This document shows, piece by piece, positions 1 through 38,189 of a stretch of 38,189 nt of DNA. Below the pieces are notes generated by a model. The model was not told where the DNA came from. It was given only the letters and a program-made list of their open reading frames with translations, and made no database searches. The translations under genes and the position numbers were made by a program. The stretch is from Planktomarina sp. (GTDB taxonomy: Bacteria > Pseudomonadota > Alphaproteobacteria > Rhodobacterales > Rhodobacteraceae). The first letter of the stretch is position 1. The number at the start of each line of letters is the position of its first letter. The stretch is taken from assembly GCA_020629235.1 (NCBI GenBank), contig JAHDDS010000010.1, positions 16,978 through 55,166 on the forward strand, given 5' to 3'.

Positions 1-17
1 CACCCCATTGGAAACGC

Positions 18-47
18 AAAACGCCCGGGCCAAGACCCGGGCGTTTT
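18..47 (-). terminator. Bidirectional rho-independent terminator after the RTX gene
   Basis: A perfect 12-bp stem (18-29 pairing with 36-47) has a GC core CGCCCGGG, a six-base loop CCAAGA and A/T flanks that give a T run on both strands. It begins 21 bases after the stop codon of the leftward RTX gene. The symmetry means it can also stop rightward transcription from a gene outside the window. Confidence 0.9.
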
Positions 48-67
48 TGTTTTGGGTGTGATCTCGA

Positions 68-3000
68 TCAGATGGCCAGCTTGGCCTCGTGCGATTTCAA
101 GATCATGCGGGCCGAATGGAACGCGTCGCGGCCTTCTTCGGTGCGCAGTTCGGGGAACAGTTTGAACAATTCCTCGCGCTGGTCTGCATCCACGCCGTTC
201 AGGGCCATGTCACCGGGCTGGAAGCTTTCGGTCCAAGCGCCGTTCGACAACACCACCTCGTGACGGTCGCACATGAAGTGGACATAGTCGGTGCCCGCGA
301 TGTCCACGGCATAGATGCCGGGCTTGCCCACCAGGTGCTTGGCGGCCACCAGGACCTCTGCCTCTTCGAACAGCAGTTCCACGGTGGCGTTTTCCACCAC
401 CACGCGGTGGTTTGGCGACACCATCAGGTCTTGTGCGGGCAAGTTGTGCCCCAAGGACCCTGCTTCGATCATCACAGGACGCAGCGACGGATCGTTTTGC
501 AACATGTCGCCGGTGATGGCCTTAGAGCCGCACCATGTGACCGGCTGCAAGCCGTTGTCGCGGGTCAACACCAGGTCGCCGATTTCCAGATCTTCGACTT
601 TGCGTTCGCCTCGGTCTGTGGCGATCATGGTGCCAGCGGTGAAACAGACGATTTCTTCGATCTCGTTAAACTTGATCGTGCCTGTCACGTTGCCGTTGTC
701 ATCCAGGATGTTGACCGTCCCGCTGGTGGAGTTCCCATCCGCATCAACCGTTTGGGTGATGGAATAGTTGTCCAGGTGGGTCAGGTCCAAGATGTCATAG
801 TCATCAACATCGCCCGGCGCTTTGGAGCCCGTGCCACCGTCCACGCAGTCGCCGTCGCCCGCGTTCAAGAACGTGTCACGATCGTCGCCACCGTACATGA
901 TGTCGCTGCCTGCGCCGCCGTCCAAGGTGTCATCGCCTTGGTCGCCGGACATGACGTCATCGCCCGAGTCCCCGAAGATCAGGTCAGCGTCCATACCGCC
1001 CGAAATCGTGTCGGCGTCTTGGCCACCATAGACTGTGTCGGCGTCGTCGCCTGTTTCGATCTGATCGTCCCCGGACCCGCCATAGACCAAGTCGCGGTCG
1101 TTGTTGGGATCAGGATCGGTGCTGTCGCACAGTTCGGTCTTGTCGTCGCATTCGCCACCACTGTCGATGGTGTCGTTGCCCATGTTGCCTTCGATGGTGT
1201 CACTGCCCCAACCGCCCGTGATCTTGTCATCATAGGTGGAGGTGTTCAGATCAAAGTCACCGTCGGCTGGGTTGCCGAAGTTGAACTTGTGGGTGCCGTT
1301 TGGCGCAAACAAGCTGAACTCGATCTTGCTGGACGTGTCGAACTTGACCGCCAAAGCACTGGCCGGATCGCCGAATTGGCTGTCCGCGTGGTTGGCATCG
1401 GCAGCTGCTTTCAGACCATCGCCCGTATTGTCATACTCAAATACCACGTTGGTTGTTGAATTGGTGCTGGCAGCCGTAACCCCGGAATAGATCCGCAAGA
1501 CTTCGTTTGCGCCTGTCGGATCGTCCAGATCGCTGAAGACCACAACCGGGTTCAGCACGATGGGCTGGTTGGTGATGGGGTCAAAGAACTCCATCTCGAA
1601 GTTGGCGATACCACCGTTGGTGGCCAACGAAGACAGAACGATTTCACCTTCGGTGTCGGCACCCAATGTCACGCCTGTGCCAGACGCGGCAGACACAAGG
1701 TTGATCCGCGCCGAAACGCTGACCCCGCCCACGACCGCTGCGTTGTTGTACACCGCGCTGCTGGCGGTGGATGCACTGGCGTCATAGTTGGCATAGTCGA
1801 TGACAACTTCGTCGCAGTCGTCCGCCGCAACGCCATTGTCGTTGCCAAAGTCGCCGATCAAAACGTCGTCGCCGAAGCCACCGTCGATGCAGTCGTCGCC
1901 GCTTTCCCCGAAGATGGTGTCGTTGCCACCTTCCCCGTCGATCACGTCGTTGCCCATCCCACCTGTCAAGCTGTCGTTGCCGCCGGGGGCATCGTCTTCA
2001 ATCTTGATGGTGATGGGTTCCACAGCGGGTTCGTTGAAATTGGTGCCGTTGCGGATCACTTCGATTTCGTATTCGCCGTTTTGGTCAGCGTCCAACGGGT
2101 TGTTCGCGTCGGGGATGAACCCGTCTGCATAGGTGATCTTGCCGGTGTTTTCGTCGATGTCGAAGTACTGCGCATCGTCGCCACCCAGGGTGTAGGTGAC
2201 CATGCCGGTCGCTTCCATGTCGACTTCGGTTTCAGACCGGAACAGTGTTTCGCCGCCCACCACCGTCGGCGTCATAACCGTCGACAGTTCTGTGATACCT
2301 TGGCTGGCCAAGGACACGGTTTCACCCGCTTCCAGGTCACCGTCGCCGTCGTCGATCCAGATGGCCAGATCGTCCAATTCGCTGCCGGTCAGAACGTCGT
2401 CGCCGCCCGCACCACCGATGGTGTCGCGCAGATCCAGTTTTTCGTAGCCGTTGGCATACGTGCCGCCTTCATCGCCAAACAGCGCGCGACCGGTGGCCAA
2501 GCCACCGTCGATGGCCACTTGGGCCATGTCGATCAGCAGACCGTCGGTGTTGGCCACCATCCATTCGATGCATTCTTCCGAATTGTTGGCGCTGCCGTCG
2601 ATGTTGAAATCTACGGTGGCGGCATTGGTATCGAAAGCGTGGCCGTAGGCCGTGCTGGACCCGGTTACGTTGATTTGGCCGTCCCAGTTCAAGTCGAATG
2701 CGATGGGGGAATACACGTTGTAGTGCTGATCTTCGATCATCACTTCTTTGGACGCGCCATTCACCGTCTGACCATCGATCGCGACGATCTGCATGTCAAA
2801 GGCTTCGTCGCCTTCGACATAGGTGTAATATTCACTGTTGGGATATCCCCGGATCATCGTTTCCAGGTTTGTTTCGACCGTGAACGCTTCGGACATTGTC
2901 TGCCCAGCAGGCACTGTCACTGTAACGATGTTGCCGGTGACCAAAGTCCCGTTCGCATCCAGAATTTCAAAGTCGTTCACCAGTTGGTTGGGACCGACAT

Positions 3001-6000
3001 AAGCATCGGAATAGGTGCCGGTCGTGGACCCAGCCGCAGGGGTTGGCGTGCCAAACAAGGCCGATTGCCAGGATGGGAAAGACGCAGAGATTGTGCTGGC
3101 GTGCGCACTGTCGCCGAACCACCACTGCGTTTCATTCGTCGTTGGATTGCCAAGATATGGCGACGACTGCCAGTAAATGTTGTTTTCAAACTCGTTGAAA
3201 CCACCCGTGACTTGGTTTGCCGTACCGTCCGTGATTTGGATTTGGATTTCCCGGTCAAAGTTGACCGCGCTGTCCATTTCAATGGTGAAGACCCCGTCTT
3301 CGCCTTCTTTCAGGTCGCAGGTGCCAACGAACTGGCCGGATGTGTCTGTAATGACCACTTTACCCGCGAACCAGACATCTTCAGTCACCATGGTTTTGGT
3401 GGTGCCGATGTCCAAGCAGAAGCATGGCACGTCGTCGATGACAGTCACGCAACCGTCAGACGCGTCCATATCAACACCGCCGTCGCCATTGTCGCCGATG
3501 ATGGTGTCATCGCCGCAACCGCCGTCCAGCGTGTCGTTGCCGCCTTCGCCCATGATGGAATCGTCCCCACCCTGACCGAAGATCACATCGTCGCCAGAAC
3601 CGCCCACCAACGTATCGTCGCCACCAATGCAGGGGTCTTCGATCTTGATGTTAACAGCTTCCAACTCTTGTGTGTTGGTTTTGGTGCAATTCCGGACAAC
3701 GTTGAATTCGTAAACGTTGTCGCCGTCTGCATCGACGGGCGTGTCGTACTGCGGGTCAAAGCCGTCTTTGTAGGTCAGCTTACCCGTGTCTTTGTCGATT
3801 TCGAAGTACTGCGCATCGGGGCCAGACAGCGAATATTCAACATCGCCGGTGACTTCCGCGTCGAACTTGGTTTCCGACCGCAACAGGGTTTCGCCGTTGA
3901 TTACCGTAGGTGTCGCCACGGTGACCAATTCGTCGATGCCTTCGCTGGCCAAGGATACGGTTTCACCCGCTTCCAGCACGGCGTCGCCGTCGTCGACCCA
4001 AATGGCCAGGTTGCTCAGCTCTGTGTCGGTCAACAGGTCGTCGCCGTTCAAATCGCGCAGGTCCAATTTGGCGTAACCGTTGGCATAGGTGCCACCTTCG
4101 TCACCGAACAGCGCACCACCGTCGACGGCGTTGCCAAGCCCCACTTGGGACATGTCGATCAACAGACCGTCGCCGTTGCCAGCCAGCCATTCGATATCTT
4201 CGTTCACACCGTCATTGTCGATGTCAAAGCTGACTGTCGCACCGCCGTTATAAGCGTGGCCGTAGGCCGTGCTGGTGCCCGTTACATCGATCTGGCCGTT
4301 CCCGGACAGATCAAACGCAATCGGCGAATATGTGTTGGCTGGATCGTCCAGAATGTCCACGTCCTTGACGGGGGCCGCCACGGATTGGCCACCAATCTCG
4401 GTGACTTGCAGCGTGAATGTTTCGTCCCCTTCGATGGGCGCGCCACCAAAGGTTTGGTTCATCCCGTTGATGGATGTTTCGCGCAGACCTTCGACAGAAA
4501 ACGCATTCGACGTGTCGCTGCCCGCTGGCACCATGACCTGGAACGTTTGCCCGGTGACTTCGGTGCCGTTTTCATCAAACACGCGGAAGTCGTTGGTCAA
4601 CTGGTTGACACCGACATAGCTGTCTGTGGTCACGTTGCCCTGGGCGTCTGGCCCGCTGGACATCAGGTTGTTGTTGATCCCATTGTACCAAGATTGACCT
4701 TGCGCCCAGCTAAAGTGCGACGCGTTTTGCCACCAATACTGGGTCACACCGTCGTATTGGGTGTAAACAGGGTTTGGAATGAATTCTTCCGGATCACCAG
4801 CTTGGTTGGCGGTACCGTCCGTGATGTTTACGGTGATCCAGGTGTCCTGGGTCACAACTTGGTCCAGCTTAACGGTGAATTCGTTATTTTCGCCTTCCAA
4901 AACCGTGCAATCGCCCAGGATTTCGCCGCTTTGGCTGGTGACCACAACGCTGCTGGCAAACCAAACGTCTTCTGTGACCATCGACTTTTCAGTGTCAAAG
5001 TCGATGCACAGTTCGCCGTCTTCGCCGACGCAGTATGTGGTTTCAGAGTCGGCTGCGAGGCTTTTGTTCTGGGCCTGGATCATGTCCGCACTCAGCGACG
5101 GACCTGTGTTCGTCATCAACACAGCATTGCCGTTGTCACCGTAAAGCGTGTCAGCGCCTTGCTCACCGTCGACAAAATCGTCGCCGGCGTTGCCTTGCGC
5201 CCAGTCGTTGCCCGTACCCGAAAAGACTTCATCGTCTTCGTTGCCAGCGGTGATCGTGTCATTGCCGCCATAGGCTTCGATCACGTCCATATCGTTGGTG
5301 TCGCCAGGCAGAACCGCGTCCCCTGCATCCACGCTGTCGCCGTGGGGGTCCTGGTCATAGCTTTGGTCGATCACATCGCCTTGGGCTGTGCCGTTCACGA
5401 TCCCATCGATTGATGGTCTTACGCCAAGACCTTGAATTTGTTGAATGTTTTGGAATGTCAGCGACTGACCGTCGGAATACTGAACCACACCCGAGGTTTG
5501 ATCATCGTTGTATTTTACCCCGGTAACCTGGTCACCATCGTTGATGATCAAGACATTGACATCACCTTTCGAAGCGCCGCCGTCGACATAGTCGCCTGCG
5601 CCAGCCATGATCGTGTCAGACCCGGCACCCGCATTGACTTTGTCTGCTTCGCTGTCGGCCAAACCGAACCCATCGTCCACGATAACGAAGTCGTCGCCAG
5701 ACCCTGACAAGATCGCATCGGTGCCTGCGCCACCGTCGATTTTATCGGCCCCAGTGCCGCCAAAGATTTGGTCATTGCCTTCGCCACCATCGATAGCGTC
5801 AGACCCAGTTCCACCGAACAGCGTGTCGGCACCGGCATACCCATAAAGCTGGTCATCACCCTGGCCTGCAATCACACTGTCGTTCGCGCGAGAGACGCCT
5901 TCTTCTTCCGCGTCTGCAAAATTGGCGTCAATTATGTCGTTGTCGGACGTTCCGTTTACCGCGCCTTTGATGGCGATGTTTTCTTCCACAGGACGCACGG

Positions 6001-6454
6001 TGTATGTGGTCTCGGTTGGTTGGACCGCAGCTGTAAGAACGCCTGTGCCAGTGTTATCGCCAGTTTGTTCAATGGTTTGAACTTCAGACCCGGCACTGAA
6101 CACTTGGCTGTCGGACAAAGTGATTTGTTCAGTGGCCCCGGTTTCTTCATTTTGAACCGTAATGACAGTGCCTGTGGTGGACGACCATGTTGCGTGGGTG
6201 GTGAATTGGTCGTTGGCTGTCAGAAAGCCGTCGTCTGTTTTAAAGATCGGTTCCTTGTCGACACCTTCTTCAACGATGTAAACAGCGCCGGTCGACGACA
6301 CCAGAATGGAATATGATTGTTCAGACGAAGCACCAGGTGCAACGCTTGCAATGGCAAGGGTCCCTTCCCGCGGCTGCGGTGCCAAAGCGACAACTTCGAA
6401 TGTGCCTTGCTCTCTGGTGGGCGTCTCTGTGCCCAAGGTGTTAACGTCCGACAT
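68..6454 (-). CDS. Giant RTX calcium-binding repeat protein with C-terminal Hint domain
   Basis: The protein has 2128 residues. I start it at the ATG at 6454, which has GAGGAAG about 12 bases upstream, rather than at the TTG at 6475. Clusters of RTX nonapeptides (GGxGxDxxx) are encoded at about 5890-5580, 5290-5125, 3640-3480, 1985-1830 and 1235-840; such repeats bind calcium and fold outside the cell after type I secretion. Two copies of a unit of about 530 residues lie in tandem (about 5010-3430 and 3425-1800). Each copy opens with a VTEDVWFA segment, continues through SPIAFDL, GTYANGY and a cadherin-like stretch, and ends in RTX repeats. The last 192 residues (68-646) are a Hint domain starting at CFTAGT with a later SPNHR motif, as in Hint_2 proteins. 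About 19 cysteines are present, unusual for an RTX protein. No type I secretion genes lie in the window. The role is probably adhesin or surface layer; the target is unknown. Confidence 0.9.
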   Translation of the reverse strand: MSDVNTLGTETPTREQGTFEVVALAPQPREGTLAIASVAPGASSEQSYSILVSSTGAVYIVEEGVDKEPIFKTDDGFLTANDQFTTHATWSSTTGTVITVQNEETGATEQITLSDSQVFSAGSEVQTIEQTGDNTGTGVLTAAVQPTETTYTVRPVEENIAIKGAVNGTSDNDIIDANFADAEEEGVSRANDSVIAGQGDDQLYGYAGADTLFGGTGSDAIDGGEGNDQIFGGTGADKIDGGAGTDAILSGSGDDFVIVDDGFGLADSEADKVNAGAGSDTIMAGAGDYVDGGASKGDVNVLIINDGDQVTGVKYNDDQTSGVVQYSDGQSLTFQNIQQIQGLGVRPSIDGIVNGTAQGDVIDQSYDQDPHGDSVDAGDAVLPGDTNDMDVIEAYGGNDTITAGNEDDEVFSGTGNDWAQGNAGDDFVDGEQGADTLYGDNGNAVLMTNTGPSLSADMIQAQNKSLAADSETTYCVGEDGELCIDFDTEKSMVTEDVWFASSVVVTSQSGEILGDCTVLEGENNEFTVKLDQVVTQDTWITVNITDGTANQAGDPEEFIPNPVYTQYDGVTQYWWQNASHFSWAQGQSWYNGINNNLMSSGPDAQGNVTTDSYVGVNQLTNDFRVFDENGTEVTGQTFQVMVPAGSDTSNAFSVEGLRETSINGMNQTFGGAPIEGDETFTLQVTEIGGQSVAAPVKDVDILDDPANTYSPIAFDLSGNGQIDVTGTSTAYGHAYNGGATVSFDIDNDGVNEDIEWLAGNGDGLLIDMSQVGLGNAVDGGALFGDEGGTYANGYAKLDLRDLNGDDLLTDTELSNLAIWVDDGDAVLEAGETVSLASEGIDELVTVATPTVINGETLLRSETKFDAEVTGDVEYSLSGPDAQYFEIDKDTGKLTYKDGFDPQYDTPVDADGDNVYEFNVVRNCTKTNTQELEAVNIKIEDPCIGGDDTLVGGSGDDVIFGQGGDDSIMGEGGNDTLDGGCGDDTIIGDNGDGGVDMDASDGCVTVIDDVPCFCLDIGTTKTMVTEDVWFAGKVVITDTSGQFVGTCDLKEGEDGVFTIEMDSAVNFDREIQIQITDGTANQVTGGFNEFENNIYWQSSPYLGNPTTNETQWWFGDSAHASTISASFPSWQSALFGTPTPAAGSTTGTYSDAYVGPNQLVNDFEILDANGTLVTGNIVTVTVPAGQTMSEAFTVETNLETMIRGYPNSEYYTYVEGDEAFDMQIVAIDGQTVNGASKEVMIEDQHYNVYSPIAFDLNWDGQINVTGSSTAYGHAFDTNAATVDFNIDGSANNSEECIEWMVANTDGLLIDMAQVAIDGGLATGRALFGDEGGTYANGYEKLDLRDTIGGAGGDDVLTGSELDDLAIWIDDGDGDLEAGETVSLASQGITELSTVMTPTVVGGETLFRSETEVDMEATGMVTYTLGGDDAQYFDIDENTGKITYADGFIPDANNPLDADQNGEYEIEVIRNGTNFNEPAVEPITIKIEDDAPGGNDSLTGGMGNDVIDGEGGNDTIFGESGDDCIDGGFGDDVLIGDFGNDNGVAADDCDEVVIDYANYDASASTASSAVYNNAAVVGGVSVSARINLVSAASGTGVTLGADTEGEIVLSSLATNGGIANFEMEFFDPITNQPIVLNPVVVFSDLDDPTGANEVLRIYSGVTAASTNSTTNVVFEYDNTGDGLKAAADANHADSQFGDPASALAVKFDTSSKIEFSLFAPNGTHKFNFGNPADGDFDLNTSTYDDKITGGWGSDTIEGNMGNDTIDSGGECDDKTELCDSTDPDPNNDRDLVYGGSGDDQIETGDDADTVYGGQDADTISGGMDADLIFGDSGDDVMSGDQGDDTLDGGAGSDIMYGGDDRDTFLNAGDGDCVDGGTGSKAPGDVDDYDILDLTHLDNYSITQTVDADGNSTSGTVNILDDNGNVTGTIKFNEIEEIVCFTAGTMIATDRGERKVEDLEIGDLVLTRDNGLQPVTWCGSKAITGDMLQNDPSLRPVMIEAGSLGHNLPAQDLMVSPNHRVVVENATVELLFEEAEVLVAAKHLVGKPGIYAVDIAGTDYVHFMCDRHEVVLSNGAWTESFQPGDMALNGVDADQREELFKLFPELRTEEGRDAFHSARMILKSHEAKLAI

Positions 6455-7209
6455 AGTACTGTTCCACTTCCTCAATAAACGCGTTTACCAGGCAGTGGAT
6501 CGGCACCGTGCCGATGGCAGCTCTGGCAAGGGTTCCCCCCCCTCAACGCGCACAATCACGCAACGTGTCGCTTCGCCCCACCGAAGACGAACGCACGCAC
6601 CTGTGATGCGCTTGTTCTCGACATCTTCGTCTTACGGACCATTGCGTTTTTTGGAAAATCGGATGCGCCGCACAGCCACCTGCCAGCCGCGTTGGCGATG
6701 GCAATACAGACCAGGACTGCGCACCCCAAATTCAATGAAATTTCAGGAAAATGTTTAGTTTCTGAGGCTTAAAGGCAATTTGAATTTCGCGAAAGTTATA
6801 TTCCCTCAGGGAAAATCCACCGTGAGTTGCAGCAAATTCCCGCTCAACCCGCGTCGTCAAATGGAATGGCAAGATGACAGTGGGCGAACAGGTCGCGAAT
6901 CAAATTGAATTTTCGGGGATTTTCGGGGGCGAAAAGGCAGCAATCAGCCATGAATCCGAAGCTGGCAAAGGTTGCTGGTGGCCGCCCAAACGCCCAACGC
7001 TCGGTCCAGCCAAGATTTTGAGCTGTCATTGAAGATCGCAACATATCGGTGCCCTGCTTGGTGGGCGTCTATATAGGCCAGCCCCCCGACAGCCACGGAC
7101 GGGCCAAGGAATTTGGCAGCACGCGAAAGATATGGGCAACCGATCAATGCGCGCACGGCACATAGGGGCAGACAATCTTTGCGCTTTGACCTGGTGGGCC
7201 CCAGGCAGA
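6455..7209. other. Gene-poor interval upstream of the RTX gene
   Basis: These 755 bases separate the RTX start from the end of the diguanylate cyclase gene. No convincing gene was seen. It is more AT-rich than its surroundings at about 6720-6830 and carries two perfect palindromes, TTTCGCGAAA (6785-6794) and TTCCCTCAGGGAA (6801-6813), plus a tandem ATTTTCGGGG repeat (6909-6928). The RTX promoter should lie here. A leftward open frame ending at 6944 has some protein-like character over about 6944-7170 but no credible start. Confidence 0.5.
6785..6813. promoter_or_regulatory. Pair of adjacent palindromes, possible operator for the RTX gene
   Basis: TTTCGCGAAA and TTCCCTCAGGGAA are both perfect inverted repeats, six bases apart, in an AT-rich stretch about 330-360 bases upstream of the RTX start codon. 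Their symmetry suits dimeric regulators. I know of no specific regulator for either sequence, and the distance from the start codon would imply a long leader. Confidence 0.3.
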
Positions 7210-8196
7210 TTAACTGGCCGTCAGCTGGGGACTGTAGAACATGTGCTGCCCACGCCCGTTGTTTTTTGACGCATAAAGCGCCAAGTCTGCGTCGCACAGC
7301 AATTGGTCTGGATTGGGCTTGGCATAGCCGGTGGAAAGCGTCGTGCCCGCGCTGCCGGATATTTCGCAGATTTGCCCGGCGTATCGCACAGGCACTTCTA
7401 GTTTTTCGATGATCCGCCGGGCAATGGCATCCAAAATTTCCCGATCCGTCAGACCCACAAACAGGATGACGAATTCGTCGCCCCCCACCCGCGCCACGCA
7501 GTCTTCTTTGCGGGTTTCAGATTCCAAGATCCGCGCCACTTCCACCAAAATGTGATCCCCCGCTGCGTGGCCATAGGTGTCGTTGACTGCTTTGAAATAG
7601 TCCAAATCCAGATGCATGCAGGCAAAGTCTTTGTCCCGGTTGATCAGCGTCTGCAACCGTTCCCCCATGGCGCGGCGGTTGGCCAGTCCGGTCAGCGCAT
7701 CGGAATTGGCCTGCGCCAGGGCTTTTTTGCGCGCTTCCACCAAGGTTTGGGTCAAGGCGCGGCTTTCCGCGATGGCCATCTTCTTGGCTTCCGTAAGATA
7801 CAGCATTTCAATCGCCAGATCGGTCCCCGCAAAATCGCTGTTGGTCAAACCAAACCGCTGCACCGCGTCCACCAGCCCGATGCCAAAGGACAGATTGATA
7901 AAGGTGAAGAAATTGCCCTGGGCGCAGACCCCTTTGAAACTGATGGATGGGTCGTCTTGAAAGTGCATGTGAATTTTGCGGCCATTCAGCGCCAAAAGAT
8001 CCGCAATTGTTTCGGTGCCGCGCGGTCGCGAAATGTGAAACGCATCCCACACCGACTGACCCTTCAAGACCGACGGCGCAATTTTGGCCAAGGTGGGGCC
8101 CACATGAACGATGGTCCCACGATCATCAAACTGGAAGTGCATGGGGCAAATGATGTCAAAGCACGAATGCATCGGGGTAAGATCACCAGTCGTCAT
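7210..8196 (-). CDS. Diguanylate cyclase with HNOBA sensor domain
   Basis: This 328-residue protein should make cyclic di-GMP from two GTP. Residues about 10-135 match the haem-NO-binding-associated (HNOBA) domain, including the FDIICPMHF and GPTLAKI segments. A helical, probably coiled-coil linker follows (about 130-165). The GGDEF domain (about 165-325) has an intact GGDEF signature at residues 238-242 and the DLDYFK and NDTYGH metal/substrate segments. An inhibitory I-site RKED lies at 229-232, five residues before the signature, so product feedback is expected. The start ATG overlaps the stop of the upstream H-NOX-like gene as ATGA, so the two are translationally coupled. In known systems H-NOX proteins control partner HNOBA or GGDEF proteins; the pairing here suggests the same, although this H-NOX lacks its haem ligand. 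Confidence 0.92.
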   Translation of the reverse strand: MTTGDLTPMHSCFDIICPMHFQFDDRGTIVHVGPTLAKIAPSVLKGQSVWDAFHISRPRGTETIADLLALNGRKIHMHFQDDPSISFKGVCAQGNFFTFINLSFGIGLVDAVQRFGLTNSDFAGTDLAIEMLYLTEAKKMAIAESRALTQTLVEARKKALAQANSDALTGLANRRAMGERLQTLINRDKDFACMHLDLDYFKAVNDTYGHAAGDHILVEVARILESETRKEDCVARVGGDEFVILFVGLTDREILDAIARRIIEKLEVPVRYAGQICEISGSAGTTLSTGYAKPNPDQLLCDADLALYASKNNGRGQHMFYSPQLTAS

Positions 8197-8774
8197 GCCG
8201 CGCCCACCAGGGAAAAGTCACGTCCTGCGTCAAACCCCACATCGAAAATCTTGATAGAGATCATGTCGCCCGTGTCGCGGCGTTCTTCGTGCTTAATCTC
8301 ACTCAACACGCCGTAATCATCGGCCATGGCCCGGAACATGCCGATCAACACAAAGGTGAACGCCCCCAGCTTGGTTTCGACCCAAACCTTATAGGTGGAC
8401 TCTGAACTTTGGATCACCGTCAGCGGGGGCAAGATGAAATCGTCGATGGCCAGGCGAACCCGCCCGGGCAGGTCTTCCAACGAGTCGATGTATTCCAGAA
8501 AGTCAGACCCCCCGAAACGCATCAGCCGCCGGATGCCCGACGTCACGTCCGATGTCATCAAAAACGTGCCGTAGTCTTCCATCACATCGCGTTTGGATCG
8601 ACCGGATCGATCTGCCAAATTGAACAGGATTTGCGTGGCCACCAAATCGTTCAACTGGGTGGCGGATGCCGGATCAATGTCGATGCCCAATTCCCTGCGC
8701 AGGCCATCCCACGCGTCAGACCCAAAATAGTCCGTGGCAAAAACGCCGATCCCTTTGTGAACCATTCCGTGCAT
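8193..8774 (-). CDS. H-NOX-like (HNOB) protein without the haem ligand
   Basis: The 193-residue length and fold pattern fit the HNOB/H-NOX family: a start MHGMVHKG, an N-terminal helical subdomain, and a C-terminal segment ending in GAFTFVLIGMFRAMADDYG. In haem-binding members a histidine near residue 102 binds iron and a YxSxR motif holds the haem propionates. Here the equivalent region reads SLEDLPGRVRL (residues 98-108) with no histidine. The stretch aligned with YxSxR reads VWVET (130-134). The only histidines are H2, H6 and H162. Classical haem binding is therefore doubtful. GGGGAGGGAG precedes the ATG. The stop overlaps the start of the HNOBA-GGDEF gene by four bases, so this is very probably its regulatory partner. 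I believe similar ligand-less relatives occur in other Rhodobacteraceae, but this is from memory. Confidence 0.85.
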   Translation of the reverse strand: MHGMVHKGIGVFATDYFGSDAWDGLRRELGIDIDPASATQLNDLVATQILFNLADRSGRSKRDVMEDYGTFLMTSDVTSGIRRLMRFGGSDFLEYIDSLEDLPGRVRLAIDDFILPPLTVIQSSESTYKVWVETKLGAFTFVLIGMFRAMADDYGVLSEIKHEERRDTGDMISIKIFDVGFDAGRDFSLVGAA

Positions 8775-8843
8775 TGGGCTCCCTCCCCAGAGTGAAATTT
8801 TCTTACCTTTGGGAAGTTAACAAAGCGGCAATACATAAAATCG

Positions 8844-10382
8844 TCAGAAGTCTGTGGGCGCGCCCCCTTCGGCGATCCGGCGGTCCACAAAGTCGCGCAG
8901 CGCATCGCGGTGGGCCACGTCCATGGGCGGTTCAACGTAAGCTTCCATGATGGACTTATAAATCTTGTGGGCGCGTTCGGCGGTCCAGACCCCGCCCGCC
9001 GCTTCCCACCCTTCGAAGTTGCGCCAATCAGACGCGAAGGGTTGGTAAAACGCGGTCTCGTACCTGTCTTGGGTGTGTTGGATGCCGAAGAAATGCCCGG
9101 TGGAACCCACGTCTTTGATGGCCTCTACCGCTGTGTCTTCCGGCCCTGTGGCCACCACCACGGGTTCCATATACCGCTGGATCATTTGCAGAACTTCGCA
9201 GTCCATCACAAACTTTTCGGGGCTGGCGATCAACCCACCTTCCAGCCATCCTGCAGCGTGATAGACCATATTTGTCCCCGACTGGACTGATGCCCACAGC
9301 GAATTGGACGTTTCCCACATCGCTTGGCCGTCCGGCACATTGGCAGCGCACACGCCCGATGACCGCATCGGCAGCTTGTAAAATCGCGCCATCTGGCCCG
9401 TCATCTGGGTGGCGCGCATGTATTCGGGCGTGCCAAAGGCGGGCGCGCCTGATTTCATATCCACGTTGCTGGTGAAGGTACCGATCACGCAAGGGATCCC
9501 TGGGCGCACATATTGAAACAGCGCAATGGCGCACAGCCCTTCGGCGATGGACTGCGCCACGGCCCCCGCCATGGTCACCGGCGCCATGGCCCCGGCCAAG
9601 GTAAACGGCGTCACCACAATCGCTTGGCCACGTCGGGCCATGCGCAAACAGCCGTCGATCATCGGGTGGTCGTGTTTCAGGGGCGATGTAGAATTGATGT
9701 TGGTGTACATCTTCGGGCTGGCTTCAAATTCCTCATCCGTCCAACCGCCGGAAATGCGCACCATTTCCATCTTATCTTCGACGCGTTCTTTGCCCAACGA
9801 ATAGGTGTGCATCACTTTGTCGGTCAGGGTCAGCTTATCAAACCCAATCTCCAAGTGCCGGATAGAGGCATGCACATCCACAGGTTCCACCGGATACCCG
9901 CCCACGAAGTGGATGCAGTTGAAGTAATGGCTCAGCTTCAGCAGGTCAGCGCATTGTTTGCGATTGCCCGCCACCTTCTTGCCCAGCTCCAGGTCCCAGT
10001 AATTGGGCGGCGAAGACACGTTGCCAAACGTGATGATATTGCCCCCGATGGGCAGCGCGCGGTCTGGGTTGCGGGGGGTGATGGTGAATGTCTCGGGCGC
10101 TTTGCCCACCATTTCCATGATCCAGCCGCGGTCAAAGAACACCTTTTCACCGTCCACACGGCAGCCCGCTTCTTTGAACAGCTCCAACGCCTCTTCGTTC
10201 AGGAAGTCGATCCCGATGTCTTCCAAGATCTCCATGGCGGCATTGTGGATGGCCAGGACCCCGTCAGGGGTCAGCGGTTCGGTTGGGGCATCCATATTTT
10301 CCGTGATCCGCCAGGACATTTGATCAATGCCCTTCATATCCCGCCGGGTGTTGCCCGCCCTGCCGCCGCCGCGCCGTGCCAT
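8844..10382 (-). CDS. Trimethylamine methyltransferase (MttB) superfamily protein, non-pyrrolysine type
   Basis: The 512-residue protein has the MttB superfamily TIM-barrel character, with conserved segments such as ILEDIGIDFL, GGNIITFGN, PFTLAGAMAPVT and STGHFFG. Family members move a methyl group from a quaternary or tertiary amine to a corrinoid protein. True archaeal MttB carries pyrrolysine at an in-frame amber codon. This frame is uninterrupted, so it belongs to the non-Pyl branch, whose characterised members act on glycine betaine, proline betaine or carnitine. No corrinoid protein or reactivator gene is adjacent. The ATG at 10382 has AAGGGA about six bases upstream. The carnitine-to-glycine betaine operon 6 kb away makes a betaine-type substrate plausible, but that is inference. 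Confidence 0.85.
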   Translation of the reverse strand: MARRGGGRAGNTRRDMKGIDQMSWRITENMDAPTEPLTPDGVLAIHNAAMEILEDIGIDFLNEEALELFKEAGCRVDGEKVFFDRGWIMEMVGKAPETFTITPRNPDRALPIGGNIITFGNVSSPPNYWDLELGKKVAGNRKQCADLLKLSHYFNCIHFVGGYPVEPVDVHASIRHLEIGFDKLTLTDKVMHTYSLGKERVEDKMEMVRISGGWTDEEFEASPKMYTNINSTSPLKHDHPMIDGCLRMARRGQAIVVTPFTLAGAMAPVTMAGAVAQSIAEGLCAIALFQYVRPGIPCVIGTFTSNVDMKSGAPAFGTPEYMRATQMTGQMARFYKLPMRSSGVCAANVPDGQAMWETSNSLWASVQSGTNMVYHAAGWLEGGLIASPEKFVMDCEVLQMIQRYMEPVVVATGPEDTAVEAIKDVGSTGHFFGIQHTQDRYETAFYQPFASDWRNFEGWEAAGGVWTAERAHKIYKSIMEAYVEPPMDVAHRDALRDFVDRRIAEGGAPTDF

Positions 10383-10456
10383 GTGCGTCCCTTTCCGTGT
10401 GCTTCGGCCCCAAGCTGCGGGATCACGGTGGGCAATGGTTCGTCGTTTGCGACACC

Positions 10457-11146
10457 TTATGTCGCAGCGGCTTCCAACCAGGCAGGAATGTCGCCGATGG
10501 TGTCCAAGACAACGTCGGCATGGGGGGCCAAAACATCACGGGGGGCCAGCCCCGTCAGCACAGCGATTGTGGTCATTCCCGCAGCATGGCCTGCGTGCAA
10601 ATCATGGGTGCTGTCCCCCACCATAGCGCAAGCCTGGGGCGGCAGATCCAAGTGCCGGGCGATGGCCAGCAGCGGGTCCGGGTCAGGCTTAGCCCCAAAG
10701 CCGCTGTCGCTGCCCACCACCATATCAAGTACGTCCAAATGCGCCGCCAAATTCGCCTTTGCAGGGCGTTCGGCATCATTGGTCATAACGGCCACTTTCA
10801 GACCGGCGGATTTCAACCCTGCAAAAAAAGGGGCCAAGGGAACCACTTCCACCTGCGGGGCCTTGGCCGCCCGGTCGTTCAAATGATCGTACAGCGCATC
10901 GGCTGTCCAGCCCGGCAGGTCCGGCGCGATGGCTGTCACAATCTCGCGCGGGGTGCCGGCCACCACCAAGCTGCGCGCGGTCAAGGCGCGGGCGGTCAAG
11001 TCATAGTCCAAGACCGCAGCCAACCGCGCCAACAGGGCCGCATCCCCTTGGGCCAGATCGTCCAGAACGGTGCCTGCCCAAGCCCCCCATGTGGCCTGAA
11101 AATCAAACAACGTGCCGTCTTTGTCGAAGATCAGAGCCTTGATCAT
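10457..11146 (-). CDS. HAD-superfamily phosphatase, phosphoglycolate phosphatase-like
   Basis: I start this 229-residue protein at the ATG at 11146, because the nucleophile motif FDKDGTLFD then lies at residues 7-15, where family members have it. An upstream extension of 77 codons in the same frame shows no homology-like character. The other HAD motifs are present: MTND (motif II), GAKPDPDP with its lysine (motif III) and VGDSTHDL (motif IV). The helical cap lies between motifs I and II, as in the Gph/PGP subfamily. Phosphoglycolate is the likely class of substrate, but HAD enzymes are promiscuous. Its ATG overlaps the stop of the DUF3572 gene as ATGA, so the two form an operon. Confidence 0.88.
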   Translation of the reverse strand: MIKALIFDKDGTLFDFQATWGAWAGTVLDDLAQGDAALLARLAAVLDYDLTARALTARSLVVAGTPREIVTAIAPDLPGWTADALYDHLNDRAAKAPQVEVVPLAPFFAGLKSAGLKVAVMTNDAERPAKANLAAHLDVLDMVVGSDSGFGAKPDPDPLLAIARHLDLPPQACAMVGDSTHDLHAGHAAGMTTIAVLTGLAPRDVLAPHADVVLDTIGDIPAWLEAAAT

Positions 11147-11421
11147 GTCCAGTTCACCTCTGCCCCGCCGGGCAAGGACTGCTTGGCTTCCATCGGGGCG
11201 GTATAATCCAGCTGGTGCGCATCGCAAAACCCCACCACCCAAGCATCGTCGTTGCACAGAAATTCCAGGACCGACACCAAGAAGGCGTCTTCGCTTAACC
11301 GGGTGCGCAAATCGCCTTCCGACGTGCCGGTCGCCCCCAAGAACACGTCGCGCAGGTCGTCCGTTTCCATCAACCAAGCCACAGCTTGCAGGGCGATCGT
11401 TTGGGCGCGGTCGATGTGCAT
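11143..11421 (-). CDS. DUF3572 family protein
   Basis: A 92-residue protein starting at the ATG at 11421 (MHIDRAQ). It matches the small alphaproteobacterial DUF3572 family, with segments IALQAVAWLM, FLGATG and DAFLVSVLEFLCNDDAWVVGFC. No biochemical role is known. From memory, homologues often lie near divK/pleD response-regulator genes, and the divergent neighbour here looks like a degenerate member of that kind. It is coupled by a four-base overlap to the HAD phosphatase downstream. Confidence 0.82.
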   Translation of the reverse strand: MHIDRAQTIALQAVAWLMETDDLRDVFLGATGTSEGDLRTRLSEDAFLVSVLEFLCNDDAWVVGFCDAHQLDYTAPMEAKQSLPGGAEVNWT

Positions 11422-11501
11422 CGGCAAAACCTTTGGGCGTGTGAAGGCTATTTTAATCCAAATCGCGGAAGATGACCGGAAAATCAACAGAGGTGTGGGC
11501 A

Positions 11502-12323
11502 ATGAAAGACTTTTACGATGACGGAACCTTTTCGCAGCTGGGGCGACCGATTGCTTTGGTCATGGCCAGGGTATTTTTGGCGCGTCAAATGCGATTGCAA
11601 CTGACCAGCTTGGGGTATCGGCGCGTGTCCATTACGTCCCCGGTGCATGGGCAAACCCCAGACGACGATGCGGCGCTTTACATCGTTGAAGATGACGCGA
11701 CGGTGGGTCAGGTTTTGGACAATGCGGCAGTGGACCCCGCCAAGGTCATTTTGGTGGCCGCCAATGGCAACTCTGCCTTTGGACTGCGCCAGCGCAACGA
11801 AGCCGCTGACATCTTGGGGCAAAACTGCGGGCACGAAGAATTGCGTCTGAAACTGGACCGGTATTTCCGCACGCGGACAATGACTGCCCCCCCCGGCACT
11901 TCACGGGACTTGATTGCCAAGACCGATCTGGACCGTTTGGTGAAAGCCGCGCGCGCGGGGCAATCGCCTGCATTTGTGTTGCGGTTGGTGGCGCGCGACG
12001 GGTGTGCGGCGACGCTGCATGACTTTGCCAGCACGTGCCGCGCCATTGTGGGGGAAAACCATCCCATGGGTCACTGGGCCCCGGACGAATTGCGCATGCT
12101 TTTACGGGTCAAATCCTTTGACGCCGCGCGCGATATCGCCAAAGCGGTGGATATCTCTACGTCCCATCTGCCGCAAAACAACATGGATGGCGCGCCGATC
12201 CGGGTCTTCTTGCGCAAGCTGAACCCTAAAATCCAGCGCATGCCGTCGCACGACGATCACTTGTTGGCCATGTTGCGCAGCCGGGCCAGCCTTGGCCCCG
12301 TTGACTTGCCCCTGGCGGGGTAA
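11502..12323 (+). CDS. Unrecognised protein, possible degenerate receiver plus GGDEF (PleD-like)
   Basis: A 273-residue protein. I prefer the ATG at 11502 (MKDFYDD), preceded by AGAGGTG, over the one at 11472. Residues about 16-125 follow a receiver-like alternation of strands and helices (IALVMARVFLARQMRLQLTS, then ALYIVEDD, KVILVAANG and HEELRLKLDRYF). Most conserved acidic, Thr and Lys positions of a working receiver are not evident. In the C-terminal half GHWAPDELRMLL (190-201) sits where a GGDEF domain would have its RxGGDEF signature, followed by a helix like that after the signature. Both assignments are my reading and need a profile search. It is divergent from the DUF3572 gene with 80 bases between starts. 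If correct, it is a non-catalytic PleD relative. Confidence 0.6.
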   Translation: MKDFYDDGTFSQLGRPIALVMARVFLARQMRLQLTSLGYRRVSITSPVHGQTPDDDAALYIVEDDATVGQVLDNAAVDPAKVILVAANGNSAFGLRQRNEAADILGQNCGHEELRLKLDRYFRTRTMTAPPGTSRDLIAKTDLDRLVKAARAGQSPAFVLRLVARDGCAATLHDFASTCRAIVGENHPMGHWAPDELRMLLRVKSFDAARDIAKAVDISTSHLPQNNMDGAPIRVFLRKLNPKIQRMPSHDDHLLAMLRSRASLGPVDLPLAG

Positions 12324-12336
12324 AGCCAAGGCAACC

Positions 12337-12870
12337 TTAAAACCGTTTGCGCCCGTTTTTGGCCGATCGCAGGTCTGCCGCAATGGCTTTGCGGCGGTCC
12401 GCTGGCATGGCTGCAATCACCCCCAGCATCTTTTCTTCCACCACTTGCGCGCGCGCATCCATCGTGGCGCGCAACGTCCGGAAGGCTGTTTCAACGGCGG
12501 CCACATCGAAAGGGTCCGCTTCCAAAGCGGTTGCCAATTGGGCCGCCAAAGCACGCATATCGGACCGCGCAAAGCCCGCTGCTTTGTGGGCTTGGTTCAC
12601 ACTTTTGGCAAAGGCGCGGCGGTCTTCTTTCGAAAGTTGCGCCATCAATGGCCACAACAACACCGGTGGGGCTTGGCGCATGGCAGGCCCCCGGCGGTCC
12701 CCGTCTTTTCTGTGGGCACCACGGTGCACCAAACCGTTGTCAGGAACAGCAATCGCCGGGCCGGGCCGATCCCCACCGCGCCAATGCTTCGCGGCGGTCG
12801 CAACAAAAAAGCCAACCACCAACAGGTTGACGGCCAATGATGCAAACAAGGCGATTTTCAAAACACGCAT
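12337..12870 (-). CDS. Periplasmic heavy-metal sensor / metal-resistance family protein (CnrX-like)
   Basis: A 177-residue protein with an N-terminal membrane anchor (LKIALFASLAVNLLVVGFFVATAA) and a helical periplasmic domain. The segments LSKEDRRAFAKSVNQA, AAQLATALEADPFDVAAVETAF and MDARAQVVEEKMLGVIAAMPADRRKAI fit the Metal_resist/CnrX/Spy-type four-helix hairpin fold. CnrX binds nickel or cobalt and signals through a membrane anti-sigma factor. This is the last gene of a leftward set that includes an ECF sigma factor and a small membrane protein, which supports a sensor role. The metal is unknown. It begins 15 bases after the stop of the gene before it. Confidence 0.8.
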   Translation of the reverse strand: MRVLKIALFASLAVNLLVVGFFVATAAKHWRGGDRPGPAIAVPDNGLVHRGAHRKDGDRRGPAMRQAPPVLLWPLMAQLSKEDRRAFAKSVNQAHKAAGFARSDMRALAAQLATALEADPFDVAAVETAFRTLRATMDARAQVVEEKMLGVIAAMPADRRKAIAADLRSAKNGRKRF

Positions 12871-12885
12871 TCCCGCGCCTTTCTG

Positions 12886-13242
12886 TTAAAATTCTTCCCA
12901 GGTCAATTCAGCGAAATCATCCAACCAGGCAAACTCGTCCGCGGCGGCTTCTTGCACGTCGGCCATCCCCACACCCATAGCGTCCCCGAAGTTGACGCCA
13001 AGCATCAACCCAAGCGCCATGGCCGTGGCCAAACCCGCGCCGCCGAACCAACCGCCCAGGGCTTGGCCCAAGGTGGCCAAAACGGACGCCGGACGCGCCG
13101 CAGGGCGTTGCTGGGCCAAGGCATCCATCACCAATGTGTCCATGAACGCAGGCCTGGGCAGCGGCGGTTGCGCCCGCGCGGCTTGGAAGAAGTCTTCCAA
13201 ATTTGGATCAATGTCGTCGTGTTCAGGGTGTTTCATCACCAT
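12886..13242 (-). CDS. Small single-span membrane protein, candidate anti-sigma factor
   Basis: The 118-residue frame starts at ATG 13242, or at ATG 13236 two codons later. It overlaps the 3' end of the ECF sigma gene by about 14-20 bases, so the two are coupled. The N-terminal part (about 1-50) is soluble with proline-rich stretches. One hydrophobic, glycine-rich span follows (about 60-92, GGWFGGAGLATAMALGLMLG), then a short acidic tail rich in Asp, Glu and Trp. This matches the size and layout of CnrY-type anti-sigma factors, although no defined domain is visible. Position between sigma factor and metal sensor is the main support for the role. Confidence 0.7.
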   Translation of the reverse strand: MVMKHPEHDDIDPNLEDFFQAARAQPPLPRPAFMDTLVMDALAQQRPAARPASVLATLGQALGGWFGGAGLATAMALGLMLGVNFGDAMGVGMADVQEAAADEFAWLDDFAELTWEEF

Positions 13243-13819
13243 CCCCCAATCCTAGCGCGTTCTTTTGCGGGGCCAAAATCTTGGCCAGGGCGCGTTTGCC
13301 CCGGGAAGTCAGGCTTTCCACTGCTTCCACACTTGTGTCCATAATCTTGGCGATTTCTGGGTTCGCCAACCCTTCGATTTGACGCAGCACAACGGCCTGG
13401 CGCTGACGGTCCGGCAAGGCGTTCAAGGCAGTTTGCAGCGCGTCGCGGCGTTGGTCGTCTTGCATCCGACGGTCTGGCAAGGGCTGGGGGTCGACCTGTT
13501 CCGGCACCTCTTCGCCCGAAAACCGCTGGCGCTTGCGCAAGCGGTCGATGCACAAGTTGCTGGTGACACGGTACAGCCAGGTGGTCACCTTGGCCCTGTC
13601 CGGGTCCCAATCTGGCGCGATTTTCCACAGTCGCACCAGGGCATCTTGGGCCACGTCTTCAGCTTCGGCCCGGTTGCCCAACATGCGGTGGGCCATGGCA
13701 AATACCATCGGCCCCAAGCGCGCCACCAACGCCTTGGCGGCGTGTGGGTCGCCCGCTGCAAATGCCACCAGCAAAGCGGCATCATCGTCGGGGCTGGTCT
13801 TGGCGTCCAAAGGCATCAT
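13223..13819 (-). CDS. ECF RNA polymerase sigma factor
   Basis: A protein of 197-198 residues starting at one of two consecutive ATGs (13819 or 13816). A longer frame to 13918 would overlap the EF-hand gene and adds no family residues. Region 2 is clear: LGPMVFAMAHRMLGNRAEAEDVAQDALVRLW followed by TTWLYRVTSNLCIDRLRKR. Region 4 is LPDRQRQAVVLRQIEGLANPEIAKIM with the helix-turn-helix TSVEAVESLTSRGKRALA. Group 4 sigma factors of this form are usually held by a membrane anti-sigma factor, here probably the overlapping downstream gene. With the CnrX-like sensor gene it makes a CnrYXH-like module. Confidence 0.9.
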   Translation of the reverse strand: MMPLDAKTSPDDDAALLVAFAAGDPHAAKALVARLGPMVFAMAHRMLGNRAEAEDVAQDALVRLWKIAPDWDPDRAKVTTWLYRVTSNLCIDRLRKRQRFSGEEVPEQVDPQPLPDRRMQDDQRRDALQTALNALPDRQRQAVVLRQIEGLANPEIAKIMDTSVEAVESLTSRGKRALAKILAPQKNALGLGDGDETP

Positions 13820-13856
13820 TGAAACCGCGCTACGTAAATTCAGTGGCCAAAGCAAG

Positions 13857-13886
13857 TGGGGCGGGCAACGCAAGCTGCCCACCCCA
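13857..13886 (-). terminator. Hairpin between EF-hand and sigma genes, possible attenuator
   Basis: An 11-bp stem with one mismatch (13857-13867 with 13876-13886) and an eight-base loop lies 15 bases after the EF-hand stop and before the sigma factor start. It lacks a T run on the leftward strand, so it is more likely a partial terminator or RNA-stabilising stem than a full stop. It could make the EF-hand transcript more abundant than that of the sigma factor. Confidence 0.4.
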
Positions 13887-13901
13887 AAGGCACATGCGCG
13901 C

Positions 13902-14360
13902 TTAGCTGTCAGAGCCATCTTTCTTTTGGCGTTTGCCTTTGCGCTTGTCTTTCATGGCGTCGAATTCGGCTTTGCTGATGGCCCCATTGCCGTCAGTGTC
14001 CACCCGCTTCATCATGCGTTCGGCCCCGCGCGTTGGCAGTTCCGACTCTTGCAACTGGCCGTCCCCGTTTTTGTCCAAGCGCTTGATCATCCGCGCTGCA
14101 CGCTTTTCGGCGCGGTCCTTTTTATCTTCAGGGGCGCGGGCCACGATTTCTGCCACGCTGATGCTGCCGTCGTTGTTGGCGTCCATGGCAGCGAAGCGCA
14201 CAGCGCTGCGGGCTTCCAATTCAGCCAACGACAGGGATCCGTCGTTGTTGGTGTCCAATTCTTCAAAGCTGGCCGCTTTGCCGCGATGGTCTTTTGCCAC
14301 GGCGGGGGCGGCGACGCCCACAACAAGTGCGGCTGCGGTGATCAATGCGATAGATTTCAT
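13902..14360 (-). CDS. Exported EF-hand calcium-binding protein
   Basis: A 152-residue protein with a Sec signal peptide (about residues 1-22, ending APAVA) and four EF-hand loops: DTNNDGSLSLAE, DANNDGSISVAE, DKNGDGQLQESE and DTDGNGAISKAE. All keep the Asp/Asn ligands at loop positions 1, 3 and 5 and the closing Glu. The C-terminus is strongly basic (KDKRKGKRQKKDG). AGAAGGG lies about eight bases before the ATG. It is first in a leftward gene set with the ECF sigma factor, small membrane protein and CnrX-like sensor, with a hairpin and 82 bases before the sigma gene. It may buffer or sense periplasmic Ca2+ and may be a target of the sigma factor. Confidence 0.9.
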   Translation of the reverse strand: MKSIALITAAALVVGVAAPAVAKDHRGKAASFEELDTNNDGSLSLAELEARSAVRFAAMDANNDGSISVAEIVARAPEDKKDRAEKRAARMIKRLDKNGDGQLQESELPTRGAERMMKRVDTDGNGAISKAEFDAMKDKRKGKRQKKDGSDS

Positions 14361-14536
14361 GGCTGTACCCTTCTGTTGCCAATCATAAACGCCAAGCCGG
14401 CCTCAATCCCAGCTTGGTTGTGAACTAAACGCAGCACGCCTGAACTTCCGTCGCGCGATTTGAAAATTTTTTTCGGTGGCTTCAATTTCGGTGTGCCCTT
14501 GCCTTGATGTGCCCCGTGACGCACAGTTGCGGCACC

Positions 14537-15241
14537 ATGACACAAACCCCCATTCGCCCCGCTGCCACCGTTATCGTCCTTCGGGATTTCCCGGATGCCC
14601 CGCGCATTTTGATGGGGCAGCGGGGGGCGAAGGCGGCGTTTATGCCCAACAAATTTGTGTTCCCCGGCGGGCGGGTGGACGACAGCGATGCCGCCATAGA
14701 TTTGATGACGCCCTTGCCTGAAGCCTGTGCCGCACGACTGCGCCACCGCGCCCAGGACACCACACCCACGGCCTTGGCAGCCGCCGCCATCCGCGAATTG
14801 TGGGAAGAAACTGGACAAATCCTGGGCCACCCCGCCCCATGGCCCGATGCCCCAGATGATTGGGCCGGGTTTGCCGCCAAAGGCTTTCGCCCCCATGCCG
14901 GGGGGCTGACGTTCTTTTTTCGCGCCATCACACCGCCGGGCCGTCCGCGCCGCTTTGACGCGCGATTCTTTTTGTTGCGGGCCGAAGATTTGGCCACGGA
15001 CCCGGACGATTTTTCGGATGCCACCGACGAACTGTCCCATCTGTCATGGGTGTCGCTGTCCCAGGCGCGGGCGTTGGATTTGCCGTTCATCACATCTGTC
15101 GTTCTTGGGGAATTGGCCGGTCTGACAGAAATTGCGCCACCCCCGTCCGTGCCGTTTTTTGAAAACACCGACGAAGAAAGCCTATTTCACCGCCTGCAGG
15201 CTGATCCCGTCACACCAACAGAACCAACAACACCACGCTGA
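14537..15241 (+). CDS. NUDIX hydrolase
   Basis: A 234-residue protein starting at ATG 14537 (MTQTPIRP), because the NUDIX strand AATVIVLRD then begins at a normal distance. The NUDIX helix AAIRELWEETG (REx2EExG) is present. The glycine of the box (PGGRVDD) is separated from it by an insertion of about 40 residues that contains LMTPLPEACAARLRHRAQ. Such insertions occur in the CoA-pyrophosphatase-like and related long NUDIX proteins of Rhodobacteraceae. The substrate cannot be told from sequence. Its 3' end overlaps that of the convergent DMT transporter gene by 32 bases. Confidence 0.85.
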   Translation: MTQTPIRPAATVIVLRDFPDAPRILMGQRGAKAAFMPNKFVFPGGRVDDSDAAIDLMTPLPEACAARLRHRAQDTTPTALAAAAIRELWEETGQILGHPAPWPDAPDDWAGFAAKGFRPHAGGLTFFFRAITPPGRPRRFDARFFLLRAEDLATDPDDFSDATDELSHLSWVSLSQARALDLPFITSVVLGELAGLTEIAPPPSVPFFENTDEESLFHRLQADPVTPTEPTTPR

Positions 15242-16109
15242 TCAGCAACAAAGCGACCCCGGTGATTTCCCGGCGGGTGATCTGTTCGCCGAAAATGAAG
15301 GTGGTGATGGCCAGGCTGAAGATGATTTCCACCTGCCCCACGGCTTTGACATAGGCGGCGTTTTGCATGGCGAAGGCTGTGAACCACCCGACAGAGCCGC
15401 CCAACGACAACAGCCCCACCCAGATTGCCGTTCGCCACGCCCGAAACACCGCCCCGATCTGGCCGGGTTCGCGCAGGCGCAAAAACACGGTCATCAGGGC
15501 CGCTTGCACCAAAATCACCATCATCAAAGTGGTCAGGGACCGCACCAGCACATCGCCCGACGCGATTTCAAACGTGGCCCCGCGATAAGCGACCGAACAC
15601 AAGCCAAAGAACAATCCGGCCCCCAGCCCCAGGGCGGTGCCGCGGTTCCATATCTGCTGCGCCCAACTGCCATGTCCTTTGGGCACTGCAGACAGGATCA
15701 ATGTACCCAGAACCCCGATGGCGATGGCAAGAACCGCCCAGGGGCTGACAAAATCCCCCAAAATCACGATGCCCGCGATGACGGTCAGCAGAACTTCGGT
15801 CTTGTTCAACGTGATGCCCACGGTGAAGTTGCGTTCTTGGAACAGCGACACGGTGCACATGGTGGCCACGATTTGCGTGATGCCCCCCACGACAGCAAAG
15901 ACCCAAAACCGCAACGACAAGTCCGGCAAACCGCTGTCCACCGCGCCAAGGTATGTGACCGCCACCACCACGATCAACGGACCGGCATAGACAAACCGGG
16001 CATAGGTGGCCCCGGCCGAAGACAAGCTGTCCATCCGCAACTTCTTTTGCACCATGAAGCGCAAGGTTTGCAGCGCCGCTGCCGCCAAAGAAACCAAGAC
16101 CCAAGCCAT
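15210..16109 (-). CDS. EamA/DMT-family transporter
   Basis: A 299-residue integral membrane protein with about ten hydrophobic spans in two halves, as in the drug/metabolite transporter superfamily (two EamA repeats). Typical features are the MVQKKLRM loop after helix 1, TLNKTEVLLTVIAGIVILGD at the end of the first half and VEIIFSLAITTFIFGEQITRREITGVALLL at the end of the second. It begins 63 bases after the stop of the SDR gene, on the same strand, so it may be co-transcribed with the carnitine operon. Substrate unknown. Confidence 0.85.
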   Translation of the reverse strand: MAWVLVSLAAAALQTLRFMVQKKLRMDSLSSAGATYARFVYAGPLIVVVAVTYLGAVDSGLPDLSLRFWVFAVVGGITQIVATMCTVSLFQERNFTVGITLNKTEVLLTVIAGIVILGDFVSPWAVLAIAIGVLGTLILSAVPKGHGSWAQQIWNRGTALGLGAGLFFGLCSVAYRGATFEIASGDVLVRSLTTLMMVILVQAALMTVFLRLREPGQIGAVFRAWRTAIWVGLLSLGGSVGWFTAFAMQNAAYVKAVGQVEIIFSLAITTFIFGEQITRREITGVALLLISVVLLVLLV

Positions 16110-16172
16110 GGGGTGGGCTTATGCTATTTCCTGTGGCCCCGCCAGCGGTGGCGCGGTCTCAATCCGAAAGGG

Positions 16173-16928
16173 TCAGACTTTGGGATCGGGATTTTCGGTG
16201 TGCCCGTCCACCGCGATCACTTGGCCCGACACCAAGCGGCTTTCATCGCTGCACAAAAACTGGGCCATGTTGGCGATGTCGTCCGCCTGAACCAGGCTGC
16301 GCATGGACACCCCAGCGGCATAACCATCATAGATTGCTTGCGGCGTGGTGCCCTTGGCTGCGGCTTCGCGTTCCATCACGCCGTCCATGCGGGGGCCTTC
16401 CACGGCCCCGGGGCAGATGGCGTTGACCCGCACGCCGCTGGGGCCCCATTCCATGGCCAAGGTTTTCATCAATCCAATGACGCCCCACTTGGCCGCGGCA
16501 TAAGGCGCGCGATTGGGATAGCCGTAAATCCCCGCCGTGGAACTGGTCAGCACCATGGCCCCTTTGGTGTGTTTCAAAAACGGCCCCGCAAATTTGGCTG
16601 TCAGGAAAGAGCTTTCTAGATTCACCGCCATGCAGCGCTGCCAATCGGTCAGCTCCACCTCTTCTACCATTGCGGTGGGACCGGCGATGCCCGCATTGGC
16701 CACCACAGCGTCCAAATGCCCCCAGTGGCTGCCGATCCGGTCGAACAGATCGGCCATGCCAGGCGCATCTGCGGCATCCACCGCATCTTTTTCCCAAGTG
16801 TCGGGACAGTCGGCCAAAGCCGCAACGTTGATGTCCGTCACCCAGACCTGCCAGCCTTTGGCGGCAAAGGCGCGACCCATGGCATGCCCGATGCCGCTGC
16901 CGCCTGCGGTTATCAGAACCGTTTTCAT
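16173..16928 (-). CDS. Short-chain dehydrogenase/reductase in the carnitine operon
   Basis: A 251-residue classical SDR. The cofactor motif TAGGSGIG (residues 7-14) and NAG support NAD(P) binding. The catalytic Ser-Tyr-Lys set is visible in SSTAGIYGYPNRAPYAAAKWG. The C-terminal VSGQVIAVDGH is typical. The start ATG overlaps the stop of the carnitine dehydrogenase-thioesterase gene as ATGA, so the two are coupled. The operon suggests a role in carnitine or acylcarnitine-derived hydroxy/keto acid metabolism, for example oxidation of a 3-hydroxyacyl intermediate. The actual substrate is not shown by the sequence. Confidence 0.85.
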   Translation of the reverse strand: MKTVLITAGGSGIGHAMGRAFAAKGWQVWVTDINVAALADCPDTWEKDAVDAADAPGMADLFDRIGSHWGHLDAVVANAGIAGPTAMVEEVELTDWQRCMAVNLESSFLTAKFAGPFLKHTKGAMVLTSSTAGIYGYPNRAPYAAAKWGVIGLMKTLAMEWGPSGVRVNAICPGAVEGPRMDGVMEREAAAKGTTPQAIYDGYAAGVSMRSLVQADDIANMAQFLCSDESRLVSGQVIAVDGHTENPDPKV

Positions 16929-18364
16929 CGTTGCCCCACTGCCCGGCCCATGCCCGTGGGCGGCGTCAGTTTTGCGTGCTGATCGGCAATGGCCCCCAGG
17001 GCGTTGGCCACCGCATCCCCAGGGGGCGACGATTTGCGCGTTTGCAAATCCACATGGATCAACAGGTGTTCGCCTGTGGCCAACAGCCGGTCGCCTTCAA
17101 ACATCTGGTGAAACAGCTGCATCTTCTTGCCCGCCCCCAAGGCGCAGTAGGTCCGCACCGTTATTTCATGGCCAGCGTGCACTTCATCCACGTGGCGGAT
17201 ATGGGTTTCGGCGGTGAAGTAACTGCCGCCTGTGGCGATGTACTGCGCATCGCAGCCAATGATTTCCATGAACCGATCCGTAGCATCGCCAAAGGCCTGC
17301 AAGTACCGCGCTTCGTTCATGTGGCCGTTGTAATCGGTCCAATCCAGCGGCACCACGCGGCGCACCGTTTCGACCAAATCAGTCGGGTCCACGGGCGGCG
17401 GGTCTTGTTCGGCCGCATTCAGCAGCGCCCCCGCCCCCCAATCCTGGGCCTTCAGGGCGCGCAAAATCCCCACCAAATTGGTGTCGCGGATGCGTTCCAA
17501 ATCGCGGATGGAATGGCGACCGGACTGTGCATCCGACTGGTCCGAAATCATATCCACCAAGTCTTCGGTGAATTCCGGCACATCCATCAGTTTGGTCCAG
17601 GGCCATTTCAAAGCCGGGCCAAATTGCGCCATGAAGTGGCGCATGCCCGCTTCCCCGCCTGCCACGCGGTACGTTTCAAACAGCCCCATTTGGGCCCATC
17701 GCAACCCAAACCCGTACCGGATGGCGTTGTCGATTTCTTCGGTGGTGGCGATGCCATCTGTGATCAACCAAAGCGCTTCGCGCCAAACGGCTTCCAGGAA
17801 ACGATCCGCGATATGGGCGTCGATTTCCTTGCGCACGCGCAACGGATGCATCCCCAGGCTGGTCAGAATATCCGCCGCCTGGGTGTGCAGGTCTTCGCTG
17901 TTCTTGTCTGTGCCCACCACTTCCACCAAAGGCAGAAGATAGACGGGGTTGAACGGGTGGCAGACCAAAACTTGTTCGGGCCGTGTGGCGCAGCTTTGCA
18001 GTTCAGACGGTTTAAACCCAGACGTGGACGACCCGATAACGGCCTGCGGATCGCACTCCGCTTGTAAGGCTTGGTACACCTTTTGCTTCAATTCCAACCG
18101 TTCCGGCACACTTTCCTGAATCCATATCGCGCCGGCCACAGCGTCTGACATCGTGGGGTGAAAGCTTAAACGCCCTTCGCGCGGCACGCCCCGGTCCATC
18201 AGGCCCGGGTAAGACCGACGGGCGTTGTCCAGAACTTCGCCAATCTTACGCGCTGCTTCCGGGTCTGGGTCAAAGACCCGCACGTCCCATCCGTTCAGTA
18301 AGAACCGCGCGGCCCATCCGCCGCCGATCACACCCCCGCCGATGATTGCTGCTGTTTTGGTCAT
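16925..18364 (-). CDS. L-carnitine dehydrogenase fused to betainyl-CoA thioesterase
   Basis: A 479-residue fusion starting at ATG 18364, where MTKTAAIIGGGVIGGG places the Rossmann motif at the N-terminus. A GTG at 18421 overlaps the BKACE stop but adds 19 residues with no family match. Residues 1-310 are a 3-hydroxyacyl-CoA dehydrogenase-like enzyme with the catalytic histidine in VCHPFNP (H136). Residues about 335-465 are a hot-dog thioesterase (DWTDYNGHMNEARY at 341-354). This is the fused form known from several alphaproteobacteria. The first half oxidises L-carnitine to 3-dehydrocarnitine with NAD+; the second hydrolyses betainyl-CoA, made by the upstream BKACE, to glycine betaine. Pathway assignment rests on the fusion plus the neighbour and is strong. 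Confidence 0.92.
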   Translation of the reverse strand: MTKTAAIIGGGVIGGGWAARFLLNGWDVRVFDPDPEAARKIGEVLDNARRSYPGLMDRGVPREGRLSFHPTMSDAVAGAIWIQESVPERLELKQKVYQALQAECDPQAVIGSSTSGFKPSELQSCATRPEQVLVCHPFNPVYLLPLVEVVGTDKNSEDLHTQAADILTSLGMHPLRVRKEIDAHIADRFLEAVWREALWLITDGIATTEEIDNAIRYGFGLRWAQMGLFETYRVAGGEAGMRHFMAQFGPALKWPWTKLMDVPEFTEDLVDMISDQSDAQSGRHSIRDLERIRDTNLVGILRALKAQDWGAGALLNAAEQDPPPVDPTDLVETVRRVVPLDWTDYNGHMNEARYLQAFGDATDRFMEIIGCDAQYIATGGSYFTAETHIRHVDEVHAGHEITVRTYCALGAGKKMQLFHQMFEGDRLLATGEHLLIHVDLQTRKSSPPGDAVANALGAIADQHAKLTPPTGMGRAVGQR

Positions 18365-18417
18365 CACAGGCCCTTCATTGTTTCTGCCGCGCCTTTGCGC
18401 ACAAGGTTCCCTTTGCT

Positions 18418-19332
18418 TCACGCCTTGGGCGCACGCTTCACCAAGCCCAATTTTTCGCGCACCGCGTCTGGCCCAATCACCGTGGCACCCAGATTTTCGA
18501 TAATTCCCACGGCGCGGTCCACCAGCTGGTAATTCTCAGCCAAGACGCCACGATCCAACATCAGGTTATCCTCCAGACCCACCCGCACGTTGCCCCCTGC
18601 CAGAACGGACGCGGCGACATAAGGCATCTGGTGCCGCCCCAACCCAAAGGCGCTGAATGTCCAATCATCCGGAACATTGTTTACCATGGCCATAAACGTG
18701 TTCAAATCATCTGGCGCCCCCCAAGGCACCCCCATGCACAGCTGCACCAACGCGGGGCTGTTAAGCACACCGTCTTTCACCAACTGCTTGGCGTACCACA
18801 GATGGCCCGTGTCAAACGCCTCGATCTCTGGCTTTACACCCAAGTCGGTCATCATCTGCCCCATGGCGGTCAACATGCCGGGTGTGTTGGTCATCACGTA
18901 ATCGGCTTCGGCGAAGTTCATTGTGCCGCAGTCCAGGGTGCAAATTTCTGGCAAACATTCGGCCACATGGGCCACCCGGGCGCTGGCGCCGATCATGTCG
19001 GTGCCCGCGTCCTTCAGGGGCAGCGGCGCTTCCACATCGCCAAACACCATATCCCCGCCCATGCCTGCGGTCAGGTTCAACACCACATCCACGGCAGCGT
19101 CGCGAATGCGGTCTGTGACTTCGCGATACAAGGCCAAGTCGCGCGACGGCGCGCCGGTCTTGGGATCGCGCACGTGGCAATGCACCACCGCGGCCCCTGC
19201 TTTGGCCGCCGCGATTGCGCTGTCGGCAATCTGTTTTGGGGACCGGGGCACATGGGGGCTTTTGTCTTGCGTGCCCCCGGATCCGGTTACGGCACAGGTG
19301 ATGAACACCTCTCGGTTCATGGTCAGCGGCAT
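18418..19332 (-). CDS. BKACE (3-dehydrocarnitine cleavage enzyme)
   Basis: A 304-residue member of the beta-keto acid cleavage family (BKACE, formerly DUF849). The zinc-binding HxH is at residues 51-53 in VVHCHVRD. Other family segments are LNLTAGMGGD, TLDCGTMNFA, IEAFDTGHL and GGNVRVGLEDN. With acetyl-CoA it should split 3-dehydrocarnitine into betainyl-CoA and acetoacetate. The next gene encodes the dehydrogenase that makes its substrate and the thioesterase that uses its product, which fixes the specificity well. GGAGGGG precedes ATG 19332, which favours it over the internal ATG at 19320. It is the first gene of the leftward operon. Confidence 0.92.
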   Translation of the reverse strand: MPLTMNREVFITCAVTGSGGTQDKSPHVPRSPKQIADSAIAAAKAGAAVVHCHVRDPKTGAPSRDLALYREVTDRIRDAAVDVVLNLTAGMGGDMVFGDVEAPLPLKDAGTDMIGASARVAHVAECLPEICTLDCGTMNFAEADYVMTNTPGMLTAMGQMMTDLGVKPEIEAFDTGHLWYAKQLVKDGVLNSPALVQLCMGVPWGAPDDLNTFMAMVNNVPDDWTFSAFGLGRHQMPYVAASVLAGGNVRVGLEDNLMLDRGVLAENYQLVDRAVGIIENLGATVIGPDAVREKLGLVKRAPKA

Positions 19333-19411
19333 GGGTCCCCTCCTTCACTGTCGCGCAAAGCGTTCGCCGATTCTGTCCTGCAAAACCAGTCTGAACTTCT
19401 TTTGTTTGAAA

Positions 19412-19490
19412 ATACTCTGCGGGGTCCGGGGGCGCACAGCCCCCGGGTGCCCGGTCCTGGCGGCGGGGCCGCAGGCCCCAAAGCCAGGAC
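19412..19490. repeat. Double-hairpin intergenic element between two leftward genes
   Basis: Two stable hairpins follow one another. The first is 8 bp, CCGGGGGC (19426-19433) with GCCCCCGG (19439-19446). The second is nested: outer arms GTCCTGGC (19454-19461) and GCCAGGAC (19483-19490), inner arms GGGGCC (19465-19470) and GGCCCC (19474-19479). It sits after the aldo/keto reductase stop and before the BKACE start, so it can terminate one transcript before the next. A similar GCGGGGTCCGGGGGC string is, from memory, repeated between genes in Rhodobacteraceae. Confidence 0.65.
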
Positions 19491-19498
19491 ACCCCCTG

Positions 19499-20542
19499 TC
19501 AGTACGGCATGGGGTGGGCTTGGTGGGCGCGGTTGATATCGCGCTGTACTTCTTGGCTTAACTCTACATCCTTGCCGTCGATGATCCGTGCCAATTGATC
19601 GGCTGTGGTGGCCCCAAAAATCACCGATCCCATGAACGGCCGGGCCTGACAAAATGCCAATGCCATGTGAACCGGATCCAGCCCGTGTTTTTGTGCAATG
19701 GCGACATAGGCCCCTGCCGCATCGTGGGCCCGCGCTGTGTCCCGGCCGCCCAAACCTGACGACACAGATTTTCGGCTGCCTTCGGGCACTGCGCCATCGG
19801 CATATTTGCCCGTCAGCAATCCCGTGGCCAAAGGGGAAAACGCCAACAGGCCAACGTCTTCATTCACGCTCAGCTCTGCCAAATCGGTGTCGTACAGCCG
19901 GCACATCAAACTGTATTCGTTCTGAATTGTCGCCACCCGGGGACCGTGGCCCGCTTGCGCCAGATGCAACCACTGATCGGTGCCCCAGGCACTTTCGTTG
20001 GACAACCCGAACGCGCGAATGCGGCCCCGGTCCACTTCCTTTTGCAGCGCTTCCAACACCTGGGCCATGTTGTCCAAGGTCTTTGCGCGATCCTGCTTTG
20101 ACGGGTCATAGGTCCAATTTTGCCGAAACATATAACTGCCCCGGTTGGGCCAGTGCAGCTGATACAGGTCGATATAATCGGTTTGCAGCCGGGCCAGGCT
20201 GGTGTCGATGGCGTCGGGCACGGACTGGGCCGTGATGTCTGCCCCGTCGCGGATGTGTTTGATGCCGTTGCCCGCGTGTTTTGTGGCGATCAAAACCCGG
20301 TCGCGCGTGCCGCGATCCTTGGCCCATGCGCCGACGATTTCTTCTGACCGTCCCTGGGTTTGCGCAGAAATCGGATTCACCGGATACATTTCGGCAGTGT
20401 CAAAAATGTTGATCCCCGCATCCAGGGCCATGTCCATTTGTGCAAAGGCGTCCTGGGGATCAGTCTGGGTGCCGTATGTCATCGTGCCCAAGCACAAGTC
20501 CGACATCATCATGTCAGTGCGGCCGACGGGGTTCATCTTCAT
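19499..20542 (-). CDS. Aldo/keto reductase, Tas-like
   Basis: A 347-residue AKR starting at ATG 20542 (MKMNPVGRTD), with AAGGACG about eight bases upstream. The catalytic set is visible: Asp and Tyr in FDTAEMY, Lys in IATKHAG and His in YQLHWPNR. The insert and length (longer than YdhF-type AKRs), with DITAQSVPDAIDTSLARLQTDYIDLYQLHWP, match the Tas/YghZ-like group of NADP(H)-linked reductases. The substrate is not known. It is divergent from the LexA-controlled ImuA-like gene, with 98 bases between starts. Confidence 0.88.
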   Translation of the reverse strand: MKMNPVGRTDMMMSDLCLGTMTYGTQTDPQDAFAQMDMALDAGINIFDTAEMYPVNPISAQTQGRSEEIVGAWAKDRGTRDRVLIATKHAGNGIKHIRDGADITAQSVPDAIDTSLARLQTDYIDLYQLHWPNRGSYMFRQNWTYDPSKQDRAKTLDNMAQVLEALQKEVDRGRIRAFGLSNESAWGTDQWLHLAQAGHGPRVATIQNEYSLMCRLYDTDLAELSVNEDVGLLAFSPLATGLLTGKYADGAVPEGSRKSVSSGLGGRDTARAHDAAGAYVAIAQKHGLDPVHMALAFCQARPFMGSVIFGATTADQLARIIDGKDVELSQEVQRDINRAHQAHPMPY

Positions 20543-20605
20543 GGGGTGCGTCCTTTTATGGTCCCGCAAAGACTAGCCCCTCGCCCCACGGGCGCAAGTT
20601 CAGAC

Positions 20606-20640
20606 TTGAAGAACAAAATAAGAACATCTATATCTCTGCC
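20606..20640 (+). promoter_or_regulatory. Sigma-70 promoter with LexA (SOS) box, probably leaderless
   Basis: A -35-like TTGAAG (20606-20611), a 17-base spacer and a -10-like TATATC (20629-20634) precede the ATG at 20641. Inside the spacer lies GAAC-N7-GAAC (20611-20625), the direct-repeat LexA box known for alphaproteobacteria. A start about seven bases after the -10 would fall on the A of the ATG. This agrees with the lack of any Shine-Dalgarno sequence. Confidence 0.75.
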
Positions 20641-21279
20641 ATGGGCCATCCCGCCGCACATATCCTGACCCGCCGGTCGCAAACCCACCCCAAGGCCAAA
20701 CCCCGCGCCGTGGAAGTGGCGCCCAATGTGACGCTGCAATTGGGGCGCGTGCACGAATGTTGCGGCGCGAACCGGCGCACCATGGCGATGATGGTGGCGG
20801 CCAAAATGGACGGGCCGGTCTTTTGGATCGTTCCCGATTGGGTGCCCGATCGTCCCCACAGCGACGGCATGCAAAGCTTTGTTAATCCTGGGCGGTTGAC
20901 TTTCATCACCCCCCATCGGGCCGAAGATCTGTTGTGGTCTGTTGAAGAAAGCCTGCGCAGCGGAACCGTGCCCTTGGTGGTGGCGGACCTGCCCGGACTG
21001 CCCGCCCTGACACCGGTGCGCCGTCTGCATTTGGCTGCTGAAACCGGCAGCTTGGAAGGCAGCCACACCCCCCTGGGGCTGATCTTGACCCCCGGCGATG
21101 GCGGCGCACCGGGGGTGGAAAGTCGCTGGCACATGGCTGCATGCCATGATGGGATCCAAGACGGTGGGCCCCACGAAAGTTGGAAACTGTCGCGTCGCAA
21201 GGCGCGCACCCTGCCGCCCCAAAGTTGGCAGTTGTTCAAACGCCACGGACAGCTGACCACAGACCGCCTGCCGGGATAA
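20641..21279 (+). CDS. ImuA-like (RecA/SulA-related) SOS protein, orphan
   Basis: A 212-residue protein. Segments LQLGRVHECCGANRRTMAMM, GPVFWI, GRLTFITPHRAEDLLWSVEESL, ALTPVRRLHLAAE, LGLILTP and VESRWHM follow the pattern of ImuA, the RecA-like accessory protein of the ImuA-ImuB-DnaE2 error-prone polymerase. There is no convincing Walker A motif. In most alphaproteobacteria imuA is followed by imuB and dnaE2. Here YceI and MFS genes follow instead, so this is either an orphan paralogue or a relocated imuA. The LexA box in its promoter supports DNA-damage control. Assignment to ImuA is by remembered similarity rather than a search. Confidence 0.7.
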   Translation: MGHPAAHILTRRSQTHPKAKPRAVEVAPNVTLQLGRVHECCGANRRTMAMMVAAKMDGPVFWIVPDWVPDRPHSDGMQSFVNPGRLTFITPHRAEDLLWSVEESLRSGTVPLVVADLPGLPALTPVRRLHLAAETGSLEGSHTPLGLILTPGDGGAPGVESRWHMAACHDGIQDGGPHESWKLSRRKARTLPPQSWQLFKRHGQLTTDRLPG

Positions 21280-21384
21280 GCCTCGCAGGCTCTATCGCAA
21301 AAGCCTGACATCACAAAACTCTGACACCGGCCGGGCGCAATCCATGTTATGGATACGTCGAAGCGTCACAAAAGGCCCTGTCCC

Positions 21385-21960
21385 ATGCGCCACATTCACG
21401 CAGCCCTTCGGGCCATCCTGTGGACCCTGGTGTGGTCCTTTCTGTGGGCCAGTGCGTCCATGGGCGCGCCCGTTGCCTATGATTTGAACATCGCCAAATC
21501 CGAAAGCGCCTTCATCTATCGCTTTGAAAACAACCCCGTGCGCGGCACCATCCCCGTCATCAGCGCCGACGTCGCAATTGATTTTGACAACCTGGCAAAC
21601 TCTACCGTCAGAACCACACTGTCTGCCCAACGGGCCACAGCCGGGTTTGTCTTCGCCACCCAAACCGTGCGCGGCCCGCAAATGCTGAACGCCGCAGCAT
21701 TCCCCACCATCCACTTTGTCAGCACATCTGTGCGCGGCACACTGCCCACCGCCACCATTTCCGGCACCTTGACCTTACGCGGTGTCACCCGCCCCGTGAC
21801 CTTGCGCGCCAACCTGTTTCGGCAAAGCAATTCAATGCGAAATCTGGTGATCCGCTTGCAGGGCAAGATCAACCGCAATGATTTTGGCATGTCCGGGTTT
21901 CCGGGGTTCGTGGGCCCCATCATCGACCTGGATATCCAGGCCCATATCACCCGCCGCTAA
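21385..21960 (+). CDS. YceI family periplasmic protein
   Basis: A 191-residue protein starting at ATG 21385, which opens a clear signal peptide (about 1-28, ending SMGA). The ATG at 21349 would put 12 polar residues in front of it. The mature part is a YceI-like lipocalin beta-barrel: YDLNIAKSESAFIYRFENNPVRGTI, ATVRGPQMLNAAAFPTIHFVS-like core, GTLTLRGVTRPVTL and INRNDFGMSGFPGFVGPIIDL. Family members bind isoprenoid-type lipids in the periplasm, and some respond to acid or osmotic stress. The ligand here is unknown. Confidence 0.88.
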   Translation: MRHIHAALRAILWTLVWSFLWASASMGAPVAYDLNIAKSESAFIYRFENNPVRGTIPVISADVAIDFDNLANSTVRTTLSAQRATAGFVFATQTVRGPQMLNAAAFPTIHFVSTSVRGTLPTATISGTLTLRGVTRPVTLRANLFRQSNSMRNLVIRLQGKINRNDFGMSGFPGFVGPIIDLDIQAHITRR

Positions 21961-22034
21961 GCCTTGCACTGAACGCAAATCGCCCCGCAAAAAGGACAAC
22001 AGACATCGGGCTTGCGCCGTGACATAGTGCGCCC

Positions 22035-23252
22035 ATGCGCTTGTTGATTTCCTTTGCCGCCCTGTTCTTGTCCATCATCTTGCTGCAACTGTCGTCGGGC
22101 GGTGTGGGGTCTTTTGACGCCATCACGGGCCAAGCCCTGGGGTTCACCACTGGGCAAATCGGCCTGTTGGGGTCGGCCCATTTCGTGGGCTTTTTCATCG
22201 GCTGCTGGTGGGCGCCACGAGTGATCAGCAACGTTGGCCCTTCGCGCGCCTTTGCCTGTTTTGCTGCCCTGGGGGCCATCGGATTGCTGGGCCATACGCT
22301 GACACAACATCCTTGGGCCTGGGCGGTGTTGCGCATCGCGTCGGGGCTGTGCATCGCCGCCTGTTACACGGTGATTGAAGCCTGGTTGCAGTCCAAAGTC
22401 ACCAACGAAACGCGGGGCCGGGCCATGGGGATTTACCGCATGGTGGACATTGGCGGATCGCTGATGGCGCAGTTGATGATCGGCGCTTTGGCCTCGGTCG
22501 AAACCTATGTGGCCTATAACTTGCTGACCCTGTTTTGTTGCGCGTCGCTTTTGCCGCTGGCCCTGACCAGCACCCGCCCGCCCGAAAGTTCCAAGGCCCC
22601 ACGCCTGAACCCACTGTTGGCCTTAAGCCGGTCGCCCCTGGCGGTGGCGGGGGTCGTGGTGGCCGGGGTATCCACCGCATCTTACCGTATGATGGGTCCC
22701 GTTTATGGCAACACCATCGGCCTGTCGCCATCCGAAATCGGGTGGTTCTTGGCCGTCTTCGTGGCAGGTGGCGCCATCGCGCAATTGCCTGCGGGTTGGC
22801 TGGCCGACACCTATGACAGACGTCACATCCTGTTGGGCACGTCCCTGGTGTCTGTGGCGGCCTGCGTGTTTTCCGCCCTGGCCCAAAGCGATTTGACTGT
22901 TTTTTTCGCCAGCTTCATCTTTGGGTTCATGACCTTTCCCATCTTTTCCATCGCAGCGGCCCATGCCCACGACTTTGCCGCCAGCGATGAACGTGTGGAA
23001 CTGTCTGCCGCGCTGATCTTTTACTATGCCGTCGGCGCAATCACCGCCCCCCTTGTCACGGCCCGTGTCATTGACGCCTTCGGGCCCAGTGCGTTCTTCG
23101 TCCTGATCGGGGCGGCCCATGTTGCGCTGGCTTTCTTTGGGGCGTGGCGGATTTTGCAAGGCCGGACCCGGACGGCGCAAACGGCCTATGTCTATGCCCC
23201 GCGTACCTCGTTCATCATTGGGCGCTTGATGCGGCGATTGCGCGACCGATAA
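22035..23252 (+). CDS. MFS transporter
   Basis: A 405-residue integral membrane protein with about 12 spans. The loop between spans 2 and 3 and the [17 protein letters not shown] and [16 protein letters not shown] segments (the second being the MFS loop of the C-terminal half) are typical of the major facilitator superfamily, near the YcaD-like group. The tail is basic and cytoplasmic. It may be co-transcribed with yceI, 74 bases upstream. The substrate is unknown. Confidence 0.88.
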
Positions 23253-23313
23253 GGGGCTGGGCAAGCCTGTGTCTGCGGGGTACAGGGAAAGCCCACCACG
23301 TTGGAACACGGCC

Positions 23314-25029
23314 ATGACACAGCGCATTTTGATCACATCGGCGATCCCTTACATCAACGGGATCAAACACCTTGGCAATTTGGTGGGCAGCCAACTGCCC
23401 GCGGACCTGTTCGCCCGGTACAAACGCGCCCGCGGTCATCAGGTATTGTTTTTGTGCGCCACCGACGAACACGGCACACCGGCCGAATTGGCTGCGGCCA
23501 AAGCGGGCAAACCCGTGGCCGAATACTGCGCGGAAATGCATGCCGTGCAGGCGGACATCGCTGCGGGGTTTCGCCTGTCTTTTGATCATTTTGGGCGGTC
23601 GTCCAGCGATCAAAACCGTGCCTTGACCCAACACTTTGCAGGCAAGCTGGCGGACAACGGGCTGATCCGCGAAGTGGATGAACAACAAGTATTTTCCCAT
23701 GCCGACGGGCGCTTCTTGCCGGACCGATACATCGAAGGCACCTGCCCCAATTGCGGTTATGATGGCGCACGCGGCGATCAATGCGAAAACTGCACCAAGC
23801 AGTTGGACCCCACCGACTTGATTAACCCCAGATCGGCCGTATCCGGATCCACCGATTTGGAAATCCGCGACACCCGCCACCTGTACCTGCGCCAGTCTGC
23901 CATGCGCGATCAACTGAACGCATGGATTGACAGTAAAACCGACTGGCCGGTTTTGACCACTTCCATCGCCAAGAAATGGCTGAATGATGGCGACGGCCTG
24001 CAAGACCGGGGCATCACACGGGACTTGGATTGGGGCGTGCCCGTCCGCAAGGGCGCGCAAGATTGGCCCGGCATGGATGGCAAAGTGTTCTATGTCTGGT
24101 TTGACGCGCCCATCGAATACATCGCCTGCGCCCAAGAATGGCAAGACGCGGGCAAAGGCAGCGATTGGGAAAGTTGGTGGCGCACGGACAAGGGCGCGGG
24201 CGACGTCACCTATTTCCAGTTCATGGGCAAGGACAATGTCCCCTTCCACACCCTGTCTTTTCCCAGCACGATTCTGGGGTCGGGCGAAGACTGGAAGCTG
24301 GTGGATTACATCAAGTCTTTCAACTACCTCAACTACGACGGCGGACAGTTTTCCACATCCAAAGGCCGGGGCATTTTCATGGACCAAGCCTTGGAAATTC
24401 TGCCTGCAGACTATTGGCGGTGGTGGCTTTTGTCCCACGCACCAGAATCTTCCGACACCGAATTCACCTGGGATGCGTTCCAGCAGGACACCAACAAAGA
24501 TCTGTCGGACGTCTTGGGCAATTTTGTCAGCCGCGTCACAAAGTTCTGCCGCTCAAAGTTTGGCGAAGTGGTGCCCGAAGGCGGGGCGCTGGACCCACGG
24601 GCGCAAACACTGCTGGCCGATCTGCAAACGCGGCTGACCGCCTATGAAGGCCATATGGACCGGATGGAGGTGCGCAAAGCCGCAGCCGATCTGCGCGCCA
24701 TTTGGGTGTTGGGCAATGAATATTTGCAAGATGCCCAGCCTTGGGCCGTTTTCAAAACGGATCCCGAGGCCGCTGCCGCCATCGTGCGGCTGTCGTTGAA
24801 TTTGATCTGCCTTTACGGGCATTTGTCGCAACCGTTTATTCCAGATGCGGCGTCAAAAATGCTGGCCGCGTTTGGCCAAACACCGGGCGGTTGGCCATCC
24901 GATGTTGAAGCCGCAGCGCAGACTTTGGTGCCCGGGGCGTCATTCACGGTTCCAGACAACCTGTTTTCCAAGATCGCAGACGAAGATCGGGACGCCTGGA
25001 AAACCCGCTTTGCGGGCACCCGCGATTGA
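23314..25029 (+). CDS. metG: Methionyl-tRNA synthetase
   Basis: A 571-residue class I aminoacyl-tRNA synthetase that charges methionine on tRNA-Met. I start it at ATG 23314 ([16 protein letters not shown]), where family proteins begin. The HIGH-type motif is HLGN in [10 protein letters not shown]. The KMSKS-type loop reads [11 protein letters not shown] zinc knuckle, [17 protein letters not shown], lies in the connective peptide. The catalytic and anticodon-binding parts are complete. The length matches the short form without a C-terminal EMAP-like dimerisation domain. It is a housekeeping gene with normal composition. Confidence 0.96.
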
Positions 25030-25059
25030 CCAGGGCCCATTACGCCTGGGGATGGGATG

Positions 25060-26379
25060 TCAGCTTCCGCCGGGTGATTTGGCCATGTTCCACAATGGCC
25101 CGAACTGCTTGAAGTGAAGCGCTTCCAAAATCACGGCGTTGGTGTTCAGGCTAAGCGATGTGTTCCAGTTGCCTGTGCTTTCATAGACCCCAGCCATCCA
25201 CCCCTGCCCGTCCCGGGCCAGGTGTTGAATCCGGTCCAGCCCTGCGTTGGTATATTCCGTGTCAAACAGCGCGTCCCAAGCATAGGTCGCTTTGGCCGAC
25301 TGGGTGCGCAAATCGTCATGGCGGCGCCCGTCGATGTCCACCACGGCCCAATCTGCGCCATTGGAAAACACAGACGAATAGACAAAATGGGGCGCTACAT
25401 CGACGTGGTCTTCGGAAACGAACGTGACTGTTCCTTCCGCCAGATAGCGCGCCTGCTGGGCTTCAAAGACGCGGTCGGCCATAAGGCGGCTTTCTGCGTC
25501 AAACCCCAATTCCAATCCCATCAGAATGTATGGTTCTGACAAAACGGGCGTCACCGTCCCAAAACGCGCAGCGGTGCGGGCATCGACGGGCACCTCTACC
25601 CCAGCGATGGTGCGCCAATTCAGCACCGGAATGGCCGACATCGCCCGCACCACATCCATCCCCCACAGCCCCGCTGCCCGCGCGCCATATTGTTCATATC
25701 CGATCCGCCCTTCTTGCAGTGCCATAAGGTCGGCCCCGTCCCGTGTGGTGCCGATCAACTGCCCGTTCTGCGTCATCTTGTCGAAGTCCCAAGACGAAAG
25801 GACGGTGCGAATATCAGGCCCAAACTGCGGCGCAAAACGTTCGACGGTGCGCAACGCCAACAGCAACCGCGCGATATCGAGGGCGGACCAACCAATGCCG
25901 TCAGGCGTCAGCGTATCGGCATAGTCGGTCATCCGAAGCGTTTGGGTATTGTACACTTTGTTGGGCAGGCTTGCATCGATCAGTTCCACGCGGGCCAGTG
26001 CCGTCACAAATGTCTGAAATCTGTGATCAAATTCGTCGCGTTCGATCACGCCAAGACGCATGGCAGACACCAAAGCAAAGATGTAACTGCCTTGATCCCA
26101 AAGCGTGGACGATGGGAACCCGTCCACAGAACTGACCCATCCCGTGTGCGGGTCCGTGTTGTTTTCGATGAAGTCCCACGCGATCCGCGCGGCCCTTTGA
26201 TCGCGAACATCCAGCGGTTGTTTTTCCGCAAGTTGAAAGTTTTCAGTGGCGTAAGGAATGGGCCGTTCGATGCTGCGCGCAAGCGCGGTGCTGACACCGT
26301 CCAAAGACACGGCGATCCCGGCAGCCGCCAAGAAAGCCAGTACAAATCCCAACGATTTTCCGCGTGCTATGCGATGCAT
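25060..26379 (-). CDS. DUF3131 family exported protein of the polysaccharide operon
   Basis: A 439-residue protein with an N-terminal signal or anchor (LGFVLAFLAAAGIAVSLDG). The remainder resembles DUF3131, an alpha/alpha-barrel family related to glucoamylase-like proteins. Characteristic segments are ARIAWDFIENNTDPHTGWVSSVDGFPSSTLWDQGSYIFAL, and near the end WMAGVYESTGNWNTSLSLNTNAVILEAL. Its start lies inside the GT2 gene (13-base overlap) with GAAAGGGC upstream, so it is the last gene of the tight operon. It is likely to process or bind the polysaccharide in the periplasm; no reaction is established. Confidence 0.85.
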   Translation of the reverse strand: MHRIARGKSLGFVLAFLAAAGIAVSLDGVSTALARSIERPIPYATENFQLAEKQPLDVRDQRAARIAWDFIENNTDPHTGWVSSVDGFPSSTLWDQGSYIFALVSAMRLGVIERDEFDHRFQTFVTALARVELIDASLPNKVYNTQTLRMTDYADTLTPDGIGWSALDIARLLLALRTVERFAPQFGPDIRTVLSSWDFDKMTQNGQLIGTTRDGADLMALQEGRIGYEQYGARAAGLWGMDVVRAMSAIPVLNWRTIAGVEVPVDARTAARFGTVTPVLSEPYILMGLELGFDAESRLMADRVFEAQQARYLAEGTVTFVSEDHVDVAPHFVYSSVFSNGADWAVVDIDGRRHDDLRTQSAKATYAWDALFDTEYTNAGLDRIQHLARDGQGWMAGVYESTGNWNTSLSLNTNAVILEALHFKQFGPLWNMAKSPGGS

Positions 26380-28076
26380 GCTTTTGCCCTTTCCATTTCA
26401 TAACCCAATGCTTTTTGCGGTGACCAACGCATCAGCAAGACAGCGCGCGACAACGCAATTCCATTCCAAGCCAGCCAGAACACATTCACCACAAGCATGG
26501 ACAAAGTGTGGTCCCGCGATCCGGCGATATGGGCCGCAATCCCGTAGACGGCGGCCGCTGCAAACACAGCCAGAAGGGACAAATGCGGCCACAAAAACCG
26601 CAACGCATTTTGGCCATCCAACGTCTTGGGCGTGGGCTTGAACCCAATCTTTTTGCGGCGAACCACCAGGGAAATGGCGTATAAAACGAACGGCAGCCCC
26701 ATCAGGTTTGCGGCCCGTGCCGCATGGACATCATGCCCTTTCATCCCAAGGACAAGCGCCAATTCCAAAGCCACAAGAAAGGGCACCAGGTGCAAGAAGA
26801 ATTCAACAGAATAGCTGTTCACCGGCGCGATGCCAGTGAACAATGCGAAGACCGGTGCCAGCAGCAAAAACGTGAAGGGGATCACCGCGAAATAGGACCA
26901 AAACGTCGCCAGATAGTGCAGCCCAATGCGCCACGGTATTTGCAACAAGCGCGACCAGAAACGATTGACGGCGATATCAATGCTGCCCCCCGAATACTTC
27001 AGGTTTTGCGCGGCCCAGGCCTCAACACTCCAAGGTGAAAGCATCCGGGCTTCCACTTGGGGATGGTACACAGATGTCCAGCCGTGGGCGTGCATATCGA
27101 TGGACGTCAAAATATCCTCGGATACGTGAAACCGGAACGGCTGTACGGGGGCGCGATGATCGGGATTAACCCCGGTTCGCGTTTTTAAGGCCACATCAAA
27201 CAGTGCCTCGCGCCGGTGAATGGACGCCGCACCGCAACAAAAACTTGCGCCATGGCGGTCCCGGCGGCGTTGAATAATATCGAAAAAGATTTGAGACGCG
27301 GACGCAAACGGGTCGTGCCCAATTTTCCACCATCCCATCCATTTCGTCCAAAACGGTTCACGCCCTTCCCCTTTTCTTTCCCCCAAACCACGTCCCTGCG
27401 GGACATCGCAAAACCAATGCGGCGTTTGCACCCAGGCCACCTTGGGGTCTTGAAAATAGCCCAGCGTGTTTTCCAAAAACGTCGCAAAAAAGCGTGTGTC
27501 AGCATCGGCCACCACGACGAACGCCCCGTCGGTGTGCCACAATGCATTGCGCAAGTTGCCGGCTTTGAAGCCCAGATTGGATTGGCGGGCAAAGTACTGC
27601 ACGTCGTGTTTTTGCGCCAAAGCCGCCAAAGCCGGGCGGTTGCCGTCGTCCAAAATCGACAGCTGGACCGTCCAGCCGCGCGGCACGCGCATGGCCAGTG
27701 CGGCTTTAAGGCTGTCTTCCACCAAGCCTTCTGCTTCGTCATATGTTGTCAAAAAGACATCCACGCTTCGGGCTGATTTGGGCCGGGCCGCACTGGGGCG
27801 CGCGCGGGCGCGGGGGCGTTCTTCCCAGATGTCGTAAAAGAAGAGGAACGTGCCCAAAAACATCGCCAGCTCTGCCCCAAACATCAGGCCGGAAAACCAA
27901 GGCGCGTCGGGGTTGAAGCTGTGCTGATACCGCCAGTTCAAATACCAAAGGCCCAGTGTCAACGCGACGACAGCGCAGCACTGCCAGAAATATTGCATGC
28001 GCCCAGACAAGTGATCAAAATGTGCAGGATGGCGCTTGGGCAGCCACCGGTAATACAGGTCTGCGTCCTGTGTCAT
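26367..28076 (-). CDS. Processive family 2 glycosyltransferase, cellulose-synthase-like
   Basis: A 569-residue membrane protein. Two spans lie near the N-terminus (about 30-50 and 62-82), then a GT-A catalytic domain, then about five C-terminal spans. The UDP-binding and catalytic acids are present: LDDG (142-145), DADT (191-194) and SED (319-321, in place of the usual TED). The product-binding QxxRW motif reads QNLKY (357-361), so Arg and Trp are replaced by Lys and Tyr. Length and layout suit a BcsA-like or NdvB-like synthase that extrudes a beta-glycan. No PilZ domain is visible, so direct c-di-GMP control is not indicated. It overlaps the upstream fusion gene (ATGA) and the downstream DUF3131 gene. 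Confidence 0.88.
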   Translation of the reverse strand: MTQDADLYYRWLPKRHPAHFDHLSGRMQYFWQCCAVVALTLGLWYLNWRYQHSFNPDAPWFSGLMFGAELAMFLGTFLFFYDIWEERPRARARPSAARPKSARSVDVFLTTYDEAEGLVEDSLKAALAMRVPRGWTVQLSILDDGNRPALAALAQKHDVQYFARQSNLGFKAGNLRNALWHTDGAFVVVADADTRFFATFLENTLGYFQDPKVAWVQTPHWFCDVPQGRGLGERKGEGREPFWTKWMGWWKIGHDPFASASQIFFDIIQRRRDRHGASFCCGAASIHRREALFDVALKTRTGVNPDHRAPVQPFRFHVSEDILTSIDMHAHGWTSVYHPQVEARMLSPWSVEAWAAQNLKYSGGSIDIAVNRFWSRLLQIPWRIGLHYLATFWSYFAVIPFTFLLLAPVFALFTGIAPVNSYSVEFFLHLVPFLVALELALVLGMKGHDVHAARAANLMGLPFVLYAISLVVRRKKIGFKPTPKTLDGQNALRFLWPHLSLLAVFAAAAVYGIAAHIAGSRDHTLSMLVVNVFWLAWNGIALSRAVLLMRWSPQKALGYEMERAKACIA

Positions 28077-29422
28077 GCCGTACGCCCCAGGGGAAATTCA
28101 ACAACCGTCTGTTCGGCGGGTGCCCTGGATGGCCCAGACAATGCCATAAGGTTCAGCGGCAAAGTCTTCGCCAGACCATAGTCCATCGCCCAGTCGCGCC
28201 CCACCAACATGCGATCGACCCAAAGGCCGTGGCCCACCACAGTGCCGGGCCCAATCCAAGACGCCGTCACCGAAGTATTGCGCCCGATCTTTGCGCCGCG
28301 TTCCAAAATGACCGGTCCCGACAGAACGCTGTTTTCGTGGACATCCACAGCGGGTCCCACCACGGTTTGCGGCGAAAGGTCAGCCGATGGATGCACGCGG
28401 GCGCTGCGGTGCACCCGTGCGCCCGTCCGCCATTTCAGATACCCGTCCGCCATGCAGCCGTCCTGGCCATCCTGGGCCACCACGAAATCAAAAAACCCTT
28501 GGGCGGAGGTGACAGGCCACACCTGTGCCGTGTGATGCACCCCGGACGTTGTCCCCATCACCCGCTCCAGTCGTTGGGTCGCCTGCCCCAGCGGGCTGTC
28601 GGGCAACCCCGTCCCCATCGTCATCGCGCGTTGGGACAGCATCGTTATCGCGTTGTGATCTTTTTGACCAACTGTTGTGACGTCCGCGCCCGCTTCGCAG
28701 CCCAGCTGATTTGTCACTTCTTGGGACGTTGCGACCACCAACGGGTCGATGACCAGGCAGTCCCCCGCCCAGCCAAAGCCTTGGTCCCAAGCATCCTGCA
28801 CGGCACGCCAGGCCGAAGTTTGTCCAAACGGGCACGCCCGATGGAACCGCAGATTGCAAAACGACGGTTTGACGTGCAACGCCGCATCGCGCACCTGACC
28901 GGCCCCCGGGCCGACGCTGACCGTTATGTTTGTAACCCCCAAGGCCACCACAGTATCAAACGCCCGCTGCAACAGGGACTTGCCGCCGAAGCGCAGCAAA
29001 ACGGGCGGCAGATGAGACCCCAATGGCCCCAAAAGCGGCGCGCTTTGATGGGCCAATATAACGGCATGCACCCCAATCCTGGCCGCACGCAATACGTCTG
29101 GCTTTTTCAGCAGATCTTTCGCGTGCGCCGCGACATAAACGTGTCGATCAATGCCCAACTCCTGCAATTGGGTGCGCACTGGCGCCCGCGCGGCCACACC
29201 CGTCACCATCCCTTTGCCCACAGTTGTGACCGCTTCCAAAAGACTGGCCAATTCGCTGTGGCGCAGGGTCGACAGATTTGGAAAATCAAGAACCAACGCC
29301 GCCATACCGTCCGCTTTCGCCCTTTGGGTTGCGTCCATGATCGCCGCGCACAAAGACCGCGCCAGAGATCTTGAAAAGGTAACGTGGCGGATCTTACCTT
29401 GGTCCTTCACCAGATGGGTCAT
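28073..29422 (-). CDS. STAS-like / degenerate nucleotidyltransferase / beta-helix fusion protein
   Basis: A 449-residue protein starting at ATG 29422 with AGGAAAGGA upstream. Residues about 1-108 read as a STAS-type anti-sigma-antagonist-like domain (AALVLDFPNLSTLRHSELASLLEA). Residues about 117-300 resemble sugar-phosphate nucleotidyltransferases: GVHAVILA, GGKSLLQRAFDTVVALGVTNITVSVG and GDCLVIDP. The usual GxGTRxxPLT...PK loop reads HQSAPLLGPLGSHLPPVLL, so the catalytic Arg and Lys are missing. Residues about 350-430 have hexapeptide-like repeats (RVHPSADLSPQTVVGPAVDVHENS and IGPGTVVG). It is coupled by ATGA overlaps to the acyltransferase and GT2 genes. Perhaps it is a regulatory or scaffold relative of GalU-type enzymes; I do not know a characterised member. 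Confidence 0.7.
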   Translation of the reverse strand: MTHLVKDQGKIRHVTFSRSLARSLCAAIMDATQRAKADGMAALVLDFPNLSTLRHSELASLLEAVTTVGKGMVTGVAARAPVRTQLQELGIDRHVYVAAHAKDLLKKPDVLRAARIGVHAVILAHQSAPLLGPLGSHLPPVLLRFGGKSLLQRAFDTVVALGVTNITVSVGPGAGQVRDAALHVKPSFCNLRFHRACPFGQTSAWRAVQDAWDQGFGWAGDCLVIDPLVVATSQEVTNQLGCEAGADVTTVGQKDHNAITMLSQRAMTMGTGLPDSPLGQATQRLERVMGTTSGVHHTAQVWPVTSAQGFFDFVVAQDGQDGCMADGYLKWRTGARVHRSARVHPSADLSPQTVVGPAVDVHENSVLSGPVILERGAKIGRNTSVTASWIGPGTVVGHGLWVDRMLVGRDWAMDYGLAKTLPLNLMALSGPSRAPAEQTVVEFPLGRTA

Positions 29423-30546
29423 GCCGTTTGTCCTTTCCTGACAGCGCCAAAGCGGATGGGACGGGGCAACGGCCCCAAGCCAATGGTCCAAGCCAAGGCG
29501 CGCATTTTTTCCAAAAGCCGCACGAAGAACAGGGTGCAAAACACGCCAACGGTGATTTTGACCCCCACCAAAACGATGGGTGCGACCGTCCATTGGCGCG
29601 TGGCGATTTCCACCAAATCAAGGAAAATGGGGTGGCACAGATAAATCCCGAAGGAATATTTTGCCACCGCACTGAACCACAGCGGCCAAGTTTCCGCCCG
29701 CGCCATGAAGGCAGCCCCAAACAGTACCAACGGCATCAGAAAATCCGCCCAGAAGCCGGGGGTAAAATGAAACGGCCAACTGCCTGTCTGCGCGGTCAAA
29801 ACTGTGGCATAAAGTTTGATGGCGAACAGCCCGCCGCCGCTGATCATCAAAACGGGCCACCAGGATTTGCCAAAGATATTGCGCTGCCACAGCCCATACA
29901 ACGCGCCAGCCGCCATACCGTATCCGCAATAGGTCAAAATTTTCACGCCCCGCAGCCAAAACGACAGCATTTCGTGGTCGTAAAAGTGGCCCCACAAGTA
30001 CCCGTCGGCCCAACGCTTGATCACCAAACCCAACAGAACCATCAGTCCCAAGATCGGCCATTTTGCGGCCAGTCGAAACAGCGGGAAAAACAGCAGCAAC
30101 CCAAACAGGGTCGGAATGAAATGCATGTGATATTTGGACGTCCCTAAGATCACATATTCAACCCAGACCCAGGGCGACTGCAATTGCTGCCAAAGCCAGG
30201 CGTCATACCCAAAATGCCAAGCCTTATGCAGGGAATAGAACGCGTAAAACACCGTCCAAAATGCGAACGGCAGCAGAAGGCGGCGCGCCTGTTGGCTGAT
30301 GCTGGCCAGATACCCGCGCGGGCGCGTGTCCAAAGCCATCAACAGCAAAAAGATAGAGATGATCAAAAACAATTCCGTCCGGGCGGTATAGATCACGGCA
30401 CGCAACAAAAGTGGGGCCAGCCGGTCCGTAAATTCCGCGTCGGGAAAGGGTTGGCCCGCTGCGTCACTGGTGGCGTGTAATCCCACCATGGACACGCCCG
30501 CCGTCAGGCGCAAAGCGTCTATCCAAGTTTGTCTTTGCGCTGTCAT
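29419..30546 (-). CDS. Acyltransferase 3 family membrane protein (polysaccharide O-acylation)
   Basis: A 375-residue protein with about ten membrane spans. The N-terminus RQTWIDALRLTAGVSMVGLHA matches the acyltransferase 3/OafA pattern (xxDxLRxxAxxxVxxxH), and SFGIYLCHPIFLDLV is the conserved late segment. GGAGG lies about six bases before the ATG. It is first in the leftward operon and overlaps the next gene by four bases. It probably adds acetyl or succinyl groups to the glycan made by the GT2 enzyme. Confidence 0.88.
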   Translation of the reverse strand: MTAQRQTWIDALRLTAGVSMVGLHATSDAAGQPFPDAEFTDRLAPLLLRAVIYTARTELFLIISIFLLLMALDTRPRGYLASISQQARRLLLPFAFWTVFYAFYSLHKAWHFGYDAWLWQQLQSPWVWVEYVILGTSKYHMHFIPTLFGLLLFFPLFRLAAKWPILGLMVLLGLVIKRWADGYLWGHFYDHEMLSFWLRGVKILTYCGYGMAAGALYGLWQRNIFGKSWWPVLMISGGGLFAIKLYATVLTAQTGSWPFHFTPGFWADFLMPLVLFGAAFMARAETWPLWFSAVAKYSFGIYLCHPIFLDLVEIATRQWTVAPIVLVGVKITVGVFCTLFFVRLLEKMRALAWTIGLGPLPRPIRFGAVRKGQTA

Positions 30547-30608
30547 CCCGCCCTCCGCTTTCGAATTGGAACTTGGCTGATCGCGCTAAACAAACCATGA
30601 ACATATAA

Positions 30609-30632
30609 CGATTTTTTCGTCAGCGATTTTTT
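30609..30632. promoter_or_regulatory. Direct repeat between the divergent OmpA and polysaccharide genes
   Basis: CGATTTTTT occurs at 30609-30617 and again at 30624-30632, a 15-base period. The first copy is also part of ACGA-TTTTTT-CGT. Lying in the shared upstream region, it may bind a regulator of one or both transcripts. No regulator is known to me for this sequence. Confidence 0.3.
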
Positions 30633-30672
30633 AAGACCTGGGCCCTACAACAGTCGCAGGAGGACCGGAGAG

Positions 30673-31164
30673 ATGAATAAAAAGTTTCTGTTTTTTGCCT
30701 GCATATTTTTGGCAACTTGGGCCGCCCCCAGCACCGCAGACCGACAAGACTGTGGGGATTATGCGGGGTGCACTGTCGAAGCGGCCCTGGCGGCTTTGCC
30801 CCCGTCAGCGCGTGAAAGCCATGTCTTTTTTCCCGAAGGTGGCAGCCACTTGGACAATGCGGCCCAAGCGCAGTTGACGCTTTTGGTGGATGCGCTGCGA
30901 TCGCCATTGTTGACCGATACATGTTTGCGATTGGAAGGTCATGCGGACCCCGGCGGGCCAGAAGATGTCAACCTGCGCATTTCTTGGTTGCGGGCGGAAG
31001 CCGTGCATCAGTATTTGGCCGATGCCATGGGCGGCGATCTGCCGTCCATTGAATTGGCGGCCTTCGGCGAAAGCAAACCCATGAAAGATCTTCCAAAAAC
31101 CAGCATTTTGCATCGGCGGGTCGCTTTGATGGCCCGCACCTGCCCCGGTGCGCCCGGCGGCTGA
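30673..31164 (+). CDS. Small exported OmpA-domain protein
   Basis: A 163-residue protein with a signal peptide (MNKKFLFFACIFLATWAAPSTA). The C-terminal OmpA-like peptidoglycan-binding domain shows LRLEGHADPGG and the NLRISWLRAEAVHQYLADA helix that replaces the usual NxxLSxxRAxxV. AGGAGG lies nine bases before ATG. It is divergent from the polysaccharide operon (126 bases between starts) and may anchor that system to the wall. Two cysteines near the N-terminus (DCGDYAGC) could form a disulfide. Confidence 0.85.
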   Translation: MNKKFLFFACIFLATWAAPSTADRQDCGDYAGCTVEAALAALPPSARESHVFFPEGGSHLDNAAQAQLTLLVDALRSPLLTDTCLRLEGHADPGGPEDVNLRISWLRAEAVHQYLADAMGGDLPSIELAAFGESKPMKDLPKTSILHRRVALMARTCPGAPGG

Positions 31165-31178
31165 AGAAAACCCGATGT

Positions 31179-32252
31179 TTATATCAGCACGGCTTGCCCG
31201 GTTCGCGCACTTTCTTGGGCGGCCAAGCCAAGTGCCACGGCGGCGGCCCCGTCGCCCAAAGTGACTTCGACCGGGCCTTGGCCCAAAGCAGCGGCGCGGA
31301 ATTTTTGGTGTTGATAAAAGGTGGACCCATTGTGATCGCCTGCGGCAAGAATGGCCGGGTCCACGGGAATGTCTTCGCGAAGCGGCCCGCGTGGGTCCCG
31401 CGGGGACACGATCAACTGCGGCGTGGGCGGCGTGCCCAAGTGGTCCGGCCAGAACCGCCCCGGCCCCGGCACAAGACATTCGATCTTGCCTTTGGGTCCC
31501 ACGCCCGAAATCTCTTCTTGATATGTGCTGCCTTCGGCAAACATGCATAATTCCAGCATCGCGCGCATGCCATTGGCAAAATCCACCAGAACATATCCGT
31601 GATCCCAGATGTCCGGCGTCTGTCCGTCATAGACTTCTGCGACATGGTTGTGCGCCTGCCCCGCGCTGGCCATCACCCGCACCGCTTCTGCACCCGTTGC
31701 AAGCCGCATCAGGTCAAAGAAATGGCAGCATTTTTCCACCAATGTCCCGCCCGTGTTGCGATTGAAACGGTTCCAATCGCCGATCTTGGGCAAAAAAGGA
31801 AAGCGGTGTTCGCGAATGGACAGCATTTGAAGCCCCCCCGTCACCGACTTCTGGCGCGATAAAAAGGCGGCGACGGGCGGCATGTACCGGTATTCCATCG
31901 CAACCCAAACGGGCGCTTTGTAGTCGCGTGCAAAATGGGCCACGCGGGTTGCTTCTTCGCTGGCAGTATAAAGGGGTTTTTCCACCAAAATCGGCAGTGT
32001 TTTGCGCGCGGCGATGGCTTCCAGCTGGCCCAAATGAAGGTGATTGGGGCTGACAATCACCACCGCATCCACGGCGTCCACCACATCTTCCAGCGATGCC
32101 GCAACAGTGGCCCCACCCGCCAACTGTGCGGCGTGGGCGGCCAGATCGGGCACCGGGTCATACACGTGGGTGATCCGGGTGTCGTCCAGCAGGTTCACAT
32201 TCTGAATGTGTTCTTGGCCCATCATGCCACAGCCGATTAAACCGTATTTCAT
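31179..32252 (-). CDS. Gfo/Idh/MocA family oxidoreductase
   Basis: A 357-residue protein starting at ATG 32252, where GLIGCGMMGQEHI gives the Rossmann GxGxxG, with GAAGGAAG just upstream. The family EKP motif is in PILVEKPLY. The catalytic-region histidine lies in GGTLVEKCCHFFDL. It should act on a sugar or inositol derivative with NAD(P). It lies ten bases after the GntR gene and probably forms an operon with it. Opposite lies a monooxygenase/AKR/flavin reductase/TRAP set. Some Gfo/Idh relatives are NAD-dependent glycosidases, including sulfoquinovosidases, so glycoside cleavage is a second possibility. Confidence 0.85.
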   Translation of the reverse strand: MKYGLIGCGMMGQEHIQNVNLLDDTRITHVYDPVPDLAAHAAQLAGGATVAASLEDVVDAVDAVVIVSPNHLHLGQLEAIAARKTLPILVEKPLYTASEEATRVAHFARDYKAPVWVAMEYRYMPPVAAFLSRQKSVTGGLQMLSIREHRFPFLPKIGDWNRFNRNTGGTLVEKCCHFFDLMRLATGAEAVRVMASAGQAHNHVAEVYDGQTPDIWDHGYVLVDFANGMRAMLELCMFAEGSTYQEEISGVGPKGKIECLVPGPGRFWPDHLGTPPTPQLIVSPRDPRGPLREDIPVDPAILAAGDHNGSTFYQHQKFRAAALGQGPVEVTLGDGAAAVALGLAAQESARTGQAVLI

Positions 32253-32262
32253 TGTGCTTCCT

Positions 32263-32940
32263 TCATGCCAGCCGCGACAGATACCGCGCCGCGTCCGTGT
32301 CAAACCAAGTTGTGGAAATTTCCGTCAAAGCGCCGTCACGCGCCCAAGCCCGCCGGGTCACATGCCCGGCCTTATCTTGGTGGCCCAACCTGTTCCACGC
32401 GGGCCAGGGTGCAAGACCAACGCTGTCTTCAACATGGGTGATCCAAATGTCAAAACTTTCGCGATAGGTCAGGTATAAAGATTCCGACAACATGCCGTCA
32501 TCCAACGCCGCATCGGCGGGCAAGGCCGCAAAGATTTCTTCCAGCGCCACGGCCACCCCGTCCAAGGCCCGGATGCGCCGGATGCGCCAGGCCAGATCGA
32601 CGGCCAACGCTTTGGGGGCGGCACACCACGCCACATCGATGACTTGCGCTGTGGGCAGGCCCGAAGACCCAGGCCGTTCCAGCCGAAAGAATGCATAAAC
32701 CGACGCATCCCGATCCGCCTTCTGGACATAATTCCCAGACCCTTGAACCCGCCGCAAATGGCCGCGCGTTTCCAACTCGGCCAGGGATTTGCGCAATGTA
32801 CCCACGGAAATGCCCAAGTCAGCGGCCATGTCCCGTTCGGCTGGCAAGCGGCTGCCCACTGCGATGCGACCGGCCCGAATGTCGCGGGTCAGCGTTTCCG
32901 CAATAGCGATGTATTTGGGCAATGCGCCGGGATGGGACAT
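32263..32940 (-). CDS. GntR-family (HutC-type, UTRA) transcriptional regulator
   Basis: A 225-residue regulator starting at ATG 32940. The winged helix at residues about 5-70 includes RIAVGSRLPAERDMAADLGISVGTLRKSLAELETRGHLRRVQGSGNYV in separate conserved blocks. The C-terminal part (about 90-225) has the UTRA effector-domain pattern, ending in ITHVEDSVG...TTWFD. HutC-type members bind sugar or amine effectors. It is divergent from the monooxygenase gene; the shared region holds candidate operators. It likely controls both transcripts of the locus. Confidence 0.9.
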   Translation of the reverse strand: MSHPGALPKYIAIAETLTRDIRAGRIAVGSRLPAERDMAADLGISVGTLRKSLAELETRGHLRRVQGSGNYVQKADRDASVYAFFRLERPGSSGLPTAQVIDVAWCAAPKALAVDLAWRIRRIRALDGVAVALEEIFAALPADAALDDGMLSESLYLTYRESFDIWITHVEDSVGLAPWPAWNRLGHQDKAGHVTRRAWARDGALTEISTTWFDTDAARYLSRLA

Positions 32941-32955
32941 TTCTTTGGTCCAAAA

Positions 32956-32989
32956 TTGATACAGTATTGATGCACTCAAAACTTGATGC
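32956..32989. promoter_or_regulatory. Candidate GntR operators in the divergent region
   Basis: Three near-identical TTGAT(A/G)C words lie at 32956-32962, 32967-32973 and 32983-32989. The first two surround a perfect odd palindrome ATACAGTAT (32959-32967). They fall between the GntR start and the monooxygenase start, where autoregulatory sites of such regulators are expected. Confidence 0.45.
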
Positions 32990-33005
32990 TACGCAAGATG
33001 AAAAG

Positions 33006-34184
33006 ATGCGGCCTGCCAGGGGGGAATCGTTGACCGTTGTTCCAGTGACATCACCAGATCTGACCGGGGCCGAGGTGTCTTGGTTTTCGGCGCTGTGTTC
33101 CGATGACTATCAGTTCTTGGGGGTGCCTGATGGCGACCTGCGGTCCAGCTGGGCCCACTGCCGCGATATTTTGTTGGAAGCTGAACGGCAGGGGTTTCGC
33201 AACATTCTGTGCCCGTCATCCTTTCAGGTGGGCCAGGACACGCTGTCTTTTGTGGCCGGATGTGCCCCGTTGACGGACCGCATCAATATGCTGGCAGCCG
33301 TGCGGTGCGGGGAAATGCAACCCATCATGTTGGCCCGCACAATCGCCACGCTGGACCACATGTTGCAGGGGCGTTTGACGGTGAACATCATCTCCAGCGA
33401 CTTTCCCGGCGAAAAGGCGGACAGCGGCTTTCGATACCAACGCTCGCGCGAGGTGGTGGAGATTTTGAAGCAGGCCTGGACCCAGGACGAAATCAATTAC
33501 CAAGGCGACGTGTATCAGTTTGAAGGTCTGACAACCGATCCCGCCCGCCCGTATCAAACCGGGGGGCCGCTGCTGTATTTTGGGGGTTACAGCCCGGCAG
33601 CGTTGGATTTGTGCGGCCAGCACTGCGACGTATATTTGATGTGGCCAGAACCTAAAGAAAACATCGCCCAACGGATGAAAGACGTGAATGCGGTGGCGGA
33701 AAAATATGACCGCACATTGGATTACGGCCTGCGGGTGCACATGATCGTGCGCGACACAGAAGCCGAGGCAAAGGAATACGCTGAATATATCGCCAGTAAG
33801 TTGGACGATGATTACGGCAAGTTGATCCGCGACCGGGCCCATGACAGCACGTCCTTGGGCGTGGCCCATCAGGCCAAGGCGCGCGAATTGGCGGACAAGT
33901 ATGGATACGTGGAACCGCACCTGTGGACCGGCGTGGGCCGGGCCCGGTCTGGGTGTGGCGCGGCATTGGTGGGATCGGCCGATCAGGTGCTGTCTGAAAT
34001 CGAAGACTACAAAAAGATGGGCATTCGGGCCTTTATTTTCTCGGGCTATCCGCACATTGACGAATGCAAGCATTTTGGCCGCCTGGTGATGCCGCATCTG
34101 GACACTGCGTCCCTGCCGCACGCCTATGGCCGGGTGCCGTCTGACACACCAAACACGCCCTTGGGCGTAGGAGACCGCCGCTGA
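33006..34184 (+). CDS. SsuD-like FMN-dependent monooxygenase (LLM class)
   Basis: A 392-residue luciferase-like monooxygenase. Candidate starts are ATG 32970 and ATG 33006. I choose the latter because the first lies deep in the divergent control region. It closely follows the alkanesulfonate monooxygenase pattern, with GFRNILCPSSF, GRLTVNIISSDFPGEKADSG, TTDPARPYQTGGPLLYFGGYSPAALDL and ALVGSADQVLSEIEDYKKMGIRAFIFSGYPHIDE. Such enzymes take reduced FMN and O2 and oxidise a C-S bond, releasing sulfite and an aldehyde. The flavin reductase it needs is two genes downstream, with one-base overlaps throughout. The order monooxygenase, AKR, flavin reductase matches the sulfoquinovose monooxygenase pathway (SmoC, SmoB, SmoA). 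Confidence 0.88.
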   Translation: MRPARGESLTVVPVTSPDLTGAEVSWFSALCSDDYQFLGVPDGDLRSSWAHCRDILLEAERQGFRNILCPSSFQVGQDTLSFVAGCAPLTDRINMLAAVRCGEMQPIMLARTIATLDHMLQGRLTVNIISSDFPGEKADSGFRYQRSREVVEILKQAWTQDEINYQGDVYQFEGLTTDPARPYQTGGPLLYFGGYSPAALDLCGQHCDVYLMWPEPKENIAQRMKDVNAVAEKYDRTLDYGLRVHMIVRDTEAEAKEYAEYIASKLDDDYGKLIRDRAHDSTSLGVAHQAKARELADKYGYVEPHLWTGVGRARSGCGAALVGSADQVLSEIEDYKKMGIRAFIFSGYPHIDECKHFGRLVMPHLDTASLPHAYGRVPSDTPNTPLGVGDRR

Positions 34185-35065
34185 TGGAGCGTATAAATCT
34201 GACCCCCGATCTGTCCTTTTCGCGCATTGTCTATGGCATGTGGCGTTTGGGGGACGATGCCAACACCACGCCCGAACATGTCACCGCCAAGGTGCAAGCC
34301 TGTTTGGATCAGGGCATCACCACCATGGACCAGGCCGACATATATGGCGGCTATATGGCCGAAGAAGTTTTGGGCGCGGCCATGACCCCTGCCCTGCGCA
34401 ATCAGATCGAAATCGTCACCAAATGCGACATCGTGGCCCCGGTGGGCCGGTATGCAGACGCGCCGGTGAAATACTATGACACCAGCCGCGCCCACATATT
34501 GGCATCGGTCGACCATTCGTTGCAGCTGATGAAGATTGACCACATCGATGTGCTGCTGATCCACCGGCCTGATCCGTTGATGAACCACTTTGAAACCGGC
34601 GCCGCCCTGGACGAGGTGGTGGCATCGGGCAAAGTGCGCGCCGTGGGTGTGTCCAATTTTCGGCCTTGGGACTGGTCCTTGTTGCAATCGGCCATGAAGA
34701 CCAAGCTGGTCACCAATCAAATCGAACTGTCCGTGACCCATCACACCCCCTTCACCAACGGGGACCTGGCGCATTTGCAAGAATTGGGCGTGTCGCCCAT
34801 GGCGTGGTCCCCCCTGGGGGGCGGATCGCTGTTCATGAACGGGCCGGTGATGGACATCCTGAAACGCATCGGGGACGCCCAAGGGGTGGACGGGTCTGCC
34901 GTGGCGGTGGCCTGGTTGTTGGCGCATCCGGCCAAAATCTTGCCCGTCATGGGCACCAACAATTTGGACCGCATTGCCAAAATCGCCGATGCCACCAAAG
35001 TGACCATCGACCGCCCCACTTGGTTTGAAATTTACACCGCCGCTTTGGGCGAAGAGGTCGCCTGA
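34184..35065 (+). CDS. Aldo/keto reductase, YdhF/SmoB-like
   Basis: A 293-residue AKR with catalytic Asp49, Tyr54, Lys80 and His127 visible in TTMDQADIYGGY, IVTKCD and LLIHRPDP. The YDTSRAHI and MAWSPLGGG segments resemble E. coli YdhF. It shares one base with the monooxygenase stop (TGATG). In the sulfoquinovose monooxygenase pathway an AKR (SmoB) reduces the 6-oxo-glucose product to glucose; this gene is placed correctly for such a role. For another sulfonate it could reduce the aldehyde released by desulfonation. Confidence 0.88.
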   Translation: MERINLTPDLSFSRIVYGMWRLGDDANTTPEHVTAKVQACLDQGITTMDQADIYGGYMAEEVLGAAMTPALRNQIEIVTKCDIVAPVGRYADAPVKYYDTSRAHILASVDHSLQLMKIDHIDVLLIHRPDPLMNHFETGAALDEVVASGKVRAVGVSNFRPWDWSLLQSAMKTKLVTNQIELSVTHHTPFTNGDLAHLQELGVSPMAWSPLGGGSLFMNGPVMDILKRIGDAQGVDGSAVAVAWLLAHPAKILPVMGTNNLDRIAKIADATKVTIDRPTWFEIYTAALGEEVA

Positions 35066-35562
35066 TGGTATCCATGATCGACACCAGCCCCAGTGATGGG
35101 CGTGCGCTGCGCACAGCCTTTGGGCGCTTTGCGACCGGGGTGACAGTGATCACCACGTTGGACGACGACGGCAAACCCTTTGGGATCACGGCCAACAGTT
35201 TTGCGTCGGTGTCTTTGGACCCGCCGTTGTTGCTGTGGTCGCCAGCCAAAGGATCGGGGCGCCACCGGGTGTTCACCCAGGCGCGGCATTTTGCGGTGCA
35301 CGTGATGCGCGACGATCAACGCGCGATCTGTGACGGGTTTGTCAAAGACGCCTATGCCTTTGACGGTGTGGTGTTTGGGTCAAACGAACACGGCGTGCCA
35401 GTGTTGGAGGAGGCACTGGCACGCTTTGAGTGTCGCCGCTTCGGGTTGACCGATGCGGGCGACCACACCCTCGTTTTGGGGGAAGTGCAGCGGTGCGCGA
35501 TCGGGGATGGCGCGCCGCTGACGTTTTTTGCCGGCGCGTACGGCGGCTTTGCGACCCAATAA
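35065..35562 (+). CDS. NAD(P)H:flavin oxidoreductase
   Basis: A 165-residue protein of the HpaC-like flavin reductase family (FMN-binding split barrel). ALRTAFGRFATGVTVITT, GITANSFASVSLDPPLLLWSPAK and TFFAGAYGGF are the typical segments. It supplies reduced FMN to a two-component monooxygenase, here most likely the SsuD-like enzyme two genes upstream. The start overlaps the AKR stop by one base (TGATG). Confidence 0.92.
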   Translation: MVSMIDTSPSDGRALRTAFGRFATGVTVITTLDDDGKPFGITANSFASVSLDPPLLLWSPAKGSGRHRVFTQARHFAVHVMRDDQRAICDGFVKDAYAFDGVVFGSNEHGVPVLEEALARFECRRFGLTDAGDHTLVLGEVQRCAIGDGAPLTFFAGAYGGFATQ

Positions 35563-35602
35563 AAACAAACGGGCGCAAAGAAAAACTGGGGAGGAACCGC
35601 CC

Positions 35603-36181
35603 ATGGGCGTGTTGACCGGGCTTTTGCGGCCCGTGGAAATGCTCAATTCACGACTGCTGGCTGTGGCCAAAGCGTTGGCCGCTGGATTGCTGGCAGTGAT
35701 GGTGGCGGTGGTGGTGTATCAGATCGTCATGCGGCTGATATCGCCCGCCGGGTGGACCACCCCTGCCGCAAAGTTTTTGATGCTGTGGATGATCGGTCTG
35801 GCCGCCCCTGTGGCGTACCGACATGGGGGGTTCGTGGGCATTGACCTGCTGGAACGGTCGCTGCCCCGCGTATTGTCGAACATTCTGATTCTGTTGATCC
35901 TGCTGATGTCCGCTGCGGTCATTGGCACGTGCATCCTGTTGGGGTGGGATATGGTGGACAGTTTCACCGGCAAAGGCACCATTTCCGGGCTGAAAATCAG
36001 CCTGGGATGGGCGGATATGAAGGATGTGAAATTCCGCAATTGGCACGCCTTTGCATCGCTGTTCGTGTGCTTTTGCCTGTTGGGGTTGGTGTGCGTCGAA
36101 CTGATCCTGCGCCATCTGGTACGCATGGGGGGTGGGGCTGATGGCCTGACACCCCTGGGTGATACGGGGGCGTTGGACTGA
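35603..36181 (+). CDS. TRAP transporter small permease (DctQ)
   Basis: A 192-residue membrane protein starting at ATG 35603, with GGGGAGG before it. It has four spans in the DctQ pattern: AKALAAGLLAVMVAVVVYQIVMR, FLMLWMIGLAAPVAYRHGGFVGID, LSNILILLILLMSAAVIGTCILLGWDM and FASLFVCFCLLGLVCVELILRHL. It partners with the DctM permease, whose ATG overlaps its stop by one base. The gap to the flavin reductase is 40 bases, so one transcript is likely. Confidence 0.9.
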   Translation: MGVLTGLLRPVEMLNSRLLAVAKALAAGLLAVMVAVVVYQIVMRLISPAGWTTPAAKFLMLWMIGLAAPVAYRHGGFVGIDLLERSLPRVLSNILILLILLMSAAVIGTCILLGWDMVDSFTGKGTISGLKISLGWADMKDVKFRNWHAFASLFVCFCLLGLVCVELILRHLVRMGGGADGLTPLGDTGALD

Positions 36182-37686
36182 TGTTGCTTTGGCTTCTTCC
36201 GCTGTTTTTGATCCTGTTGATGATCGGTCTGCCCGTGGCCTTGGGGCTGTTACTGGCACCGGGCGCTTTGGTGGGCATTTTCGGGGACGGCAACACGCCG
36301 TCAAACTTCAAAGCCATGGCGCAGTTGTACCGCAACCTGTTCAACGGCATGGACAGCTTTCCGTTGATGGCCCTGCCCTTCTTCTTGTTGGCGGGCGAGA
36401 TTATGAACCGCGGTGGCATCACCACGCGCTTGGTGGAATTTTCACAGGCTTTCATGGGCCATCTGCGCGGCGGCCTGGCCCATGTGAACATCCTGTCGTC
36501 CATTTTGTTTGCGGGGTTGTCGGGATCGGCCGTGGCGGACACATCGGCCCTGGGGTCCACGCTGATCCCCGCCATGGAAAAGAACGGATACACCCGCCGC
36601 TTCGCCGCCGCTGTCACAGCCGCCAGTTCGGTGATCGGCCCCATCATCCCGCCGTCGGGGATTATGATCATCTATGCCTATGTGATGGAAGAATCTGTGG
36701 CCGCCCTGTTTGCGGCGGGTATCGTCCCCGGCATTATGGTGGGCCTGGGGTTGATGCTGGTGGTGCGGCTGATGGCCGACAAATACGATCTGCCCAAAGC
36801 AGAACGCATCGTCACCAAAGACCAGACCATTGGGCGCATGGAAGGCATCGTCGCGTCGCTTTTGGTGCGGATCAACTTGGCCGCGATCTTTCTGCTGGTG
36901 GCGCAAATCGTGGGCAGCATCGCGGGCCTGGCCCCGAACCCGTGGATCACGTTCATCATCATGGTGCCCTTTGCCCATCTGGTGATGGTCTGGATGCGCG
37001 GCCAAGTCAGCGGTGATTTTCGCACCGTATGCAAAAAGGCCGCCGCCCCGTTGCAAACGCCCATCATCATTTTGGGGGGCATTCTGACCGGCTGGTTCAC
37101 CCCCACCGAGGCGTCCGTCATCGCGGTGGTGTACGCGTTGATCGTCAGCTTTGTGATCTTGCGGTCCATGACGCTGCGCGATTTGTGGGACCTGTTGGCC
37201 AAATCGTCTGTGGCCAGTGCCGCGGTGCTGCTGCTGGTGGGGGCGGCGGTGGCGTTCAAGACTGTCATTGCCATTTCCCATCTGCCGGAACTGATGACAG
37301 AAACGATCCTGGGGCTGTCGGACAACCCGCTGATCATTCTGTTTTTGATCAACATCCTGCTGTTCATCGTGGGCATGTTCTTGGACGCAGGCCCCGCCAT
37401 CATCATCTTGGGTCCGATCTTGGCGGACGTGTTCTTGGGCATCGACGTACACCCTGTGCATTTCGCCATCATCATGTCGGTGAACCTGACCGTGGGGTTG
37501 GCAACGCCCCCCATGGGGCTTGTCTTATTCGTGGCCAGTTCGGTCAGTCGCGAAAAGGTGGAAGTCATCGCCAAGGCCATCTTGCCCTTCCTGGCGGTAG
37601 AGGTTTTGGTGATCTTCCTGATCACCTATTTCCCCGCCATTTCACTGACCGTGCCGCGCCTGTTGGGGTATGTACCATGGCCGTGA
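36181..37686 (+). CDS. TRAP transporter large permease (DctM)
   Basis: A 501-residue protein with many membrane spans and DctM signature segments: FPLMALPFFLLAGEIMNRGGIT, GSAVADTSALGSTLIPAMEKNGY, SSVIGPIIPPSGIMIIYA, TGWFTPTEASVIAVVYAL, GMFLDAGPAIIILGPIL and GLATPPMGLVLFVASS. It drives uptake with a Na+ or H+ gradient. A non-family insertion after the first half (MADKYDLPKAERIVTKDQ...) makes it longer than the common 425 residues. The binding protein follows after a 131-base gap with an inverted repeat. Confidence 0.93.
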   Translation: MLLWLLPLFLILLMIGLPVALGLLLAPGALVGIFGDGNTPSNFKAMAQLYRNLFNGMDSFPLMALPFFLLAGEIMNRGGITTRLVEFSQAFMGHLRGGLAHVNILSSILFAGLSGSAVADTSALGSTLIPAMEKNGYTRRFAAAVTAASSVIGPIIPPSGIMIIYAYVMEESVAALFAAGIVPGIMVGLGLMLVVRLMADKYDLPKAERIVTKDQTIGRMEGIVASLLVRINLAAIFLLVAQIVGSIAGLAPNPWITFIIMVPFAHLVMVWMRGQVSGDFRTVCKKAAAPLQTPIIILGGILTGWFTPTEASVIAVVYALIVSFVILRSMTLRDLWDLLAKSSVASAAVLLLVGAAVAFKTVIAISHLPELMTETILGLSDNPLIILFLINILLFIVGMFLDAGPAIIILGPILADVFLGIDVHPVHFAIIMSVNLTVGLATPPMGLVLFVASSVSREKVEVIAKAILPFLAVEVLVIFLITYFPAISLTVPRLLGYVPWP

Positions 37687-37733
37687 TTTTTCTTTACGCA
37701 GGGGACGCTGTGGCGCACCCTGCATTCACCGGT

Positions 37734-37788
37734 GCGGTGGGTTTCACCCACCCTGCCATTCAACCATAGGGTGGGTGAAACCCACCGC
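37734..37788. repeat. 21-bp perfect inverted repeat, REP-like element
   Basis: The left arm (37734-37754) and right arm (37768-37788) are exact inverse complements of 21 bases, separated by a 13-base loop. Each arm is itself a near palindrome, GGTGGGT-TTC-ACCCACC, so several folds are possible. A further 6-bp stem CGCACC/GGTGCG (37714-37719, 37731-37736) overlaps it. The GTGGGTTTCACCCACC core looks like a repeat found in many bacterial genomes (from memory). It separates DctM from DctP and could protect or terminate part of the mRNA. Confidence 0.75.
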
Positions 37789-37817
37789 CACAAAAAACAA
37801 GCATAGGGAGGAAACAC

Positions 37818-38189
37818 ATGCTTAAAACATTCACCAAAGCAGCACTTGCGGCTGGCTTTATGATGACATCCGCCGTGGCGGGTTGGGCCGCTGGCCACGC
37901 GGAATACACCATCCGCGCCACTGCCAATTCCAACGAAAACGACGAAGACTATGACGGTCTGATCGTGTTCAAAAACTTCGTGGAAAGCGCGTCCAACGGT
38001 GCCATCGCTGTGGAACTGTTCATCGGCACGCAGCTGTGTTCGAAAGGCGCTGAATGTCTGCAAGGTGTGGCCGATGGGTCCATCGACGTGTACATTTCCA
38101 CATCCGGTGGGGCCGCTGGCCTGTTCCCATACGTGCAAGTTCTGGACCTGCCTTACCTGATGGCCGACGACCGCGTGGCGGAAGCCGTG
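37818..38189 (+). CDS. TRAP transporter substrate-binding protein (DctP), cut by the window end
   Basis: The first 124 codons of a DctP-type periplasmic receptor, with GGGAGG about seven bases before the ATG. A signal peptide covers about residues 1-25 (MLKTFTKAALAAGF ... AVAGWAAG). EYTIRATANSNENDEDYDGLIVFKNFVE, ELFIGTQLCSKGAECLQGVADGSIDV and VLDLPYLMADD fit the family N-lobe. The substrate-determining arginine lies beyond the window. This receptor follows its permeases, and the REP-like repeat precedes it. Its acidic, calcium-poor start gives no hint about the ligand. Confidence 0.93.
   Translation, partial: MLKTFTKAALAAGFMMTSAVAGWAAGHAEYTIRATANSNENDEDYDGLIVFKNFVESASNGAIAVELFIGTQLCSKGAECLQGVADGSIDVYISTSGGAAGLFPYVQVLDLPYLMADDRVAEAV

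Follow-up and report, generated by a model that had tools for sequence, protein, structure and literature searches.

Positions 31179 to 38189 of the window, the 38,189-nucleotide stretch of Planktomarina sp. DNA analysed here, very probably encode a sulfo-SMO (sulfolytic) pathway for sulfoquinovosyl glycerol or sulfoquinovose, a sulfosugar of plants and algae. The initial annotation had proposed this reading, and it is upheld by the assignment of SmoC, SmoB and a GH188 protein by sequence and by a conserved gene neighbourhood. The enzymes are a known set; the less-described part of the locus is its TRAP importer.

In the model that we propose, DctP would capture a glycoside of sulfoquinovose, or the free sugar, in the periplasm for import by DctQM at the expense of an ion gradient. 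Cytoplasmic SqgA (GH188) would then hydrolyse the glycoside via transient NAD+ oxidation at C3, SmoA would provide FMNH2, SmoC would use FMNH2 and O2 to cut the C-S bond, yielding sulfite and 6-dehydroglucose, and SmoB would convert 6-dehydroglucose to glucose. A GntR/UTRA regulator responding to a pathway sugar would act on an ATTGAT direct repeat between the divergent transcripts. The basis of this model is computed, comprising gene content, family membership, conserved neighbourhood, the motif and the association of DctP with SqgA, and from it we infer all of the activities, the TRAP substrate and operator binding.

Gene content and conservation of the locus

All of the genes named in the initial annotation are present and belong to the Pfam families Gfo/Idh/MocA, GntR plus UTRA, bacterial luciferase, aldo/keto reductase, flavin reductase, DctQ, DctM and DctP. 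On the minus strand lie sqgA (31179 to 32252; 357 amino acids), encoding a predicted NAD+-dependent sulfoquinovosidase of the Gfo/Idh/MocA fold, and the gene for a transcription regulator with Pfam GntR and UTRA domains, probably the regulator of this locus (32263 to 32940); their most likely starts are the ATG codons at 32252 and 32940. On the plus strand, smoC (33030 to 34184), for a predicted FMNH2-dependent sulfoquinovose monooxygenase, is followed by smoB (34184 to 35065), for an aldo/keto reductase presumed to act on 6-dehydroglucose, smoA (35065 to 35562), for a flavin reductase presumed to supply FMNH2, and the genes for the TRAP small permease DctQ (35603 to 36181; Pfam DctQ, 8.3e-17), large permease DctM (36181 to 37686; Pfam DctM, 3.8e-104; NCBIfam TIGR00786 above its cut-off) and solute-binding protein DctP (37818 to 38189; Pfam DctP, 3.3e-10).

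The one-base TGATG overlaps described earlier between smoC and smoB (34184) and between smoB and smoA (35065) are real, and dctQ and dctM also overlap by one base, at 36181. The most likely start of dctQ is ATG 35603, preceded by GGAGG, so that smoA and dctQ do not overlap and have 40 bases between them. The gap between dctM and dctP contains, as read from the sequence, a perfect 17-base inverted repeat (37736 to 37786, plus strand; arms 37736 to 37752 and 37770 to 37786). Because the window ends where its contig, C18, ends, dctP is cut there after its first 124 residues; a further part, which aligns with residues 149-355 of a relative, stands at the start of contig C119 (G000:C119:3-623), and the TRAP set is complete as DctP, DctQ and DctM, with DctP split over two contigs. 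The start of smoC had been placed at ATG 33006, and we prefer TTG 33030 as the more likely one because the homologous MT(V/I)VP codon is the start in most relatives (judged by eye from printed upstream regions), because a GGGGGG stretch precedes it and because ATG 33006 abuts the conserved TGCTACGCAAG element, lying directly behind it.

Among 80 retrieved loci, some of them short, tblastn placed SmoB near SmoC in all 80, the GntR regulator in 78, SqgA in 77 and SmoA in 71, a co-occurrence that exceeds chance. A 17-base motif, ATTGATNNANNATTGAT, precedes SmoC in 78 of these loci and occurs nowhere else in their 1,505,235 bp; the organism's own genome has one match to it and none to the backward control. 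In the window, conservation marks the element ATTGATACAGTATTGAT (32955 to 32971, plus strand), a direct repeat of ATTGAT with an 11-base period, as a probable regulator binding site or promoter element. The ATTGAT motif was absent from the six SmoC-less loci tested.

The sulfoquinovosidase and the TRAP importer

The Gfo/Idh protein is a predicted GH188 NAD-dependent sulfoquinovosidase. It is 51.7% identical to ArSqgA and matches PDB entries 8qc2 (E 1.1e-108), 8qc3 (2.6e-106) and 8zn9 (3.2e-136), compared with only 9.4e-15 for the inositol dehydrogenase 4hkt. The catalytic and sulfonate-binding residues of GH188 given in the available text of PMC10755693 are Lys107, Tyr136, Glu163, Arg166, Leu170, Lys172, Glu189, His193 and His321. 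Eight of these nine are identical in SqgA of the window, which keeps the counterparts of ArSqgA K107, Y136, R166, L170, K172, E189, H193 and H321, the three sulfonate contacts among them; in the common numbering the published Glu163 coincides with a different residue in the PDB chain, and a Glu one place later is kept in SqgA. An inositol dehydrogenase reading was rejected on an NCBIfam score of 97.6 against a cut-off of 355 and on the PDB comparison. The suggestion that this protein takes the place of a GH31 enzyme holds in its GH188 assignment, and the organism's own genome, which is 87% complete, yielded no GH31 gene. Since SqgA needs NAD+ and its N-terminus opens at once with the nucleotide-binding motif, the glycoside should enter the cell intact.

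We scored the DctP orthologue, SqgA and SmoC in a sample of 196 genomes, with a distance limit of 12 kb, and found SmoC in 92, SqgA in 103 and the DctP orthologue in 77. SqgA was present in 91 of the 92 SmoC genomes, within 12 kb in all 91, and in every one of the 77 DctP genomes, within 12 kb in 75. SmoC was present in 65 of these 77 and missing from 12; all 12 genomes with SqgA and without SmoC carried DctP, 6.1 to 8.1 kb away and 69-80% identical to the DctP of locus L002. Eight SmoC-less loci were examined, and they have a sulfo-EMP-like gene set instead (incomplete in one), encoding a sulfoquinovose-isomerase-like protein, a PfkB kinase, a tagatose-diphosphate-type aldolase, an aldose epimerase and an aldehyde dehydrogenase. 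Because DctP is common to SmoC and sulfo-EMP-like clusters, the shared substrate would be the sulfosugar itself, and because SqgA accompanies DctP throughout, in SmoC-less loci with sulfo-EMP-like genes as well, the importer tracks the sulfoquinovosidase and not the desulfonation route. The tie to SqgA is consistent with sulfoquinovosyl glycerol or sulfoquinovose as the cargo, and by this association the earlier proposal that a TRAP transporter takes up sulfoquinovose or its glycoside gains support.

In a narrower form of this explanation, the importer would carry free sulfoquinovose only and the glycosides for SqgA would enter otherwise. The results here give no direct discrimination between the two ligands, but the importer is tied more strictly to SqgA (77/77) than to SmoC (65/77), which favours a glycoside cargo and makes the restriction to the free sugar rather unlikely. 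We consider it improbable that the enzymes degrade sulfoquinovose while the importer serves another compound, such as isethionate, a carboxylate or a sugar acid, and owes its place beside them to chance or co-regulation. Carboxylates are the usual ligands of TRAP binding proteins, and TRAP genes were not found beside SmoC in 33 of the 80 loci (5 of these with short sequence); the DctP orthologue was also absent from 26 of the 91 other SmoC genomes, and from these absences it follows that this importer is dispensable for the pathway. The nearest fold to the DctP model is that of the isethionate-binding protein IseP (PDB 8t9t), with fold scores almost equal for this sulfonate binder and for sialic-acid binders; IseP resembles DctP in fold and, putatively, in sulfonate ligand class, and differs from it in sequence (22% identity), so that its nearness is a weak hint of a sulfonate-type ligand. 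Against a different cargo stand the presence of SqgA in every DctP genome, within 12 kb in all but two, and the occurrence of the DctP orthologue in a second, unrelated sulfoquinovose pathway.

A MauG-like di-heme gene accompanies the importer. It is conceivable, though doubtful, that TRAP and a MauG/MbnH-like periplasmic di-heme protein make up a portable glycoside-uptake module common to two sulfoquinovose pathways of unrelated chemistry; in this module, a di-heme oxidative step would serve uptake or mature a periplasmic partner. Searches on sulfoquinovose with cytochrome c peroxidase or with Dinoroseobacter returned no link by title or abstract.

An ABC importer was rejected as a general replacement for TRAP: the 33 TRAP-less loci include 9 with a Marinovum algicola-like ABC binding protein, 6 with an alpha-glucoside type and 18 with neither in reach, and the 47 TRAP loci include none of the Marinovum type and 10 of the alpha-glucoside type. 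No PDB entry matched the Marinovum binding protein at E 1e-15. A sulfite exporter adjoining the cluster was also rejected, a PF03601-type gene being found in only 3 of the 80 loci (L009, L056 and L061) and nowhere in the organism's own genome; such a gene does occur downstream of the cluster in Ruegeria TM1040 and in Rhizobium SL42.

The predicted desulfonation enzymes

SmoB is identical at 199 of 293 positions (68%; E 5.6e-128) to PDB 7bby, presumably SmoB, in agreement with its earlier designation as a SmoB-like aldo/keto reductase. SmoA is a member of the Flavin_Reduct family (Pfam, 2e-36) in the same operon and takes its label from family and operon position; its best NCBIfam match, FerA, is below the FerA cut-off.

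SmoC is identical at 291 of 383 positions (76%; E 1.9e-208) to PDB 7oh2, which we take to be SmoC. In a quick tree of 91 rows, 85 SmoC rows, including that of the window and two PDB chains, lie on one side of a branch with SH-aLRT 99, and three SsuD/MsuD rows form one side of another, with SH-aLRT 100. The initial annotation had asked whether the monooxygenase groups with SsuD or an unrelated clade; it is placed with 7oh2 and apart from SsuD/MsuD. An SsuD/MsuD sulfur-scavenging locus was rejected on NCBIfam scores, the PDB comparison and the separate tree groups, and it is highly improbable that the monooxygenase acts on alkanesulfonates or on a sugar sulfonate other than sulfoquinovose: SmoC aligns with SsuD and MsuD along its length and finds its best NCBIfam matches in alkanesulfonate models, but far under their cut-offs (241 against 518.2 for TIGR03565), and it has only 34-36% identity to the annotated SsuD proteins compared and a sulfoquinovosidase in 91 of its 92 genomes.

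Relation to described pathways

The names SmoABC come from the sulfo-SMO pathway of Agrobacterium, which has a GH31 sulfoquinovosidase. The window resembles Agrobacterium tumefaciens in SmoC and SmoB by sequence and in a flavin reductase in the same transcript, and differs in having GH188 and not GH31 and in a GntR/UTRA regulator that is in line with SqgA and divergent from SmoCBA. It also has TRAP DctPQM in the place of an ABC transporter, a sulfoquinovosyl-glycerol ABC transporter being part of the A. tumefaciens pathway in the available text of PMC9594981; we regard the ABC importer as a trait of the Agrobacterium type and not as a requirement for all sulfo-SMO members.

The locus had been described as a variant, and its combination of TRAP and GH188 is borne out, but it is not a lone variant, since the SmoABC and GH188 set has been published before, for Roseobacter bacteria (PMC10755693, available text). 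Like those clusters, the window has SmoABC and GH188 and no GH31, and it looks like a member of them; neither "trap" nor "transporter" occurs in the accessible main text of that paper. GH188 sulfo-EMP clusters (Arthrobacter AK01 and others, same text) share SqgA with the window, and the eight SmoC-less sulfo-EMP-like loci examined share its TRAP importer; unlike the window, such clusters have the isomerase-kinase-aldolase route without SmoC, with an IclR match in three of the eight. Among the papers listed by our searches, none treats, by title or abstract, TRAP uptake of sulfoquinovose or the way in which Roseobacter bacteria import this sugar, and the transporter may be described elsewhere. 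In the available texts of PMC13372026, PMC12890257 and PMC9594981 "trap" occurs 0 times, and in that of PMC12421959 three times, in passages on ABC importers, not TRAP.

According to the available text of PMC10755693, about 10 billion tons of sulfoquinovose are produced and degraded each year. Tied to SqgA in two pathways, DctP is a specific marker gene, and its protein is directly testable for binding of sulfoquinovosyl glycerol. If the proposed model is true, a class of transporters known mainly for carboxylates would be extended to a sulfosugar.

Gene content and enzyme identity

The window ends where contig C18 of the Planktomarina assembly (2.59 Mb, 87% complete) ends, and only the first 124 residues of DctP lie within it. 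ORF listing and Pfam placed a Gfo/Idh/MocA protein and a GntR/UTRA regulator on the minus strand and a luciferase-family monooxygenase, an aldo/keto reductase, a flavin reductase, DctQ, DctM, and DctP on the plus strand, in the families named by the initial annotation. The one-base overlaps it had described were seen as TGATG, joining monooxygenase to reductase and reductase to flavin reductase. Contig C119 of the same genome opens with more of DctP, which matches residues 149-355 of a relative (locus L002) with 83% identity; then come a bicarbonate-transporter-type gene and a Memo/AMMECR1 gene on the opposite strand and, after them, a di-heme CCP_MauG gene. The gap separating dctM from dctP holds a perfect 17-base inverted repeat (37736-37786), possibly an mRNA-stabilizing or attenuating hairpin. 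Upstream, translations read by eye place a glycosyltransferase-like membrane protein, an acyltransferase-like membrane protein, and an OmpA-like protein at 25060-31164, perhaps an exopolysaccharide region.

Among PDB chains, the monooxygenase matched 7oh2 (E 1.9e-208; 291/383 positions identical) and 7olf (E 1.8e-205), generically labeled entries that we take to be SmoC proteins; the next chain scored 5.5e-56. A quick maximum-likelihood tree was built from 91 rows: 80 loci had been retrieved, of which 78 entered the tree and two that were short and TRAP-less were left out, and 13 others were added. One branch (SH-aLRT 99) set off all 85 SmoC rows and another (SH-aLRT 100) three SsuD/MsuD rows, so that the phylogeny proposed earlier places the window's enzyme with SmoC, apart from SsuD and MsuD; the remaining rows (Novosphingobium, Rhizobium WSM4643, and Emticicia) form no single group. 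The description of the aldo/keto reductase as SmoB-like also held, with 199/293 positions identical to 7bby, presumably SmoB.

The Gfo/Idh protein matched 8qc2, 8qc3, and, better still, 8zn9. PMC11465081 names 8qc2 as a GH188 enzyme, and PMC10755693 cites nine active-site residues of the sulfoquinovosidase ArSqgA, three of which (Arg166, Leu170, and Lys172) contact the sulfonate. Eight of those nine, these contacts among them, are identical in the window protein; Glu163 of ArSqgA does not agree with the PDB chain under the same numbering. In the 87% complete assembly, no GH31 gene turned up in a search that was positive in 6 of 14 control genomes. The match to GH188 and the retained residues agree with the earlier proposal that a Gfo/Idh enzyme, here SqgA, takes the place of the missing GH31 enzyme.

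The region separating the divergent transcripts contains ATTGATACAGTATTGAT (32955-32971). Of 80 loci, 78 (all but L037 and L067) carry the pattern ATTGATNNANNATTGAT upstream of SmoC, with no further match in the 1,505,235 bp of these loci. It occurs once in the Planktomarina genome, compared with 0 matches for the backward control. Relaxed to ATTGATN5ATTGAT, the pattern precedes SmoC in 79/80 loci, with 2 matches elsewhere, and was not found in the six sulfo-EMP-like loci tested. The neighboring GntR/UTRA protein is the likely binder of this motif.

Distribution of the importer and the sulfoquinovosidase

Of 577 confirmed relatives in a protein search of genome contigs, the best 80 (81-88% identical), a sample biased to near relatives and by title mostly Rhodobacteraceae-type bacteria, were compared by tblastn. 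Beside SmoC were SmoB (80/80), GntR (78/80), SqgA (77/80), SmoA (71/80), and TRAP genes (47/80); 13 of the 80 loci have less than 8.8 kb downstream. Among 83 labeled rows of the SmoC tree, the TRAP state must have changed at least 12 times; support is weak for 30 of the tree's 88 inner branches, and downstream sequence is limited for some of the rows labeled TRAP-less.

The importer tracks the sulfoquinovosidase. In an order-level sample of 196 genomes, SmoC (E ≤1e-150) was found in 92, DctP (1e-130) in 77, and SqgA (1e-100) in 103. Of the 92 SmoC genomes, 65 have DctP, at a distance of no more than 12 kb in 63; the split DctP of the Planktomarina genome left it counted among those without. 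SqgA was present in all 77 DctP genomes, within 12 kb in 75; in G077 and G084 the two are on different contigs. All 12 SqgA-positive genomes lacking SmoC have DctP within 12 kb. The association of DctP with SqgA (Fisher p 3e-32, uncorrected for relatedness) lends the earlier claim of TRAP uptake support by association.

In a class-level sample of 289 genomes, SmoC (E ≤1e-120) occurred in 6 and DctP (1e-100) in 9; outside the family, both were found about 4.4-4.5 kb apart in G406 and G464 and on separate contigs in G386. Five of 11 plasmid records showing 60% identity or more were examined. The gene order, TRAP included, recurs in those of Ruegeria sp. TM1040, Rhizobium sp. SL42, Roseivivax sp. 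THAF197b, and Paracoccus seriniphilus; Marinovum algicola has an ABC transporter in place of TRAP. The TRAP-less Marinovum version (pMaD9, locus L103, 7110-18255) runs on one strand throughout, with a transcriptional regulator, an SqgA-like dehydrogenase, SmoC, SmoB, SmoA, an acetyl-esterase-like gene that, at a guess, might encode a sulfolipid deacylase, a second dehydrogenase, and an ABC sugar transporter. A plasmid of Emticicia oligotrophica (Bacteroidota; locus L101, 6489-12417) carries a distant SmoC-like monooxygenase (~51% identity) adjoining a sodium/solute symporter and a GH95 enzyme.

A putative second pathway and a shared di-heme gene

Eight SmoC-less DctP loci were fetched, six of the 12 in the order sample and two from the class sample; these TRAP and GH188 clusters are L088-L093, L096, and L097, L093 being incomplete. 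By Pfam and NCBIfam, L091 encodes an IclR regulator, an ABC-type ATPase, CCP_MauG, a PfkB kinase, a tagatose-diphosphate-type aldolase, a sulfoquinovose isomerase (its best family, yet below the cut-off), an aldose epimerase, an aldehyde dehydrogenase closest to the succinate-semialdehyde type, and, at the end, two further genes, with the TRAP genes and SqgA lying within the set. In tblastn searches with L091 proteins, kinase and isomerase were found in 7/7 other SmoC-less loci and all five of kinase, aldolase, isomerase, epimerase, and dehydrogenase in 6/7; the last two and the aldolase were not found in L093. From these family assignments, we read the gene set as a putative sulfo-EMP-like pathway.

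SqgA is common to the sulfo-SMO and sulfo-EMP-like clusters, as are the TRAP genes and the di-heme gene. The last, a MauG/MbnH-like di-heme cytochrome c peroxidase gene (4026-5342 on C119, locus L095; 5627-7444 in L091), accompanies the importer in both and is present in 8/8 SmoC-less loci. In 32/47 TRAP loci versus 0/33 TRAP-less loci, its start lies no more than 10 kb downstream of that of SmoC; where at least 8.8 kb is available, the counts are 31/39 versus 0/28. Among the 196 genomes, 71 have a homolog at E ≤1e-110, and 61 of the 64 with one at 4.4e-140 or better have DctP (57 within 10 kb); one of the three exceptions is the Planktomarina genome, with its split DctP. A close homolog is missing from 16/77 DctP genomes. 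Because this gene is present in both pathways, peroxide from SmoC does not explain it.

Place of the cluster and cargo of the importer

According to PMC10755693, GH188 enzymes are near-universal in sulfo-SMO clusters of marine Roseobacter bacteria, and the enzyme set here is therefore not new. TRAP uptake of sulfoquinovose was not found treated in the literature searched, which missed the two most relevant papers. Since the enzyme set is published and such a treatment was not found there, we place the window cluster within the Roseobacter sulfo-SMO group already known, alike in enzymes, with a TRAP importer common to two pathways as its variant feature.

An AlphaFold2 model of the L002 DctP ortholog, built on 38 of 44 extracted orthologs (mean pLDDT 80, pTM 0.80; residues 1-25 and 204-228 poor), is nearest the isethionate-binding IseP and then SiaP, with scores so nearly equal that the model leaves the ligand undecided. 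What the two pathways have in common is the sulfosugar, together with SqgA, the TRAP genes, and the di-heme gene, so the natural cargo would be sulfoquinovose or its glycoside. SqgA needs NAD+ and in the window starts directly with its nucleotide-binding motif, which argues that the glycoside would enter whole and be hydrolyzed by SqgA inside the cell.
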